Shown one piece after another: positions 1 to 64,000 of a stretch of DNA of 64,000 nt. The notes below the pieces were generated by a model. It searched no databases and was not told the origin of the DNA. It saw only the letters and a list, made by a program, of their open reading frames with translations. The DNA is from Thermogutta terrifontis (GTDB taxonomy: Bacteria > Planctomycetota > Planctomycetia > Pirellulales > Thermoguttaceae): contig NZ_CP018477.1 in assembly GCF_002277955.1 (NCBI RefSeq), positions 3,493,206 through 3,557,205 of the forward strand. Direction: 5' to 3'. Made by a program: the position numbers and the translations under genes. Every line of letters begins with the position of its first letter. Positions within the stretch are counted from its first letter, which is position 1.

Positions 1-1
1 G

Positions 2-694
2 AGTGGGAGTCCCGCACAGTTTCGACCGCAATGCGAGTATTTTGCCGGGCGGGGTATGGTGGCCATGGCCGCCGACTATCGAGTGGGCAGTCGTCATAAC
101 GTGAAGGTGGCGGATTGCGTGGCAGATGCCAAGTCGGCGATTCGGTGGGTTCGACAGCACGCCGCCGAGCTGGGCGTGGACCCGCAGAAGATTGTGGCTT
201 CGGGAGGCTCGGCAGGGGGACATTTGGCGGCATGTACGGTGATGGTGCCTGATCTGGAGGCTCCCGAGGAGGACCACACGATAAGCTCCCAGGCCAATGC
301 CGCGATCCTGTTTAATCCGGTGCTCATTCTCAGTCGGGAGGGGTTGAAGGACCATGTGCCGCGGCAGGATTGGGAGGAACGGTTGCGAGAAAGGCTTGGA
401 ACTGAGCCGAAAGCTGTTTCTCCTTACCACCACATCCGGGCGGGGTTACCTCCGATGATCATTTTCCACGGGACGGCCGACAATACCGTACCGTTTGAAA
501 CCATCCGGCTGTTCGCGGAGGCGATGAAAAAGGCCGGTAATCGGTGCGAGCTGGTGCCGTTCGAAGGGGCTGCCCATGGATTCTTCAACTTTGGACGTGG
601 TGACAACTTGGCCTATCAGAAAACGCTGGAACTGGCAGATGAATTTCTGGTTGAGATTGGTTTTCTGGCTCCCAAGGGAGAGTCTCAACCGTAG
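2..694 (+). CDS. alpha/beta hydrolase (esterase/lipase-like), 5' end cut by window
   Basis: The frame is open to the left edge, so the start lies outside the window; about 230 residues are visible. It is an alpha/beta-hydrolase of the acetyl-esterase/BD-FAE type. Seen: the nucleophile elbow GGSAGGH near residue 65 (catalytic Ser), an Asp in the ADNTVPF segment, and a His in AHGFFNFG near the C terminus, forming a complete Ser-Asp-His triad. The oxyanion HGG motif would lie upstream of the window. Such enzymes in planctomycetes often remove acyl groups from polysaccharides; the substrate here is not identifiable. The next gene begins about 70 bases downstream on the same strand, so co-transcription is possible. 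Confidence 0.85.
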   Translation, partial: SGSPAQFRPQCEYFAGRGMVAMAADYRVGSRHNVKVADCVADAKSAIRWVRQHAAELGVDPQKIVASGGSAGGHLAACTVMVPDLEAPEEDHTISSQANAAILFNPVLILSREGLKDHVPRQDWEERLRERLGTEPKAVSPYHHIRAGLPPMIIFHGTADNTVPFETIRLFAEAMKKAGNRCELVPFEGAAHGFFNFGRGDNLAYQKTLELADEFLVEIGFLAPKGESQP

Positions 695-766
695 TTCGCA
701 GTCTTGGTGAAGGGCTTCAGTCAGATCGGGGGTCTGGCTGGAAAGTGCAGGCAGGGGAGGAAAGAC

Positions 767-2170
767 GTGAAATATTCGGCGATCAGCATCCTTGCGGTAG
801 TTGTTGGGACGAGCGTGCTGGCTGCGGAATCGCCGTGCGGACCGTCGGCCTGTCCAACATGTGAGAATCTGGTGGTTAACTCCGGTTTTGCCGGATGGAG
901 TGAGAAAGGACCGCCACACTGGGAAATTTGGGAGCCCAGCCTGCCGGGCACGGCGTGCCGATTCCGCCCGGATAGCGATGGCGTACTGGTCGATGCTCCA
1001 GAGCGGCCGTTTGCAGTGGGCGGCTTGAAACAAGTGATCTCCGGAATCGAAGCCGGTCAGTATTACGCGGTGGAGGCCACCGGCCAGATTCGTCGGTCTC
1101 AAGCACCTTGGCAAATGATTCTGGTGAGGGTGACGTTCACAAAGAAAGGGCAGCCCACCCATCCGGCAGGTTGGCTGGTCGCGGGACCTTTTTTAACACC
1201 GTCGGGAACCACACCCGGGAGTTGGCGTTTTCGGTTTGCGGATGTGTTGCAGGCGGACGAAGGGGCGGACGGAGCCATCATTTCCCTGGATGTCAAATGG
1301 CCACAGGGAGCCGAGGTGCTCTGGCAAAGCGTCACCATGCGACCTGCCGCCCCGCCTCCTCCTCGCAAAGTGAAGGTGGGCACAGTCTATCTCCGTCCCC
1401 GCAACAGCACGCCGGAGAAGAACCTGGATCTATTCTGTGCCCAGCTCGATGAAGCGGGAAAGCTGGGACTGGATATCGTGTGTCTGGGGGAAGCAATCAC
1501 GCTGGTGGGCACGAATAAGTCGGCTGCTGATGTGCTCGAGCCGATTCCGGGGCCGTCCACTCAACGCCTGGGGGAGGCTGCTCGGCGGAACCATCTCTGG
1601 GTCGTGGCGGGGTTATGCGAGATTGATGGCCAAACACCGTACAATACGGCCGTCCTCATAAACAGGGATGGACAGGTTGTTGGCAAATACCGCAAGGTCC
1701 ATTTGCCGCGCGAGGAATGGACCAAGGGTTTTACGCCGGGGATGGACTATCCGGTCTTTGACACGGAGTTGGGAAGGATTGCCATTCAAATCTGTTATGA
1801 TTGGTTCTTCCCCGAAGTGGCCACGATCTGGCGCTTGAAGGGGGCGGAAATCGTCTTCGCACCGACTTGGGGTACAACTTTTCCAGACCAGGATGGTCGT
1901 GCGGAAGGAGAAACCGTGTTTCGTGTTCGGGCACGGGACGCGGGTATCTATCTGGTGCCGTCGGTTTACGACGGTAACAGTATGATCATCGACCCCATGG
2001 GACGGATCCTTGCCTCCAATGCCGGAAAGGAAGGTTTGGTCTGGGCAGAAATTGATCTGAACAAACGGGAGAGGCTGCCCTGGGTGGGATGGTGGCGGAG
2101 TATTGGGCCACGTCACCGCGTCATCCCCAGCTATGGTCCGTTGCTGGACGTTGGGGAAGTGCCACCGTGA
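767..2170 (+). CDS. secreted carbon-nitrogen hydrolase (nitrilase superfamily) with N-terminal extra domain
   Basis: About 467 residues. I chose the GTG at 767 because a GGGGAGG ribosome site lies 6 bases upstream and a signal peptide (VKYSAISILAVVVGTSVLA) follows directly; an in-frame start at 704 would bury it. Residues ~25-205 are a beta-rich, carbohydrate-binding-like domain; residues ~205-460 are a CN-hydrolase domain. The catalytic triad is visible: Glu in LGEAIT (~238), Lys in YRKVHLP (~309) and Cys in IQICYDWFFPE (~343). The family hydrolyses non-peptide C-N bonds of amides or nitriles. The signal peptide implies action outside the cytoplasm, unusual for the family. Substrate unknown. 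Two cysteines close to the mature N terminus could form a disulfide. Confidence 0.85.
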   Translation: MKYSAISILAVVVGTSVLAAESPCGPSACPTCENLVVNSGFAGWSEKGPPHWEIWEPSLPGTACRFRPDSDGVLVDAPERPFAVGGLKQVISGIEAGQYYAVEATGQIRRSQAPWQMILVRVTFTKKGQPTHPAGWLVAGPFLTPSGTTPGSWRFRFADVLQADEGADGAIISLDVKWPQGAEVLWQSVTMRPAAPPPPRKVKVGTVYLRPRNSTPEKNLDLFCAQLDEAGKLGLDIVCLGEAITLVGTNKSAADVLEPIPGPSTQRLGEAARRNHLWVVAGLCEIDGQTPYNTAVLINRDGQVVGKYRKVHLPREEWTKGFTPGMDYPVFDTELGRIAIQICYDWFFPEVATIWRLKGAEIVFAPTWGTTFPDQDGRAEGETVFRVRARDAGIYLVPSVYDGNSMIIDPMGRILASNAGKEGLVWAEIDLNKRERLPWVGWWRSIGPRHRVIPSYGPLLDVGEVPP

Positions 2171-2282
2171 AGCGGATGTAGTCCGTCTCATCGCCGTCCT
2201 CTCTATAATGAAGGCTGACCGGGTCACGGTCCGCGGCGATTGATAGGTTTTCTTATTGGCTTGCAATTCCAGGTGGAGCGCT

Positions 2283-4025
2283 ATGATCCGATTTTCCAAA
2301 ATGGGTGCGAGGGAAGCCTTGCTATTCTGGGGCCTTCTTATCTTCTTTCTCTTTGGCGTCCCGGCAGGTCGCACAGTTCAGGGTGGCGGGTCCAATGATG
2401 CGGGATTCGTGGCGGCGCTGCACTCCATCACCCGGGATGAATTGCTCAATCATGAGGCAATTCTGGCCAGTGATGAGCTTGAGGGGCGGGAGGCCGGAAC
2501 GCCGGGCAATGCGATGGCCGCCCAATACATCGTCTCGACGCTGGAGCATTGCGGCTTGCGACCTGCCGGTACCAACGGCTTCTATCAACCATTTGGCGAG
2601 GGGTTTCATAACGTCATCGGGGAGATTGTCGGGAGCGACCCTTCTCGACGAAACGAGTACATCATTCTGGGGGCGCACTATGACCACGTGGGATACGGAA
2701 CCCGGCGAAATGTGCGGGATCAGCCAGGACAGGTTCATAACGGTGCTGATGATAATGCAAGTGGGACGTCCGCTCTCCTGGAAATTGCTCAGGCGTACAC
2801 GCTGCTTCCCCAATCTCCGCGACGTACGCTCTTGTTTGTGTTTTTCGATGCAGAGGAGAAAGGCCTACTGGGGTCCAAACACTGGGTCGCCCATCCCACC
2901 CGGCCCATCGAGCAGCTCAAATTGATGATAAACATGGATATGATCGGGCGTCTGCGGATGGATCGTGTGGAAATGTACGGGTGGCGGAGCGCGCCGGGCT
3001 TGCGTCTGGTCGTGAGTCGTGCCAACCGGTCGTATGGCTTCGATGTTGAATTCTCCTGGATGAATCGCTCGGATTCCGATCATGCGCCCTTTTTCTGGCG
3101 TTCGATTCCCGTCCTGCTTTTGCATACCGGGCTTCACGAGGATTATCACAAGGCGACCGATGATGTGGACAAGCTCAATTTAGAGGGCATGGAGCAAATT
3201 ACTCGGTGGGTATTCCAGATGAGCTATGAACTGGCGAATGCGGACGATCTACCGGCTTTTCGCTCCGGGGTTACGGAAGAGTCCGAAACGAGACGCCGCG
3301 AAATTTTGGAAGCTCCGCCCAACTGGCGGAATCGGGTAGGCGTTTCTGTGGAACGCTATCCCCTGCCGGGAAACGACACCAGACCAGCGGTGCTGCGGGT
3401 GTCGAAGGTTCTCTTCAACAGCCCGGCGGCCAAGGCCGGAATTGAACCGGGAGATTGGATTCTGGCGGTTAATGATCGACCGATCACAGAGGTGGAGGAT
3501 TTTCTCTCTGCCACCCTGTTGACTTCCGACCAGGAGATTCGCTTGACGCTGCGATCGAATAATGGGGAGGCCCCGCCCGTTGAGAAAACAGTGGTCCTCG
3601 ATGGACCACCAATTAAACTGGGGGTCCAGTGGATGAAAGACGAGGCGGTGCCTAACGCGGTGATGATCACTCATGTCCTCAAAGGTGCCCCTGCCGATGG
3701 GGCGGGCTTGGAGCCGGGCGATTATATTTACAGTGTCAACGGACAGCCTGTTGACCCGGATCGATTTGAAGAAATGATTCAGCAAACCGCCCTTCCGGTC
3801 ACGCTGGAAGTCGATCATCGGGGAAGAATTCGGGTCATTGAAGTGCCGCCCGCGGGCACGAAGACGACTTCTTTGATGCCGGGTTTGGATGGCACGCTGG
3901 GGCTTCGGAGGGCAGAATCAGCAGGAAGTCATTCGTTTTCGAATTGGCGCGTGGGCCGATTTGCGACTCCTCATCCCGCCGGGAAGAATGGTTTCGTTCT
4001 TGATGCCGCGTATTGTGCCAGTTGA
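2283..4025 (+). CDS. secreted M28-family zinc aminopeptidase with two PDZ domains
   Basis: About 580 residues. Start at 2283 is preferred over 2256 because GGTGGAG lies just upstream and the protein then begins with a classic signal/anchor segment (residues ~12-35). The M28 dinuclear zinc site is complete: His in GAHYDHVG (~130), Asp in GADDNASG, the Glu pair in DAEEKG, Asp in NMDMIGR and His in HEDYHKATDD. Two PDZ domains follow (about 350-435 and 440-520), each with the AGIEPGD or GLEPGD turn. The family removes N-terminal residues or processes peptides; PDZ domains probably guide substrates or assembly. The last ~50 residues are low-similarity and may be disordered. Confidence 0.9.
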   Translation: MIRFSKMGAREALLFWGLLIFFLFGVPAGRTVQGGGSNDAGFVAALHSITRDELLNHEAILASDELEGREAGTPGNAMAAQYIVSTLEHCGLRPAGTNGFYQPFGEGFHNVIGEIVGSDPSRRNEYIILGAHYDHVGYGTRRNVRDQPGQVHNGADDNASGTSALLEIAQAYTLLPQSPRRTLLFVFFDAEEKGLLGSKHWVAHPTRPIEQLKLMINMDMIGRLRMDRVEMYGWRSAPGLRLVVSRANRSYGFDVEFSWMNRSDSDHAPFFWRSIPVLLLHTGLHEDYHKATDDVDKLNLEGMEQITRWVFQMSYELANADDLPAFRSGVTEESETRRREILEAPPNWRNRVGVSVERYPLPGNDTRPAVLRVSKVLFNSPAAKAGIEPGDWILAVNDRPITEVEDFLSATLLTSDQEIRLTLRSNNGEAPPVEKTVVLDGPPIKLGVQWMKDEAVPNAVMITHVLKGAPADGAGLEPGDYIYSVNGQPVDPDRFEEMIQQTALPVTLEVDHRGRIRVIEVPPAGTKTTSLMPGLDGTLGLRRAESAGSHSFSNWRVGRFATPHPAGKNGFVLDAAYCAS

Positions 4026-4481
4026 GTTTGCGTCACCGCTGGTTTCACGGGCTGGGTGACGGCGAGGCTTGGTGATGGTGACGTCACTGGTTTAATCACT
4101 ACAAGCGATTCATTCTGACTCCACGGCACCAAGTCGAGAACGGCCATCAGATATCCCATCAGTGCGGAGTCCGCAAAACCCGGCAGTTTGCGTTTTCCCT
4201 TGCGTGTACGTTACGACTTGTACAGCTCTCACCGCTACCCTGTCCATGCCAGATTGCATTCTTACAGAGTTGTTTAAGGTCAGCAAAGCCACGCGCCGAG
4301 AGCTGAAGTACCGCGGAGTGTTTACATCACCGGAAAAATGATGGGGTAGCATCATTCTTGCCGAGATCGGACACTGGGTAATAAGGATGCCAGCGTCCGT
4401 GGGCGGGTAGAGGGTGTCAAAGTGCGGCGAGCATCATCGTTGGGGCGATCGATGATTCTGTAAACGTTTGGATGAAGTCCC
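4026..4481. other. intergenic region, no convincing gene
   Basis: 456 bases without a supportable gene: open frames here lack ribosome sites and have atypical composition. One perfect inverted repeat is visible, AATGATG-GGGTAG-CATCATT at 4337-4356, about 125 bases before the next gene. It has no T-run, so it is more like an operator than a terminator, but no regulator can be named. Confidence 0.5.
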
Positions 4482-6134
4482 ATGGTGCGGCACCCGCTCT
4501 CCTCCAACTTGCCTGATCCAGACCAGTGGCCGGAAGGGGTGCCTTCACAGAACTCTCCGCAGGCAACCTCGCAGGGAGAGTTGTGGTTTCCCACCTTCGC
4601 GGACTTGTTCCCGAAAAGAAATCCATCCTGGGGCGTGGTAGCCACTGCGGCCGGAATCACGGGGCTTGTTGTAGCCGCCTACCGGGGATTGGGAAGTCCC
4701 CAGCCGCTTTGGATTTCGCAGCCCTTACCCGCGTTTGGACTGGAAGGGCCGGGGAATCTCGCCAGTTGTGTTTCCACGCTTGTTCTCACCTGGACCGCGC
4801 TAGCCAGTTTGTTCATCTGGTGGATCCTTCACGCTTGTGAATCCCACCGCGGCAATAGTTGGCTGCTGGCCGCCGTGTGGTGGTTCTATCTCGGACTGGA
4901 CGAATCGGCAGGCCTTCATCTGAGTATTGGACCTATTCTCCATGAAGTGTTCAACGTGAATAACCCGACCAGTCCCTGGTGGTGGGTTGTTCCTTACTTT
5001 TTCGTCTTCTGTGCCCTGCTGACCCGTTTGACGATGGATTTGCGATACTCCGGGTGGGCCAGTTTCTGGATGACGCTTGCGGTGGCCCTGTACGGATGCT
5101 CGGCGCTCATCCAGACCGGTCTCATTTCCGATCAGGCCCTCCCCTTCGAGAAAGTGATGGCTGAAGAACTTGGGGAATTGCTGGGGCACTGGTGTCTCCT
5201 GCTGGCCGTGCTGAGCTTCGGCCGGGACGCTTTGTGCCGCATTTTTGCTGAATACAGTGACGTCGGTCAGATCAGTGAGTCCAATGGCGAAGCTCTCCGT
5301 GAGGAAACGCCGAATGTCGCCGTGACTGTTGCCCCCGGGCATCGGAGCCAGCCGGAGGACGACCGCGGTGCCCCGTCGGACTATCTCATCATCCACCCGC
5401 CGCATGGTCAGGGGCCACCTGTGGCAGTGCCCCGAGAGGTGAAACGAGTGACACGGAGGAGAACTCGGGCAACGAGCTCCAGTACCCGCCGTCGATCAGA
5501 CCTTGATCTTCCACGGTCGGTGGCCGGACCGCTTTCCCTATCCTCACAGGACGGCCGTTCCTCGCCCGCCCAAGTTTCCCCTTCGATGCCCGCCCAGCAC
5601 CATTTTGGGGATCGTTCAGACGTCCGTCCGGCGGACACAGGTCCTTCTTCTGGTACACCGCCAAGTTCAACCAATGGCCCTGTGAACGCCTTCCTCGCTG
5701 GGATGGCTTATGCGGAGGCGCGACAAGCAGCACTGAGGGCCCCCGCAACAATCGGGCCAGCTCAGCCGGACACGACGGCTACGGTGGAACAAAAACGTCC
5801 CGGCCAGATGGATGTCCAGGCAACTTCGCGTGAACTATCTTCAGCGTCTGGATCATCTGCGGGCGGTGTTCAGTCCGTTTCGCTGCCGAGGAGGGAGCCA
5901 GTGGTTCAACAAACATACGCGCAGCCGGTTGGTGCAACGTGGTCAGCCAGTAGTGGGTTAGGCACAGGGACGTCCTCAACGAGTAAGGAGGTGATGAGGC
6001 AATCGGGCTCGCGAGAACCTCCCGGCACGCCAAATTCGATGCCCCAACTGCCAGCCCGACGGTTGACGAAGGAAGAGAAGAAGCGACTTAAGCAACTTTA
6101 CAAGCAAAAGATGGCTCAACTTGAAGGGAATTAG
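4482..6134 (+). CDS. polytopic membrane protein with long disordered C-terminal tail
   Basis: 550 residues; I do not recognise the family. The N-terminal ~45 residues are polar. Residues ~48-250 hold about six hydrophobic segments (for example around WGVVATAAGITGLVVAAY, WTALASLFIWWILHA, WWWVVPYFFVFCALL, and LLGHWCLLLAVLSFG). Residues ~265-525 are Ser/Pro/Thr/Gln-rich and predicted disordered, and the last ~25 residues are a Lys-rich basic helix. The long cytoplasmic or external tail suggests a scaffold or interaction role, but this is inference. No strong ribosome site precedes the ATG, so the start is tentative. The next gene begins ~175 bases downstream behind its own likely promoter. Confidence 0.7.
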   Translation: MVRHPLSSNLPDPDQWPEGVPSQNSPQATSQGELWFPTFADLFPKRNPSWGVVATAAGITGLVVAAYRGLGSPQPLWISQPLPAFGLEGPGNLASCVSTLVLTWTALASLFIWWILHACESHRGNSWLLAAVWWFYLGLDESAGLHLSIGPILHEVFNVNNPTSPWWWVVPYFFVFCALLTRLTMDLRYSGWASFWMTLAVALYGCSALIQTGLISDQALPFEKVMAEELGELLGHWCLLLAVLSFGRDALCRIFAEYSDVGQISESNGEALREETPNVAVTVAPGHRSQPEDDRGAPSDYLIIHPPHGQGPPVAVPREVKRVTRRRTRATSSSTRRRSDLDLPRSVAGPLSLSSQDGRSSPAQVSPSMPAQHHFGDRSDVRPADTGPSSGTPPSSTNGPVNAFLAGMAYAEARQAALRAPATIGPAQPDTTATVEQKRPGQMDVQATSRELSSASGSSAGGVQSVSLPRREPVVQQTYAQPVGATWSASSGLGTGTSSTSKEVMRQSGSREPPGTPNSMPQLPARRLTKEEKKRLKQLYKQKMAQLEGN

Positions 6135-6200
6135 ATTTCCCGGATTGTGCAACTGTATTGCTTCTCTTCTTTTGCGTGTTTTGCCCGGATAGTTTTTGGC

Positions 6201-6229
6201 TTGTGGATTTTCCAAAAAAGGGCTAGAAT
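6201..6229 (+). promoter_or_regulatory. probable sigma-70-type promoter for the glycosyltransferase gene
   Basis: TTGTGG (6201-6206), a 17-base spacer, then TAGAAT (6224-6229; five of six match the -10 consensus). It lies inside the longest possible open frame but upstream of the preferred start at 6309, which supports that shorter start. Confidence 0.4.
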
Positions 6230-6308
6230 TGCCTCCGATGTTGACTTCTTGAAAACCGGTGTTCTGCCATCGCTGAGCGCGATTTTCCCCGATGCCACGG
6301 AGGGTGGA

Positions 6309-8120
6309 GTGTTGAGGAGTTCTTACACCTATTTTGGATTGGCTCTTCTTGTGGCGGCCAGTGTTTTCTTCGTGAATCTGGGGCAAGCCCGATTGTGGGA
6401 TCGGGACGAGCCTCGTAATGCCGGCTGTGCGCGGGAAATGCTGGAAAGGCACGATTGGGTGGTCCCGGTTTTCAACGGAGAATTACGGGACCACAAGCCA
6501 GTACTCCTTTACTGGTTCATGATGCTGGCGTACAGCGTTTTCGGCGTCAACGAGTTCGCCGCCCGGTTTTTTTCCGCATTTTTTGGATTGGGGACCATCG
6601 CGATCACTTACGATCTCGGACGGCGTGCGTTTCGACCGGAGGTTGGGTTTTGGGCCGCCTTCATGCTGGCTACGTGCATGATGTTTCCGGTAGCGGCCCG
6701 CGCCGCCACTCCCGACTCGGTGCTCATTTTCTTTTCCACGGCAGCTCTGTGGCTCTACATTCGGGCATCCGTGTTACCACCGGCGACCACGGACGCTGGC
6801 CGACCGGCGACCGCGCTGGTGATGGCCAGCTATGCGGCAATGGGGTTGGCGGTGCTTGCCAAGGGGCCTATTGGGTTTCTGCTTCCGGCGGGAATCATCG
6901 GCCTGTATCACATGGTTGAAGATCCCCTGCGACCCGGAGATGGGCTTCCTCGTATTGCGCGGTGGCTGGCTGGGATTCGGGAGTTCTTGCATCCCGCGCG
7001 AATTCTCGCTGCAGTACGGAGAATGGGCCTTTTTCCAGGGCTTGTCGTGACCCTCGCGGTGGCCATGCCGTGGTACGTGTGGGTTGGAATACGAACTAAT
7101 GGAGAATGGTTGAGGGGATTTTTCCTGACGCATAACGTCGGCCGGTTCCTCCATCCCATGGAGGACCATTCCGGGCCGATTTTCTATTATCTTCTTGTGC
7201 TATTTGCCTGCTTTTTCCCGTGGGCACTCTTTTTGATTTCAGCTTTGACGCAGGCGATCAAGATCGTCCGAAGGGCAGAACAGGGGGCAAGGGTTTTGAC
7301 GTTCCTTTTGATTTGGGGAGGGGTGTATATCGGCTTTTTCTCTTTGGCAGGGACCAAACTTCCCAATTACATCACGCCTGCTCTCCCGGCTTTCGCGCTG
7401 GTTACTGCCTGGTGGCTGGATTCGTGGTCGAGACAGCCACAGAGCAACCACTGGTCGCCTTATGTTGTGGCGTGGATCCTTATTGCCTGCGGGCTCGTTG
7501 TTTCGGGGGCAATCCCCGTGGCGGCGCACATTTTCCTCCCCGGTGAAGAGATTTTGGGGATCCTGGGGCTGATATGGGTGGCAGGAGGGGTTGCCTGCTT
7601 GCTGGCGCTGCGTCGTCGTCACAGGATGGGCTTCGCGGTGGCACTCGCCACGGCCGCATGGGTGTTTGTCGTGGGAGTTTTCGGGGTTGCGGCCGTACGC
7701 GTCTCCCGCCATCAGCAGTTTGATTACCTCGCGCGGATTCTTCGGGAACTTCAAACATCTTCCCAAGATCCCCTTACGGTGGCCGCTTACGATTCGCTTG
7801 AGCCGAGCTGGGTGTTTTACCTGGGACGTCCTATCCAGTTCCTACCCGCTTCACAGGGACCGGAGGTGATCAACGAGATGGCCAGACGCGGAGATTTCTG
7901 TCTGCTTTTGACCCGCAAACGTTATGAACAGCTTCGTGAAAAATTAGGCTCGGATCTCACCCCAATTGCCGGGATTCCCTATTTTCTCAAAAAGCGAGAG
8001 GAGGTTCTCCTGTTGGGGACGCGCAAGCTCCTGGCCAAACTGAACCGGCCCGGCTCAGGGGCGGCATCCGACTTTACGGTGGAGGCAGCCCGTTCTGGGG
8101 CAACGGAGTACCGTCGCTGA
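6309..8120 (+). CDS. PMT/ArnT-type integral membrane glycosyltransferase
   Basis: About 603 residues with roughly ten to twelve hydrophobic helices. The frame could start at 6147, but the GTG at 6309 follows a GGAGGGTGG stretch and a candidate promoter, and the first helix begins right after it. The diagnostic acidic motif WDRDEPRNA sits in the first external loop (~30-38), as in ArnT and protein-O-mannosyltransferase (GT-C fold) enzymes that use a polyprenyl-phosphate sugar donor. The HDWVVP and HKPVLLYW segments are also typical. The enzyme would transfer a sugar to a lipid or protein at the outer face of the inner membrane. The acceptor is unknown; lipid A modification is one option. Confidence 0.88.
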   Translation: MLRSSYTYFGLALLVAASVFFVNLGQARLWDRDEPRNAGCAREMLERHDWVVPVFNGELRDHKPVLLYWFMMLAYSVFGVNEFAARFFSAFFGLGTIAITYDLGRRAFRPEVGFWAAFMLATCMMFPVAARAATPDSVLIFFSTAALWLYIRASVLPPATTDAGRPATALVMASYAAMGLAVLAKGPIGFLLPAGIIGLYHMVEDPLRPGDGLPRIARWLAGIREFLHPARILAAVRRMGLFPGLVVTLAVAMPWYVWVGIRTNGEWLRGFFLTHNVGRFLHPMEDHSGPIFYYLLVLFACFFPWALFLISALTQAIKIVRRAEQGARVLTFLLIWGGVYIGFFSLAGTKLPNYITPALPAFALVTAWWLDSWSRQPQSNHWSPYVVAWILIACGLVVSGAIPVAAHIFLPGEEILGILGLIWVAGGVACLLALRRRHRMGFAVALATAAWVFVVGVFGVAAVRVSRHQQFDYLARILRELQTSSQDPLTVAAYDSLEPSWVFYLGRPIQFLPASQGPEVINEMARRGDFCLLLTRKRYEQLREKLGSDLTPIAGIPYFLKKREEVLLLGTRKLLAKLNRPGSGAASDFTVEAARSGATEYRR

Positions 8121-8199
8121 TCGAATGCTTCCTTCTGGGGACCGTCGCCCGCTAAGAATATACGCCGGCGCCTGGCGACTCGATCAAGAGTGCTGTTCT

Positions 8200-8228
8200 T
8201 TGATCAAAGCTTGTCGATTGGGTAAACT
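8200..8228 (+). promoter_or_regulatory. possible promoter for the giant-protein locus
   Basis: TTGATC (8200-8205), 17-base spacer, TAAACT (8223-8228), about 110 bases before the first giant gene. Four of six bases match at each box, so this is plausible but weak. Confidence 0.33.
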
Positions 8229-8339
8229 AGAAAAGTAGCCAGCTATTCTCATGGTTACGAGATGTGATTGTCCACCCTCATCATGATTTCCGACTGCCAG
8301 GTGAATTGACTAGACCAAGGTGAGGAAGGGCCAGCCGTT

Positions 8340-11300
8340 TTGGTGGGATTTCCTATTCCCGTTAACCAGGCGAAACGCGTTTGCGAGAGACATCTGCCGG
8401 CGGAATGGACTTTCCGCAGGCTCGGGCTGCGGCTTGCTCTGTTGCTGGTGACGACAGGCATATTCGCGTCGGAAGCGGGGCTAGATGCGGCCGTCGCGCA
8501 ACAGACGCCGAGCGGTGTCCCGGCGGGTTGGATGACTGAACCCCCCATGGAGATCCCCCAGCCTTCCCCGGTGTCGCCGCCAGGCACCAGCCAGCCGAGC
8601 CAGGGCGGCGGTCCTCCTTCCACGAGTGCACCCCAGGCCGCTCCGGCAACAGAGACCAACCAGCCCGGCCCCCCGGCAGGAACAACGCCGTCAACGCCAC
8701 AGCCAGGCCCACCCACGGTGGAGGAAGTGAAGCCGGAGCAGATTTACCTTCGCGACTCGGACGGCAGCCTGAAGCTCATGCTGGGGTGGACAATGGCCCA
8801 ATTCGAGGAACTTGTTCGCCTCCGCGATGCTCTTGAACAGCGTTCTCGTCCGCCCGCTTACGCTTTGGAAGAGGTGAACATAACAGGCAAAGCCTTCGAT
8901 CGATATGCGGAACTTCTCATCGAATGTAAGGTCCGTGTCCTTACGGACACCCCTGTGCGGATTCCGCTGGGACTGGGGCAGATTATCCTTCGAGAGATCC
9001 CGCGTCGGCCGGATGGGGGTCAGTTGCTCATTTTTCGTAGCCAAAACGACGGCGGATATGTGGTGTTTCTGGAAGGGAAGAAGGATTCCCTTGAGGACAT
9101 CACACTCCAGGCGTGGGTCCCGGTGATTGAAAATGGAAACGATCGGCGTCTCGTGCTCAGTGTCCCGGAGACTCCCGTCTCCCAGTTGGAGATTGAGCTT
9201 CCCGCCGAAAACCCAACTGTCACGTTGGGCCCCGGCGCGACACTGGTCGGAACAGAGACCACGGCTACCAAGACTACCCGGGTGAAAGTGTCTGGTTTGG
9301 GGCCGGGTTTCGAGATGGCTTGGCACGGGGAGGCGACGCCGGAGAAGGAAAAACCGCCCATTCTGGAGACGGTGGGACTAGTCATCATTCGCACCAGTGG
9401 CACGAATGTGGATTTTGATGCCCGGCTCACCATCCGGACATACACCACGCCGTTTGACCGAGTGCGCATCCGTTTGCCGGAAGGAGCGAGTCTGCTGCCC
9501 ACAAGCGCGTCCGGTTATACGGTCACGGAAGTTGCTGGGAATTCAGATGAGGGCGGCTCCGGCCGGGTGGTGGAAGTGAGTTTTCCAAAAAAAATGGTCG
9601 GGCCTGTAGAAATCCGTTTGAACGCCCGGCGGCCTGTGAATTCCCAGAATTGGATGAATCTGGCAGGATTTTCCGTGGAGGATGCTGTTCGCCAGTGGGG
9701 CTACGTCGCAGTGGCGGTCACCGCCGACCAAACACTTGTGTGGGGCAACTTGGCCAGTGTCCGGCAAATTGACCGAGTGCCCAACACGCAGGAATCCATC
9801 GAACCTGCTGCAAGTTTCGAGTATTATTCGCAGCCTTACACGCTTTTCGTCAAGGTGGTTCCCCGCGTGAGCATCTTGTCGGTTTCCCCTCAGTACAGGG
9901 TTGACTTCTCGACTACGGAACTGTTGCTCCAAGGTAGTCTCAGTTGCGAAGTTCGCGGGGGAGATGTGTCCACCATTGAGTTGGAGAAGTCAGGATGGCA
10001 GATTTCTGAAGTGACGCTTAGGGGAGAAGACGTTCCGCTTGTTCTTGCCGAATCTGAAGGATCAGTCATCACCATTGCCCTTCCCCAGCGGATGTCGGGT
10101 AAATTCGAAATCAATTTTAAAGCACGTCAGGATCCGCCGGCACGCGGCGAGGTTTTTCGGCTGACTTTTCCCCGGGTGAAGGCCTCGCGGATTCAGCCGT
10201 CAGAGTTGATTCTGGTGGCCGCACCGAATATTGATTTCCGGCCTCGTCTGCAGGAAAGCGAAGGTGTGATGACGGCCGCGGTCTCTGGGAGTAATCCCGC
10301 TGTCCCCAACGTGTTTGCGTGGCGGCTGGCAAGCCCGGGGGCCATCTTGGCCGCTGAGTGGGACATTCGGCCGCGAGAAATGACCGTGGAAATAGAGACG
10401 CGGGCCCAGGTCCAGGGGAATCAGGCGGAGATAGAACAGCGGCTGCGGTTTCAGGTGGCTTATCAACCGTGGGCTGAGCCCTGGCGGTTGGTCGGACCAC
10501 GGGAGTTGGACGGGAAAGTGGTGGCTCTTCTCGACGGCCGGCCAGTCGAAATGAAAAAGGCTGTGGGGGGCCCACCAGCAAATTCCCCGCCCGCGGTGCT
10601 GCCAGAGAATTCCGCGTCGGAGTACCTGGTGACTCCCCTCACTCCGGTGCTCGGCGTGGCGGAGCTCGTTCTTCGCTACTCGTATCCTTTCCCGGTTGGT
10701 GAGGCCGAGTCCTTCAGATGGCGACTACCGTTGATTCAGCCACGCGATGGTCAGCTTTTGGGGCATCGGTTGATGGTGACTCTGCCAGTCGGGTGGGCAG
10801 TGGATCGTATCAATCCGCCATGGGAAGCCCGGACCAGCACCGTGCCGGCGGGAATGAAGTCGGTGCCGCTGGAATTTGCAACGAGTGCTCCTGTGGGCGA
10901 GGCTACTATTTGGTTGAAAATCCTGGAGATTGCTGGCACGCGCGCGGCTGTTGTGGAGAAACTTCTCATCCAAACACGGATGGACCGCAACATGCGGCAG
11001 GATCGCTGCGTGATGGAATTCCGTACCGCTCGACCCAATCTCCTGGTGCGCCTGCCGCGTGCTGTTCGTGGAGATGTGGCGCAAATCTGGCTGGACGGAC
11101 GAGCAATTCAAGCACGGGTCTCGGGGCGTTCCGAGGTGATGATACCCCTTACCGGCACGGAGGGAGAAATAGCCTCCGCTCAGGATACCTTGCATCACCT
11201 CGAAATATGGTACGAGCTCCCCAGGTTCCGCAGCGATTGGGGCCGTACACGCCTGGAATTGCCGCAAATTGAGGACCCCGTATTTCTGCGGTGGATGTAT

Positions 11301-11897
11301 TGGGAAATCGTCCTTTTGCCGGATGAACATATCGTCTGGACGTCGTCGCCCCTGACCATGGAGTATCGCTGGAGCTGGTTGGGGTATTTCTGGGGGCGTG
11401 TCCCTTCACTTTCAGAAGAAGAACTGGAAAAATGGGCGGGAGTCAACGAGGGTTGGCTCCATGTGTCCGTTCCGGCCAATCGCTACCTATTTAGCAGTCT
11501 ACGCACGGTGAGTGTCGCCGACGTGTGGACGTTTCGGCGGCCATGGATTGTCGCCGTTTGCTCGGGCGCTGTGGTCTTACTGGGATGGGGATGGATTTAT
11601 CTCGGCCGATCCTGGAAGCGACTTGTCGCCCTGGGGGTGATTGGATTTCTGGTCGTGCTCGGGTTGCTGCGTCCGGATGCGGCCCTTCTCGTGGCTGAAG
11701 CGTCAGCTTTGGGGATTGGACTGGCCATCCTGTCCTGGTTCCTTTATCGCGCTGTAACTCCTCCTCAACCATCGCGGGTGGCGATAAGCAGTTGGGGTGA
11801 GCGAACCTCGATGGACACCGTCGTCTGCCAGCGAAGTCTCGACGATGCCGCGTGCACCGTACCTTCCGGGGAAAGTACCACCCACAGTCACGTGTAG
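8340..11897 (+). CDS. giant secreted, membrane-anchored protein of unknown function (module A)
   Basis: 1,185 residues. The TTG at 8340 follows GGTGAGGAAGGG; a GTG at 8343 is equally possible. Layout: a hydrophobic signal segment around residues 28-55, a Pro/Gly/Thr-rich linker to ~125, a very long beta-rich ectodomain (~130-1060) and two or three membrane helices near the C terminus (about 1065-1145), then a short polar tail. The opening of the ectodomain (QIYLRDSDG ... FEELVRLRDALE ... YAELLIECKV) resembles the opening of both halves of the next gene's product. No catalytic motif was recognised. Such a protein would fill the periplasm or reach the cell surface. It ends 19 bases before the next gene, so the pair is almost certainly co-transcribed. 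Confidence 0.8.
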   Translation: MVGFPIPVNQAKRVCERHLPAEWTFRRLGLRLALLLVTTGIFASEAGLDAAVAQQTPSGVPAGWMTEPPMEIPQPSPVSPPGTSQPSQGGGPPSTSAPQAAPATETNQPGPPAGTTPSTPQPGPPTVEEVKPEQIYLRDSDGSLKLMLGWTMAQFEELVRLRDALEQRSRPPAYALEEVNITGKAFDRYAELLIECKVRVLTDTPVRIPLGLGQIILREIPRRPDGGQLLIFRSQNDGGYVVFLEGKKDSLEDITLQAWVPVIENGNDRRLVLSVPETPVSQLEIELPAENPTVTLGPGATLVGTETTATKTTRVKVSGLGPGFEMAWHGEATPEKEKPPILETVGLVIIRTSGTNVDFDARLTIRTYTTPFDRVRIRLPEGASLLPTSASGYTVTEVAGNSDEGGSGRVVEVSFPKKMVGPVEIRLNARRPVNSQNWMNLAGFSVEDAVRQWGYVAVAVTADQTLVWGNLASVRQIDRVPNTQESIEPAASFEYYSQPYTLFVKVVPRVSILSVSPQYRVDFSTTELLLQGSLSCEVRGGDVSTIELEKSGWQISEVTLRGEDVPLVLAESEGSVITIALPQRMSGKFEINFKARQDPPARGEVFRLTFPRVKASRIQPSELILVAAPNIDFRPRLQESEGVMTAAVSGSNPAVPNVFAWRLASPGAILAAEWDIRPREMTVEIETRAQVQGNQAEIEQRLRFQVAYQPWAEPWRLVGPRELDGKVVALLDGRPVEMKKAVGGPPANSPPAVLPENSASEYLVTPLTPVLGVAELVLRYSYPFPVGEAESFRWRLPLIQPRDGQLLGHRLMVTLPVGWAVDRINPPWEARTSTVPAGMKSVPLEFATSAPVGEATIWLKILEIAGTRAAVVEKLLIQTRMDRNMRQDRCVMEFRTARPNLLVRLPRAVRGDVAQIWLDGRAIQARVSGRSEVMIPLTGTEGEIASAQDTLHHLEIWYELPRFRSDWGRTRLELPQIEDPVFLRWMYWEIVLLPDEHIVWTSSPLTMEYRWSWLGYFWGRVPSLSEEELEKWAGVNEGWLHVSVPANRYLFSSLRTVSVADVWTFRRPWIVAVCSGAVVLLGWGWIYLGRSWKRLVALGVIGFLVVLGLLRPDAALLVAEASALGIGLAILSWFLYRAVTPPQPSRVAISSWGERTSMDTVVCQRSLDDAACTVPSGESTTHSHV

Positions 11898-11916
11898 CCG
11901 GGAGGGACGAAAAGCC

Positions 11917-14900
11917 ATGCGCAGCGCACGCTCAATGACGGCCTCTCCAGCACAATGCCACCATCTGGGGAAATGGATCCGAGCCATCCTTGCGGTGTGG
12001 CTCGGAGTGGCTGCACTCACAACGTTGGCTGAGGATGCCGTCGTTTCCAGGACGCCGAGCACCGAAACGGTTTCCGGATTCACTGCCCCTTTGCGCTTCC
12101 GGCGCGTTTTCGTTCCTCAAGATCGACTCAATGAGGTTCGAGATCCTGTTCCGTATTTCCCGCTTAATGCCGCTGAGTTCGAACAAATGATTTCCCGGGT
12201 CAACAACCAGGCTGTGGTCCGCGGCCAAACCGGGGAAATCGTTTCCGCCGTCTATCGCGCGATCTTCCGACAGGAGAGTTTAGTCGGGCTGGAGGGCGAA
12301 TGGTTGGTGGAGCTGCCCCGCACTGTTGAGCAAGCTTTTATTCCTTTGGGGCAGCCGAATATTGCGATCGGCGATGCCACTTGGTCCGATACCGGGGGTG
12401 TGAGCGTTCCCATCCTTACTGATTCCCAAGGGCGGCTTGGAATTCTTGTCAATCGATCGGGCAAAATTCATTTTCGGTGGTCGGCACGCCGACTGCCGTC
12501 CACGAACGACGCAGCGTCAATGAGGTTTTCTCTCACTTTTCCTGTTGCCCTCACGAGCGAGCTTCACCTTATCATGACCGAGCAATGGCAGGTCTCGGTG
12601 GATGATGCTCTTCTTTTGCCAATGGGAACAGCCCCTGGAGAGTTGCCGGGTTATCGTATTGTGTTCAGCGGGAGCCAGCCGATTTCACTCCTTCTTGTCC
12701 GTCCGGAAAGTGAAGAAAAAAACAAGCCTCGGTTGGTTTATCGCGAAAAAGTGGCGTACGAACTCACGCTCCACGGGTTGGAGGCGACCTGGGTGTGGGA
12801 TGTGGACGTGCTCAACGACGGGCTCGACGTCCTCCCTCTTGAGTTGCCAAGCAGTCTTCAGATCGCGGAGGTGAAGCTCGGTGACGCACCCATTTCCTGG
12901 ACTGTGGGACTGACGGACGATGGTCGGCCGCATGGAGTTCGCCTGCGATTCCCCGAACCGCTTCGTGGCCGCGGACGCACCCTCACACTCCGCGGTATCC
13001 AGAACCTGCCACTCGATCGAATCGTGACGCTTCCCTCCCTCTTGCCGGAGAACGCCTTTTGGTTGTCGCGCCATGCCACCGTAGTTGTTCGCCACCCGCT
13101 TCGGCTTTATGACCTGCAACTGGCTGGGGCGCGTCTGAAAGAGGTGATCACTCTACCCGCTGCTCCGGGCGATACCGGACTTGACATTGTTGGAGAAGCA
13201 CCAACCTCGGAAATTCGCGTGCACTGCGGAATCGGGCCGGAAGATCTGGAGGCCACCACCCTTCTGAACTGGAGCTGGGACCGGGATGCTCTGCGGGCGC
13301 AGATGACAACGGCCGTTCGCAGCAGGGCCGGCGAAGTTTTTCAAATTCCCTTCCGCATCAGGGGTGGTTGGGCTGTCGAGGAGGTGACGGCCACGCCGCC
13401 CGACATTGTGGACGACTGGCAATGGCAACCTCCGGCGGAACGTTCCGGCGACGGAACTCTGCTGATCCGCCTGCGCAAACCCATTTCTTCCGATACATCC
13501 GCTGTTTTCAACGTTGTTCTTTCCACAAAATTGCCGGAAGATTGCGAACGGCTCGAACTGCGAGAGATCGTGCCGTTCGCTTCCCAGACAGAGTTCACCA
13601 AGCATCAAGTTTATGGGGCGATCCGTCTGGCAACCTCGTTGCGCGAGAATTTTCAGATTGATTCTCAACCGCAGTTGCCCGTCGCATCTCAGGCTACGTT
13701 GGATTCTCTCAGACCCTGGGCAGTTCTGCCTGCAAGTGCGACGGTCTTTGAAATTGGCTCACCCATTCCCCGGTGCGAATTTCACCGCGTTGCCCGACCA
13801 CGGCGGTTTCTGGCTCAGGTTTCGGGTGTTCTTGCCTTCCGGGGTAAGGTGCTGACGAGCAGTTACGAGGTCTCGGTGCAACCGGACCAAAGCGATCTCG
13901 ATCGTATCCGTGTTTTATGGACCGCCCAGTCCGGTCCAGCGCCATGGCACTGGAAGTGGCGGGATAAAGACGGCCGGGAGGTAACGCTCCGTGTTGCACC
14001 AGTCAAAGACGCTCAACTGGGAAATGATGCGGAGGTCTGGGAGGTGGTGCTTCCCCGGGTGGTCCGGGAGCCGGTCACCCTCATCGCCGAGCGGGAGAGT
14101 CCTCTGGACTCCGGCCCCGTGCCGTTACCGATTCTGCTCGAAGCTGTTCGGTTCGAAGGGGTCCTACAATTGGTGGGCACGGCGGGCGAGTCAGGGCTTG
14201 CTGGCCTCCGTTGGACAACGCGAGGGTTGCGGATGGTGGCCGACGACCGCGGCAAGCCCCCTGGTTTGCCTGTTTTTGCCACCTACCGTTATGAAGGTGG
14301 CACTTCCCTGGGAATCAACGAACTGCCTGAGCTGCGATTGTTCCTGGAAGGCGGAAAGGTGCCTCTCCCGCTTTGGGCACTCAGCGCGAACATTACTTAT
14401 CGGTTGGATTGTCACGGCACGATCGAGCGATGGCACATTTTCAAAATCTCGTGTCCACAGGGAGGTCGCGCCATTTTCACGCGGTCCTTGAACGAAGGAG
14501 ACCCGGTGGAAATGGCGGTGACACTTGACGGTCAGCCGGTGACGTGGGAGACACGGCAAAACGGATCCGGTCCGGCATTTCAGGTGGTTATCCCACCGCA
14601 AGCGCGGGAAGGGCGACTTATCGTCTGGGAGCGGTTTGCTGATCAAAAAGGCTTCATTGCCGATCTGGCCCATTTGAGCCGTCTGTTTCCTGATTTTCCG
14701 GTTTATCACTGGCGGGCCACAGTATGGACACCGCCGGCATATCAGCCGCTGTGTGAGCGCGAATTTCTCAGTTGGGGTTTTTACCCGAATGCTTGGGCCA
14801 GCAGGCTTTTTGGTCCCCTGTGGCGTCCTCCTGATCAACCCCTGTTTATTCCCGATCGCTTGAACCGTGCCCTGTTCGATCCCACATTGCCGCCGCCGGA

Positions 14901-17900
14901 TTTGTCTCTTCGCCGGGCACAGCAGTTTCTGGAATTCCTGGGGGAAAACGCCGCTGCGCTCCTGTTCGCGTCCGATCAGGGGAGTTCCCAGACCACCGGG
15001 TCGGCGGCCCAGGCGTTTCCTCCTACCGGAGCCGCCGCAAAGCCGGAGGGGCGGGGTACGCTCGCCTCGCCGTCTTCCGGCAATAAGCGCCGTCCCATTT
15101 TGTGGCGGGACCTGCTCTCTGATTCGGTTGTGGACAAAGTGTACGACGCTCCGCCGCGGCTCCGGACGGTCATTTTCCTTGTTGATCGGAGGGCTTTTGA
15201 GGAACTTGGGCTGTCCCCGGCAATGCAGTGGAGTCCGGAAGATCTGCCGGAGGGAGTCCTGCAAAACGATTCTCCGGCGGCACTGGCCGAAACGCTCCTG
15301 GAATCAGCAGGCCTGGTCCTCGCAATCACGCCCCGCGCGGTTGTGCTGACTTCCCTCACGGAGTTAGCCCGTCATCGTCAGGAGATCACCTGGGAGAGAC
15401 CGCCAATCTACAAACTGGCAGCGGAAAGCGATTGGGTGCGAGAGATTGAGACCTCGCGGCTGGTCGAGGGCGGTGAAGGATTCTGCCGCGTGCGTGTCTG
15501 GAACGATTTACCCGATGAAGGTCCACTTGCCCCGCGGGGTTCTTGCATGGAAACGGGGCTGGCATTCGCCCGTCAGGGTTGGAACGCCACCGCGTTGCCC
15601 GAAGAGAATTTGGCAGAGAAGCAACCTTTGACGGTGCTTGTGATTCCGGTGGACCTCATTACGGGATCGCGGTGGTTGGGCACATGTCTTGTGTTCCTTC
15701 TGGTGGTGGCACTCCGCGTGCCCCGACGTGTGCTGCTAGGACTGGCCGTGGCTGCCGCGGTCGGAGTGGCGTTTGTGCCGGAGGTATTCGCGCCTGTGCT
15801 GTCCGGGGCATTTCTGGGCACAGTCCTGGCCTTCGTCGTTTCCCTCACGCAGGCAGGCTGGGAAAGCGTGAAGAAGCCGGGCGAAACGGTTCCCCTGTCC
15901 CAGTTCCGGGTTTCGCCCACAGGGGAACCGCACCGTGAGCCCACGGTTACGTCGAATCGATTGGCGAAGACGCGGGGCGCAGCCGGAGCCGTCGTGCTCC
16001 TGATCGTATCACTCGCGACTCTCTCATTTGACGGGAAAATTCATCCCTCGTTTGCCCAGCAACCGCCCGGAGTGGTACCCGAGAAATCAGCCAGTACCGG
16101 GCGCGCTGTTCCCGCATCGCCGCCCGTTTATCGCGTGTTTATTCCGGTGGATGAGCGCGGACAACCCGTGGGGCAGGAAGTGTATGTGCCGGAGGAGTTT
16201 TACAAACAGCTTCAGCGGCGGGCCAGTCCCCTCAACGAGACACCGCCCGGCTGGCAATTTGCTGGGGCGGTTTACCGGGGTACGTTTTCTCCCGCAAATA
16301 CTGCTGATCGTTGGGAAATCACTGATTTTAGTGTGACGTTGGAGTGCCTCCTGAGCGACGCACCGGCCACCCTGGACTTCCCTCTGGGAAGTGATGTCCT
16401 GGTACCCAGCCTGGACGAGCTGCTTATCGATGGTCGGCCCGCATCAGCCACGTGGAATTCAGGCCGTCTCCGCGTGACAATCAGCGATCCGGGGCGACAT
16501 CGACTGCGTATCCCCTTTAAGGTTCAGCCTTCTCTTCAAGGCTCCGTGACGGAAGTGAGTGGGGCAATCCCGCCGGTCGTCAATGCCCGGCTGGAACTTG
16601 CAGGTTCTCCCGAGTTTCTCCGCGTGGAGTTTCCCTCGGCACTGGGACGCGTGGAACGCGATCCGGAAAGCGGTGCGTGGGCGGCCGAACTCGGGCCCAC
16701 AGGCCAGCTTGTCGTGCGCTGGGCGACCGGACAACCACTCTTCGGTGATACCTCGCCGGAAAGCGATGTGCTCTACGTTCTGGATCTTCGGCCGGAAGGA
16801 TTCCACTGGACAGTCCGCTGGAAACTTCGTTCGTTCACTTCGGCCCGCAACCAACTTCAACTGGTGTGTGATCCCGATCTCACTTTGGTGTCGCTGACCG
16901 CAGCGTCGCCCGTGCAGGTGCAGCCGCTCCTCTCCGAGGTAGATCAACAGGTGTTCAACCTTACCTTTTCGGGGCTGGTGCCCTCCGATCAGATCGTGAC
17001 GGCTGAGTTTTCCCAAGCGATGGAGGAATCGCCAGGGGGAATTCGTCTCCCCACAGTGCGTCTGGCCGACGTCGCACTGGGCCGCCAGGACCTGGTGGTG
17101 AATGTGGGTCCGGGTCTGAAGGTGGTCGCATCGCACTCCCCGCGGTGGCAACTTGCAGATTTGGGTGAGATCCAGGGGCGCTGGCAACTTCAGATGGCCG
17201 GCACCGCCCTCGCTTATACATGTTCCGCGCCGTCTGAGTTCTGGGGGGCCTGGATCCTTGCAGACCCCCCGCGTGTGCAAACGGACGACGCCCTTCAGAT
17301 CACGGTGGGCGAAGCATCAGCCCATCTGACGTGGCAGGTGTTCTTCCCGAAAGATCAACCGCTCCCCGGCGTATTCCATGTGCGCCTGCCACCTGATTTC
17401 CATGTGAACAGAATCGCGCTTTACAAAGGGGCCGTGGAAACGCCCGTTTTGTCTTCGCTGGCCGGGGAGGGTCAACTGCTCCTTTTGACAGGCGAGGTTC
17501 CGACTGGTGAGGCCCGTTTGGTGGTCGAAGGAACCATCTCCATTCTTCCGGACGTGGAATGGTCCTGCCCACGGTTTACTCTTCAGGAGGCCGATTCCCG
17601 AAGTCTCACCGTCGTGCTTTTTCAATCCTCGGGGGTGAAGGCGGAAGTTGTCCGCACCGAGCAATTCGAACCGCTCTCTGTGGCCTCCGGTTTGATTTTG
17701 CCACCCGGTGATGATTCGCAGGTCGGAGCGTACGTATCCCAAAGCCCCTCGACCGCCGACCTTCACCTGCGGGTTCGCGTGCAAGAACATTCCTGGCCCG
17801 CTGAGGCGACGGTGCGAGTTTGGCAGCAAAACGACCGATGGCTGGGCGAAGTGCTCTGGGATCTCGACTTCGGTGACGCCACAGTCCAGGAAATTCCCAT

Positions 17901-19398
17901 CCAGTTCAGCCCGGCGGCGTTCGGGACGCTCGCCATTCTTCCCACCGCCACCTTCCGTGAGACCCCGCCGGATGCCGCGGAAGCAACGTCAAGTGCCACC
18001 CGTTCCCCATCCATTTCAGGAATCCTCACTTTCGCAGAACCGCAAACGGGAAGGGTTCGCCTCCGGATGAGGGGAGAAATCAAGCCGGCCAACCGCTGGC
18101 TGGCTGTGCCACAAGTAACAAGCCCTCAAGTGCGGTTGCAAAGCGTCAGGGTTTTGCTTCCCAAGCGAATTGCGTGGGACAGCCGTCTGGCGGCCATTTG
18201 GGGTCTCCGCCCAATCACGCCGTCCGAAATCCGGTCGGAGCAACAGCCGGACGGGGACTGGGTGGCCTACCAGACAGACAAGGCGGGGTTCTGGCCCCCC
18301 ATTACGGTCTCTTCAGAACAGCCCGGCAAGGTGAATACCTTGGAAATGATTCTCGCGGTCAACTCCCAGCGGGAACTATTGGGCTGGCTGGAAGCGGAAC
18401 TGGAAAATGTTCCGGAAGGTGAAATCACGACCGTGCCCCTTCCAGGTTGCGAACTTGTCGCGGCCTGGCTCGATGGCATTCCTGTTCCCGCCTTTGTGGA
18501 TGATAAAGGCCGGTGGCACATCCCGATCGACGCATCGTCAAGCCCCCGCGATCTGGAATGCCTCTTTTATCGGCGATGGGAAACCGTTTCCGCCCCCGAG
18601 ACACTCCCCGTTGTCCATTTTGAAAAACTCGCCGGTGCGGAGCGAACCTTCCTCTGGGTGGAAAGCCCCTCCATATATCAGGTGGACGTGGCTGGACTTG
18701 CTGAATCCATTCTCCGGGAGTACGAACTGACTCGGGCACGGTGGCTGGCCGACAAGCTCATTGAGTCGTCGCAGGGATCCGCGTCGCAAGCCGTCGAACG
18801 GTCGCTCCGCGTGGCACGGCGTTTCCTGTGGTTGCGGGATCGAGCAAGGCGGGCCATCGCGCTGAGTGCGACAACCTCCGGCGTGAATTCCGCGGAAATC
18901 CGCCTGCACAACATGGAGCTTCAAACGACCGACGTGTTGCAATCCCTGGTCGGCGTGGAAGCCCTGTCGTTGTCGCCGGGCGAGTGGGCAGCAGAGCAAA
19001 TCCTGGCCTCGCCCCCCAGCCCCCACAGCAGGCGGCGGGGATTCGTCGGAGAATCAGTCCCGAAAGAGATCATCCTCCAGCCTATTCCCTCCTCGGTAAA
19101 TTGGACCAGTATCGGGACGGCCGTGGGGATATCCCTTCTGTCTGCGGCATTGCTCGTGGTGACGCTGCGTTGGTGGAATCTCATCACCGTTTGGGTGATG
19201 CGCTTCGCACACGCAGTCCTAGCTCTGGTGGGAGTGGCCTGGTGGTTGTTGCTGCGGCCGAGTTTCTTCGGGTGGCTTCTCATTCTGGCGGCTATATTGC
19301 TACTCATCCGATCGCGCTGGCAGTGGGTGCCTCAGGAAGAGGCAGAAGTGCCTCTCATTGTGCACCAGCCGATGGCAACGAACGACCGATCAGGATGA
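11917..19398 (+). CDS. giant two-module secreted/membrane protein (modules B and C fused)
   Basis: About 2,493 residues. The ATG at 11917 follows GGGAGGGA and leaves a 19-base gap from the previous stop; an earlier in-frame start at 11797 would overlap it. Module B (~1-1330): signal helix (~25-45), ectodomain opening RRVFVPQDRLNEV ... AEFEQMISR ... AVYRAIF, and membrane helices around 1245-1320. Then a second signal-like helix (GAVVLLIVSLATLSF, ~1357-1372) ending in FAQQ starts module C, which opens VYRVFIPVDERGQPVG ... EEFYKQLQRR ... AVYRGTF and ends with membrane helices (~2398-2467). The whole looks like two copies of the neighbouring gene's architecture joined in frame. The middle helices imply that the chain crosses the membrane several times. 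No known enzyme motif was found; a structural or surface-assembly role is a guess. Confidence 0.85.
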   Translation: MRSARSMTASPAQCHHLGKWIRAILAVWLGVAALTTLAEDAVVSRTPSTETVSGFTAPLRFRRVFVPQDRLNEVRDPVPYFPLNAAEFEQMISRVNNQAVVRGQTGEIVSAVYRAIFRQESLVGLEGEWLVELPRTVEQAFIPLGQPNIAIGDATWSDTGGVSVPILTDSQGRLGILVNRSGKIHFRWSARRLPSTNDAASMRFSLTFPVALTSELHLIMTEQWQVSVDDALLLPMGTAPGELPGYRIVFSGSQPISLLLVRPESEEKNKPRLVYREKVAYELTLHGLEATWVWDVDVLNDGLDVLPLELPSSLQIAEVKLGDAPISWTVGLTDDGRPHGVRLRFPEPLRGRGRTLTLRGIQNLPLDRIVTLPSLLPENAFWLSRHATVVVRHPLRLYDLQLAGARLKEVITLPAAPGDTGLDIVGEAPTSEIRVHCGIGPEDLEATTLLNWSWDRDALRAQMTTAVRSRAGEVFQIPFRIRGGWAVEEVTATPPDIVDDWQWQPPAERSGDGTLLIRLRKPISSDTSAVFNVVLSTKLPEDCERLELREIVPFASQTEFTKHQVYGAIRLATSLRENFQIDSQPQLPVASQATLDSLRPWAVLPASATVFEIGSPIPRCEFHRVARPRRFLAQVSGVLAFRGKVLTSSYEVSVQPDQSDLDRIRVLWTAQSGPAPWHWKWRDKDGREVTLRVAPVKDAQLGNDAEVWEVVLPRVVREPVTLIAERESPLDSGPVPLPILLEAVRFEGVLQLVGTAGESGLAGLRWTTRGLRMVADDRGKPPGLPVFATYRYEGGTSLGINELPELRLFLEGGKVPLPLWALSANITYRLDCHGTIERWHIFKISCPQGGRAIFTRSLNEGDPVEMAVTLDGQPVTWETRQNGSGPAFQVVIPPQAREGRLIVWERFADQKGFIADLAHLSRLFPDFPVYHWRATVWTPPAYQPLCEREFLSWGFYPNAWASRLFGPLWRPPDQPLFIPDRLNRALFDPTLPPPDLSLRRAQQFLEFLGENAAALLFASDQGSSQTTGSAAQAFPPTGAAAKPEGRGTLASPSSGNKRRPILWRDLLSDSVVDKVYDAPPRLRTVIFLVDRRAFEELGLSPAMQWSPEDLPEGVLQNDSPAALAETLLESAGLVLAITPRAVVLTSLTELARHRQEITWERPPIYKLAAESDWVREIETSRLVEGGEGFCRVRVWNDLPDEGPLAPRGSCMETGLAFARQGWNATALPEENLAEKQPLTVLVIPVDLITGSRWLGTCLVFLLVVALRVPRRVLLGLAVAAAVGVAFVPEVFAPVLSGAFLGTVLAFVVSLTQAGWESVKKPGETVPLSQFRVSPTGEPHREPTVTSNRLAKTRGAAGAVVLLIVSLATLSFDGKIHPSFAQQPPGVVPEKSASTGRAVPASPPVYRVFIPVDERGQPVGQEVYVPEEFYKQLQRRASPLNETPPGWQFAGAVYRGTFSPANTADRWEITDFSVTLECLLSDAPATLDFPLGSDVLVPSLDELLIDGRPASATWNSGRLRVTISDPGRHRLRIPFKVQPSLQGSVTEVSGAIPPVVNARLELAGSPEFLRVEFPSALGRVERDPESGAWAAELGPTGQLVVRWATGQPLFGDTSPESDVLYVLDLRPEGFHWTVRWKLRSFTSARNQLQLVCDPDLTLVSLTAASPVQVQPLLSEVDQQVFNLTFSGLVPSDQIVTAEFSQAMEESPGGIRLPTVRLADVALGRQDLVVNVGPGLKVVASHSPRWQLADLGEIQGRWQLQMAGTALAYTCSAPSEFWGAWILADPPRVQTDDALQITVGEASAHLTWQVFFPKDQPLPGVFHVRLPPDFHVNRIALYKGAVETPVLSSLAGEGQLLLLTGEVPTGEARLVVEGTISILPDVEWSCPRFTLQEADSRSLTVVLFQSSGVKAEVVRTEQFEPLSVASGLILPPGDDSQVGAYVSQSPSTADLHLRVRVQEHSWPAEATVRVWQQNDRWLGEVLWDLDFGDATVQEIPIQFSPAAFGTLAILPTATFRETPPDAAEATSSATRSPSISGILTFAEPQTGRVRLRMRGEIKPANRWLAVPQVTSPQVRLQSVRVLLPKRIAWDSRLAAIWGLRPITPSEIRSEQQPDGDWVAYQTDKAGFWPPITVSSEQPGKVNTLEMILAVNSQRELLGWLEAELENVPEGEITTVPLPGCELVAAWLDGIPVPAFVDDKGRWHIPIDASSSPRDLECLFYRRWETVSAPETLPVVHFEKLAGAERTFLWVESPSIYQVDVAGLAESILREYELTRARWLADKLIESSQGSASQAVERSLRVARRFLWLRDRARRAIALSATTSGVNSAEIRLHNMELQTTDVLQSLVGVEALSLSPGEWAAEQILASPPSPHSRRRGFVGESVPKEIILQPIPSSVNWTSIGTAVGISLLSAALLVVTLRWWNLITVWVMRFAHAVLALVGVAWWLLLRPSFFGWLLILAAILLLIRSRWQWVPQEEAEVPLIVHQPMATNDRSG

Positions 19399-19622
19399 AA
19401 ACGTCCCAGATCGGGTCGTAACATCTTGTTGCTTCAAAAGATGCGTCATTTCTCCAGTTTTTATTCCGCAGTGGAACGCCGTTTGCACTTTCCAGCCCGG
19501 ACAGGTCCGGGATCGGGATCAATCGAGACACGATGGGGTGCCGGATGAGCGGGTAGTCAGCCCCGTTCGGCGAGAAGTGGAACCGTTGGCCGCGCGAAGT
19601 GCATGATCACCTCAACGCCGTG

Positions 19623-20348
19623 ATGAGTCGCAGGGTCGTCATTTTCCAGAATGCACCGGGAGAGCCGCCCGGGCAGATTGCTGATTTTCTCATGTGGGCT
19701 GGTGTGGAGTGCGAAATCCTCCCCCTTTATTCCCACGTTCCAAACGATCTGGACTGGGAAAATCTGGCGGGTCTGGTCGCACTGGGTGGCCCAATGAACG
19801 TCGATGAGGTGGACAAATTCCCCTATCTTGCCCGCGAAAAGGAATGGCTCATCCAGGCTGTGCGACGCGAAATCCCGGTTTTGGGCATCTGTTTGGGCGC
19901 CCAACTGCTTGCCCGCTGTTTGAATGCCCGGGTCTATCCCAATCCGGTCAAAGAAATCGGCTGGTACGAGGTGAGTTTCACTCCGGCGACGGCGAGTGAT
20001 GCACTTTTCCGTGGAGTGCCCTGGCGGGGGACCGTTTTCCAGTGGCACGGCGACACCTTCACGCTTCCCGAAGGAGCCTTTTTGCTGGCCACCGCAAGCG
20101 ACTGTGTCAACCAGGCTTTCCGCTATGGGACGTGTGCGTGGGGCCTTCAGTTTCATTTGGAGGTGACACCCTCCCTGGTGGAAGCATGGATGGAGTCAGC
20201 AGAAGCGAGCGGTGAGCTGGAACAGCTCGGTGTATCAAAAAGGCAAATTCTTGAGCAAAGCCGCCACCAGTTCGAGCGGATGCAGCGTTTGGCGGAAGTC
20301 GTGTTTCCCCGTTTTGCCCGGCTGTGCGCCCTGGGCGTTGCCCGGTGA
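19623..20348 (+). CDS. class I glutamine amidotransferase-like protein
   Basis: About 241 residues. The ATG at 19623 (MSRRVVIFQN) fits the family start; a GTG 24 bases upstream is possible, and neither has a clear ribosome site. The type-1 glutamine amidotransferase fold is shown by the nucleophile motif GICLGAQL (Cys ~89) and the His of LQFHLEVTP (~177), with the Glu two residues on completing the Cys-His-Glu triad. Stand-alone members related to GMP synthase glutaminase domains either hydrolyse glutamine for a partner or act on gamma-glutamyl compounds. No synthase partner is adjacent, so the substrate is unresolved. The gene ends immediately before the first hairpin array. Confidence 0.85.
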   Translation: MSRRVVIFQNAPGEPPGQIADFLMWAGVECEILPLYSHVPNDLDWENLAGLVALGGPMNVDEVDKFPYLAREKEWLIQAVRREIPVLGICLGAQLLARCLNARVYPNPVKEIGWYEVSFTPATASDALFRGVPWRGTVFQWHGDTFTLPEGAFLLATASDCVNQAFRYGTCAWGLQFHLEVTPSLVEAWMESAEASGELEQLGVSKRQILEQSRHQFERMQRLAEVVFPRFARLCALGVAR

Positions 20349-20369
20349 AAAGAGGGGGCCCTTTCGCAT

Positions 20370-20861
20370 TTGGAGTGCGGCGACTTATGGAGTGCGGCGA
20401 TTCATCGCCGCTTTCTGACGAAGGCTTCAGCCTTCACGACCTTGGCGTTTGCGGCGTCGGAGGGACCCGCTTGTCGGGTCCGATGAACACCGATTGATGA
20501 CCCATCCCTCCTCATCGGGCACGACGAGCGTGCCCCTCCGACCTTTCGGAGGGACCTGCTTGTCAGGTCCGTTTTTTCGAAGGGACGTGCTTGTCACGTC
20601 CGCTTATCAACGTTCGCTTATCCGTTGCCTTTCGGCGGGGACTAAAGTCCCGCGCCGAAAGCGGGGCTAAAGCCCCGCACTCCATATGGAGTGCGGCGAT
20701 TTATCGCCGCTTTCTCGCGAAGGCTTCAGCCTTCGCAATGCTGGGGTGTAGCTCTTCAATGCCCCACAGATTAAGCCGCGCTAGCAACGCCCGTTTGCAC
20801 TTTCGGGTTTCCGGCGGGGACTAAAGTCCCGCGCGGAAAGCGGGGCTGAAGCCCCGCACTC
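20370..20861. repeat. hairpin repeat array 1
   Basis: Nearly 500 bases made of short, mostly perfect hairpins separated by brief linkers. Two loop classes occur. Five-base loop: stems GGACCCG (20463), GGGCACG (20517), GGACCTG (20552) and GGACGTG (20583), with loop CTTGT or ACGAG. Two-base loop: GCGGCGAT (20394, 20693), GAAGGCT (20420), GCGAAGGCT (20717) and GCGGGGCT (20661, 20840), with loops TC, TT, AA or GA. Each arm is matched exactly by its partner although the stem sequence differs between copies. Reading frames across the array are artefacts of the repeats. The 3' two thirds closely matches array 2. Confidence 0.9.
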
Positions 20862-20872
20862 CAAAAAACTAC

Positions 20873-20901
20873 TTGACGACCCCCAAATTGCAACCTAGGG
20901 T
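20873..20901 (+). promoter_or_regulatory. possible promoter for the chemoreceptor gene
   Basis: TTGACG (20873-20878; five of six match -35), 17-base spacer, TAGGGT (20896-20901; weak -10). It is the first unique sequence after hairpin array 1. Confidence 0.3.
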
Positions 20902-21043
20902 CCAGTAGCTTCCCCATTTCGTTCGGTTTTCCGGCCGCATGGGAGTAGTCGGAGGACCGGGCGGTGTGGGGGGCACGGAGGCTTGGGTTGTCGATTGGCA
21001 GGGATGGGGTTTTGGCGATCCTTTCAGAAGATGGGGGTTTGGT

Positions 21044-23077
21044 ATGACTCTCAAATTGTCGCACCTGAGTCTCAAAGCGAAGTTGTTGGGGGGATTTCTC
21101 ACGGTGGCCGGCATCACCGCGGTGGTGGGCGGCCTGGCGTATTATGGGTTGTCCCAGTTGACCAAAGATGTAGACAACCTCGCCAACCAGGCGGTGCCCA
21201 CCCTCAAATTGACCAACGAAATGAACTTCTGCTTTGAAAGCATCGTGCGGATGCAGCGGACGCTCCTCAATCTGGATTTGGACATCGAAAGCCGGCAGCG
21301 GCAGTACCAACAGTTTCAGCAGACCCGCCAGGCCTATAATGACGCGATGAAAGAGTACGAACCACTGCGTCAGTTGGACGAAGAAGCCAAGATCTGGCAG
21401 GAATTCAAGGCCGAATTGGACCAAACGATGCAGGAAAACGACAAATTCTTCGCCCTTGCCCGGCAATTTGACGAGATGCTGGCCAAATGCCAGCCGGATG
21501 AAAATGGCAAGCGGCAACTTTTGGCAGCGACGGCGTACCAATGCCAGTATTGGAAGACCCAACTGGGATTGGATTTCGCGACTGTTTGGACAACCCTCAA
21601 AAATGTCGTGATGCGTGCCGGAGACCCCGAGGGATACAAAGCCGCGATGGACCAATACACCACGGCCAAAAAGCAGTTTGAAACATCTGTAACCGAATTG
21701 GCCAAACGGATGCCGCGGGCAGGGTTGACCACAGAGGCTCTGGACGATTTCAGCAAGGCTGTCCGCGACCTGTGCGAGGCGTATGAAAAGGCCCTCGCCA
21801 AATACGATCACTCTGACCCGCAGCTCATCGCCAAAGTGGACGGGGACGTGAAGGGCCTGGGGCAGAATTGCTGGGCGATCTACAAAGAACTGGAGGATGT
21901 CGTGCACGGACACGTTAATAGAATCGAGTCGCTCGCTGCCGAAATGCGGCACCAAGCCATGGATGTTTGTCGCATCCATATGGACAACCAGCAGGAGCGG
22001 CTCGAGAAGATCGCGAAGCTCTGGCAGGACGAGTCTGATCGGATGGCAAGGGAAGGTCTTGCCATGGCCAGTTTTGCCAAGACGCTGGCCCTGGGAGCTA
22101 CCGGGCTGGGTGTGGTTGTGGCCGTGGTTCTGGGATTTGTCCTGGCCACCAGCATCATCCGCCCGGTGAACAGGGTCGTCGATATGCTGAAGGATGTGTC
22201 TGAGGGAGAGGGAGACCTCACAAAGCGGCTGGAGATTCCCAGCCACGACGAGATCGGCCAGCTTGCCCGCTACTTCAACGCGTTCTGCGATAAACTGGAG
22301 GCGCTCATCCGCGACGTGGCTTCGAGTGCGGAGCAATTCAATGAGGGCTCGCGCGTGGTTTCGGAGGCCTCGCAGTCCCTGGCCAGTGGTGCCCAGGAAC
22401 AGAGCGCCAGTGTCGAGCAGGTGAACGCGACAGTTCAGGAAATGGTGCGAATGATCGAACAGGTCAAGGAGGCCGCCAGCGAGACCAATCGCCTGGCCCA
22501 GCAGGCCCAGACCGTCGCCCGCGAGGGAGGCGAGGCGGTACAGAAATCGGCCGAGGCGATGCAACTGATTCGGGCAAGCTCGCAGCGGATCGCCGAGATC
22601 ATCCAGGTGATTTCGGAAATTGCCAGCCAGACGAATCTGTTGGCGCTCAACGCGGCGATTGAAGCCGCCCGGGCAGGCGAGCACGGGATGGGCTTCGCCG
22701 TAGTCGCCGACGAGGTGCGGAAGCTGGCGGAACGGTCCAACCAGGCGGCCGGCGAGATCACCAAGCTGATCAAGGAATCCACCGCCCGCGTGGAAGAAGG
22801 CGCCGAACTCAGCCAGAAGACCGAAGAGGCCCTGGCACGGATCGTGGAGAGCGTGGAATCCACGAGCCAGAAGATCGCCGAGATTGCCAGTGCGGCGATG
22901 CAGCAGGCGGCCAGTGCGGAAGAGGTCAGCAAAGCGGTGCAGAACATCGCTCAGGTCGTGGAGCAGTCTGCGGCGGGCAGCGAGGAGCTGGCCTCCAGCA
23001 GTGAGGAGCTCTCGGCCCAGGCAGCGGCTCTGCGCGAGCTGGTGAGCCGGTTTAAGATTCGGGCAGCCACGGCCTGA
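21044..23077 (+). CDS. methyl-accepting chemotaxis protein
   Basis: About 677 residues. The ATG at 21044 ([15 protein letters not shown]) puts the first membrane helix directly at the N terminus, as usual; an upstream in-frame ATG at 20939 adds an atypical Gly/Trp-rich stretch. Order: helix 1 (~10-33), all-alpha periplasmic sensor (~35-345), helix 2 (~350-372), HAMP (~372-425), and a long cytoplasmic coiled coil with the conserved hairpin tip [18 protein letters not shown]. The tip would bind CheW and CheA, yet no che gene is in this window, so it is an orphan receptor. A C-terminal CheR-tethering pentapeptide is absent. The gene is enclosed by two similar repeat arrays, which could allow its loss by recombination. 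Confidence 0.95.
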
Positions 23078-23118
23078 CGCACGGTCGTAAACCCTCCTTA
23101 GAATGGGATGCTCGGGCA

Positions 23119-23151
23119 GGGGTGACTCGCGAGAGTCACCCCTGTGTTTTT
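23119..23151 (+). terminator. rho-independent terminator of the chemoreceptor gene
   Basis: Perfect 10-bp stem GGGGTGACTC / GAGTCACCCC with loop GCGA (23119-23142), followed by a T-rich tail ending TTTTT at 23151, 41 bases after the chemoreceptor stop. Confidence 0.85.
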
Positions 23152-23189
23152 GGCTTGGATGCGGTGCATTGTGACCGAGTACGGGATTT

Positions 23190-23813
23190 GCGGCGGGGAC
23201 TGAAGTCCCGCGCGGAAAGCGGGGCTTTATGGAGTGCGGCGATTTATGGAGTGCGGCGATTCATCGCCGCTTTCCGGTGAAGGCTTGAGCCTTCACGACC
23301 TTGCCGTTTGCGGCGTCGGAGGGACCCGCTCGTCAGGTCCGATAAACACCGATTGATGACCCATCTCTCCTCATCGGGCACGACGAGCGTGCCCCTCCGA
23401 CCTTCCGGAGGGACCTGCTTGTCAGGTCCATTTTTTTCGGAGTCGGAGGGACCTGCTTGTCAGGTCCGTTTTTTCGGAGGGACGTGCTCGCCAATTCCGC
23501 TTATCCAGGTTCGCTTATCCATTGCCTTTCGGCGGGGACTGAAGTCCCGCGCGAAAAGCGGGGCTTTATGGAGTGCGGCGATTCATCGCCGCTTTCTCGC
23601 GAAGGCTTCAGCCTTCGCAATGCTGGGGTGTAGCTCCTCAATACCCCACAGATTAAGCCGCACTAGCAACGCCCGTTTGCACTTTCGGGTTTCCGGCGGG
23701 GACTAAAGTCCCGCGCGGAAAGCGGGGCTAAAGCCCCGCACTCCAGGAAAAGCGGAGATTTATGGAGTGCGGCGATTCATCGCCGCTTTTTTACGAAGGC
23801 TTCAGCCTTCGCA
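23190..23813. repeat. hairpin repeat array 2
   Basis: Same modules, in the same order, as array 1, with extra and damaged copies. From about 23232 to 23744 it is a direct near-copy of 20380-20862, with scattered substitutions and small indels; one GGACCTG unit is duplicated (23412 and 23449). Some copies are imperfect, such as GGACCCG-CTCGT-CAGGTCC (23322) and a decayed one near 23479. A final GCGGCGAT hairpin and CGAAGGCT hairpin close the array (~23770-23811). Open frames through it share protein strings with those in array 1 only because the DNA repeats. Confidence 0.9.
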
Positions 23814-23836
23814 CGACTGGCCTTTTTCGGGTCAAC

Positions 23837-23864
23837 TTGTATTCTCACAAAGTTGGCGTATATT
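23837..23864 (+). promoter_or_regulatory. probable promoter of the btaA-btaB pair
   Basis: TTGTAT (23837-23842), 16-base spacer, TATATT (23859-23864; five of six match -10). It lies just after repeat array 2 and about 135 bases before the btaA-like start. Confidence 0.42.
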
Positions 23865-23999
23865 GGGGTTTATGTTTCGTTGGGGATGCCGGGCGGGATT
23901 TGATGGGCAGAAGGGCATGGTCCACGCAAAACCATTTCGATTGGCTTGCCATCCGTGGGGTGTGGCGGGCGGTCGTGAAGAAATACCGGAGTGAAAGCC

Positions 24000-25190
24000 A
24001 TGTCAGTCGGCGAGTGGGTCAGCGGTCAGGTCTTCAAGCTGGTTCATCGTCACAATCTCGTTTACAACACCTGCTGGGAGGATCCGCGGCTGGACCGCGT
24101 GGCCCTCAACATTGGGCCGGATGACACCATCCTGGTCATCACTTCCGCCGGCTGTAACGCCCTGGATTATGCCCTCCTGGGACCCCGCCACATTTACGCG
24201 GTCGATATGAACCCCCGGCAGAACGCCCTGCTGGAGCTGAAAATGGCGGGGATCCGGCATCTGGACTTTGAGACGTTTTTTCAGATCTTTGGTCAGGGAC
24301 GCTGTCGCGGGATCAAGCAGATTTATGAGCAGCATCTGCGGCGAGACCTGAGTCCCTTTGCACGCCGCTACTGGGATCGGCATGTTCAGCGTTTTTTTGG
24401 GAAAAAGCGGTCGTTCTACTTTCGGGGAACAGCGGGAACGTTCGCCCGGGTGATGAATACCTATATCAACAAGGTCGCCCGGGTTCGCCCTTGGGTGGAT
24501 CGGATTCTTGAGGCCAAGAGCCTCGAAGAGCAGCGCGAGATCTACGAGAAATATCTGAAGGAGCAAGTCTGGACACCGCTTTTGCGTTTCTTGCTCAGCC
24601 GCGATGCGATGCTGTCGCTGGTGGGCGTGCCCCGCGCCCAGCGCAGGCAGATCGAGATGTACTATCAGGGTGGGGTGGCCAAGTACGTGCAGGATTGCGT
24701 TGAGGCGGTGTTCGCCAGGCTGCCGATTTCAGACAACTACTTCTGGCGGGTTTACATTACCGGGAGCTACACGCGGGAGTGCTGTCCCGAGTATCTGAAG
24801 GAAGAGAATTTCTACAAGTTGAAAGGGGGCCTCGTCGATCGCATCACGACGCACACCAACACGGTGGAAGGTTTTCTTGTCGAGAATGATGTGGCGATCA
24901 GCAAATATGTGCTTCTGGATCATATGGACTGGTTGGCGGGGCGTTTCTTTCCGCTTCTGGAGGCGGAATGGCAGGCGATTTTCGATCGTGCCAGGCCGGG
25001 AGCGCGGGCGATCTGGCGGAGCGGCGGGCTGCGGACGGACTTCGTGGATCGTGTGCGCGTCCACATCAACGGCCGGACGGTGTCTTTGGGAGAACAACTG
25101 ACTTACCATCGCGAACTGGCCGAGCAGTTGCATGCCCGGTGCCGCGTGCACACCTATGGGAGCTTTTACATTGCCGATTTGAACACCTGA
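24000..25190 (+). CDS. btaA: BtaA-like 3-amino-3-carboxypropyl transferase (DUF3419 family)
   Basis: About 396 residues, the usual size for the family. The ATG at 24000 has a GGAGTGA ribosome site 5-6 bases upstream. Family landmarks are the opening LVYNTCWEDPRLD, a SAM-binding loop ITSAGCNALDYAL followed by an acidic strand end AVDMNPRQ, and a second-half segment with EENFYKLKGG. Family knowledge: BtaA moves the 3-amino-3-carboxypropyl group of S-adenosylmethionine to diacylglycerol, giving diacylglyceryl-homoserine, the first step of betaine lipid (DGTS) synthesis. The adjacent methyltransferase fits the second step, which strengthens the call. Other DUF3419 members of unknown role exist, so the substrate is inferred. 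Confidence 0.83.
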   Translation: MSVGEWVSGQVFKLVHRHNLVYNTCWEDPRLDRVALNIGPDDTILVITSAGCNALDYALLGPRHIYAVDMNPRQNALLELKMAGIRHLDFETFFQIFGQGRCRGIKQIYEQHLRRDLSPFARRYWDRHVQRFFGKKRSFYFRGTAGTFARVMNTYINKVARVRPWVDRILEAKSLEEQREIYEKYLKEQVWTPLLRFLLSRDAMLSLVGVPRAQRRQIEMYYQGGVAKYVQDCVEAVFARLPISDNYFWRVYITGSYTRECCPEYLKEENFYKLKGGLVDRITTHTNTVEGFLVENDVAISKYVLLDHMDWLAGRFFPLLEAEWQAIFDRARPGARAIWRSGGLRTDFVDRVRVHINGRTVSLGEQLTYHRELAEQLHARCRVHTYGSFYIADLNT

Positions 25191-25227
25191 ACGGTCGCCA
25201 GCCGATTGTCAAGAAAGCTTATCCACG

Positions 25228-25980
25228 ATGGGTCTGTGGAGTGACCTGAAAGTTTTGTATCACATGGTGTTCCGCCCGGGACGTGGTCGCGACCATGCCG
25301 AGCGGATGGAGAGTTTTTACGGGCCGCAGGCCGAGGCTTACGACAGTTTCCGCCGCCGACTGCTTCAGGGACGCGAGGATCTCTGGGCGAGACTGGGCGT
25401 TCCCGAAGGGGGGCTTTGGGTGGATCTCGGTGCGGGAACGGGCTCGAATGCCGAGTATTTTGGCAACAATATCCAGCGCCTGCGAAAAGTGATCCTCGTG
25501 GATCTTTCAAAATCACTGCTCGAGGTGGCTCAGAAACGCATCCAGCGGCACGGTTGGACGAATGTGGAAACGTGTCTGGCAGATGCCACCACCTTTACCC
25601 CCGGCGAGCCCGTTGACGTCGTGACGTTTTCCTACTCGCTCACGATGATTCCCGATTGGTTTGCGGCTGTGGATAACGCGCGGTGTATCTTGAAGCCCGG
25701 TGGGCGGATTGGTGTAGTGGATTTTTATGTCTCGCGGAAGCATCCTGCCCCCGGAATGCGGCGGCATGGCACGTGCGCGCGGCTCTTCTGGACGTTTTGG
25801 TTCAATTACGATGACGTCTTTCCGTCCCCCGATCATATCCCCTATTTACGCTATCGTTTTCGGGAGCTTTTTCTGGAAGAGCGGCGGGCCAAGGTCCCCT
25901 ATCTCCCCCTGGCACGGGCTCCCTATTACATCTTCATCGGCGAGAAGAATACCGATCTGACGCCCGATCTCCCGGTGTGA
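25228..25980 (+). CDS. btaB: BtaB-like SAM-dependent N-methyltransferase
   Basis: 250 residues, starting 37 bases after the btaA-like stop on the same strand. It is a class I methyltransferase: motif I WVDLGAGTGSNAEYF (~residues 65-79), the acidic end of strand 2 in ILVDLSKSL, and a post-I region ADATTF. Residues ~5-45 (HMVFRPGRGRDHAERM, FYGPQAEAYD) match the N-terminal lipid-methyltransferase type seen in BtaB. Proposed role: three successive methylations of diacylglyceryl-homoserine to the trimethylated betaine lipid at the inner membrane. Pairing with btaA makes this more likely than ubiquinone or phosphatidylethanolamine methylation. Confidence 0.8.
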   Translation: MGLWSDLKVLYHMVFRPGRGRDHAERMESFYGPQAEAYDSFRRRLLQGREDLWARLGVPEGGLWVDLGAGTGSNAEYFGNNIQRLRKVILVDLSKSLLEVAQKRIQRHGWTNVETCLADATTFTPGEPVDVVTFSYSLTMIPDWFAAVDNARCILKPGGRIGVVDFYVSRKHPAPGMRRHGTCARLFWTFWFNYDDVFPSPDHIPYLRYRFRELFLEERRAKVPYLPLARAPYYIFIGEKNTDLTPDLPV

Positions 25981-26254
25981 CGGGCGGGATGTTTTAAGAA
26001 TTGGGCGACAGGGGGCTTCCTGTACGCAACCCAGGGACACCCGGGAAGTTCCTTGGACAAAGGATAACCCCGAGGATGACTTTGACCTGGGGTGAATTCT
26101 TCCGCGGACGATCTGAGCTGATTTGGCATTTGGGGGGTCTACAGGAGGGGGTGGGTTGCCGGGAGATAGGACGGTAGAGTAACGTAATGGCTATTCAAGT
26201 AGGGGCCGTTGGCTAGAAGACACTCAGATCTTATGCGGGAAGGAGTCCATCACG

Positions 26255-27013
26255 ATGATGCCGGGTCGTAACCGCGTGGCGCTTGCTTTCATGGCCCATC
26301 CGGACGATGCGGAGTTTTGCTGCGGCGGAACGCTCATTCGGCTGCGGGAACTGGGTTGGGAGGTCCACATTGCCAGCCTTGCGCCCGGTGACTGCGGAAC
26401 GATGACAGAGAACCGCTGGGATATTTCCAGTCGTCGAACGCGGGAGGCCACAGCCGCCGCCCAACTGATTGGGGCCACCTACCACTGCCTCGACGAGCGT
26501 GACGGTTTCATCGTGTATGATAAGCCGACAATTCAAAAGGCGGTGGATTTGTTCCGACGCATCGCCCCCGGTTTGGTGTTCACCCATGCCCTTCGCGACT
26601 ACATGATGGACCATGAAATGACGGCGCTCGTGGCGCGGGCGGCCAGCTTCCTGCACGGTGCTCCGAATGCCTCGGCTTTTCCGCTGAAGGAGAATACCGG
26701 CGTTCCCTATCTCTATTACTGCGATCCGCCGGAAGGGCTCGATCCCTACGGCCAGGTTATCGCACCCACGACATACGTGGACATCTCGGCACAGTTGGAA
26801 AAAAAGGCCGAAATGCTGGCGTGCCATGCCAGTCAGCGAGAATGGTTGCGATCGTATCACGGAATGGACGAGTACATCGATTCGATGCGGCGGCACGCAG
26901 CGTTTCGCGGAAAGGAGATCGGCGTCGCCGCGGCCGAGGCCTTCGTGCAACATCGAGGACATGCCTATCCCCGAGACGATATCCTTGCGGAACTTTTTCC
27001 GCTGAAACGATAG
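26255..27013 (+). CDS. PIG-L/LmbE-family zinc deacetylase
   Basis: 252 residues with an AAGGAG ribosome site 9 bases before tandem ATG codons. The metal motif AHPDDAEFCCGG is near the N terminus (~14-25) and a second His region, RDYMMDHE, near residue 110, both typical of N-acetyl-glucosaminyl deacetylases (PIG-L, MshB, BshB, LmbE). The enzyme removes an acetyl or similar group from a sugar-linked amide, using zinc. A role in bacillithiol or in glycan processing cannot be separated here: no bacillithiol gene is adjacent. It appears to be a single-gene unit. Confidence 0.87.
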   Translation: MMPGRNRVALAFMAHPDDAEFCCGGTLIRLRELGWEVHIASLAPGDCGTMTENRWDISSRRTREATAAAQLIGATYHCLDERDGFIVYDKPTIQKAVDLFRRIAPGLVFTHALRDYMMDHEMTALVARAASFLHGAPNASAFPLKENTGVPYLYYCDPPEGLDPYGQVIAPTTYVDISAQLEKKAEMLACHASQREWLRSYHGMDEYIDSMRRHAAFRGKEIGVAAAEAFVQHRGHAYPRDDILAELFPLKR

Positions 27014-27288
27014 CATCCCGGCGCACCTGGTCGGTGGGCTGGAGGGTTTATGTCAGAATAACCACGTGTGGAGGGCCGAAGAACGACAAGTGGGCCGGAA
27101 TTCCAAACGTTGACAAAAACCGACGCTTGGTGGCAAATCCGCACGGCAAGACGGCGATAACCATGATCCTGACCAGCGAATCGTTCGGCATGGGAGGTGG
27201 GGGATTTTCTGGAAAGGGAATGTCAACAAGGAAATATGAGGCGAGCGGGCATGGGATCTTATGGTTCTGATTGGCCGAGGGAAAAACC

Positions 27289-27597
27289 ATGGCGAAGAAA
27301 AAAACACAGGCGAAAAAGCGGACGGCCGCGGTCACGGCCAAAGATCTGACGCCGCGGGAAAGACAGGTGATCCGGCTTATCAGCCTGGGGTGCTCAGTGA
27401 AAGAGGCAGCCGCGATCCTTAAACTGGCCCCCAGTACTGTCGACAACCACAAGTCGAACGCGATGAAAAAACTGGGGGTCAATAAGTTACCGCTCGTGAC
27501 GCGGATGGCGATCAAGTTGGGCATCAGCCCACTCAATGATCGTCTCACCCCTCTCGAAAAGCGCAGAAGTGGGCGAAAGAACGACGGCTGGAACTGA
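27289..27597 (+). CDS. stand-alone LuxR/GerE-type helix-turn-helix protein
   Basis: About 102 residues. The ATG at 27289 follows GAGGGA at good spacing. A Lys-rich N terminus (~1-20) precedes a complete LuxR-type HTH (~25-85): LTPRERQVIRLIS, VKEAAAILKLAPSTVDNHKS (recognition helix), and a basic C-terminal tail. There is no receiver or ligand-binding domain, so DNA binding must be controlled by abundance or by a partner. A perfect TTGACA at 27110 with a poor -10 may be its promoter. Only a narrow gap separates its stop from the convergent anti-sigma-like gene. Confidence 0.8.
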   Translation: MAKKKTQAKKRTAAVTAKDLTPRERQVIRLISLGCSVKEAAAILKLAPSTVDNHKSNAMKKLGVNKLPLVTRMAIKLGISPLNDRLTPLEKRRSGRKNDGWN

Positions 27598-27646
27598 TCC
27601 CAAGCCTGCCGGAACAAGATCCGGTGAGACGCTCTTCACCACAGCT

Positions 27647-29203
27647 CTATTCGGTGGGGGAAGACTGGGCAGGTCGTGAATCTGTCGGTGAGCCTTGAGG
27701 GTCTGCTGGCCCGATTTTCGGCGTCGCGCTTTCCCCTGCGGCCGGTTGAGGGTTGTCGATAGGCCTGACCAGCACGAGGCGAATGCGGTATTTCTTGGTC
27801 TGCGTCTTCGAAATCTCAATGGATGGTGAAGTCGGCTGCCCTTCCACCTGAGCGGCTGCCGCAGCAGGCGGGGCTTGCCGCCGAAGGCCTTCCCGTTGGG
27901 ACCCCTCGACTCCGGCGGCTAGCTGTCGAGCCTCGGGAACAACGGCCCGTTGTTGGCTGCCATACACGGCCTTGCCCGATTTCGTCATGGATTCACTCTC
28001 AGGAATGGTCCCGGGAGCCGCTGGTTTCCCTGTCCCTCGCGCGGGAGAATGTGCGAGCGTTGTCAGCGACTGGGGCAAATGGACCTCTTTGACCCAGGAA
28101 CGGTTTCCCGCCAGTTCATCGAGGATGGCCTTGAGTTGTGGCTCCGTGGCCGAGAATTCAAGCACGGCAAGTTGCTGATGGTCTTCGCGAGTTAACTCGA
28201 GACGTGTCCCGGGTGGCAGTCCACTCCGTTCGCCGGAGGCGACGAACTGGTCGCTTCCGGCGCCGCGCTGGAGGTGACCGGCAAACTCCCACGGACTTCC
28301 GGTGACGGCACCATCCGGTATGGACTCGCGGCGTGCCACCAATCGCTCGACAAGTGCTTGAAGGGGAGCATCGGGGGACAAGCGGCAGCGGATTTCCGCC
28401 GTCAGCGACTCTTCCGGAGATGTTGCCGCGGCGACCTGCTCTCGATTAGCCCGATCAGAGGGACCAACGGGGCGAATTCCCTCGATCACCAGAGGAGCAG
28501 CAGGGGCAGCACTCCCTCCACCGGGGGCAGACGCGATCGCTCCACCTGATTGCGTTTGGCCGGGTTGGGGAGTTGGGGCCATCGCACCCGGTGCTGCCTT
28601 TCCCATTTGTGGGGTTTGCGCCGGGGCCATCTCCGGCTTGACTGGCTCTGCCGCACGGCGCCGCGCGGAATCGACAGCGAACCCCTCAGCAGCCGGAGCC
28701 GCTTTCAACTCGGGCGCGGTCGCCTTCGCAGAAGCTGGCGCTGTGCCAGCTTGTTCAGGCTCGGACTGCGGGGTCGCGGTGGGATGAAAACCAACCTCGC
28801 GGGGGTGCCTTTGGGGGTACAAGAGCAAGATGGCCAACCCGATGGAACCCGCCAGGATGGCCCAGCCAAGATTGCGAGGTCGGAAAATCCGCCGGGCAAC
28901 GGAAAGAGCCGCTTTCAGGCTGCGTTGTTCCCCCCGGCTGACTACCGGCTGGCTTACCGCAGAAGGGGCTCCCTCGAGGAGGATTCGCCGTTCCGCCGTC
29001 TCCAGAACGAGGGGGGCGAGGTCTCTCGGGCAGCGTGAACGCGGCAAACTGGCGAGGAGTTCTCGCTGCCTGCGAAGCCGGTCCAGCAGCCGTCTGGCCT
29101 CCGGATCGCGCGAGAGCCACTGCTCGACGTGGAGCTTTTCCTGGGGGGTTAGCTCCCCATCGAGGTAGGCGCTCAGGAGTTCTTGATCTGGCTTCCGGGA
29201 CAT
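27647..29203 (-). CDS. membrane-anchored anti-sigma-factor-like protein
   Basis: 518 residues. The N terminus (DQELLSAYLDGELTPQEKLHVEQ, split by a turn) is the short helical anti-sigma domain; in place of the zinc HxxxCxxC motif it has YLDGELT, as in many zinc-free planctomycete relatives. One membrane helix follows at ~120-137 (WAILAGSIGLAILLLYP). Residues ~145-260 are Ala/Pro/Gln-rich and probably disordered. The remaining C-terminal part (~260-518) is extracytoplasmic, contains a ferredoxin-like region (~300-390) and no enzyme motif. It lies downstream of an ECF sigma gene on the same strand, 374 bases apart, with an ECF-like promoter between them. Likely role: hold the sigma factor at the membrane until an envelope signal releases it. 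Confidence 0.75.
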   Translation of the reverse strand: MSRKPDQELLSAYLDGELTPQEKLHVEQWLSRDPEARRLLDRLRRQRELLASLPRSRCPRDLAPLVLETAERRILLEGAPSAVSQPVVSRGEQRSLKAALSVARRIFRPRNLGWAILAGSIGLAILLLYPQRHPREVGFHPTATPQSEPEQAGTAPASAKATAPELKAAPAAEGFAVDSARRRAAEPVKPEMAPAQTPQMGKAAPGAMAPTPQPGQTQSGGAIASAPGGGSAAPAAPLVIEGIRPVGPSDRANREQVAAATSPEESLTAEIRCRLSPDAPLQALVERLVARRESIPDGAVTGSPWEFAGHLQRGAGSDQFVASGERSGLPPGTRLELTREDHQQLAVLEFSATEPQLKAILDELAGNRSWVKEVHLPQSLTTLAHSPARGTGKPAAPGTIPESESMTKSGKAVYGSQQRAVVPEARQLAAGVEGSQREGLRRQAPPAAAAAQVEGQPTSPSIEISKTQTKKYRIRLVLVRPIDNPQPAAGESATPKIGPADPQGSPTDSRPAQSSPTE

Positions 29204-29577
29204 TGTACTCTATCCGCCGCGATCCGTAACCCGTAGACTCACCATATTGGTGAGTCAAAAATGCATCGCTATCTGCGAAATCGGAATGGCTTCCGATTGC
29301 TACTCGGCCTGGATCGGGAGGGCGAGGAACCCAGTTTACCAACCCTTTCGATCTTAACCGATTTTTCAGTGCCGAATCTTTGACGCACTACCTGTTGAGT
29401 AAGTTCCCGCGTTTCAACCGGGATGTCAATAATTATCTCATTTTTTCGCGATAGCCAACGGGAATTTTGAATCGACCTGTGTTTCCGTAAGCTAGCCCAC
29501 GCTGGGCCCGTATCCTCAGCGGGTTGACTCGCTGGAAAACCGATACATCCGCCTGGTCGTCTGGCTTACCTGACCAG
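29204..29577. other. gap between ECF sigma and anti-sigma genes
   Basis: 374 bases with no gene on either strand. Apart from the ECF-like promoter listed separately I see only AT-rich stretches and no terminator-like hairpin. Such a gap is unusual, since sigma/anti-sigma pairs generally overlap or abut. Confidence 0.5.
29379..29408 (-). promoter_or_regulatory. ECF-type (sigma-E-like) promoter before the anti-sigma gene
   Basis: On the minus strand GGAACTT (29408-29402) is followed, after 18 bases, by TCAAA (29383-29379), within a GTCAAAG string. These are the -35 and -10 elements recognised by E. coli sigma-E-like ECF factors, with slightly long spacing. A perfect TTGACA overlaps just upstream (29430-29425) but lacks a good -10. 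It fits autoregulation by the neighbouring sigma factor. Confidence 0.4.
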
Positions 29578-30195
29578 TCAAAATAATTCGTTCTCCCAAG
29601 CCTTTAATCTTTCGTAGAGTTCCATCCGCGCGCGGTGAAGGCGGCTTCGCACGGTTCCTACCGGAATATCCAGGATGGTGGCAATTTCCTCGTACGAGTA
29701 TCCCTCCAAATCCCTTAACGCCAGGATGGCGCGATGGTCTTCCGATAGGGTGGCGATGGCCCGCCTGACCCGCTCACAGCGTTCCTGAACCTGAAGTTTT
29801 TCTATAGGGGATTGATCCGGGTCGGCCAGTTGGTGCCCCTGGTCGCCGGTGAGTTGATCGAACGATTGTGTGGATTTGCGCCGCCGGTGATGAGTGGCTG
29901 CCACGTTAAAAGCAATTCGGTACAACCATGTGTAGAAGGCGCTGTTTCCCTGGAAAGAGGGGAGGTTCAGGAAGGCCTGCACGAACGCCTCCTGCACCAC
30001 ATCGAGGGTTTCATCGGCGTCACCGACCACGTGCAGCATGGTGTTGTAAAGCCGGTCCTGGTATTTCTGGACCAGCTTGCCGAACGCGGCAGGGACGCCT
30101 GCCAGAGTTTCTCGGATCAGATCCTCGTCCTCTTTCACCGTCGTTCCGTATTTCCGGGCTGCCCGCCGAGTTTTTTGGCCCTGACGCCGTTCCAC
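29578..30195 (-). CDS. ECF RNA polymerase sigma factor (sigma-E/SigW-like)
   Basis: 205 residues. Region 2 is clear: DEDLIRETL, YQDRLYNTML (2.1), ADETLDVVQEAFVQAF (2.2, core binding) and FYTWLYRIAFN (2.3-2.4). A linker with GDQGHQLADPDQ leads to region 4, where HRAILALRDLEGYSYEEIA and IPVGTVRSRLHRAR form the -35-binding HTH. There are no extra domains. The GTG at 30195 is used; a GTG at 30138 is an alternative that removes a basic extension of 19 residues. A good sigma-70 promoter lies directly upstream. It probably drives envelope-response genes and is checked by the membrane protein encoded downstream. Confidence 0.92.
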   Translation of the reverse strand: MERRQGQKTRRAARKYGTTVKEDEDLIRETLAGVPAAFGKLVQKYQDRLYNTMLHVVGDADETLDVVQEAFVQAFLNLPSFQGNSAFYTWLYRIAFNVAATHHRRRKSTQSFDQLTGDQGHQLADPDQSPIEKLQVQERCERVRRAIATLSEDHRAILALRDLEGYSYEEIATILDIPVGTVRSRLHRARMELYERLKAWENELF

Positions 30196-30219
30196 CTTGA
30201 GTTGAGCGATCGTCTATTC

Positions 30220-30248
30220 ATCATGAGGCGCAGGAGAAGGTCTGTCAA
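30220..30248 (-). promoter_or_regulatory. sigma-70-type promoter of the ECF sigma gene
   Basis: Minus strand: TTGACA (30248-30243, perfect), 17-base spacer, CATGAT (30225-30220, four of six). The predicted transcript would start around 30212, only about 17 bases before the GTG start, giving a very short leader. Confidence 0.5.
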
Positions 30249-30269
30249 ACGGTGCGAGGAGGGACGCTT

Positions 30270-31640
30270 TCAAGCGGCTGACCTGGGGGTTTCCGCTTGG
30301 GCACCTACCACGGCAGGCGGAACGGGTACTCTTGGGTCGGCGCTCGCGTGTCCGTCTGCCCTTGAAGAACACAATGCGCTGCCCTCGGAGGTCCCGTGGT
30401 GGCAAACCTGGACATTTCCGTTGGGTTCGATGCGATAGGTGATGCCACGCCAGGTCACCGACCGATGTAAGCCCGCGGAAATACTGAGAATAAACCCCAC
30501 GGTGCCAATGAGCAAATTGGCCACCCGGTCCCACCAGAAAACCCGGCGAAAAGGACGCTGCTGGGACAGCTGCGGAAAGTAAACCTTGGCGGCCGCCGCA
30601 CGAAACTCGGCCCTGACCCAATTGAGAATGAAAATGACACCCGCCGTGGCCAGGCCGCTCCATCGAACTGGACCTCCCCCTGAAACCGCGGCACCAACCG
30701 CCAACCAAAAAACGAGGATATGGTAATTTCCCACTAGGGTATCGAACAGCCACCACTTGGGAAGGACATGTCTCAGCAGAAAATACTGCCGATGAATGAA
30801 AGCGACCATTTCTCGGGTGGAAGCATAGCAAGCGGTGGCGACAAGGCCCGCGGGCTCGTATTGGACTCGCAGGCCGTGGCGTAATAAAAGCCGGGCGACG
30901 ACGAGATCATCGCAGATTTGGCCTTCCCAGGCGGCGCGGATACCGAGTTCGTGAAAACTCTGGCGGGCGATGGCCCAAGTTCCACCCCAAACAAGATTGG
31001 GCGTCTTACCCGCCATCAGCATGGCGTACGATCCGTTGAGGGAAGAAACGAGTGCCTCGCGGAATGTCCCCCGGGCGGGAACGAACCAGCGATAGCCGGT
31101 AACAGCAGCGGCTCGAGACTCTTCCAATCGGTTTATGAGGGCCCTCAACCAGGTGGGACAGGGCGAGGCGTCTGAATCGGCGAAAACCAGATAGCGAACC
31201 CGCTCGGGGATTGAGTGGGTCGCCGCCCGAAGGTTATGGACCTTTTGGGCCTCGTTGGTAGCTAACCCGGCCACGACAAGCTCCGCTGGAACGCGGGGAT
31301 GGTGACTCATGAGACGCCGAATGACGCTGGCGGCGGGGTCATCTTCCGACTGGACGACGAATCGGAGTGAATAGTTGGTGTAATCTTGACAGAAAAAACC
31401 GGCCAAATTCTCCTCCAGATTGCGTTCTAAGCCACGACAGGGGATGATGACGAGGGCCTGTCCAGTCGGCTGACCGTAGGCTTTTTTCTGGAGTCGGCGC
31501 GCCGCGTAACGGTAATGTTCAAACGCCTGAAGAGCAAGGAGCACCAATTGAGCGGCGGCCAGCGCACCAGCCAAAATCAAGCCGATTGAAAATCCGTCCA
31601 TGGACTGTGCCTTTTTACCAGCTTTTTCTCCATTGTCCAT
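30270..31640 (-). CDS. GT2 family glycosyltransferase, ceramide glucosyltransferase-like
   Basis: About 456 residues from the ATG at 31640 (GGGAG just upstream, tightly spaced); in-frame ATGs at 31688 and 31601 are alternatives. One membrane helix near the N terminus (GLILAGALAAAQLVLLAL), then a GT-A domain with IIPCRGLE, the acidic motifs SEDD, FADSDA and ICDDL, and RQYFLLRHVLP (the Q-x-x-R/W-like acceptor region). Two to three more helices close the protein. This is the pattern of ceramide glucosyltransferases and of HpnI: a nucleotide-sugar is moved to a lipid at the membrane face. The lipid acceptor could be ceramide or a hopanoid. A ceramidase-like gene at 48.5 kb suggests sphingolipids occur in this organism. 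Confidence 0.83.
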   Translation of the reverse strand: MDNGEKAGKKAQSMDGFSIGLILAGALAAAQLVLLALQAFEHYRYAARRLQKKAYGQPTGQALVIIPCRGLERNLEENLAGFFCQDYTNYSLRFVVQSEDDPAASVIRRLMSHHPRVPAELVVAGLATNEAQKVHNLRAATHSIPERVRYLVFADSDASPCPTWLRALINRLEESRAAAVTGYRWFVPARGTFREALVSSLNGSYAMLMAGKTPNLVWGGTWAIARQSFHELGIRAAWEGQICDDLVVARLLLRHGLRVQYEPAGLVATACYASTREMVAFIHRQYFLLRHVLPKWWLFDTLVGNYHILVFWLAVGAAVSGGGPVRWSGLATAGVIFILNWVRAEFRAAAAKVYFPQLSQQRPFRRVFWWDRVANLLIGTVGFILSISAGLHRSVTWRGITYRIEPNGNVQVCHHGTSEGSALCSSRADGHASADPRVPVPPAVVGAQAETPRSAA

Positions 31641-31756
31641 TTCTCCCTTTGCACCAGCATAGGCATGAAGCAGCAAAAGTGTCAACATGACGTCTGAAAC
31701 ATCCCCACTTTTCCTCTGGCGATGGAGACCCCGAGGTCCACACGAGTTTGCCCCAG

Positions 31757-32047
31757 TCTGGAGGGACCTATTTGTCAGTTCCGCTTGTCAACGTTCGATG
31801 TTCCACTGCAATCTACTCGGGTTTCGGTAGGGGCAATTGATGAATTGCCCCCACCACGCTGGTGACGTCCCGTGGGAAGGGACACCGGGCACGACAAGCG
31901 TGCGCCTCCGAGGTACATTCGCCTTCGGAGGGGCCTGCTTGTCAGTTCCGCTGTTCAACGTTGGATACTCCGTCCCGCATGAGCGGGCACGACAAGCGTG
32001 CCCCACCGAGGTACATCCGCCTTCGGAGGGACCTGCTTGTCAGGTCC
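31757..32047. repeat. hairpin repeat array 3
   Basis: Third cluster of the hairpin family between the glycosyltransferase and ftsK genes. Intact copies: GGGGCAATT-GATG-AATTGCCCC (31830-31851), GGGCACG-ACAAG-CGTGCCC (31985-32003) and GGACCTG-CTTGT-CAGGTCC (32029-32047). Decayed copies begin near 31764 (GGACCTA ... CAGTTCC), 31888 and 31930. CCTCCGA ... TCGGAGG stems link successive units, as in arrays 1 and 2. The rest of 31689-32295 holds no gene. Confidence 0.85.
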
Positions 32048-32295
32048 GCGGTGGACCGGCCATAACAATCTGCCGGTTTGCGCCCCCCAGCCCCGGATTG
32101 TCACTCCGCACCGAGTTTGACAGTAGCAGAATTCGACGAATCGCGTGACTCTGATAACAGTTCTCAATCGCGTGAGTCGCGACAGACTCGGATGCAAGGA
32201 AAAGCGTTCCCTTACGCGTGGCAAGATTCGATCATGGTGCCGAGGTGCCTGAGAATCGCCGCCTATCGGGATTGCATGCGACAGACCGAGCAGGA

Positions 32296-34863
32296 TCAAG
32301 TTGCGTCCGGCAGGCCGGCGGCATTTCCCGGCTGAGATGCGGGGGGCTCCTCCCGAGGAGCAGTGAACGGGTTTTCTGTCGAGGGCCGGTTGGTTTCGGG
32401 AACCAGGACAATACGGTTCGTTCGTGGGCTGCCCGAGCCGCTTGGGGGTTGAACTGGCGGCGAATGTGCCAGGGAACCGCTCCGTTGCTGGCGGATTGCT
32501 TCCCATTGTTCCAAAGTCATGAGAACTTCCCGAGCTTGGGAGCCGTTGTAGGGCCCCACTATGCCGTCCTCCTCCATATAGTCGATGAGTCGGGCTGCCC
32601 GACCGTACCCGATGCCCAGCGCGCGCTGCAGAAGCGACACACTTCCGCGCCCTTCTCGAATGATGATGTCCACGGCGGCTTCGTAGAGTTCGTCGCGGGC
32701 TGTCGGGGCACCTTTTTGTCCCTGTTCAGGCAAGGACGGTTTCAACTGCACAAGCTCCTGCACGTACTCCGGTTCGTGGACGGCCACCGCGTCGATGACG
32801 CGATTGATTTCATCGTCGCTGACGTAGGTGCCCTGGCCTCGAATGAGGGTACTGGTACCCGGGCGCAGGAACAACATATCGCCATTACCCAACAGCTTTT
32901 CGGCCCCCATTTCGTCGAGCACGACGCGACTGTCCACCCGGCTGGCCACTTCGAAGCAAATCCGGGCGGGTAAGTTCGATTTGATTAATCCGGTGATCAC
33001 ATCCACCGTTGGTTTTTGTGTGGCAAGCACGAGGTGAATTCCCACCGCTCGGCTTTTCTGGGCAAGCCGAATGATATGAGTTTCCACCTCTTTGGCGGCG
33101 GTCATCATAAGGTCGGCCATCTCGTCAGCAATGATGACGATGTAGGGCATATGGGTCGGGATTTGGGCCCGTTCTTCCTCGCTTTCCGGTCGCATGCGGC
33201 GCATCAACTCTTCTTCGCCGAGCTGGTTGTAAACGCTGAGGTGACGAACTCCTGCCCGGGCCAGCAGGGCGTATCGTTCCTCCATTTTCTCCACGGCCCA
33301 GGCCAGGATGGCCTCTGCTTTACGCATATCCGTAACGACGGGATGCATGAGGTGCGGTACCCGCTTATACGGACTGAGCTCCACCATCTTCGGATCGATG
33401 AGAAGGAGGCGCACCTCATCAGGCGTCTTGGTCATCAGGATGGAAAGAATGATCGAATTGAGGCAGACGCTTTTACCAGTTCCCGTGCGGCCGGCGATGA
33501 GCAGATGGGGCATTGTGGCCAGGTCCACGACCATAGGATGGCCGGCCACGTCCTTGCCGAGGAAGATCGGAATCCGCATCGCCTGGTACTTGCCGTGGCT
33601 TTCCTCGATAACTTCTCGCAACCGAACGATTTGCCGCTCGTTATTGGGAACCTCGATGCCTACCGTGTTCTTACCTGGAATTGGCGCGACGATCCGTACA
33701 CTGGGGACCCTCAGGGCGATGGCCAGATCGTCCGCAAGGGCCGTGATCTTGCTGAGCCGCAGACCGGCCTCCAGCTCCACCTCAAACTGCGCAATGACGG
33801 GCCCCGTCTGAATCTCTACCACCCGCACGTGATAGCCGAAGTCGGCGAAGGTTTTTTCCAGGATTTGGGCTTTTGCGCGGACTTCCTTTTCCTGTTCTTC
33901 AAAACGGAAAGGCTCTGGCTCCAGAAGCAGATCGATGGAGGGCAGCTTGTATTGCACGGGACGCATAGGGCGGGAGTTGCACTCAATCTCTTCCAGCAGT
34001 TCCTCGCGAGGAGGTCGCACGGGCTTCCGGATGCGGGGTTCACTCACCCTGCGTTCTGCAGGTTTGGAACCGCTCGGCAACTCTTCCTCGGTTGCCTGTG
34101 TCGAAGCAATGGGAGCCACCTGGGCGGGTTTCTTAACGACGATTTCGCGGGAACTGTCGCTGTCACTTTCGACCTCCCGTCGCTTGTCTCCAGCAGTGCT
34201 GGAAGGAGTTTGCTCTTCTTCTGGAAATGCCGCTTTCGGCTTCGCGGGGGATGACGTCGTCTCGGATGCGCGGCGGAGGACTCCGTAACCCTCTGCAACG
34301 ACAACCAGTCCGCGGAGGATCCCTTTGACCGGCCAAAGAGCGGCCGTTGTAATGGCTCGCACCAGCGAGAGATCCGTCCACAGCAGGAATCCCAGAGAAA
34401 AGGTCCCAAAGAATGCTCCTACTGTTCCCAGATATCCGAGCCGCTGTTCCGCGAGGTAACGGAAAAGGAAACCAAGATATCCGCCTGGACCTGCAATACT
34501 TCCCGGGCTCCATGTGGGAAACACACAGTCCGCCAGCGCCAGGAGTGAGACAAGTGATACAAGCCAGCCGACAATTCGGGTATTGACTCGGGTGATGGGC
34601 TGTCGCATAAGCAGCGTTACGCTTGTAAGACAGAGACTCAGCACCAAGTACCAGCTGCCCAGTCCCAGCCACTCCAAAAGGTGAAAGGCCACCGTGGCGC
34701 CCAGCGGACCGCAGACATTGATCACCTGCGTGTGGGAGGGAAAAACGAGATCACTAGGGGGATCTGCGGGATCAAAAGTGATTAAGCTCGCCCCCAAAAA
34801 TAGCGTGATGGCAAGAAGCACGAGGGCTAGAAGATCTCGGCGCAGGTCGGAATGAAACGACAT
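32296..34863 (-). CDS. ftsK: DNA translocase FtsK/SpoIIIE
   Basis: About 855 residues from the ATG at 34863 (MSFHSDLRRDLLAL), the natural family start; the frame continues upstream to 35058 with unconvincing sequence. Four N-terminal membrane helices (~10-190), an acidic/Ser-rich linker (~210-360), the alpha and beta motor domains (~380-745) with Walker A GRTGTGKSV and Walker B VIIADEMADL, and a C-terminal gamma winged helix (GSVSLLQRALGIGYGRAARL), which reads oriented KOPS-type sequences. The protein pumps chromosome ends across the division site and activates dimer resolution. Notably planctomycetes divide without FtsZ, so here it must work in another division setting. Confidence 0.95.
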   Translation of the reverse strand: MSFHSDLRRDLLALVLLAITLFLGASLITFDPADPPSDLVFPSHTQVINVCGPLGATVAFHLLEWLGLGSWYLVLSLCLTSVTLLMRQPITRVNTRIVGWLVSLVSLLALADCVFPTWSPGSIAGPGGYLGFLFRYLAEQRLGYLGTVGAFFGTFSLGFLLWTDLSLVRAITTAALWPVKGILRGLVVVAEGYGVLRRASETTSSPAKPKAAFPEEEQTPSSTAGDKRREVESDSDSSREIVVKKPAQVAPIASTQATEEELPSGSKPAERRVSEPRIRKPVRPPREELLEEIECNSRPMRPVQYKLPSIDLLLEPEPFRFEEQEKEVRAKAQILEKTFADFGYHVRVVEIQTGPVIAQFEVELEAGLRLSKITALADDLAIALRVPSVRIVAPIPGKNTVGIEVPNNERQIVRLREVIEESHGKYQAMRIPIFLGKDVAGHPMVVDLATMPHLLIAGRTGTGKSVCLNSIILSILMTKTPDEVRLLLIDPKMVELSPYKRVPHLMHPVVTDMRKAEAILAWAVEKMEERYALLARAGVRHLSVYNQLGEEELMRRMRPESEEERAQIPTHMPYIVIIADEMADLMMTAAKEVETHIIRLAQKSRAVGIHLVLATQKPTVDVITGLIKSNLPARICFEVASRVDSRVVLDEMGAEKLLGNGDMLFLRPGTSTLIRGQGTYVSDDEINRVIDAVAVHEPEYVQELVQLKPSLPEQGQKGAPTARDELYEAAVDIIIREGRGSVSLLQRALGIGYGRAARLIDYMEEDGIVGPYNGSQAREVLMTLEQWEAIRQQRSGSLAHSPPVQPPSGSGSPRTNRIVLVPETNRPSTENPFTAPREEPPASQPGNAAGLPDAT

Positions 34864-35251
34864 ACGAGTTGGGTGGATCGACGGACTGAGCGAGCTGTCA
34901 CCTCCATTAGAGATGGAATATCCCACTCGCGCATCGGCGTTGGGCCAGCCGGGAGAAAAGAGATTCTCGCTCCGGGCTTCGCACCAGCGCATCCGCTTCT
35001 CTTTGCGGAACCCTTTCGAACACCGTGATATTGAAAAATTTTGCAGTCTGTGTAACACGGGTGATCATTTTTTCCAATACATTGGGAAGAATTCTCCCTT
35101 CCCACCTTGCCAGCAAGTCTCAGAATGCGGATATTACCGGGGTGCGCTGACCGGCCATCGAGAAAGCCGGACAGACATTCACGTGAGTACCCGGCCGGGT
35201 TTCTGACGTTGCCTTTCCAAGTATGGTCCTTCCGGAACGAGGAGGCAAAGC
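34864..35251. other. divergent intergenic region between ftsK and a secreted hydrolase gene
   Basis: 388 bases carrying the start regions of two divergent genes. I see a TTGAAA box at 35031 with a weak TAACAC 16 bases on, but it is ~200 bases from the downstream start, so no promoter is called firmly. No repeat or RNA gene is evident. Confidence 0.4.
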
Positions 35252-37987
35252 ATGCGAGTGCGAGTTGTGGTGGGTCTGATTCTGGTTGCCGGCACGTTTG
35301 CCACCGCCTGTGGCGAAAGCATCTGGCAGGAAGGGGAACAGCCGACGGCCCATAAGATGAACCGCCATCCTTGGTGGTACGATCAGGTAAAGAAAGAGTT
35401 CCTCTCGGGAGGCGACTGGATCAGCAATTTTTCAGAAGAGAAAGAAGGCACCGCCGAATATCGAATCCGTGTGCGAGAGGGCGGCGAATACGTCCTGTGG
35501 CTGCGGATCAATCCGGTGCGGACTCGGGTGTCCCTCAGCATTGATGGCGGTGGCTGGCGGGAACTGGATCTCTCCAATGCCCTGGAGGTCACGAACATCG
35601 CGGCGGATGGAAAAATCGATCTGCGTTTCATCGGTTGGGTTAATGCCGGCCGAGTGACGCTTGCTCCCGGCGAACACACCATTGCCTTCCGTTTCCATGG
35701 AGAATTACAGAACCACGGCGGCCTGGATGCCTTCGTTCTCACCAATGAGCGGTTTTCACCGAAAGGACTGGCCAAACCGGGCTCGCCAGAAACCCAGGCG
35801 GACGTCGTGACGGAGGTCGGAACCTGGGCGTTCCAACCGAGTGACGATCCCGTCCGTCCCGGGGCACTCATCGACCTTCGTGACCTCAATGAGCCAATCG
35901 CCGGGGAAAAAGGTTTTATTCGGCTTTCCGCTGATGGAATGAGTTTCGTTCGTGGAGACGGGCAGCCGATTCGCTTTTGGGCAATTGTGGATTACGGCTG
36001 GCGAATGGAACCCGACAAGATGCAGCGACATCTCCGCTGGCTGGCGAAACTGGGTGTGAATATGGTGCGAGTGCATGCCCAATTGTGTGTGGAAAAGGAA
36101 GGGGCAAAATTGACAGACGTGGATGAAAAGGTCATCGATCAAATCCAGCGGTATGTGGCTGAATGCAAAAAGCATGGCATTTATGTGACGATCTCTCCCT
36201 ACTGGTCGCACACGCAGAAGATCCCGGCGAGCTGGGGACTCGATACGTACACGGGACATTCCGGGCCGGAGGGGCTCATCTTTTTTGAAGAAAGACTTCA
36301 AAACGCCTATAAAACCTGGGTGAAAGAACTGTATACACGCCCCAATCCCTACACCGGCATTCCCCTTGCGCAGGACCCCACGGTGGCAATCATCCAGGTG
36401 CAAAATGAGGATAGCATTCTGTTCTGGACGTCTCAGAACATTCGGGAACCATTTGCCGGTAAGCTCCGCCAACTGTTCGCGAAGTTCCTGGTGAAAAAAT
36501 ACGGCTCGCTGGAGAAGGCTCAGGCAGCTTGGGGCGGAGCCAAACATGAAAAAGACCGTCCTGAAGCCGGCGAAATGTGGATGGAAATCATTTGGCGGAT
36601 GACGTCCCAGGCCCCGAAGCCGAACGCCGCCTGGGCCAAGCGGCTTGCCGACCAACTCGAATTCATGAGCCGTCTCCAATACGACTTTTACGCGGATATG
36701 GCAAAGTATTACCGCCAAGCGCTGGGATGCAGACAACTTCTCAACGCGACCAACTGGCGGACCGCCGATCCAGTACTGCTTGAGGATTGTGAACGCTGGA
36801 CCTACACCGCGATGGATGTCTCGGCGATCAATCGTTACACCGGGGTTATCCACATTGGGCCTAATGATGGGTGGCGGATCGATCCCAACCACTTCTATTT
36901 GAGTCAATCCTGCTTGCTCAATCCGGACGAGTTTCCTGGTGCCCTCAAGCAGACGGTGGGCCAACCGATGATCCTAACCGAGGTGGCCTGGGTCCACCCG
37001 GGGTTGTATCAGACAGAGGGGCCTTTCCTGGCTGCTGTGTACATGTCGCTGACGGGCGTGGATGCGTTTTACTGGTTTTCGTACGGCGACGAATTCTGGA
37101 CAACGGATCCCGTCTGGCCGTGGTGGAAAGTAGGCGGGCTCAATTCTTTGAAAAAATGGGAAGGCTCCGTGCCGACTCAGGCGGGGATGTTTCCCGCCGC
37201 CGCCCTCGCCTACAGGCTGGGGTACATTCAGACGGCCGACCAACCCGCTGTGTACGAAGAGCGAAGTCTCCAGGGGATGTGGGAGCGGCGTGTTCCGATC
37301 ATCGCGGAGGCAGGGAAGTTTGATCCCAATCGGGATCCCGGGGATTTTGCTCCTCAATCGCCGATCAAGCAGGAAGTGGATCGGCTGGCATTCTTTGTGG
37401 GGCCTGTCCATGTTAAATTCGACGGCCAGGAGAAGAACAGTCGGGTGGTTGATCTCTCCCGCTACATCGATCGGGAAAAGGGTATCGTCCGCAGCATGAC
37501 AGGGGAAATTACCCTGGATATCCGCAACGGGGTGTGCACGGTGAACACGCCCAAATGCCAGGGATGCACGGGATTTCTTAAACAGGCAGGAGGGCGATTC
37601 CGCTTCGGCGATGTGATGCTCACCTCGGACAACGATTACGCCACCATCATGGTCGTGGCGATGGACAATCGTCCACTCCGGGATTCGGAAAAGGTCCTCG
37701 TTCAGCTCGGAACCACTGCCCGAATGACCGGCTGGACCGAGCGTGATGCGACCTTCGAATCGGGAGGGCAGAAGCTCCAGGGCAGGCAGATTCTCGATAC
37801 GGGGCGACCACCTTGGCGACTAGCGGATAACCGGGTCAAGCTTACGCTAAATAATCCGTCGCTACAGCGAGCGATCGTTCTGGACGTGGATGGCTATCCC
37901 CGCCAAGAAGTCTCCCTGGAGCGGCACGGTGGTGCGGTCATGCTCGATATTCCTCGCGATTGCCTGTATGTGATTTTGACGAAATAA
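35252..37987 (+). CDS. secreted glycoside-hydrolase-like protein (GH-A clan barrel with N-terminal binding domain)
   Basis: 911 residues with a strong GAGGAGG ribosome site 6 bases before the ATG. Signal peptide residues 1-21. Residues ~25-175 form a carbohydrate-binding-like beta domain (EYRIRVREGGEYVLWLRI). A TIM barrel follows (~230-660), with LGVNMVRVHAQ, an acid/base-type Asn-Glu pair in VQNEDSILFW (~395) and a likely nucleophile Glu in ILTEVAWVHPG (~575), the Glu arrangement of GH-A clan glycosidases. The C-terminal ~200 residues are beta-rich. The enzyme should cleave a polysaccharide outside the cell; substrate and GH family number are not clear. A short CTVNTPKCQGC stretch holds close cysteines in the C-terminal part. 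Confidence 0.78.
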   Translation: MRVRVVVGLILVAGTFATACGESIWQEGEQPTAHKMNRHPWWYDQVKKEFLSGGDWISNFSEEKEGTAEYRIRVREGGEYVLWLRINPVRTRVSLSIDGGGWRELDLSNALEVTNIAADGKIDLRFIGWVNAGRVTLAPGEHTIAFRFHGELQNHGGLDAFVLTNERFSPKGLAKPGSPETQADVVTEVGTWAFQPSDDPVRPGALIDLRDLNEPIAGEKGFIRLSADGMSFVRGDGQPIRFWAIVDYGWRMEPDKMQRHLRWLAKLGVNMVRVHAQLCVEKEGAKLTDVDEKVIDQIQRYVAECKKHGIYVTISPYWSHTQKIPASWGLDTYTGHSGPEGLIFFEERLQNAYKTWVKELYTRPNPYTGIPLAQDPTVAIIQVQNEDSILFWTSQNIREPFAGKLRQLFAKFLVKKYGSLEKAQAAWGGAKHEKDRPEAGEMWMEIIWRMTSQAPKPNAAWAKRLADQLEFMSRLQYDFYADMAKYYRQALGCRQLLNATNWRTADPVLLEDCERWTYTAMDVSAINRYTGVIHIGPNDGWRIDPNHFYLSQSCLLNPDEFPGALKQTVGQPMILTEVAWVHPGLYQTEGPFLAAVYMSLTGVDAFYWFSYGDEFWTTDPVWPWWKVGGLNSLKKWEGSVPTQAGMFPAAALAYRLGYIQTADQPAVYEERSLQGMWERRVPIIAEAGKFDPNRDPGDFAPQSPIKQEVDRLAFFVGPVHVKFDGQEKNSRVVDLSRYIDREKGIVRSMTGEITLDIRNGVCTVNTPKCQGCTGFLKQAGGRFRFGDVMLTSDNDYATIMVVAMDNRPLRDSEKVLVQLGTTARMTGWTERDATFESGGQKLQGRQILDTGRPPWRLADNRVKLTLNNPSLQRAIVLDVDGYPRQEVSLERHGGAVMLDIPRDCLYVILTK

Positions 37988-38237
37988 GCAGCGAGCCAAC
38001 CGCCGAAACCTGCCGAGCCAAAGAAAGCGGAATTACCGCGGTAGTTCCAAAGACGTAATCCAGGATACCGAAGACGCTAATGACAAAGGCCCGCCGGTGA
38101 GCGAAAGGCCTTTCGGTTGGGACTTTCCACGTACCGGCGGAATAGCTTGTGCGCCGACAAGGCGGCATGGAAAAAGAGACGGCTGTTCCATGCCGGCTGG
38201 GCAGATTGAGCCATGGGACCTCTTGAGGAGCATCATG

Positions 38238-39176
38238 ATGAGTCAACCCCGAGTTGTTTCGTTTATCAACTACAAAGGAGGAGTGGGCAAGACGACCACC
38301 ACGTACCACATCGGATGCAGTTTGGCGGAACACCACGGCAAACGTGTGCTTCTAGTGGATATCGATCCGCAGTCCAACCTCTCGTTGCTGTGTATGGCAT
38401 ACGAAAAATACGACGAATTCCGCCGCCAGCAGGGGACGATTCGCGATCTTTACCGACGTTTTCGCGAGAGTCGACATCCACTGGATGCCCGCGATTTCAT
38501 TGTTCGCAACGCAGTGCAGGGGGGTGGAGAACCCATCGACGGAGTTGATCTTTTGCCCTGCGATATTGACCTGCTGGGCGAAGACCTGGGTGGTTTGGTC
38601 CCCACAGTGTCGGCAGCCCGGGCCGCCAGTGGGTACGAAGTCCTCCAGCAGCTTGCCCAAAAGCTGCTCAACGAGTGGGCATTTTTGGAGCGTATTTGCA
38701 AAGAGATTGGGCAGAGCTACGATTTTATTCTCATCGACTGCCCTCCGAATCTCTACCTGATGACGCAGAACGCCATTCGGGCCTCGCACTATTACATGGT
38801 AACGCTGATTCCTGAATTTCTTTCTGCAATTGGTCTCGACATTCTGGTGCGAAAGATCGACGATATCAGAAAGAAAATCAGCCACGTGGGTGCACTCGCC
38901 GGGTACGACAATGTCCCCATGGCAACACTGGGCGGTATTATTTGGGTCAAAAAGCGGAACACCAAACAGCACGAGCGAACGATCGAAAGACTCCGTGAGC
39001 ATGAAATCTTTGGACCGTTTGTATTTGATTGCGGCACCACCGAGCGGACCGGCTACAGCGAAGCTGCTGAGGCCCAGTGTCCAATTTGGCGAGTGAAAAC
39101 TCCGTCAGCCCAGGATGCCGCACGTTTAGGCGAATATGAGAAAATTACCGAGGAATTCCTGAAACGCTGTCAGTAA
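38238..39176 (+). CDS. ParA/MinD-family partitioning ATPase
   Basis: About 312 residues; GAGGAG lies 7 bases before the ATG at 38238 (a second ATG sits one codon earlier). The deviant Walker A YKGGVGKTTTT (~10-20), VDIDPQSNLSLL, and the Walker B region FILIDCPPNLYL identify a ParA ATPase. It lacks the N-terminal DNA-binding domain of plasmid ParA. There is an insertion of ~40 residues (~55-105) after the DPQ motif, and no parB or parS site is nearby. The ATP-dependent dimer would bind nucleoid DNA and position cargo. The next gene, 16 bases downstream, probably encodes its partner. Cargo could be a chromosome locus, a chemoreceptor array or a protein compartment. Confidence 0.85.
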   Translation: MSQPRVVSFINYKGGVGKTTTTYHIGCSLAEHHGKRVLLVDIDPQSNLSLLCMAYEKYDEFRRQQGTIRDLYRRFRESRHPLDARDFIVRNAVQGGGEPIDGVDLLPCDIDLLGEDLGGLVPTVSAARAASGYEVLQQLAQKLLNEWAFLERICKEIGQSYDFILIDCPPNLYLMTQNAIRASHYYMVTLIPEFLSAIGLDILVRKIDDIRKKISHVGALAGYDNVPMATLGGIIWVKKRNTKQHERTIERLREHEIFGPFVFDCGTTERTGYSEAAEAQCPIWRVKTPSAQDAARLGEYEKITEEFLKRCQ

Positions 39177-39192
39177 CGGCAAGGGATGCGAT

Positions 39193-39708
39193 ATGGGCAA
39201 GAAGTCAGGTTATTCCATGGAGACGGTGCTCCAGGATTTGCAGTCCGTTGTTGGGATGCTGCCTGAGGAGGAGCAGAAGAACGAGTTTTTGACCGTCGTC
39301 CAAAGGATGATTCACATGATGGGTGAGCTGAGGGAAGCGATCTCGCGTGTCCCGACCCGGGAACGAATCGCCTCAGAAGGAATTCCCGAAGGACTCAAAC
39401 GCATCAGGGACTTTTTGAAAACCTTTGAGTCCGGGAGCACGCGGGGGCGCGGTCGAAGCCAGTCGAAGTCGGTGGACGAAGCCAAGATCGCGGAATTTGT
39501 GGAGCAACTCCGGCAATTGCCAGAAGCGGAGCTGCGGGCGTTGGTTCAGAAAACAAAGCTCAGTAAGGCAGAGTGGCTTGCTGCCGTAAAGTACGTGGGA
39601 GGTTATACCACCACCAAAGACTCAATTACCACGCTCCAGCAGCGACTGGTGCAGGAAATCATCAACCGCCGAACACACGAGGGAATTCTCGGCAATGCCC
39701 GACCTTGA
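39193..39708 (+). CDS. small helical protein, putative partner of the ParA ATPase
   Basis: 171 residues, starting 16 bases after the parA-like stop with an AAGGGA ribosome site. It is almost wholly alpha-helical and charged: helices at ~8-58, a basic Gly/Arg/Ser linker (~85-100, GSTRGRGRSQSKS), and a second helical domain (~102-165, DEAKIAEFVEQL, LSKAEWLAAVKYVGG). There are no cysteines and no membrane segment. I do not recognise the family. By position it may serve the role of a ParB- or McdB-like adaptor, which stimulates ATP hydrolysis by ParA and links it to cargo. The basic linker could bind DNA or the ATPase. Confidence 0.65.
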   Translation: MGKKSGYSMETVLQDLQSVVGMLPEEEQKNEFLTVVQRMIHMMGELREAISRVPTRERIASEGIPEGLKRIRDFLKTFESGSTRGRGRSQSKSVDEAKIAEFVEQLRQLPEAELRALVQKTKLSKAEWLAAVKYVGGYTTTKDSITTLQQRLVQEIINRRTHEGILGNARP

Positions 39709-39915
39709 TGGACTCACACGGATACCGGCAGAAAAGACACGGTGCTGTATTCCGGTGATTATCAAGCCGTCAGGTCTTTCCGAGGGAGAACCTGATGTTT
39801 CCGCGTTGGAAACGATGGTTGTACTGGCCCTGTAGCGTAAAATCTCCGCTGAAAATATCCAAAAACGTTGACCGCACGCACTCACGTGGGGAGAAAGAAA
39901 CACGAGGGAATCTCC

Positions 39916-41439
39916 ATGAAATCGCAGAAGAGTTACAGCAGCAGAACTGACGATCATCGATTGTCTCGACGCGATCTGCTAAAAGCCACCGCGCAGATTG
40001 CCGCTTTGGGCATTGTGGGATGCAGCGGTGTGTCGGCAGCCCCCGACGAATGGGTCAGCCTGTTCGACGGCCATTCCCTGGACGGCTGGCGAGCATCGGA
40101 AAACAAGTCAAGCTGGAAGGTGGAGGGCGGCTGTCTCGTCGCGGATGGGCCCCGCAGTCATCTTTTTTACGAGGGGCCTGTGGGCAACCACACGTTCCGG
40201 AATTTTGAGCTTACGCTGGAGGTGCTCACCAAGCCGGGCGCAAACTCCGGCGTCTTCATCCATACGCGTTATCAGGAAACCGGCTCCCCCACCGCCGGTT
40301 ACGAAGTGCAGATCAATAATTCCTATCCCATGGTGGGCGAAAACCCGGAGTTTCGGCGGACCGGGGGGCTGTTTGCCATCCAGGACGTTTTCAAAGCTTT
40401 TCTGCGCGACGATCAGTGGTTTCGGATGCGGATTCTCGTGGTGGGCAAACGGATCCGGGTGTGGGTGAATGAGTTCCCTATGGTGGATTACCTGGAACCT
40501 GCGTTTCCACCCCGGATGAAAAATCGTATGGGGCGACGGCTTTCCCAAGGAACGATTGCCCTTCAGGCCCATGATCCAGGCAGCCGCATTCATTTTCGCA
40601 ATATCCGGATCCGCCTTTTGCCCGACGATGCCGACCCGTTTGCGGAACCTCGCCCCGATGTGAGCCCGTACGGCATGACCGAAGGACTGATTGACCGACT
40701 TTCGATGCTTTCAATTCCCGTCACGGACTTTCACATTCACCTCCGCGGCGGCATGACTGTCGAGAAGGCTATCGAACGTCAGGCCGTCACGGGAATTAAT
40801 GCTGGCGTTTTGGAGAATCACGGTCGTGGCTGGCCGCTGGACACCAACGAGAAACTTGCCGCTTTCCTGGATGGCGTGGTGGGTAAGCCGGTTTTTGTGG
40901 GGATCCAGGTCAACGATCGGGATTGGGCAGAGACAATCGACCCCAAGCTTCTGGATAGGTTGGACTACGTGCTTGCCGACACGATGATTATGCCCATGCC
41001 CGATGACAACAGCCCGCCGGTAAAACTCTGGTTGACCGACCAGTACACGATCGACGACCCCAAAGCGTGGATGGAGCGCTACATTCGGCACAATGTACGC
41101 GTGCTTTCGGAACCGATCACGATCCTGGCCAATCCCACCTGGCTTCCCAAGCCAATTGCCCATCTTTACGACGAACTGTGGACGGAAGACCGAATGAGGT
41201 TGATTATTGAAACCGCTGTCAAGCGAGGTGTGGCTTTCGAGATAAACGCAAGTGGGTATCCGCCCGAGAAATTCATCCGGCTTGCCAGGGAGATGGGGGC
41301 CAAGTTCACTCTGGGAACGAACAACTTTGATGACCGGCCGATCTCGCTTGCCCGATGCTTTGAGATGATCGACAAATGTGGGCTTCACGGACGGGATTTC
41401 CTGCTCATCCGGCCAAAAAGCGGTTCGGGCGCCAGCTAA
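39916..41439 (+). CDS. TAT lipoprotein with DUF1080 domain fused to PHP-like/amidohydrolase domain
   Basis: About 507 residues; GAGGGAA lies 5 bases before the ATG at 39916. The signal is a twin-arginine type (LSRRDLLK) ending in a lipobox-like IVGC, so the protein is probably a TAT-exported lipoprotein. Residues ~45-240 are a DUF1080 (3-keto-disaccharide hydrolase) domain, with WVSLFDGHSLDGWR and SGVFIHTRYQ. Residues ~265-500 are a metal-hydrolase-like barrel opening with VTDFHIHLRGG, and including FEINASGY and FTLGTNNFDDR, most like PHP or amidohydrolase domains. DUF1080 enzymes act on 3-keto sugars. The fusion suggests two hydrolytic steps on one substrate at the cell surface. Confidence 0.8.
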   Translation: MKSQKSYSSRTDDHRLSRRDLLKATAQIAALGIVGCSGVSAAPDEWVSLFDGHSLDGWRASENKSSWKVEGGCLVADGPRSHLFYEGPVGNHTFRNFELTLEVLTKPGANSGVFIHTRYQETGSPTAGYEVQINNSYPMVGENPEFRRTGGLFAIQDVFKAFLRDDQWFRMRILVVGKRIRVWVNEFPMVDYLEPAFPPRMKNRMGRRLSQGTIALQAHDPGSRIHFRNIRIRLLPDDADPFAEPRPDVSPYGMTEGLIDRLSMLSIPVTDFHIHLRGGMTVEKAIERQAVTGINAGVLENHGRGWPLDTNEKLAAFLDGVVGKPVFVGIQVNDRDWAETIDPKLLDRLDYVLADTMIMPMPDDNSPPVKLWLTDQYTIDDPKAWMERYIRHNVRVLSEPITILANPTWLPKPIAHLYDELWTEDRMRLIIETAVKRGVAFEINASGYPPEKFIRLAREMGAKFTLGTNNFDDRPISLARCFEMIDKCGLHGRDFLLIRPKSGSGAS

Positions 41440-41485
41440 TGGGGGCAGAGCCGTGCGGCTGGAGTGACGAAGCGAAAAACGACGG

Positions 41486-42103
41486 ATGTTAGGGAGCACG
41501 TCGAGCGTGAACGAAACGCTTACCAAAAGGCAGCTTGTTTATCGGGGCCTCGTGTTTGTGTCCCTCGTGATCGTTGGTCTTGCTGTAGACCTCGCGACAA
41601 AGGAGTGGATTTTTCGGCAGTTGGGTATGCCTGGTGAGAGGCCTGTGTGGTGGATTATTCCCGGCGTGTTTGGCTTTCAGACCAGCCTCAACGAAGGGGC
41701 CCTTTTTGGTATGGGTCAGGGTTTGGCACCATGGTTTGCCGGACTGTCGGTGATTTTCGCCTTGGGGATTTTGGCGTGGCTATTCGTCGGTGGAGCCGCC
41801 AGAAGTTGGTGGCTGTTGATCAGTCTCGCGGCGGTCACTGCGGGGATCTTCGGGAACCTCTATGATCGTTTGGGGCTCCATGGGTTGAAGTGGCATGAAG
41901 GAAACCCCCTCCATCCGCCGGGCGAGCCGGTGTATGCCGTGAGGGATTGGATTCTGGTTATGATCGGCTCCTGGCCGTGGCCGAATTTCAACGTGGCAGA
42001 CAGTCTCCTTGTCTGCGGCGTGATCGCGCTTGTGGTTCATACGCTATTTTTTTCTGGGGACGCTGCGTCAGAGGGGGCAGTTCGTCACGCGCCGCCCACC
42101 TAA
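41486..42103 (+). CDS. lspA: lipoprotein signal peptidase (signal peptidase II)
   Basis: 205 residues with four membrane helices. Seen: VDLATKEWI (first helix), LNEGALFGMG (the Asn-x-Gly-Ala box), GNLYDRLG (first catalytic Asp) and FNVADSLL (second catalytic Asp), the complete aspartic pair of LspA. The loop between the two Asp motifs carries an insertion of ~25 residues (LHGLKWHEGNPLHPPGEPV), longer than in E. coli LspA. It cleaves prolipoprotein signal peptides after lipid attachment. The preceding gene encodes a likely lipoprotein, although TAT-exported. A GTG at 41507 is an alternative start. Confidence 0.9.
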   Translation: MLGSTSSVNETLTKRQLVYRGLVFVSLVIVGLAVDLATKEWIFRQLGMPGERPVWWIIPGVFGFQTSLNEGALFGMGQGLAPWFAGLSVIFALGILAWLFVGGAARSWWLLISLAAVTAGIFGNLYDRLGLHGLKWHEGNPLHPPGEPVYAVRDWILVMIGSWPWPNFNVADSLLVCGVIALVVHTLFFSGDAASEGAVRHAPPT

Positions 42104-42303
42104 TGGTGCCACAGGTAGCTCACATTGGTAGGGGATGACCGCGGTGGACGGCGGCTTTCCCTTGGGTGTCCACGCTCGAGGCGATTGTCTTCCCTGCGGT
42201 GCGCACGTGGGACACGGCTGTCTCCCGGGTGCAGACGATCTTCTGCGACGGTTATACTCAAAAGATTGTTAATGCGAGAATTGCCTGGGACGGGTCACTT
42301 ACC

Positions 42304-44184
42304 GTGAAAAAGCTGGGGACATCAATTTTTCGAGATCGCCTGGCCATCTCTTCGCGACCAAAGCTCGAATGGTATCGGTGGGGACGTCCGCTGGGCTTTG
42401 CCGTACTTGTGGGCGTCTGCACGGGTCTGGCGGCGGTTGTATTCACCTGGGCTCTGGAAAGTTTTCAAGGCTTTGTGCTCGGCGATCTTCTCGGCTACCA
42501 TGCGCCACCCCAGCCATCTGGAAATCCAAATGCGCCATTTGTGTTTCCTCGGGCAAGCTGGCTGGTGCTGGTTATCCCCTCCCTGGGGGGGCTGCTGTGT
42601 GGGCTAGTCATTCACTTTTTTGAACCTGAAGCGGAAGGTCACGGCACGGATGCGATGATCAAAGCCTTTCATCGATTGGCGGGAAGGATTCCCCTAAAGG
42701 TGCCCATCGCCAAGGCTGTGACCAGTGTGCTTGTGATTGGCACAGGCGGGTCGGCGGGGCGCGAAGGGCCCATCACGCAGATCGGTGCTGGGGTGGGATC
42801 AGTCGTGGCCCAGCTCTTCAAATTGGGAGATTGGGATCGCCGCATTCTCATGCTGGCAGGGGCAGCCGGGGGACTGGGGGCGGTATTCCGGGCACCTCTG
42901 GGTGGGGCGATGTTTGCCGTGGAAGTTTTGTACTCGGGGACAGCGATCGAATTTTCGGCACTGGGACCCGCCTTCGTGGCTTCGGTCGTCGCCTACACGG
43001 TATTTGTCGGTGTCTTTGGACAATCCGTCATGTTCTATTTGCCGCGGACGCCAGATCCGGTCACCTGGCTTTATCCTTGCGTTTTCCACGGAGCTCACGA
43101 ATTGCCGTTTTATTTCGCGCTGGCGCTGCTTTGTGTGGGCGTATCCTTCGTCTTCAGTGAAGGCTTTTACGCCATGCATGACCGAGTGTTTCGGCGATTG
43201 CCAATCCCGTTGTGGGCCCGGCCGGCGATCGGAGGATTGGGGGTGGGGCTGCTTGTGCTCGCGGGCTTTCCGCATGTGATGGCGGGCGGATACGGCTGGA
43301 TGCAGAAGGCGATTCTTGCCAGTCCGGATCTGCCGTTTCGGCTGGCCCTGGTCCTCGTGCTGATGAAAATCCTTGCCACTTGCCTTACTGTGGCATCGGG
43401 TGGGAGTGGGGGGCTTTTCGCACCGTCGTTATTTGTAGGGGCGATGACCGGCGCCGCCTTCGGTTGGGGATGTCAGGCCCTGTTTCCACATTTTGCCCCG
43501 CCAGTGCCGGCATGCGTTCTGGTGGGGATGGGCGGCGTTCTCGCGGCCACGTTCAAGGTTCCCCTGGCGGCGCTGATTATGGTGTCGGAGTTAACCGGCT
43601 CGCACGACTTGCTCGTGCCCATGATGCTCGTGGGGGCTGTGGAAATGACAATCTTACCGGGAAGAATTTCGCTTTGTCGGGAACAGGTGCCTTCCTTTGT
43701 GGATAGTCCGGCGCATCTGGGTGATTTCGTGATTGATGTTCTGAAAGAAATGCGGGTAGAGGAGGTGTGCCCGCTGGATCGGAGGCCGGTTGTCATTAGG
43801 GAGGACATGCCGCTTCCGGAGATCCTCCACATTGTGGCGGAAACGCAGCAACACGCGTTTCCGGTGGTGGATCGTGAGGGACATCTGGTGGGCGTCATCT
43901 CGCTGCACGACTTGAGGACGGTCCTGGCGGGGGATGGAGCTGGCGATCTCGTGCGAGCAATTGACCTCGCGGTCCCAGTCAGGCCGGTGACACCGCAGGA
44001 TGACCTGCACACGGTGCTCCAGGTGCTGGCGGAGTCTCATTTGGAAGAGGTCCCAATCGTAGCGCCGAACGATCATGGCCAGGTGATAGGATTGATCCGC
44101 CGGGAAGTGATCCTGAGGGCCTACGATCGCCGCGTGGCGGGACTTCAGGCGGGGTTGGTCCCCCGCTCCGGGACCCCCGCGTGA
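42304..44184 (+). CDS. ClC-family chloride channel/antiporter with two CBS domains
   Basis: About 626 residues from the GTG at 42304; the frame opens earlier (42166) but a TATACT box at 42253 and the position of the first helix (LGFAVLVGVCTGLAAVVF) favour the later start. Ion-pathway motifs: GHGTDAMI replaces the classic GSGIP, GSAGREGP carries the gating Glu, and GSGGLFAPSLFVGA is the GxFxP loop. The C-terminal pair of CBS domains (~490-615; FPVVDREGHLVGVISL) is expected to bind adenine nucleotides and control transport. The altered GSGIP loop is common in bacterial ClCs of this subgroup and leaves open whether it is a channel or an H+/Cl- exchanger. Confidence 0.9.
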   Translation: MKKLGTSIFRDRLAISSRPKLEWYRWGRPLGFAVLVGVCTGLAAVVFTWALESFQGFVLGDLLGYHAPPQPSGNPNAPFVFPRASWLVLVIPSLGGLLCGLVIHFFEPEAEGHGTDAMIKAFHRLAGRIPLKVPIAKAVTSVLVIGTGGSAGREGPITQIGAGVGSVVAQLFKLGDWDRRILMLAGAAGGLGAVFRAPLGGAMFAVEVLYSGTAIEFSALGPAFVASVVAYTVFVGVFGQSVMFYLPRTPDPVTWLYPCVFHGAHELPFYFALALLCVGVSFVFSEGFYAMHDRVFRRLPIPLWARPAIGGLGVGLLVLAGFPHVMAGGYGWMQKAILASPDLPFRLALVLVLMKILATCLTVASGGSGGLFAPSLFVGAMTGAAFGWGCQALFPHFAPPVPACVLVGMGGVLAATFKVPLAALIMVSELTGSHDLLVPMMLVGAVEMTILPGRISLCREQVPSFVDSPAHLGDFVIDVLKEMRVEEVCPLDRRPVVIREDMPLPEILHIVAETQQHAFPVVDREGHLVGVISLHDLRTVLAGDGAGDLVRAIDLAVPVRPVTPQDDLHTVLQVLAESHLEEVPIVAPNDHGQVIGLIRREVILRAYDRRVAGLQAGLVPRSGTPA

Positions 44185-44276
44185 GGCTTCGATAGAAAGG
44201 ATCTGCTGCTGTGGACGCCATTGAAATGGGAAAACTTTCACCGGTGTGGTGATAGCCAAGTTTCCCTCCGCAGCGA

Positions 44277-45083
44277 TCAACCACCCTCTTCCGGAGTTAC
44301 GGCGAGCAACAGTTCTTCCGTTCTGCGGTAACGGGCAATAACCTGAGCCGCCTGTAAAAGATGCGTGTGGGCACTCTTTTCAACCACATCAGATGGGAAG
44401 AATCCCAGGATGTGACCAAGAAGGGCCAGTGTCCAATCGGAGTGGGGTTGATACTGAAAGATCCGCTTGTTGTACGCGGCTCTCAGCGAAGCCTTCATCA
44501 GTTTCCACGTTTGCCGTCGCCGTGCTTCGGTTTTGATGTGCTGGTAATCCTCAGCGAACTCTTCCAACCGGTAGGTGTCCACAGCCAGCGATCGGATGTC
44601 CCCAAACGAGGCGAGCATTCCCAACAGCAGGTCGTTCCAACGGTCGGTGCGCTCGCACAGTTGGAGAAGTCTCTGGGCATCCGCCCGAGGAAGGTAGTCG
44701 GGGCGATTGAGGGCTCCCAGGATGCGGCCTCGGAGCTCCAGGTGGGAGAGATAAACGTTGTGCACAAGCGAGGCTGGGTAGTCGTCGCCCGTCTTTTGCC
44801 CGTACAGGTGCAGGACGGCCATCCAGATCCGGGTGAGTAACTCCTGGGTGATGATTTCCTCCGCCAGGCCGCCACGTTGGTGCCGCAACGGGTACTCCTC
44901 ACCATTTCGTGATGCGGTTTCGAGAACCTTCAACTGGCGCGTCCAGTTGTCCATTTGCAGTCGGGCGGCCAGCCAGTAGCCGTCGATCGCCGTTTTGGGA
45001 ACCTCAAGGTGCCGCCTTTCCCATAACTGGGGGCCATAATCCATCAAAAAGATGACTAGGTCAATGATGTCCTGATTGTGCAT
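44277..45083 (-). CDS. hypothetical helical protein
   Basis: About 268 residues from the ATG at 45083, preceded by GAGTGG; a GTG at 45122 would add 13 residues. No family is recognised. It is all-helical and cytosolic (no signal or membrane segment), rich in Leu, Arg and Trp, with no Cys pattern or nucleotide motif beyond a single Cys at LLQLCERTDRW. Two His pairs near the N terminus are present only if the longer start is used. The strand is opposite to its neighbours, with divergent transcription from the small exported protein at 45436. Palindromes at 45142 and 45259 lie in the shared upstream region. Confidence 0.6.
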   Translation of the reverse strand: MHNQDIIDLVIFLMDYGPQLWERRHLEVPKTAIDGYWLAARLQMDNWTRQLKVLETASRNGEEYPLRHQRGGLAEEIITQELLTRIWMAVLHLYGQKTGDDYPASLVHNVYLSHLELRGRILGALNRPDYLPRADAQRLLQLCERTDRWNDLLLGMLASFGDIRSLAVDTYRLEEFAEDYQHIKTEARRRQTWKLMKASLRAAYNKRIFQYQPHSDWTLALLGHILGFFPSDVVEKSAHTHLLQAAQVIARYRRTEELLLAVTPEEGG

Positions 45084-45435
45084 TGGCGACCACTCGTGAT
45101 GCGATATCAACACACTGACCACCCATTTCCGCCGGTGTTAAACGTCTGAGAGACGTCCATGCAACTGATGTGCCAGACCCCGTGGTCGTGTAGAAAGGAC
45201 TTTTTCGTGCGATCTGGGCGTCGCAGTCCAGTGTAAATTGCGCATCTTACGGACTGTGACGAATATTCGTTGAATACAGAGCTCCCTTTTGGCCGATGGA
45301 ATACAACAGGGCGTCGGCTCCTATGGGAGGTGCCAGTACGGCTGATTGGGGCGAACAGCCGGCCACGGAGGGTGTTAGCGGTTGAAACAGATCCGTTGTT
45401 TGTCACGGTTTTGGTGCTTAACACAGGGGGAAAAC
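45084..45435. promoter_or_regulatory. divergent control region with two palindromes
   Basis: ACGTCT-GAG-AGACGT (45142-45156) and the perfect 12-base palindrome ACGAATATTCGT (45259-45270) lie between two divergent genes. Neither has a T-run, so regulator binding is more likely than termination. No regulator can be named. Confidence 0.35.
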
Positions 45436-45759
45436 ATGTTCCGCCGTATTGTGTTGCTCGGCGTTTTAGGCGTTTTGCTGGGGTTGGTCAGCGTCCGAGA
45501 GGCCTCGGCTCAGCAGGCATTCGGACGGCAATGGGCTCGAACTTACAGCACCCAGGACTGGCAGCGGTTTTACCATTATCCGTACGTGTACTATCCCCAG
45601 AATTTTTACGGGCCCGACTATTTTAAGAGCTCAGAGGATCTGTATTACCGCTATCCACCCGAGATGAGGATTCCAGTCTACAACCGAAAATGGCAGAACT
45701 TTTATCCGGAACCCCGTCGGTACCACCAGGGCCATCACTTCATCCTGGATGTTTTCTGA
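45436..45759 (+). CDS. small secreted Tyr-rich protein
   Basis: 107 residues with an AGGGGG ribosome site. Signal peptide ends near SAQQ (~26). The mature part is unusually rich in Tyr, Pro, Arg and Phe (FYHYPYVYYPQNFYG, DLYYRYPPEMR) with no Cys. Similar short Tyr/Pro-rich exported proteins are common hypotheticals in planctomycetes; some are annotated as calmodulin-binding-like, without firm basis. It may be a cell-envelope structural protein. A good terminator follows. Confidence 0.75.
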   Translation: MFRRIVLLGVLGVLLGLVSVREASAQQAFGRQWARTYSTQDWQRFYHYPYVYYPQNFYGPDYFKSSEDLYYRYPPEMRIPVYNRKWQNFYPEPRRYHQGHHFILDVF

Positions 45760-45794
45760 GTTCTGCCGTTGTTTGCGGAAAGGTTATTGTGGCG

Positions 45795-45822
45795 GGCCCT
45801 GCTGAGTTGCGGGGCCTTTTTT
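45795..45822 (+). terminator. rho-independent terminator
   Basis: GGCCCTGC / GCGGGGCC stem (one T-G wobble) with loop TGAGTT, then a run of six T (45817-45822). It ends the small exported-protein gene and separates it from the convergent SGNH hydrolase gene. Confidence 0.8.
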
Positions 45823-45949
45823 ACGTTATTCAGGTTGGACGAAATCTGTCCAACCTAGATGGGGTATTGCAACCCACTCTGGGTAAGGGCATTCAGATGT
45901 CGGGGTAGTGTAAGTCATCGCCAAAAACTGCAGTCAGCATGGGTGGGCT

Positions 45950-46798
45950 TCACCGTGCGGGGGCTTGGGTGGGCCGGAGGACTCGCTCGATCACTTCCGC
46001 GTAGGCCAACAAGGTCAAATAATTCCTCAGCCCATAGCCGGAGCACCGCAGAGCTTCTGAAGAAAAGTCCCCCATGAATCTCTGCGGGTTGCTGGGATGG
46101 ACCCCATCGCCGGAGATGAGCGTGGGCACCTCGTAGACCTCGTAGCCGCGGAATGCGTCGCTGGCCCCGTCCCAGTCGGTGGGGCGTCGTTTAAGAATTT
46201 CCGCGTGATAGTCAATGAGCGGTACCCGCAAAGCGTCTGCTATTTCGCGAACAATTTGGGCAAATCGGGCGGCTTTTTCTTCGCGTCCGTGCCGCGGGGG
46301 AATTGTCGTCAAAATGACCACTGTTCCGTTGTCGAGACATTCCTGAACAACCTGCTTAAGCGTACTTCTGTATTCATCCTCGGAAAGATCGTTGAGATCA
46401 TTCGTACCCCACATTATGATGGCGGTCTCAGGATTGAGTTTTTTGAGCCATTCACGGATATGTTCTTTGCCCCAGCGGACTGTGGTTCCGCCTTCGTTAC
46501 CAAATTCTGGACCGCGCCACTCCCGCCAGCATTCCGGTCGCATGTAGTCCTTGACGATGGCCAGGGCGTGGGCCATCTCCGGGGGGACGTTGCGGCACTC
46601 GTAAGCCAAGGGTGCCCAAAACGCCAAACTGACGGTGATCGAGTCTCCAAAAAGGGCAAGGGTTCCGGGTTGGCCGGTGAATCGGGCATGAACCTCTCGC
46701 ACGGGCCCCACCCAAGCCGGAAGTGGTGTCGGCTCGGGAGTTGGGGAAATCTCGGAAAAAACACCCACCAACAGTGTGAGTAGCAACGAGCGCTGCAT
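45950..46798 (-). CDS. secreted SGNH/GDSL hydrolase
   Basis: About 282 residues from the ATG at 46798, with GGGAGGG 9 bases upstream and a signal peptide (MQRSLLLTLLVGVFS). The SGNH blocks are visible: LFGDSIT (catalytic Ser), the GTNDLND block (Asn) and SGDGVHPSN (catalytic Asp and His). A block II Gly is present in the EFGNEGGTT segment. These enzymes remove acyl or acetyl esters from carbohydrates or lipids outside the cytoplasm. The protein lacks additional domains, and the substrate is not identifiable. An earlier in-frame start (46894) would precede the signal peptide and is rejected. Confidence 0.85.
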   Translation of the reverse strand: MQRSLLLTLLVGVFSEISPTPEPTPLPAWVGPVREVHARFTGQPGTLALFGDSITVSLAFWAPLAYECRNVPPEMAHALAIVKDYMRPECWREWRGPEFGNEGGTTVRWGKEHIREWLKKLNPETAIIMWGTNDLNDLSEDEYRSTLKQVVQECLDNGTVVILTTIPPRHGREEKAARFAQIVREIADALRVPLIDYHAEILKRRPTDWDGASDAFRGYEVYEVPTLISGDGVHPSNPQRFMGDFSSEALRCSGYGLRNYLTLLAYAEVIERVLRPTQAPAR

Positions 46799-47116
46799 AA
46801 CCTGAATCCCTCCCGTTTGGAAAGTAACCCTCAAGGGACCGCCGGCCCCTATTGTCTGGTCTTGTTGATGGATTGCAAGCCGGTCGGACGCCATCCGGCC
46901 TTTCTGAGGGTGGCGCCGGTTGGAAGAGTTTTGCGGAACAAATCGTGGAAGACTTCGGTGACCCTCTCACTTCGAGGGAACACACTTTGCAGGTCGAATT
47001 CATTGAGAAGGGGAAAACGAGAGGGTTTCGCTGGAGCCGACGCCCCGTTGTTCATCTTGGGCAGATCGTCTTCGCAGGACACTGAACGCCACTCCCGTCT
47101 GTTGCCTTAAACAGCA
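46799..47116. other. divergent intergenic region
   Basis: 318 bases between the SGNH hydrolase and CPBP protease genes. Several short frames exist on both strands but none has a ribosome site or recognisable content. No clear promoter or hairpin is seen. Confidence 0.4.
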
Positions 47117-47845
47117 ATGCGTGCAAGTGAGATACACAACTACTGGGAAGAATCGCGGGTGCCGCTGGCCAGCCTTATGTTCGTTGCCCCGTTGCTGGTC
47201 TTTTACGAACTGGGTGTGCTCTTGCTTGGACCGGAGGCCATCCGCAACGGCGCTGAGGTCTGGCTCCGTCAAATTCTCTACACAATCGGGTTGGGGCAGT
47301 ATTTTTTCTTGCCCACCCTGACGGTTGGAATTTTGCTGGCGGCACATTATCTTTCGCGACGGCCGTGGTATGTGCGTTCGGCAACATTGTGGGGTATGCT
47401 CGTGGAGTCTCTGTTTCTCGCCGGTTGTCTGAGGGTGTTATTGGGGCTTCAGGCGATTGCTTTCCAGCAACTTGCTCAGCATGGGCTGATGGCGACGGGG
47501 ATCAATATTTGGTCCCGTTCTCTGGCAGAGCGGGCGGTCGCCTTTGTCGGAGCCGGAGTTTATGAGGAACTGGTGTTCCGCCTGATTATTTTGAACCTCG
47601 TGGTGGGAATGGCGCGGGTCTTTCATCCGACGCCAACCGCCGCGATGTTCTCGGGCGTGGTGGTCAGCAGTTTGATATTTGCGGCCGCTCACCACGTGGG
47701 GGCATTCGGGGAGCCATTCGAGTTGTTCACTTTTCTCTTCCGCTTTGTGGCGGGGATCTTTTTTGCCCTCCTTTTTGTGCACCGCGGATTTGGCATTGTT
47801 GCAGGGGCCCATGCAGCGTACGACCTGCTGGTCGGCCTGGTGTGA
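47117..47845 (+). CDS. CPBP-family intramembrane metalloprotease
   Basis: 242 residues with about six to seven hydrophobic helices. The CPBP (CAAX protease and bacteriocin-processing, Abi) signature is complete: EELVFRLI (metal-binding Glu pair and Arg), FAAAHHVG (His) and GAHAAYD (second His with Asp-like end). In bacteria these proteins act in protein processing, bacteriocin self-immunity or envelope stress. Nothing nearby suggests a bacteriocin. It may simply be a membrane proteostasis enzyme. No strong ribosome site; the ATG fits the family start. Confidence 0.85.
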   Translation: MRASEIHNYWEESRVPLASLMFVAPLLVFYELGVLLLGPEAIRNGAEVWLRQILYTIGLGQYFFLPTLTVGILLAAHYLSRRPWYVRSATLWGMLVESLFLAGCLRVLLGLQAIAFQQLAQHGLMATGINIWSRSLAERAVAFVGAGVYEELVFRLIILNLVVGMARVFHPTPTAAMFSGVVVSSLIFAAAHHVGAFGEPFELFTFLFRFVAGIFFALLFVHRGFGIVAGAHAAYDLLVGLV

Positions 47846-48489
47846 GGTTCCTCGCCGGAAGTTTGTTCGATGGGCATGGGGCAGAGTTGGTGTGTGTGAG
47901 GGCGGTGCATGCGGCGTGCGCAACGCTTTTGGCAATGGCTCCCCATCGGCAGAAGCACTGGAGGGAATGCTCCTCAGGCCGGTTGTCAGGGCCTTGCGGG
48001 AATGGCTTTTTCGACGAATCCGCGGGTCTCCCGGACCTGACACGCGTTCTGCCAATGCGAAAGAAGCTTCAGAACAATCCGCCGCAGTTGTCACATAGGG
48101 TTTTTACACTTGGCTGGGAAACGAATCTAAAACTTTGCCAGTGTTAAGCCATTCTTGCAGGACGACCGCCCGCGCGGAGCGCGCAACGGACCGATATAAT
48201 CCTGTTCCAACTTGGTCGGACCTGGAAATATCAGCTTCCTGTGTCTCAGACACACCTATCTTCCCTGTTCCACGCATCCGCTTGATCTCTCTTTCGGCGG
48301 CTGTTTCTGATCTATCCAGTTCCGCTCACTTAACTGACCCCCGGCAAAGAGGTTACAGTACAAACGGCTCAGCTTGTCTGCTCGGCTGCCGCCCAAGGGA
48401 ACTTGCGGAAGCGAATTCTTACCACCGGGGCCACCGCCCGTCCAATAGTGGATACTCTGCGAGGCTCGCGGAGTTGACCGTTGCGGTTC
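47846..48489. other. 644-base gap, no gene identified
   Basis: Open frames on both strands are Arg/Pro/Ser-rich and look like out-of-frame reading of GC-rich DNA. A TATAAT lies at 48195-48200 without a good -35. Possibly a remnant of a lost gene, but there is no visible homology. Confidence 0.4.
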
Positions 48490-49932
48490 TCATCCTTGCG
48501 CCGCGGGAGTTTTCTTCCCCATCCGCGCCAGGTCGATAAGCGCTTTGACCAGCACCTGAGCGGCGTTGGGTTGGAAGGGCGGCAAGTCGAGGATTTTGGG
48601 AACCACCACAGCCGCGTATTCCTTGGCGGCGTGAGCGCGGGGATCGGTGAGATACCCCACGAAGTCATCGGCATATCCTACCACCAAGGTATGCTCGGTG
48701 GGAGAATGCTTGCGCAGCCACAGCCCGTAATAACTGTACAGCTCGCTCCCATGAAACAGGAGGCTGAGCGGCCCCAATCGCCAGCAAGCGATTTCGGTGT
48801 GCAGTTCCCGTGGCACGGTCTGGGGATCGCGGTCTTTATTGGCTTCGAACCATTCAGCGGCGAATGGGGCATCCACCCACACGCCCGACTTGCATGCCTC
48901 GGGATCCCGGCGGTATTCGTCCACCCAGGCCGCCCACCGATCCACGTCCAAGGGCAGGGCACAGGATCCGCCGATGATCTCCAGGCGGTCGACGCTGACG
49001 GGCTGCGCGGAGTTGACCGCGGCTTCCAAGCCCGCCCAAACGGCAGTAGACGTCTTGCTGGCATCGCCTCGCCACGGATTGCCGTCGCCGGGATTCACGT
49101 CCCCGATATGCCCTTGGAGATAACCGGGGGAAAGACCCCACCGAGCTTCGGCCTGGTGCGCGACCATGGCCGGCCAATCCGGGCCTGTGAGTTCGTCGGC
49201 GAAACAGACCGGGTGCGCCGAGAAATGATACCACAAGACATTCTTCCGCCCTTGCCTCTCGAAGAGTAGGGCGTGCAAATGACGATCCAACCAGCGCTCT
49301 TCTTCAGTCGCCTGATCGCCGAAGGCGTCTTCCGTTTTCCACGTCGGTGCGGTGCGGTTGAAGTTTCCGCCCACAACTGTGGCCCTACCCAGTTTCAGCC
49401 GGGCAGGCGCCAAATCCCCTAAGGCCTGCCGCACGGCGGCGACAGTCCGCTCCTCCACCAGGGCCAAATAGTCTGGCGAGACCGATCCCCACTGGCGAAG
49501 CGGTTGCAACGAGGGCATGGAGTGCGTGTGCGTGGCGCAGAGCTTCACATGCTCCGGCCTGAGTCCCGTTGTCTGCGAGATGGTCCGCCGTATACGTTCC
49601 GAGGCCGCACGCCCAATCGCCAGCAACTCTAAAGAGACCACTGCAGCTCGGAGGCCATGGACCTCCAAGACCAAGGCACGAACCGAAGACGGTTCTCGGA
49701 CGCCCGCGGAGCGGCGTTCCTTCCCCGGCGGATAATGAAAACCGGCCAATTCGATGCCTTTGGGCGGGGTGATGTCGGCCACGCCTTCCCCCACGCTCAA
49801 ATCGGTGTCCGCCAGCTTCTTTGACCATCCCACCTTAGGAAGACATGCCCACGCAACTCCACCGCCGAGTGCCGCCAAAAAACTCCGGCGAGCGATGTCG
49901 TTCTTCGCGCAGCGATTATCGGATCGATTCAT
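48490..49932 (-). CDS. neutral/alkaline ceramidase-like hydrolase, TAT-exported
   Basis: 480 residues. The N terminus carries a twin-arginine signal (ARRSFLAALGGG). Domain pattern of neutral/alkaline non-lysosomal ceramidase: GEGVADITPPKGIELAG at the start, then CATHTHSMP (zinc-binding His pair), LWYHFSAHPVCF (third His) and GHIGDVNPGD (active-site region). It lacks the C-terminal Ig-like domain of true ceramidases, which makes it shorter (480 versus ~650-750). Many planctomycete relatives of this trimmed type are annotated only as hypothetical. Ceramide or other lipid amide hydrolysis in the periplasm is the likely role; sugar amides are possible. Confidence 0.82.
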   Translation of the reverse strand: MNRSDNRCAKNDIARRSFLAALGGGVAWACLPKVGWSKKLADTDLSVGEGVADITPPKGIELAGFHYPPGKERRSAGVREPSSVRALVLEVHGLRAAVVSLELLAIGRAASERIRRTISQTTGLRPEHVKLCATHTHSMPSLQPLRQWGSVSPDYLALVEERTVAAVRQALGDLAPARLKLGRATVVGGNFNRTAPTWKTEDAFGDQATEEERWLDRHLHALLFERQGRKNVLWYHFSAHPVCFADELTGPDWPAMVAHQAEARWGLSPGYLQGHIGDVNPGDGNPWRGDASKTSTAVWAGLEAAVNSAQPVSVDRLEIIGGSCALPLDVDRWAAWVDEYRRDPEACKSGVWVDAPFAAEWFEANKDRDPQTVPRELHTEIACWRLGPLSLLFHGSELYSYYGLWLRKHSPTEHTLVVGYADDFVGYLTDPRAHAAKEYAAVVVPKILDLPPFQPNAAQVLVKALIDLARMGKKTPAAQG

Positions 49933-50415
49933 GCAAGGTCTCCTCGCTTAAAGCGTGCTTGCCAATAGGGGCGTTAGCCTGCCCAGCAGACGCCGCCGAT
50001 GAAGCACGTCGCCGATGTCGGGGTTGGAGTCTACCGGGCTCGGCGGCCATCGGGGTGCGAGGAACATTATATCACCGAGCGCGAACTGGTCTATTATTGG
50101 CGAGCCGATCGGGAGATTCTTTCCGACCCACTGCCGGCCAGAGTGACGCAGAGGGAACAACCAAGAGCCGTTGGCGTTGTACGCGAGGCGTTGGGGCAGC
50201 GGATTTCCGCGACCGGCCTGAGCAGAGGGGCGTGGAGAAAACTCCAAATCTTGGAGAACTCGATGGATCCAGTGGGACAGAGTGCAGAAGGTAAACTCAG
50301 ATGAGGCACGAACCTCCGTTTGCGTCGGAGAATCGTGGGCACTATTGCCCGTGTGCGGGCCTTGTCACATGCCAATAATAATGGAATCAACTCTTGTTTT
50401 TCAGGGAGGTCCGCA
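49933..50415. other. intergenic region upstream of ldhA
   Basis: 483 bases with no supportable gene. The ribosome site GGGAGGT (50404-50410) just before the ldhA ATG belongs to that gene. No hairpin with a T-run is present. Confidence 0.4.
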
Positions 50416-51432
50416 ATGAAAGTTGCCGTATTCAGCACCAAGTCATACGATAAAGAGTTTTTGGAAGCGGCGAATCGGTCCTTCGGACACGAGCTGGTCT
50501 TTCTGGAACCACGGCTGACGAGCCAAACAGTGTCCCTCGCCAATGGCTTTCCCACGGTGTGCGTCTTTGTCAACGACGAGGTGGATGCACGAGTGCTGCT
50601 CCATCTGCAGCGTCATGGAACAAAACATATTGCCCTCCGTTGTGCCGGTTACAACAACGTCGATCTTCAGGTGGCGGAAGAATTGGGATTCATCGTCAGC
50701 CGCGTTCCCGCCTATTCGCCCCAGGCCGTGGCGGAGCACACGATGGCTCTCATCCTGGCCCTGGCCAGGAAGCTTCACAAGTCCTACAACCGGGTGCGAG
50801 AAGGAAACTTCGCGCTGGATGGTCTTTTGGGAATTGACCTGGCTGGAAAAACCGCGGGAGTCATCGGGACAGGAAAAATCGGTCGACTCGTGGCCAAACG
50901 GTTGCTGGCTTTCGAATGTTCAGTTTGCGCGTTTGATTTGAGGCCAGACGAAGAGCTGGTTTCGCTGGGGGTGGAATACGTGGGGTACGATGAGCTTTTC
51001 CGCAAAAGCGATATCATTACCCTCCATTGTCCGCTTGTCCCCGCGACTTATCACCTGGTCAATGAGGAAACACTTGCCCTCATGAAGCGGGGGGTTATCC
51101 TCATCAATACAAGCCGGGGTGCCCTTGTGGACAGTCAGGCCGTTATCCGGGCACTCAAATCGGGAAAGATCGGAGCCCTGGGGCTGGATGTGTACGAAGA
51201 GGAAGCTGATCTGTTCTTCGAAGATCTCTCCAACCAGGTCATCCAGGACGATGTTTTCATGCGGATGCTGACCTTTCCCAATGTCATCATCACGGGACAT
51301 CAGGCGTTTTTTACGAATAACGCCATGCAGGCCATTGCCCGAATGACCCTCGAGAACATCACCGCCGTGGAGCGTGGCGAGCCCCCACCGGGCCTTCTTC
51401 GGTGGCAGGAAGCCCGGGCCATTGGGGCATAA
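50416..51432 (+). CDS. ldhA: D-lactate dehydrogenase (2-hydroxyacid dehydrogenase)
   Basis: 338 residues, the usual size; GGGAGGT lies 5 bases before the ATG at 50416. Seen: the Rossmann motif [11 protein letters not shown] (~150), NTSRGALVD (substrate-binding Arg), LGLDVYEEE (catalytic Glu) and TGHQAFFT (catalytic His). The protein closely follows E. coli LdhA-type enzymes, which reduce pyruvate to D-lactate with NADH. The context offers no fermentative partner. It suggests fermentative or facultative metabolism, as in thermophilic planctomycetes; other 2-oxoacids are possible substrates. Confidence 0.92.
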
Positions 51433-51613
51433 ACGCGAAAAACAGCATCCCAAAAATATTTGCTGTATCACGCCGATGGTTTTTCTCGCCCAAAAGCAGG
51501 CGATGATGGGCTACCTCTGCCCGGAGTGACCGCTGCGCAACTTCAGCCTTGGGTGACGTTTATCTCCTGGCTTTACCCGGCACCGTTATATCATTGAGTT
51601 GAAGGAGGACTGG

Positions 51614-52648
51614 TTAATCCTGAGGAATGCTTCGCAGCACATCCGTGGGGGCGTAATCGTCGGTGAGAATCTCCCCCTGACGGACGTAATCTTCACCGGA
51701 AGTCCCGAGTTGAGCCACTTCAGGAAGAAAGAAGGTGAATTTTTTCTCGGCCTGAAGTTGCTCCGCCCGCTTTATTATTTCTTCACGAGAAAGACGTTGC
51801 GGCTTTTTGCTGGCCACGACAATCACATTTCCATATCGGCCGTAGGACCATTCTGAGGGAAACACCCGAGCAATCGTCCGCCGCTGATAATGGTATGAGG
51901 CGAAACCAGGTTGCAGGTTGCTCACAACCACCCCGTCTTCCTCAAGGAGCTTGGCCACCAATTCCATGAACTCCCGCGTTGTGAGGTGATAAGGGATGTA
52001 CCCGCCGCGGAAAGCGTCGAGAAAAATCATGTCGTAGCGAGCGCCCTCCTTGGCCAGGCGGGTCATCTGCACCCGTGCGTCGCGAATGTACACTTTCATC
52101 CTGCTATCTTCCTTAAATCCGAAATAGGCTTGGGCGGCTTCCACGACGACGGGGTCGAGCTCGATCACATCCAAATGCACGTCGGGATAGTAATGTCGAA
52201 TCGCCCGAACGAGCGTTCCTCCACCCAGCCCCACAAAAAGAATGCGCTGCGGATGGGGGCAGTGAATAAAGCCGGCCATCATCAACTTGTAGTAATGCAA
52301 CGGAAAATCCAGTGGATTACGCACGTTAATGGCGGATTCTTCAAAGTCGATTCCAGATCGGCGAAACTGAAGGCGACGAATATCGCCCTCCTCCACCACC
52401 CGCACATAGTGGTAAAGGGATTCTTTCTCGAACAGAACGCGGCTCAGTTCTTGGGCAGAAATACGCTGAGAAGGCGCAACAACTCCCAGGCCCACCACAA
52501 TCATGCCCAGGACCAAAGCCCTAACTCCGGCTGCCGCACGCAGGATTTGTGTTTCGAAACACCTGTCTTTGCGGTTTGAACAACCCACCTGACCAATCTC
52601 GCTGAGTTTTTCAGGAGATTTGCTCCCCAGGAAATAGAGTCCAATCAT
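51614..52648 (-). CDS. spermidine-synthase-like methyltransferase-fold protein (soluble half)
   Basis: 344 residues. One N-terminal membrane helix (~45-63, ALVLGMIVVGLGVVA), then a spermidine-synthase (PABS-type) Rossmann domain (~75-330) with the SAM-site signature RILFVGLGGGTLVRAI and the acidic pair VIELDPVVV, and DMIFLDAFRG. The conserved GGG and Asp-Glu features are present, but the aminopropyl-acceptor (putrescine) pocket cannot be judged by eye. It lies 126 bases downstream of a 226-residue membrane gene that matches the N-terminal part of fused MFS-spermidine-synthase proteins. Polyamine synthesis in the canonical sense is uncertain. Confidence 0.8.
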   Translation of the reverse strand: MIGLYFLGSKSPEKLSEIGQVGCSNRKDRCFETQILRAAAGVRALVLGMIVVGLGVVAPSQRISAQELSRVLFEKESLYHYVRVVEEGDIRRLQFRRSGIDFEESAINVRNPLDFPLHYYKLMMAGFIHCPHPQRILFVGLGGGTLVRAIRHYYPDVHLDVIELDPVVVEAAQAYFGFKEDSRMKVYIRDARVQMTRLAKEGARYDMIFLDAFRGGYIPYHLTTREFMELVAKLLEEDGVVVSNLQPGFASYHYQRRTIARVFPSEWSYGRYGNVIVVASKKPQRLSREEIIKRAEQLQAEKKFTFFLPEVAQLGTSGEDYVRQGEILTDDYAPTDVLRSIPQD

Positions 52649-52774
52649 GGCCGAATTTCTCTAACCCAATGGACAACAAAAACGAATTGGTATTGAGATC
52701 GGATGAACCGGTATCAATGCCGATCAATGAACCGTGCAGCGACGATCTCCTTGCCTAAGCAAGCTTTCCTCCCA

Positions 52775-53455
52775 TTATCTTTTTACCAATTCCGGCGGCT
52801 CAACCCGTTTGACTGCGGAGGACGGTGGCGCGGTAAAGGCAGCATTTCCCCGTGGTGAACCGACCACCGCGACCACCGCCACAAGGAGCCCCAAAGCCGC
52901 CAGCACACCGGCTCCCAGAAACAGACAGTGGCGAATTCCCAAACTCAAAATGAGATAAAACGCAGTGTGAATACATCCAAGAAAACTGCCCACGGTAGAA
53001 ATGGCGTAGAGTGTCCCGGCACTTGCACCGGACTTTTCGACACTTGTGGTCATCAGCCGGATACAGTAGGGTGAAACCATCCCCAGTAGGGTGCTGGGCA
53101 GAAAAAACAGCGCTGTCGCGGCGGCCAGCGCTCCGTAACGCTCATTCCACTCCAAAGCTGCAAACCAGCCGCTGATCTCAGGATACCACAGAGCTACCGG
53201 GACAATGCTCAGGGCAGCGGCCAAGATCACTCCTGCGAGCACCCCCAGCAACGGCCATCGAGAGGAAGCCCAGCCGCCGATCAGGTAGCCGGTGCTCAGC
53301 GAAAGCAAAAAGACGCCAATGACGCTGCCCCAGACGAAAACACCGCTTCCAAAGTCCGGGGAAAGGATCCGCCCGCCGAGAATCTCCAGGCCCATCATCA
53401 CCCAGCCGCATACGAAAGCGGTGGTACACAGGAGGAAAGAGCGCAATCCGGACAT
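52775..53455 (-). CDS. membrane protein, N-terminal half of a fused spermidine-synthase-like protein
   Basis: About 226 residues from the ATG at 53455 (an in-frame TTG 9 bases upstream is possible). Six or seven hydrophobic helices: e.g. FLLCTTAFVCGWVMMGLEIL with GRILSPDFGSGVFVWGSV and FFLPSTLLGMVSPYCIRL, all typical of the membrane half of the 'fused spermidine synthase'/MFS-like family. In many bacteria this membrane half and the methyltransferase half are one ~500-residue protein; here they are separate genes in the same order. The likely role is a membrane anchor or transporter that works with the soluble half. Confidence 0.8.
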   Translation of the reverse strand: MSGLRSFLLCTTAFVCGWVMMGLEILGGRILSPDFGSGVFVWGSVIGVFLLSLSTGYLIGGWASSRWPLLGVLAGVILAAALSIVPVALWYPEISGWFAALEWNERYGALAAATALFFLPSTLLGMVSPYCIRLMTTSVEKSGASAGTLYAISTVGSFLGCIHTAFYLILSLGIRHCLFLGAGVLAALGLLVAVVAVVGSPRGNAAFTAPPSSAVKRVEPPELVKR

Positions 53456-53764
53456 GCGCGGCAAACCCCGTCACAGCGGAAATGAAGGGAGGGCTTCAGA
53501 AACCACGATAACCCGAAATTACCCTGTCCCGGTTTGCCAGTCAACTCGCTCTTCGGCCGAAGTTCGCCTCGTGGGTGGAGATTGGCACACAAGGGACAGG
53601 AAAAAAGAAGTTCTTCCAGGATATTCTGGGGCGCTGGCTGCCATCTTCCACCGGCGTCTTCCTGCTATCCACAGTCAGAGGTGCGAGAAAGGAGCAATTC
53701 ACGAATTGACCCTACCGGCGTCACATCGATTCGGCGAAGTTTCGTGTGTTGGAGGGGGCAATCC
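53456..53764. other. intergenic region with a CAATTC hairpin
   Basis: About 300 bases without a gene. It includes CAATTC-AC-GAATTG (53695-53708), related to the AATT-type hairpin of array 3. Confidence 0.5.
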
Positions 53765-53857
53765 ATGAAGAATCCGAGCAGCGATCAGCTCACAACAGAA
53801 CAAAGACAGGCGGCCGATGTGATCGACCGCCTGCCAGAATTCATCGTCATTGAGTAA
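53765..53857 (+). CDS. putative 30-residue small protein
   Basis: A 30-codon frame starting at ATG 53765 with a strong ribosome site GGAGGGGG (53752-53759) 5 bases upstream. The product is acidic/polar and would be helical in its middle part (TTEQRQAADVIDRLPEF), with no signal or membrane segment. Conservation cannot be tested here. The strong ribosome site is the only support; it lies convergent with the cytochrome-like gene. Confidence 0.45.
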   Translation: MKNPSSDQLTTEQRQAADVIDRLPEFIVIE

Positions 53858-53947
53858 ACCGGGACCGCCACAACAGTTCACGAGGCACCACAATCCTGCC
53901 CCACAAGCCCGGCTTTTCGCGGCATGCGATCAGGGAAGCCGTCAAGG

Positions 53948-54724
53948 TTATTCGGTCTTGCCCAGCGCTTCCGGATGGAAGACCGCATGGCAATCGTCGC
54001 AAGTCTTCGCGAGGGCAGCCACGGCTTTTTCGGCTCCCGCCGCGTCCTTGGCTTTCGCTGCCTTGTTGACTTGAGCCGCTGCATCCCGCATGGCCGCACA
54101 GAACTGGAACCACTGTTCCGCGTTCTCGGGCTTGCTAGTCTCGTCCAAATTCGCCATACTGCCCTGGGCGATTGCAGCGATCACGGCGGAATCCATTGCG
54201 ATTGTCTCCGCCTGTCGTTCGAACCGCCGCATGTTGCGCTTCAGCCGGGAGTTGACGAGGGGAACCTGTTCCATCAATTCTTTCAAAGAGGCCACTTTTT
54301 CCCACTTGAGGCCATTCGAATCTCCGGACGCAGATTTGGCCGCCTCGACTGCCGCCAGCGCTTTCTTGGCCGAAGCATAGTCCTTCGCTGCGGCAGCCGA
54401 GAGCTCCCGAGCCGCCTTGATCAGAGCGGGGGCAGCCGCCTTGTATGGTGTATTCTCATCGTGAAGCCCCAGCACCAGGGCAAGGACCGCCAATGTTTCA
54501 GCGTCTTTAATGACCTTCGACTGCAAATCTTTGAAATCCTCCTCAGACTCCAGGACCTTGGCGATCCCTTGGATGTAATCATCCACCGCCTTCACGAGAT
54601 CAGCAGCGGGCGCGTAAGTCGATGCCTTGGGGGCCGGGGGAATGTCCGCGCCACGGGCTATTGTCCCGCCACTAAAAACCAGAAAACCGATCGCAACACC
54701 AAGCGTGAGCACGACGGGTCGCAT
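53948..54724 (-). CDS. exported class II-type cytochrome c (cytochrome c'-like) protein
   Basis: About 258 residues from ATG 54724, with GAGGAGG 7 bases upstream. Signal peptide ~1-26 (ends ARGAD). The mature protein is all-helical, rich in Ala and Lys, and appears to have two parts; the C-terminal part ends with the heme motif CDDCHAVFHP, a CxxCH followed by Phe and His, typical of class II cytochromes c' where heme sits near the C terminus. One heme only. Such proteins bind NO or act in electron transfer in the periplasm. The extra N-terminal helical domain (~30-130) is atypical of plain c' proteins. Confidence 0.8.
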   Translation of the reverse strand: MRPVVLTLGVAIGFLVFSGGTIARGADIPPAPKASTYAPAADLVKAVDDYIQGIAKVLESEEDFKDLQSKVIKDAETLAVLALVLGLHDENTPYKAAAPALIKAARELSAAAAKDYASAKKALAAVEAAKSASGDSNGLKWEKVASLKELMEQVPLVNSRLKRNMRRFERQAETIAMDSAVIAAIAQGSMANLDETSKPENAEQWFQFCAAMRDAAAQVNKAAKAKDAAGAEKAVAALAKTCDDCHAVFHPEALGKTE

Positions 54725-54900
54725 GAACAAGCCTCCTCGTTATTCAGGTGGGACGTACCAACCTCTAAAGCGGGGTGATTAAACTCTGGCAGCGTGATTG
54801 TAATACGGTGGTCGACCCGTAAGCGGTTCGGCGTACTCGCTTTCAAATCCTCGCCACCTGAGTTCAATTCTCGCGACTTGCTAACCACCCCAAAATCCGT

Positions 54901-54930
54901 TGAAAGACGCACACTCGAAAAAATATTTTC
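54901..54930 (+). promoter_or_regulatory. possible promoter of the enolase-superfamily gene
   Basis: TTGAAA (54901-54906), 18-base spacer, TATTTT (54925-54930). A CGAAAA-AATA-TTTTCG inverted repeat overlaps the -10, which could be an operator. It lies about 100 bases before the preferred start at 55033. Confidence 0.35.
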
Positions 54931-55032
54931 GGTGTGCTATCTTGGCTAGTGTCATCGGGCGACAGGCGGATGTCAAGGACCGCGGGCGAGTCATGGGGTA
55001 AACAACTGTCGAGGGCGAGGTGCTGCCGACCC

Positions 55033-56085
55033 ATGCGGCTGTGCGACGTCGAATTTCTTCTGACCAAATTGGACCCGTTGAGTCAGGGCATTGCGGATCG
55101 CCTTGTGCTGGTCCGCGTGCAAACGGACGCTGCCGTGGATGGCTGGGGCGAAGCACCGGTACCATGGCGAGTGGGCGAACTGGCGCGGCGACGCGAGCAA
55201 CTCCTTCCAACCCTGGCAGGGCGAAACATCCTGGACCTCGCCGAGCTTGCCGAATTGAACGTCCTCTCCCCACCTCTCCGTGCGGCGGTCGAGATCGCCT
55301 GCTGGGACGCGGCGGGAAAGGCCCTGGGGCAACCCGTGGCGCGGTTTTGGGGAGGCTTTTACCGCCACCAGGTGCCGGTGGGACAGTTCGTGGGCGACAT
55401 GGATGAGGACGAGATTCTGGCCCAGGCTCAAAGAATGTATGACAGAGGGGTGACGTGCTGGATCCTGGGCACGAGTGGACAAATCGCTCAGGATCTCGAA
55501 GTACTCCGTGCCATTCGAGATCAGTTTGGAGAGGCCATTCAACTGCGAGTGGACGCCCGCCGCAGGTTCGACTTTACCGCCGCCGTGCACCTTTGCCTTC
55601 AGATGGAATCCCTGGGTATTCACTGCCTCATTGATCCGCTGGCCACAAATTACTGGCAGACCTACCGGCGGCTGCAGCAAGAATCCCCGGTTCCTATCGC
55701 CATCCGCCGGGGATTAAAATCGCTGCGGGACGTGTGGGCGGTGTGTCAATGCGGGGCCGCTCGGCACCTCATTCTGGACATGTATGAGCTCGGGGGACTT
55801 CTGGCCATCCGTAACGCTTCGGCCGTTGCCCAGGCAGCGCAGATTGAGGTCTCTCTGGGAATGCCGGCCTCGGTGGGGATTGGCCTGGCGGCAGCACTTC
55901 ACCTGGGAGCAGCGCTGCCTCCCCTCGTGCATGCTCACAACTTATGGCAATATTGTGAGGACTCCAGAATCGTCCACCCGTTCGCTGTTAAAAATGGGAT
56001 GTGGACTGTCCCGGAAGAACCGGGGCTGGGAATCCCCCTCCAGAGAGATCATTGGGAGTTGCTCACTCTGGCTCGGGATTTTTAA
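55033..56085 (+). CDS. enolase-superfamily protein (OSBS/muconate-cycloisomerase-like) lacking catalytic residues
   Basis: About 350 residues from ATG 55033 (MRLCDVEF); an upstream in-frame start is possible (54934). The fold is clear: capping domain with WGEAPVPW and AAVEIACWDAAGKALGQPV, then the barrel. But the usual KxK acid/base motif on strand 2 reads CWILGTSG (no Lys), and of the three metal ligands only the first Asp (RVDARRR) is obvious; the second is Asp in LIDPLATN where Glu is normal, and the third (usually DE) reads AIRRGLKS. The protein therefore probably cannot do proton abstraction and metal chelation in the standard way. It may be a pseudo-enzyme or use a different chemistry. 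Confidence 0.75.
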   Translation: MRLCDVEFLLTKLDPLSQGIADRLVLVRVQTDAAVDGWGEAPVPWRVGELARRREQLLPTLAGRNILDLAELAELNVLSPPLRAAVEIACWDAAGKALGQPVARFWGGFYRHQVPVGQFVGDMDEDEILAQAQRMYDRGVTCWILGTSGQIAQDLEVLRAIRDQFGEAIQLRVDARRRFDFTAAVHLCLQMESLGIHCLIDPLATNYWQTYRRLQQESPVPIAIRRGLKSLRDVWAVCQCGAARHLILDMYELGGLLAIRNASAVAQAAQIEVSLGMPASVGIGLAAALHLGAALPPLVHAHNLWQYCEDSRIVHPFAVKNGMWTVPEEPGLGIPLQRDHWELLTLARDF

Positions 56086-56132
56086 CGCATAACGAGCGGT
56101 TGTCCGAGAGCATTCACTTCTAGCCAGACGCG

Positions 56133-56618
56133 ATGGCCATTTTCTTCTATCGGCTGCACTGTCGGCATTGCGGACACACAGAAATCCTGTCTCGGCATGA
56201 GGCAGAGCGAAGGCTCCAGGCGCACAAGAAGCTCCGCGCCGGCGTCCAGACGGACGAGGCCCTGCTGGATGAATTGGTCCCCAATCTTCTGCCGCAAACT
56301 CCGTGTCGCCAGTGCGGAACAATGCCGCTGCAGGTCACCGTTCAGCATGACGTTGGTGATTGGTCGGAACAAAAGCGCTGTATTGCATGTGGTGGTGTCA
56401 TCCCAGCAGCAAGATTGGCCGTGTTTCCTGAGGCAGAGATGTGCACCAAATGTCAGAGTGCCGTGGATAGGGGAGAGACGCCGGGGCCACCCGTTTTCTG
56501 CAGACGCTGTGGAAGCCCCATGCGGATCGGCACACGCCAGATCGGCGGCCGGACGCGCTATGTGTGGATATGTACCAATGAAACCGGATGCTCGTACTGG
56601 TGTGAAAGCATTCGATAA
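56133..56618 (+). CDS. multi-zinc-ribbon protein with DksA/TraR-like finger
   Basis: 161 residues, beginning 47 bases after the enolase-like gene on the same strand. Four CxxC-type sites are visible: CRHCG (~10), CRQCG (~58), the DksA/TraR-type finger CIACGGVIPAARL ... CTKC (~83-109), and CRRCGSPM ... CTNETGC (~128-155). Together they would hold two or more structural zinc ions. DksA-type fingers suggest RNA polymerase contact or assembly; the coiled-coil tip with Asp residues, needed for ppGpp-linked control by DksA, is absent. Function unknown. Confidence 0.7.
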   Translation: MAIFFYRLHCRHCGHTEILSRHEAERRLQAHKKLRAGVQTDEALLDELVPNLLPQTPCRQCGTMPLQVTVQHDVGDWSEQKRCIACGGVIPAARLAVFPEAEMCTKCQSAVDRGETPGPPVFCRRCGSPMRIGTRQIGGRTRYVWICTNETGCSYWCESIR

Positions 56619-56800
56619 CGCGCTGCTTTTCCCGAGCGAGTATCTGCTACGTGTGCCCCCACGCCCTTCCAAACAGAAACGGCTGATCCCCGAGTGCGGA
56701 ATTTAAGTCTGCACGCGGATCAAAGACCCGACGTGCCTAGACCTGTGCGTCACAACGGCGAGCATTGGACGTCGCAGAGCAAAGCTGCTAGAGGCAGCGG

Positions 56801-57850
56801 TCACGCGGCTTTTCGATCGCGAAGCAATTTCGTGCAGGCATCACAGACCATTTCAGGGGTAATCGCTTGCATCAGGCTTTCCGGTGCTCGTCGGGGATGA
56901 CGACCCTGGTATTCTGCTGCCCGAATTGCAATGTGTCCGGGTCCGTAGGGACCGACCCGCGCCGGATCGGTTGGCCCAAAAAGCCCAACGCAGGGGACGC
57001 CAAGGGCGGCCGCCATGTGGAGCGGCCCCGTATCGGCGGAGATCATGAGCGACGCGCGACGGAGAATGGCCGCCATCTGACGTAGATTCGTTGGTGGAGC
57101 CAGCCGACATGCTTCACCGGCTTGGGCCACAATTGCTTCCGCCCAGGTCCACTCAATCTGGCTACCCCACAATACAAGCGTCGGTAAGGCCAAGGCGTCG
57201 TGCAAGAACTTGGCCACAGCCGAGAATCTGTCGAATGGCCATCGCTTGCATGGCCAGGCTGCTCCCGGATTGATCACGGCGAACCGACCGACCAACCCCA
57301 ATTCCGCCAGAACGCTCTGTGCCCATTCGGCTTCCTCGGGTGTTTCGAAAAGTTTGAACTCTACTCTAGGGGACTCTATCCCCAGCACCCGGAGCAGGCT
57401 CAGAAAGATTTCCACCACGTGGGAGCCCAGGGCTGGAACCCGATGTGTCGCTAGCCAGGGGGCCAGTTCCCGCCCTTGAGGACGAGCGAAACCGACCCGA
57501 AATCGCGCCCCACTCAGCCAGGCCAAGAGTGCGCTCTTGGAAAGACTTTGCACATCAAGGGCCACATCGAAAGACCGCTCCTTCAATGTGTGGCGAATTC
57601 GTCGAATCTGGCCCCACGATTTGTACCACCTCCTCGGCACGGCGATAATCTCATCCACCGCTGGATGGCCGACCAGGATGGGGGCGTTTCGCTCTTCGAC
57701 AATCCAGGCGATCCTGGCTTGAGGAAACCGCTGGCGAAGAGCAGAAGCCACCGGGAGTGTAAGGATGACATCACCCAGTGCGCTCAGACGGACTATCAAG
57801 AATCGGGCTGTCGGAGGAACTTCCACGAGAGGTGTCAACAGATTCGACAC
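56801..57850 (-). CDS. ADP-heptose:LPS heptosyltransferase (GT9 family)
   Basis: 349 residues. GT9 landmarks: FLIVRLSALGDVILTLPV at the N terminus (donor/acceptor loop), VEERNAPIL, and in the C-terminal lobe ISADTGPLHMAAALGVPCVGLFG, with NPGAAWPCKRWP before it. The family transfers heptose from an ADP-heptose donor to lipopolysaccharide core. The gene suggests an outer membrane with LPS. The divergent neighbour is an epimerase, consistent with nucleotide-sugar metabolism, but whether it is heptosyltransferase I, II or another GT9 cannot be set. Confidence 0.85.
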   Translation of the reverse strand: MSNLLTPLVEVPPTARFLIVRLSALGDVILTLPVASALRQRFPQARIAWIVEERNAPILVGHPAVDEIIAVPRRWYKSWGQIRRIRHTLKERSFDVALDVQSLSKSALLAWLSGARFRVGFARPQGRELAPWLATHRVPALGSHVVEIFLSLLRVLGIESPRVEFKLFETPEEAEWAQSVLAELGLVGRFAVINPGAAWPCKRWPFDRFSAVAKFLHDALALPTLVLWGSQIEWTWAEAIVAQAGEACRLAPPTNLRQMAAILRRASLMISADTGPLHMAAALGVPCVGLFGPTDPARVGPYGPGHIAIRAAEYQGRHPRRAPESLMQAITPEMVCDACTKLLRDRKAA

Positions 57851-57998
57851 GACTGACCTCCTGCAATTCCCGCATCATTTCCTTGGCCGGGCCACTATCA
57901 CCCCACCGATCCGTTAAAATAGCGTGAATTGTCGCTGGTCATTCCGTGGCCAACGGCTCGGTATTGGGACATCTATTGATAACTCCGCAGGTGAGAGA

Positions 57999-59015
57999 AT
58001 GGCGAAGGTTTTTATTACAGGCGGTACGGGCTTCGTAGGATACCATCTGGTAAAAGCCTTGACCGAACGAGGCCATGAGGTTGTTTGCCTCGTCCGTGCT
58101 ACCTCTCGCACAGGTCCCCTCGAGCCCTTCGGTGTGCGATTTCACCCGGGCAGCTTACACGATGTGGAAAGCTTAGTCCCAGCGCTCAAAGGCGTCCAGA
58201 TCGTTTACCATCTCGCTGGAACAACAAAAGCTCTCAAAGTCGATCAGTTTTTTCAGGTTAACGAAAGAGGGACTGAGAGCCTCCTGCAAGCGTGTCGCCG
58301 AGTGTCTCCCCCTCCTGTGGTGGTGATTGTGTCGAGCCTGGCGGCTGCGGGGCCTGTCAGAAAAGGGCGAGAACCCCACCGCGAGGGAGAGCCTTCGTAC
58401 CCCGTCTCGTGGTACGGGAAGAGCAAGCGGGCTGGTGAGTTGGTCGCCGAAAAATATGCGGGGGAACTCCCCATTACGATTGTTCGGCCACCGATCATCC
58501 TGGGGGAGTGGGACAAAGACGGGCTCGAAATGTTCAAGCCGATCGCGCGGACAGGGGTCCACCTCGTGCCCGGCTACCGCCGGAAGTATTACTCAGTGGT
58601 CTACGCGGGTGACCTCGCAGAACTCCTGGTGACGGCCGCCGAGCGAGCCGAACGCCTCCCCAAGCCGGATGGCTCGACCGACAAGGGGCAAGGCTACTAC
58701 TATGCCGCTTTCGATGAATGTCCCTCTTACGGGGAACTGGGCAAACTGATGGGGAAGGCACTCGGACGCCGAACTCTTGTCATCCCAGTGGCACCGCCGG
58801 TCGTCTGGACGGTGGCCCTCCTGGGCGAGTTAACAGCCCATCTAAGGCGGCGACCGGTCGTCTTCCATCTGGACAAGGCCCGAGAGGCACTCGCCGGTTC
58901 CTGGATGTGTTCGGCACAAAAGGCTCGAGAGCAGCTTGGTTTTTCCACTCCCAAGACCTTGCTCGAGCGGCTGGAACAAACCGTCAAGTGGTATCGTCGT
59001 GAGAAGTGGCTGTGA
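57999..59015 (+). CDS. NAD-dependent epimerase/dehydratase (extended SDR family)
   Basis: About 338 residues from the ATG at 57999, preceded by AGGTGAGAG. Rossmann motif FITGGTGFVGYHL (~5-17) and active-site WYGKSKRAGE (Tyr-x-x-x-Lys, ~150); the Ser of VSSLAAAG completes the catalytic triad. The C-terminal part carries a hydrophobic stretch (VAPPVVWTVALLGEL), as in HpnA-like and UDP-glucose 4-epimerase relatives. Substrate is not identifiable: nucleotide sugar or isoprenoid-linked sugar. It is transcribed divergently from the GT9 gene. Confidence 0.88.
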   Translation: MAKVFITGGTGFVGYHLVKALTERGHEVVCLVRATSRTGPLEPFGVRFHPGSLHDVESLVPALKGVQIVYHLAGTTKALKVDQFFQVNERGTESLLQACRRVSPPPVVVIVSSLAAAGPVRKGREPHREGEPSYPVSWYGKSKRAGELVAEKYAGELPITIVRPPIILGEWDKDGLEMFKPIARTGVHLVPGYRRKYYSVVYAGDLAELLVTAAERAERLPKPDGSTDKGQGYYYAAFDECPSYGELGKLMGKALGRRTLVIPVAPPVVWTVALLGELTAHLRRRPVVFHLDKAREALAGSWMCSAQKAREQLGFSTPKTLLERLEQTVKWYRREKWL

Positions 59016-59070
59016 AAGGCCGCGCGGAGGCCACGATTTGTTAAACCAGGGACAGCTTTTAGACCGTTCA

Positions 59071-59451
59071 CTACGAATGTGCTCGGCCTAAGAATCGGCA
59101 ACCGATAAGAAAGCGGCCTTTCTCGTGGTTGTCCAACTCGTGGACGTAGACCACCTGGGCCGTCAGATAGATGCATTTCTGATCGTTGCTCACGAGCGCC
59201 ACCAACTGGGTGAAGTCAGGTCGTTCGTCAAGATAGAAAGAGAACCCGCCGCGCGAGATGTCCCGGCATCGCACGGGGATAAAATCTCCAGGATTTGGTT
59301 TCTTCCCGTTGCTCAGCGGTGCCACTCGCTGAATCGAATCGAAGGCGAAACGCGGCATTCGCCGCCTTTGTACAATGCTTTTGTCCATGGCCGGGGCTTG
59401 TGCTCTTGAAATTTCGCAACGCGACTCCTCTACGAATTTAGCACACGGCAT
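59071..59451 (-). CDS. PilZ domain protein (c-di-GMP-binding type)
   Basis: 126 residues. The PilZ signature is present: RRRMPRFAF (Arg-x-x-x-Arg) and, ~40 residues on, CRDISRGGFSF (Asp-x-Ser-x-x-Gly); both contact c-di-GMP. Start uncertain: an ATG at 59388 (MDKSIVQ) would give a 105-residue protein closer to the usual PilZ length. A single-domain PilZ protein would relay c-di-GMP to a partner in motility, polysaccharide or division control. It has a clear gap of ~55 bases from the convergent epimerase gene. Confidence 0.8.
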   Translation of the reverse strand: MPCAKFVEESRCEISRAQAPAMDKSIVQRRRMPRFAFDSIQRVAPLSNGKKPNPGDFIPVRCRDISRGGFSFYLDERPDFTQLVALVSNDQKCIYLTAQVVYVHELDNHEKGRFLIGCRFLGRAHS

Positions 59452-59593
59452 TGAGCGGATGGGTCTTTTGCCGATAAAGTTTTTTCAGTTTTTGCAGTCA
59501 CAAGGCTGAAGCTGATATTTCCGACGCGAATGTAACGCTTATTCAGGGGATTCTGTTGAAGCGGACGTTTTGTTTTAGGGAGATGCCCAACCG

Positions 59594-60742
59594 TCAAGAC
59601 ACTTCAACAGGCGAGGACTTCTCTTTCACGGTTTGCAGAGCTACGACGGCCGCTCCGCGATTTCCTTTGTCAATAGCAGCAAGCGCCTCTTTCAATCCTG
59701 CCACCTGGTCCGGTGTGAAGGGAATCGCCTCGCCCGGGGGAGGCGGATCGGGCACCAGTTTCCGTGCCAGGGCTTTCAAAACCGCGGGGCGATCTTCTGC
59801 AATTCGCGTCGAGATGAGCAAACCATCGCACCATGCTCCCGGTCCGGGCGGTAGATCTCGCTTGTTCAAGATGACCATAGCTTCATGCCACTCCTTTTGA
59901 AGCCGCGCATACTCCGACGTCCATTCGGTGCTTCGGTCAAAAACAAGGAGGACCAGATCTGCCTCGCTCGCAATTCTGCGCGTCCGAGCAATGGCCTCCG
60001 CTTCCAGTTCGTCCTGCGGGGCCCGTATTCCTGCTGTGTCGTACAACTCCACAGGCCAACCCGCGACGACTGTCGCCACCGTCACAAAGTCGCGCGTAGT
60101 GCCCGGAGTTGGATCCACGATCGCCCTTTGGTATCCCACCAACCAGTTGAGGAGACTGCTTTTGCCTGCGTTGGGCGGGCCCACCAGTGCCACTTTATAG
60201 GGCTGGGTCAGATGAAGTCCGACCTTTTCCCAAGCGAGCAGCCGTCGGAGGATAGCCGACGCTTCCTGAAAATTGTCCTGTGCCAGGGCCCTTTGGGCTT
60301 GGTCGATCATCCTTGAAAGGGCCCCTCCGTACTGGTCCAAGAGAATCGACGTGACGGTCCAGGTGGGGGCGTCGGCCAGAGCGATTCTTGCGGCCGCCGT
60401 AATGGCGTTTTTTTCCATCCGGCGAATCCACTGCTCCCATGTTTCGCGACGAAATCCTGACGCCTCGAACTTCGCTACGATCGCCTCCACAAGAAGTGGA
60501 TTACCATGGCAATGCAGTTCGGCCGCCTCCCCATCCACAACCCGCAGGATCATCTCCTCATACTGACCGTCTCCGATCGGAAAACGCACCAGTACAGGCC
60601 GGGATTTCCGTTCGAAGCGGAACTCAGCGCCCGAGCGCCGCGTAAGCTGCCGCTCGAGGACACCTTTGACCGCCGGGCCTTCCAGTCGAATGGTGGCTAG
60701 CGCCGCACGGCCAGGGGGCGTCAGCACGATCACACGGTTCAT
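59594..60742 (-). CDS. mnmE: MnmE/TrmE-like tRNA-modification GTPase lacking the C-terminal Cys motif
   Basis: 382 residues, against ~450 in canonical MnmE. The N-terminal folate-binding-like domain (~1-110) has TPPGRAALATIRL but not the PGEFTKRAF box. A helical domain follows, and an inserted G domain: GPPNAGKSSLLN (G1), PGTTRDF (G2), DTAG (G3) and NKRD (G4). The last ~40 residues lack the FCIGK end that carries the essential Cys in MnmE, and the C terminus instead reads EKSSPVEVS. MnmE with MnmG makes the cmnm5 modification of tRNA wobble uridine. Loss of the Cys and the box suggests a variant or non-modifying paralogue. No mnmG lies nearby. Confidence 0.8.
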   Translation of the reverse strand: MNRVIVLTPPGRAALATIRLEGPAVKGVLERQLTRRSGAEFRFERKSRPVLVRFPIGDGQYEEMILRVVDGEAAELHCHGNPLLVEAIVAKFEASGFRRETWEQWIRRMEKNAITAAARIALADAPTWTVTSILLDQYGGALSRMIDQAQRALAQDNFQEASAILRRLLAWEKVGLHLTQPYKVALVGPPNAGKSSLLNWLVGYQRAIVDPTPGTTRDFVTVATVVAGWPVELYDTAGIRAPQDELEAEAIARTRRIASEADLVLLVFDRSTEWTSEYARLQKEWHEAMVILNKRDLPPGPGAWCDGLLISTRIAEDRPAVLKALARKLVPDPPPPGEAIPFTPDQVAGLKEALAAIDKGNRGAAVVALQTVKEKSSPVEVS

Positions 60743-61046
60743 GGCACGTCTTTCGGCAAAACCTGCTAATTCAGACTGGGAACAGGTGAGACGGTGTATA
60801 TATGCGACACACTCGTCTTAACAATAAGCATCCTGGATGTCTCTTTTGGGAATGGCAGGGTGGTCGCCACCCCAGTGATTTATTTGCAATCGCCTTTCCC
60901 GTTAACTATATTCTTTAAAGGAGAAAATTTCCCTGTGTCCTGCAGTTTCCCACCCGCGAAAATCAGTTCGCCCGCAATAGCAACTTCTTACTGTGTCGTT
61001 GTTGACTGTTGTTGACCAGTCTCACTAGTAACAGGAGGGAAGCACC
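60743..61046. other. control region upstream of the SHD1 protein gene
   Basis: 304 bases. Apart from the promoter listed at 60884-60912 and an AGGAGGG ribosome site before the ATG at 61047, I see no gene. Confidence 0.5.
60884..60912 (+). promoter_or_regulatory. probable sigma-70-type promoter
   Basis: TTGCAA (60884-60889), 17-base spacer, TATATT (60907-60912). The transcript would have a leader of about 125 bases ahead of the SHD1-protein start codon. Confidence 0.45.
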
Positions 61047-61961
61047 ATGGCGAAAAGACTCTTGCTTGTAACGGCCGCGATCCTGTCGTTGGGTTTCGCG
61101 GCGAATGTGTACGCGTGCAAGTGGTGGTCGCGACTTTGTGGCCGACACTACTGCTGTGAGCCGGCTGCCTGTTGTGTTCCAGTTCCGGCATGCGAGGTGG
61201 CCCCGCCGGCCTGCGAGGCTCCGGCTGCCACAACCGAGGAAGCGCCGCCTGCACCCACACCATCGCCAGGCGAGCTGAAGCCCGAGGCTCCCGCGGTAGC
61301 CCCCGCACCCGCCCCGGAAGCCAAACCGGAGGAGAAACCAGCCCAGCCGCCCGCCCCGGCAGCACCACCGGCTCCTGCGGCACCGGCTCCAGAAGAGAAA
61401 CCAGCTCCCCCGGCCCCCCAGCCGGAACAAAAACCGGCTGCCCCGGCGGCACCGGCTGAGACAATGCCTGCGCCGCCAGCACCGGCTCCGCAACCTGCTC
61501 CCGCTCAGCCGGCGCCTGCCCCCGAGGCAAAACCCGAACAGCCCGCAAGCCCGCCGGCAGCCCCAGCTCCTGAGGCGGCTCCACCTCAACCTGCCGCACC
61601 AGCCCCGGCTCAGCCGCCAGCCCCTCCAGCCCCAGCCGCGGAGGAAAAGCCCGCTCAACCGGCCGAACCACCTGCCCCACCGGCACCCGCCCCGGCTCAG
61701 CCCGCCGCTCCACCGGCTCCTGAGGCAGCACCACCGGCGGCTCCCGCTGCCCCGGCCGCCCAAAGCTCCTCCTATCGCATTTGGACGGATGATACCGGCC
61801 GGTATCACGTGGTCGCCCGATTTGTCGAAACACTCGAAAATGGCCGGATCGTCCGGCTTGTGCAACCCGATGGGCAGTTTGTCCGCGTGGCATTCGAGCG
61901 TCTGTCTCGGGACGACCAAACTTACGTGTTGAGCACCCTGGGGCAACTCGCCCAGCGGTGA
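61047..61961 (+). CDS. exported Pro/Ala-rich protein with C-terminal SHD1 domain
   Basis: 304 residues with AGGAGGG before the ATG. Signal peptide ~1-23. A Cys-rich start of the mature protein (CKWWSRLCGRHYCCE, CCVPVPACEVAPPACEA) precedes ~170 residues of Pro/Ala/Glu-rich repeats such as PAPAP and EEKPAPPAP. The C-terminal ~65 residues (YRIWTDDTGRYHVVARFV; RVAFERLSRDDQTYV) are an SLA1-homology domain 1 type, an abundant planctomycete domain. The extended PA-rich stalk would span the envelope and present the SHD1 domain; the Cys-rich part could anchor or cross-link. Codon and amino-acid bias in the stalk is strong. Confidence 0.8.
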   Translation: MAKRLLLVTAAILSLGFAANVYACKWWSRLCGRHYCCEPAACCVPVPACEVAPPACEAPAATTEEAPPAPTPSPGELKPEAPAVAPAPAPEAKPEEKPAQPPAPAAPPAPAAPAPEEKPAPPAPQPEQKPAAPAAPAETMPAPPAPAPQPAPAQPAPAPEAKPEQPASPPAAPAPEAAPPQPAAPAPAQPPAPPAPAAEEKPAQPAEPPAPPAPAPAQPAAPPAPEAAPPAAPAAPAAQSSSYRIWTDDTGRYHVVARFVETLENGRIVRLVQPDGQFVRVAFERLSRDDQTYVLSTLGQLAQR

Positions 61962-62081
61962 AGCTTGCTTCCTGCGGAATCATTGGCCGTAGGCATCCCA
62001 GAACGGTGTCTGCTTCCAGGTGGTTTTTTCAGGAAAAGCAGGCACCGATCAAGAACCATTGCCGGAGCTGAAATGAGAGTC

Positions 62082-62115
62082 CGAGACGGGAGTGCTGTCT
62101 CCCGTCTCATTTTTT
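62082..62115 (+). terminator. rho-independent terminator of the SHD1-protein gene
   Basis: Perfect 10-bp stem GAGACGGGAG / CTCCCGTCTC (62082-62107) with a six-base loop, followed by ATTTTTTA. Confidence 0.9.
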
Positions 62116-62232
62116 ATTGAGTTAAGCCTTGCGTAAGAGAACCGGCAGCCAACCGGGACAAAGGACCGGGCAATTGGCTTAGGTGGGACTTCAAGCGGGA
62201 TAGGACGAGCGCGGCCCAACTCTCGAGAAAAG

Positions 62233-62251
62233 GGACCTGCTGGTCAGGTCC
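62233..62251. repeat. single hairpin of the array family
   Basis: GGACCTG-CTGGT-CAGGTCC: identical stem to copies in arrays 1-3, with a loop differing by one base. The surrounding 61962-62435 stretch contains this element and the terminator but no gene. Confidence 0.8.
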
Positions 62252-62435
62252 ACATTGCCGGATTGGGTCGTCGAGACGCGAGCACCCGCCAGGACCGAAG
62301 CTTTTCCCGTCGGGAAAAAACTTCTTACTTTCTCCACACTCTTCGAGAAACCCTCTATTCGAACTCCGTGCAGGCCGTTATCCAGGAGCGGATGTCAGAG
62401 CCAGCAGCGAAGCGAACTCCTCCGCGCCAGGCAGC

Positions 62436-62951
62436 TCATGCCAGATAACGTGCGATCCGATTTTTGGTTTGGCACGAGGGAACCTGCGGGATCTGGTACG
62501 CCATCTGGTAGGCGTCCTCGACGGTGTCTGCGTAAAAGTTTCGCAGAATCCTGCACGCCCGGAAACCGAGCGATCGGAAGAAAAGCTGAGCAACGAGATT
62601 TGTTTCGCGAACCTCAAGCAGAATCTGATGCCGCCGATGTGGCGACAGCTTGTTGATCAATCGCTCCACGAGCGCGCGACCGATTCCTCTTCGTCTCCAG
62701 GCAGGGTCTACAGCCAGCGTCAGCACACGGAAATGATGAGGAGCCATCTCGTAGATCATGTAGCCGACGACCTGATTCTGGACCTCGGCCACAACGGCGA
62801 TGCAATGAGGCTGATGAGTACAGGAAAGAAAATCCGATTTCGTCCAGGGGAACTCGAAGCTTTCCTCCTCGATCTTAAGAACAGTCGGTAAATCCTCCTT
62901 CAACATCCAGCGAATGACAGGTCGAGTCGCCACGTCGAAATCAGTACTCAT
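62436..62951 (-). CDS. rimI: ribosomal-protein-alanine N-acetyltransferase (GNAT)
   Basis: 171 residues. RimI features: KIEEESFEFPWTKSDF near the N terminus, then VLTLAVDPAWRRRGIGRALVE (acetyl-CoA loop, R/Q-x-x-G-x-G/A) and LEVRETNLVAQLFFRSLGF (the Asn and Tyr/Phe region). It would acetylate the N-terminal alanine of ribosomal protein S18 in the cytosol. No tsaB or tsaD lies adjacent, though these genes often accompany rimI. Start at 62951 (MSTDFD) fits; the extra N-terminal segment before ~15 is unusual but short. Confidence 0.88.
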   Translation of the reverse strand: MSTDFDVATRPVIRWMLKEDLPTVLKIEEESFEFPWTKSDFLSCTHQPHCIAVVAEVQNQVVGYMIYEMAPHHFRVLTLAVDPAWRRRGIGRALVERLINKLSPHRRHQILLEVRETNLVAQLFFRSLGFRACRILRNFYADTVEDAYQMAYQIPQVPSCQTKNRIARYLA

Positions 62952-63144
62952 GGCAAACGTTCCTTGTCAGCCAGAGTCAGGGGAGAAAGGAAGAACTGTC
63001 CCTCTGCCGCCTTCCGCGACTGCCCTCCGTCATGCGTCACAGCTGAATAGACTATCAGAAATCAAATTGGCTGCCAAGAGAGCTTTTTTCGATTGGGAAA
63101 TTTCGACATATTGCAGAAGGTTTGAGGAGAAAATAGCCTGCGCT

Positions 63145-63747
63145 TCAGCCCCAAGAAAACCCTGCCAAACTTCGCAGTTTTTTGCGCAAGCGACTCAACC
63201 GGGCCCGCAACGGTCCCGGCTTGCAGCCAAGTTTACGTGCGATCTCCACAATCGGTAATCCTTCCAGTTGCATCCGGAACAAGTCGCGTTCCTCAGGAGT
63301 CAACTTATCCAGCAATTGGGTCAAAAGCTCTTCATTCTCCCACTGTTCGGCTGGTGCCTCGGGCGCCGACCACCGCGTCTGCTCGAGCGTGTCCTCTCCC
63401 AAACGAACCACGGGTTGCCGCCGCTGACGACGCCAGTACAGTGCCACCTTCCGTCGAATGACAGTGGCTGCCAGAGCGACGAGCTGCTCGGGCGAATCCA
63501 AATCGTACAATCCCGCTCGCAGGCCCGGGATCAACATCCGCTTCATTGACTGGACAAGGTCCAGGGTATCTACCTGGGAGCGAAGCAGCGGCCCGAGGGC
63601 CACACGCGCGATGATGTGGAACTTCGGCTCGCAGTATTCGAGAAGTTTGGCGAGGGCTTCGTCGTCTCCGTCGGCTGCCCGCTCCACCCAATCACGAAAG
63701 GGCGAGCGGGGGCTGGGTGACGATGCATGAGAAATCACATCTGCCAT
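63145..63747 (-). CDS. ECF-subfamily RNA polymerase sigma factor
   Basis: About 200 residues from ATG 63747; in-frame ATGs at 63771 and 63837 are also possible (no ribosome site separates them). Region 2 is divergent but present: WVERAADGDDEAL, SQVDTLDLVQSMKR and RRKVALYWRRQRR. Region 4 is clear: LTPEERDLFRMQLEGLPIVEIARKLG, then GPLRARLSRLRKKLR, the -35-reading HTH. The layout matches the large planctomycete-type ECF families. No anti-sigma gene is visible before the window ends. A TATAAT on the minus strand (63870-63865) is a possible -10. Confidence 0.82.
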   Translation of the reverse strand: MADVISHASSPSPRSPFRDWVERAADGDDEALAKLLEYCEPKFHIIARVALGPLLRSQVDTLDLVQSMKRMLIPGLRAGLYDLDSPEQLVALAATVIRRKVALYWRRQRRQPVVRLGEDTLEQTRWSAPEAPAEQWENEELLTQLLDKLTPEERDLFRMQLEGLPIVEIARKLGCKPGPLRARLSRLRKKLRSLAGFSWG

Positions 63748-64000
63748 AGCCGAGGATTCCGACGCTCGCATACCGAGCACGCAGAGGTCAACAACCACCC
63801 ACGCATTCCCGCTTTCGACCGAGCACAAAAACAACATCGAGCGAGCCTCGCGCCCGCCAGTTCTATTATAATCGAAATGTCACAACTTCCCGCAACTGTG
63901 GGGTTGCGCTGGCCAAAACTTCCACAAGCGGCCACCGTATCATCGGTCTGTGTTTCAGTCTTTGGAATTCGAGCGAGTTTTTCGAGGCGTCATTTCCCTG

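Follow-up and report, generated by a model that had tools for sequence, protein, structure and literature searches.

Two arrays of short hairpins that flank a chemotaxis-receptor gene in a Thermogutta-like planctomycete are very probably elements of the REP/REPIN type that belong to a RAYT (REP-associated Y1 transposase) system and carry a variant tag. Many bacterial genomes contain REP repeats at high copy number, and RAYTs are a family of domesticated HUH/Y1 transposases. As such the elements would be non-autonomous single-strand-DNA miniatures, bound, cut and spread by RAYTs. The arrays lie within a window of 64,000 nt, the whole stretch of DNA that was analysed, from a genome of 4.81 Mb (G000); for the covariation of units, 26% of this genome and the draft genome of one sister species (G061) were used.

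Tagged hairpins in arrays 1 and 2

Each unit consists of an unpaired GGAG tag, a stem of 7–8 bp and a nearly fixed loop. The tag, which precedes the stem in both of the classes observed, is the diagnostic feature and had been overlooked in the original prediction. Class A hairpins have a two-base loop and class B hairpins the loop CTTGT or CTCGT. Array 1 (20370..20871) contains both classes in alternating orientation and is BIME-like. Array 2 (23190..23812) is its duplicate, matching it in three blocks of 207 nt (94% identity), 184 nt (96%) and 123 nt (91%), so that the two arrays cannot be treated as independent. The gene between them, for a methyl-accepting chemotaxis protein (MCP; 20939..23077, + strand), is outside the element.

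In array 1 a class B unit of type X-CC (20459..20481, + strand; GGAG followed by GGACCCG CTTGT CGGGTCC) faces a type Y unit (20517..20539, − strand; GGAG followed by GGGCACG CTCGT CGTGCCC) head to head, with the heads 80 bp apart. On the + strand these are joined by a type X-CT unit (20548..20570), followed by GTTTTTT, and a type X-GT unit (20579..20601) with its tag decayed to GAAG. The class B units of array 2 are one with a single mismatched pair (23318..23340, + strand), a type Y unit with the loop CTCGT (23376..23398, − strand), two X-CT units (23407..23429 and 23445..23467, both + strand) and a decayed unit, read by eye as GGAG GGACGTG CTCGC CAATTCC (23476..23498, + strand). The class A units of array 1 are found at 20389..20411 (+ strand; GGAG T GCGGCGAT TC ATCGCCGC), at 20661..20683 (− strand; the other end, read by eye as GGAG T GCGGGGCT TT AGCCCCGC), at 20688..20710 (+ strand; GCGGCGAT, then a second hairpin, GCGAAGGCT, at 20717-20736) and at 20840..20862 (− strand; GCGGGGCT). 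In array 2 the GCGGCGAT units are on the + strand at 23248..23270, at 23570..23592, with a second hairpin at 23599-23618, and at 23764..23786, followed by TTTTTT and a second hairpin at 23794-23811; a GCGGGGCT unit is on the − strand at 23722..23744.

All of the stems quoted in the original prediction were located within 20370-23813 and its hairpins are real: GGACCCG/CGGGTCC at 20463-20481, GGACCTG/CAGGTCC at 20552-20570, 23411-23429 and 23449-23467, GGACGTG/CACGTCC at 20583-20601, GGGCACG/CGTGCCC on the minus strand at 20517-20535 and 23376-23394, and the two-base-loop stems GCGGCGAT, GCGAAGGCT and GCGGGGCT. The number of hairpins, given there as more than 20, holds if 6-bp stems are also counted but not without them. 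There are 21 non-overlapping perfect hairpins of at least 7 bp in this region, a list from which the non-overlap rule hides at least four array units, and five of the 21 are something other than array units, two of them lying in the MCP gene, one at 23117 and two being junction palindromes. The stem at 23322 had been described as an intermediate. Rather, it carries one uncompensated change (GGACCCG/CAGGTCC, with the loop CTCGT), and in the sister species the stem is perfect in the unit aligned to its twin from array 1 (L206, a contig that covers the array 1 region, array 2 itself being outside). The 23322 unit looks like decay, and we take it to be a decayed X-CC copy.

The class B pattern with up to two mismatches gave 519 matches in the genome and with four free bases per arm 522, while the reversed pattern gave none in either case; a shorter pattern lacking the tag gave 557 matches against four for its reversed control. 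The class B hairpins are not due to chance and, at 519 and 522 matches, their copy number is above the REP criterion of more than 100 per genome. The palindromes are short and GC-rich, and their inner five pairs are perfect in 335 of 412 units in G000 and in 156 of 197 in the sister species.

Origin of the stem covariation

By comparing 100 distinct 23-mers from the window genome, the sister species and other genomes, a set in which some are probably chance hits, we found that it is the pairing rather than the stem sequence that is conserved, as had been proposed. Pair cells that differ on both sides numbered 104. Shuffles gave 42.6, with none of 500 reaching the observed value, and six slid controls gave no more than 19. 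Pairs showing a both-sided change were, at 4, no more numerous than in the shuffles (3.6; 270 of 500). Stem pairs 3, 5 and 6 covary, other genomes included, and the nested pairs 5, 3 and 6 rank 1, 2 and 4 among the 45 column pairs.

The proposal that change is compensatory copy by copy did not hold. Amongst 609 units, 483 are canonical, 50 are half-and-half, 68 are privately mismatched and only eight are newly perfect, and taken to the letter there is no excess of compensatory over single-arm change inside the genome. Among the 100 distinct sequences, both kinds of change are roughly level (104 both-sided cells, 42 one-sided yet paired and 66 unpaired), though the both-sided cells are far above the shuffles. 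The covariation consists mostly of the spread of four standing stems and not of repair in each copy. The same four stems predominate in both species and, for the 215 X units, the next 40 bases say almost nothing about stem type until they are more than 90% identical. Two orthologous units with flanks 93–97% identical have stems that differ in both arms; one of these swaps links two standing stems, and in the other the sister unit differs from a standing stem (GT) by a single private mismatch.

Intrastrand template switching, in which one arm serves as template for the other and a one-arm mutation becomes a new perfect stem, would account for the perfect non-standard stems, which have three sequences (CCCCG, ACACG and ACGCG) in 8/609 units. 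If it were frequent, however, new perfect stems should abound, and they are outnumbered by 68 privately mismatched units. The dominance of the same four stems in both species and the fact that neither orthologous swap is a newly corrected stem also make this very unlikely as the source of the pattern.

Another reading is that the hairpins act as structured RNA, as transcribed terminators or mRNA stabilisers with compensatory change preserving the RNA fold. Within the arrays, T-runs follow three units of class B and one of class A, and REPs have been described as plausibly transcribed (PMC3733652). On the tagged strand G.T mismatches are more frequent than A.C mismatches (42 v 20, p=0.007), as reading at the level of RNA would predict, but an excess of C>T over G>A on the same strand (23 v 11, p=0.058) could yield this skew without RNA. 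Single changes are mostly without compensation, unit orientation alternates and RAYT genes have hairpins at their flanks. No Rfam family was found at threshold: the best score was 25.5 bits where the gathering score is 70, and two weak matches to asX2 were far below. A structured RNA, one of the options in the original prediction, is thus unsupported and we consider it unlikely; paired change in repeats does not require a functional RNA.

It is possible, though on balance doubtful, that turnover of whole units within tandem arrays, by unequal exchange or gene conversion, is alone enough to shuffle the stems, the transposase being no longer needed. Units of about 30 bp have been gained and lost between the two species, there are 50 half-and-half units, seven of which need two arm differences, and no RAYT was found in G061. 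Turnover alone would leave unexplained the conservation of tag and loop, the dispersed copies and the presence of hairpins next to RAYT genes. Such turnover may well be what moves stems between units at present, and would then be partly complementary to the RAYT explanation. When 64 syntenic pairs, some of them paralogous, were aligned with gaps allowed, gains and losses were seen only within or beside arrays, and no clean empty site in unique DNA was listed; by eye there is one candidate, with an array in the sister species and none in G000.

Different stems at the two ends

The units often form head-to-head pairs at a distance of about 80 bp, with type X at one end and type Y at the other. 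Of the pairs within 110 bp, 45 of 69 in G000 and 33 of 39 in the sister species have a distance of exactly 80 bp, giving inverted REPs at a typical spacing and in alternating orientation, as expected of REPINs and BIMEs. A class A hairpin is the nearest neighbour of 50 of the 313 X units (38/215 and 12/98), forming hybrid elements in which it lies 35–37 bp beyond the X unit in 48 of the 50.

None of 152 pairs of inverted canonical neighbours shares a stem. When folded as DNA, two identical end stems paired together in all 72 cases and the natural ones in 25 of 72, with a mean local-hairpin probability of 0.53–0.74 for the natural elements against 0.00 for computed homodimers. Pairing between the REPs was stronger than the local hairpin in 19/45 natural elements in G000 and 6/27 in the sister species. 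From this folding we infer a rule of different ends: identical ends would form one long hairpin and so hide the hairpins read by the enzyme, which may be why the end stems differ and, in turn, why several stems are kept side by side. Tandem neighbours have equal stems in 6 of 32 cases where 11.5 are expected (p=0.044); since this effect is weak and another genome, G064, has tandem units of equal type seen by eye, it was left unused.

The REPINs of Pseudomonas fluorescens SBW25 (PMC3116915) similarly have two inverted REPs at a fixed spacing that form one mobile unit, with compensatory hairpin changes, and clover and long-hairpin folds are discussed there. Unlike these, the Thermogutta elements carry different stems at their ends, and the local (clover) fold is therefore able to compete with the long hairpin in the computation. 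In 2013 the frequent difference between REP ends was said to have "no obvious explanation", and protection from SbcCD was suggested (PMC3733652). The absence of shared stems in 152 pairs makes this a clean case of unequal ends, for which the folding computation offers a possible reason.

RAYT genes and their hairpins

That the genome would contain a Y1 transposase of the REP type had been guessed correctly. Its one clear RAYT (G000:C1:896562-896966) matches PF01797 (25.8 bits, cut-off 23) and NF047646, the REP-associated tyrosine transposase model (83 bits, cut-off 80), and its best PDB match is TnpArep (4er8, E 2e-7). The frame is open, with the HUH motif NHYH and, for the catalytic tyrosine, YTHQNP present, and class A GGAG hairpins lie on both sides of it (L009/L307), with no class B at its borders. 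Profile searches with Pfam Y1_Tnp and NF047646 found no RAYT for class B in Thermogutta, nor any RAYT by these two models in the draft sister genome, though class B is abundant there.

Across 15 genomes Pfam Y1_Tnp gave 53 matches, and at none of the 30 loci examined does class B adjoin the gene; it lies about 1 kb away at one (L199), and at another (L175) a class-B-like hairpin with the loop CTTGC is within the same locus. The RAYT-like genes associated with class B were detected with NF047646 only. One such frame, in G064 (C76), has class B hairpins to its left, to its right and inside it, and the layout is matched on a contig, cut short, of a genome titled Lentisphaerae (G062 C28). The cut-off of 80 bits is reached by neither gene, each half of the G064 RAYT having 38 bits and the G062 RAYT 41. 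A motif scan of the surroundings of 30 class B places in G064, out of 107, revealed no HUH gene. A Verrucomicrobia RAYT (L308, 87 bits) has on either side GGAG hairpins that have two stems and a single loop type.

Recognition by RAYTs and comparison with known systems

The original prediction knew of no described function for hairpins with fixed loops and variable stems. REPs with covarying stems have already been described (PMC2817692, PMC3733652), and measurements on group 3 RAYTs have shown what these enzymes recognise: tag, certain loop bases and an unbroken stem are needed while the stem sequence is largely free (PMC8266576), so that fixed loops with covarying stems would be predicted. 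By analogy, the present RAYTs most likely read their hairpins in the same way. The enzyme would read the tag and some bases of the loop and need an unbroken stem, mostly ignoring its sequence; as it would want pairing and mostly not sequence, a stem would change only with both arms together. New stems would originate rarely, spread by copying and later be shuffled between units as whole hairpins. The palindromes of the group 3 TnpAREP/REP systems of Stenotrophomonas and Marinomonas (PMC8266576) are also small and perfect, with loop bases and stem integrity outweighing stem sequence, as is suggested for Thermogutta; the tag and loop sequences differ.

The arrays also resemble the GTAG REP superfamily and its RAYT REPtrons (PMC3733652, PMC2817692), which have an unpaired 5' tag, a short palindrome, alternating BIMEs, a RAYT flanked by repeats and sub-families with complementary stem changes, and are found in Planctomycetes and Verrucomicrobia. 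In Thermogutta, however, the tag is GGAG where GT[A/G]G defines the superfamily, the five-base loop CTYGT is common to distant genomes, and the inverted ends differ in stem with no exception amongst canonical pairs. As GGAG is found in classes A and B alike, we regard the hairpins as a variant rather than a plain member of the superfamily. The replacement of one REP version by another is known as the REP orthoswitch (PMC3686654), though at the REPs of RAYT genes, whereas in Thermogutta it occurs unit by unit in arrays. Single-stranded end hairpins are also read by the HUH/Y1 transposases of IS200/IS605 (PMC8266576), but no such IS was seen at the arrays and the Thermogutta ends are inverted. 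A literature search for Thermogutta with repeats or palindromes showed nothing relevant among the papers listed, and none of six papers listed contained both GGAG at the start of a word and RAYT, a weak result as figures and embedded GGAG are outside such a search.

The GGAG/CTTGT family is present in Thermogutta and in MAGs titled Kiritimatiellae, Lentisphaerae and Verrucomicrobia. We tentatively put forward a pairing code, in which tag and loop might be the address of the enzyme and the stem a free label that has to match itself but not the other end; selection for ends that do not pair, with exchange of whole hairpins, might then keep several stems in circulation and drive paired change, in a family common to distant genomes that might also have moved from one to another. 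Present in several hundred copies, with four stems and a single loop, the units offer a substrate set for testing how RAYTs read hairpins. A third family of hairpins in the genome, at 31830-31851 of the window, carries a GTAG tag.

Hairpin arrays and copy number

The hairpins lie in two arrays, array 1 at 20370-20871 and array 2 at 23190-23812, which flank a chemotaxis-receptor gene; the outermost genes encode a glutamine amidotransferase and a DUF3419 protein, and all genes are on the + strand. The arrays are duplicates of each other: three blocks (207, 184 and 123 nt) are 94, 96 and 91% identical. An unpaired GGAG precedes the hairpins, on one side. In class A this tag is followed by T, an 8-bp stem and a 2-base loop, usually with a second hairpin next (by eye), and in class B by a 7-bp stem with the loop CTTGT or CTCGT. 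Array hairpins with a run of T after them, at 20552-20577, 23411-23437, 23449-23475 and 23769-23792, resemble intrinsic terminators; the interval 20300-23900 contains 7 terminator-like sites against 4.0 (sd 2.4) expected. Repeats of a third kind, class C (GTAG + GGGCAATT + CATG/GATG + AATTGCCC), occur at 31830-31851, in locus L029 and at other loci; their tag is the classical GTAG and the copies are interspersed with class B arrays.

Searching the T. terrifontis genome (G000) with the class B pattern gave 254 + 265 matches with up to 2 mismatches (none for the reversed control) and 259 + 263 with four free bases per arm (control 0). The 62 units in twenty evenly spaced 20-kb stretches correspond to about 750 genome-wide. 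The class A search (GGAGT, 8 bases, two pyrimidines, 8 bases; 464 kb scanned) returned 254 sites, of which 18 paired at 8/8 positions, none at 6 or 7 and the rest, as background, at 5 or fewer.

Covariation of the stems

Class B units were gathered by GGAGGG-N5-CTYGT-N5-CC, which fixes the tag, outer GG/CC and loop and leaves the inner five pairs unconditioned. All five were perfect in 335 of 412 units from 1.244 Mb of the 4,810,751-base T. terrifontis genome, a sample made up of 400 kb evenly spaced, the window (contig C1, 3493206-3557205) and 780 kb picked since earlier searches showed repeats there. The same held for 156 of 197 units (230 minus duplicates) in the sister species Thermogutta sp. 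MAG-77 (G061), at loci picked via matches to class B or to the arrays. Of the 29 long syntenic matches between the two species, 25 show 79-93% identity.

The original prediction that the stems co-vary while the loops stay fixed is borne out. Over 100 distinct 23-mers from both Thermogutta species and other genomes, both-sided differences occupied 104 cells, compared with 42.6 in shuffles, which ignore relatedness, and with no more than 19 in slid controls; a further 42 cells were one-sided but still paired and 66 unpaired. Nested pairs 5, 3 and 6 ranked 1, 2 and 4 of the 45 column pairs, with pairs 4 and 7 outside the first 12, and the nested G reached 223.8, the highest shuffle value being 59.5. 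The number of pairs showing both-sided change, 4, was not above shuffles. The 26 rows from other genomes include probable chance matches (Caulobacter, Pseudonocardia), which were kept and count against pairing.

Pairing of stem types in two-ended elements

Four stems account for most units and rank alike in both species: GGGCACG (type Y) and GGACCTG, GGACCCG and GGACGTG (type X). Canonical neighbours never shared a stem when inverted, either head-to-head within 110 bp (0/78; 50 + 28) or tail-to-tail within 40 bp (0/74; 54 + 20), against a random expectation of 27%. X was joined with Y in all of these 152 pairs but one (another 60 inverted pairs, in which a unit was non-canonical, were excluded), and tandem canonical pairs within 45 bp joined X with X in 37/37. 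In the record 'uncultured bacterium isolate RUG14821' (G064), close head-to-head pairs were of different types in 4/4, a mismatched unit being present in two, and close tail-to-tail pairs of the same type in 2/2 (by eye, listed places).

DNA folding, at the package default temperature rather than that of thermophile growth, gave natural head-to-head elements a mean local-hairpin probability of 0.53-0.54 (n = 45) and 0.73-0.74 (n = 27), with mean pairing between the two tagged palindromic repeats (REPs) of 0.36 and 0.20; inter-REP pairing beat the local hairpin in 19/45 and 6/27. Swapping the Y end in silico for a copy of the X end raised mean inter-REP pairing to 0.99, and it then beat the local hairpin in 72/72.

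Origin of the stem variants

Among 609 class B units (T. terrifontis + sister), 483 were canonical (329 + 154), 50 were half-and-half, with arms from two different canonical stems (28 + 22), 68 were privately mismatched (49 + 19) and 8 were perfect but non-canonical (6 + 2), with just three sequences. Most of the paired change is therefore common to a large number of copies and predates the divergence of the two species. The private changes look like decay, as does the unit at 23322, called intermediate in the original prediction: it has one mismatched pair, and its array 1 twin corresponds in the sister to a unit whose stem is perfect. In seven of the half-and-half units (2 + 5) the combined stems are two pairs apart, which points to recombination via the shared loop.

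For 215 X units of T. terrifontis, stem type was nearly independent of the following 40 bases until identity exceeded 90%. The same type was found in 33-37% of comparisons at 50-80% identity, 44% at 80-90% and 71% at 90-99.9% (random, 36%). With the 40 bases preceding the tag, the increase was gradual, from 44% at 70-80% to 52% at 90-99.9%.

Syntenic places in the two species gave 70 reciprocal-best unit pairs. With both 40-base flanks at least 60% identical (32 pairs), 22 had the same stem, 5 differed in both arms and 5 in one; at 70% or more (27 pairs) these were 21, 2 and 4, and about 10 identical-stem pairs carry little information as they sit in stretches 95-100% identical between species. 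At L084/L245, L259/L219 and L111/L254 the class B flanks are 95-100% identical, the species otherwise being mostly at ~79-93%, which may reflect recent transfer or strong conservation. Two places show a swap: L064/L011 has two perfect stems, GGACGTG against GGACCCG (flanks 93 and 97%), and L067/L253 has GGATGTG/CACGTCC, with one T.G mismatch and the loop CTCGT, against perfect GGACCTG (flanks 97 and 95%).

On the tagged strand G.T mismatches outnumbered A.C by 42 to 20 (p = 0.007), or 60 to 37 (p = 0.025) including half-and-half units. Private changes in class B of the two species fell in the 5′ arm in 42 units and the 3′ arm in 20 (p = 0.007), the repeated 42/20 being a coincidence. The C-to-T strand bias was 23 to 11 (p = 0.058). 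The G.T excess could come from a transcript or from strand-biased C-to-T change.

No movement was observed. At the syntenic loci compared, which were picked for repeats, arrays were often (uncounted) matched by arrays with internal gains or losses of units. At one place (loci L136 5150-5344, L080 2950-3313, L010 11230-11430) a sister array stands between two ~27-nt copies with one base different; in T. terrifontis this sequence is single copy, with no array. Either an insertion with duplication or, conversely, a deletion could account for this.

Relation to described REP systems

The original prediction knew of no described function for this loop-fixed, stem-variable form. The pattern is predicted by the cited passages on REPs and REP-associated Y1 transposases (RAYTs) and is therefore not a new kind of thing. 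Modified REPs retain palindromes, 'suggesting selection for complementary mutations' (2010, PMC2817692), and REP sub-families have alternative complementary stem residues (PMC3733652). The latter source finds 'no obvious explanation' for REP heterodimers, with SbcCD protection possible. REPINs, their compensatory changes and the alternatives of a clover or a hairpin fold are described in PMC3116915, the orthoswitch is named in PMC3686654, and some members of one subclass carry a REP insertion (PMC6006769). For two group 3 enzymes the tag and certain loop bases matter, a stem mismatch seriously lowers or nearly abolishes cleavage, and replacing bases of the stem by complementary ones mostly has a small or moderate effect (PMC8266576). 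The cited passages contain no mention of a GGAG tag, of a GGAG/CTTGT family in distant genomes, of an exceptionless two-ends rule with a folding control, or of unit-by-unit stem swaps at orthologous places.

Distribution and associated transposases

The free-stem class B pattern matched 1 of 391 other Planctomycetota genomes, many of them drafts, with one incompletely paired match; it was absent from the same-genus drafts G024 and G050. Among the matches listed, 14 of 16 genomes not titled Thermogutta carry between 1 and 107 copies each, with none for the reversed control, and the other two, Caulobacter and Pseudonocardia, carry none; 11 of the 14 are titled Kiritimatiellae, Lentisphaerae or Verrucomicrobia MAGs, two are titled 'uncultured bacterium' and one Paludibacteraceae. 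Horizontal transfer would fit the phylogenetic gap between Thermogutta and these lineages. Additional stems in non-Thermogutta genomes include GGTCGCG, GGCCGCG and GGACGCG, so all four Watson-Crick pairs occur at pair 3.

A Y1_Tnp search of T. terrifontis for the transposase suggested in the original prediction gave one match. Its frame, intact at 195 aa, contains NHYH and YTHQNP, scores 83 bits with NF047646 'REP-associated tyrosine transposase' (cut-off 80), matches TnpArep 4er8 (E 2e-7) and is bordered on both sides by class A GGAG hairpins. No class B hairpin neighbours a second, weak RAYT-like match at 3676610; the frame in this region (L329 2358-2897, C1 ~3676358-3676897) contains a 17-bp-stem hairpin with a GTAGGGGCACGGC core. 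There is a physical link between classes A and B: the nearest neighbour is a class A hairpin for 38/215 X units in T. terrifontis and 12/98 in the sister, lying 35-37 bp beyond the X unit in 48/50. A RAYT of class B's own was not found in Thermogutta, and Y1_Tnp and NF047646 found no RAYT in the sister draft.

Candidates for a class B RAYT stand in other genomes. In G064, contig C76, class B hairpins lie around a RAYT-like frame (L328 2263-2901), at L328 2042-2148 and 2987-3502, and inside it at 2510-2754. Each half of the frame matches NF047646 at 38 bits, and the inner hairpins stand between the HUH half and the tyrosine half, as they also do in L326. The frame is open throughout (with a short N run), the insert reading as the peptide repeats GGSRLSRP and AATSAALP. 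The layout of contig C28 of the record 'uncultured Lentisphaerae bacterium' (G062) matches, the contig ending within the gene. At L308 1410-2181, GGAG hairpins with a common 6-base loop, CTCCGT (variant CTCTGT), and two stems, GGACGAC and GGCGCCG, border a Verrucomicrobia RAYT (87 bits) on its flanks, making it a further loop-fixed, stem-variable REPtron (a RAYT with its REPs). In G024, the hairpins that flank a RAYT have a GTAA loop and two different stems.
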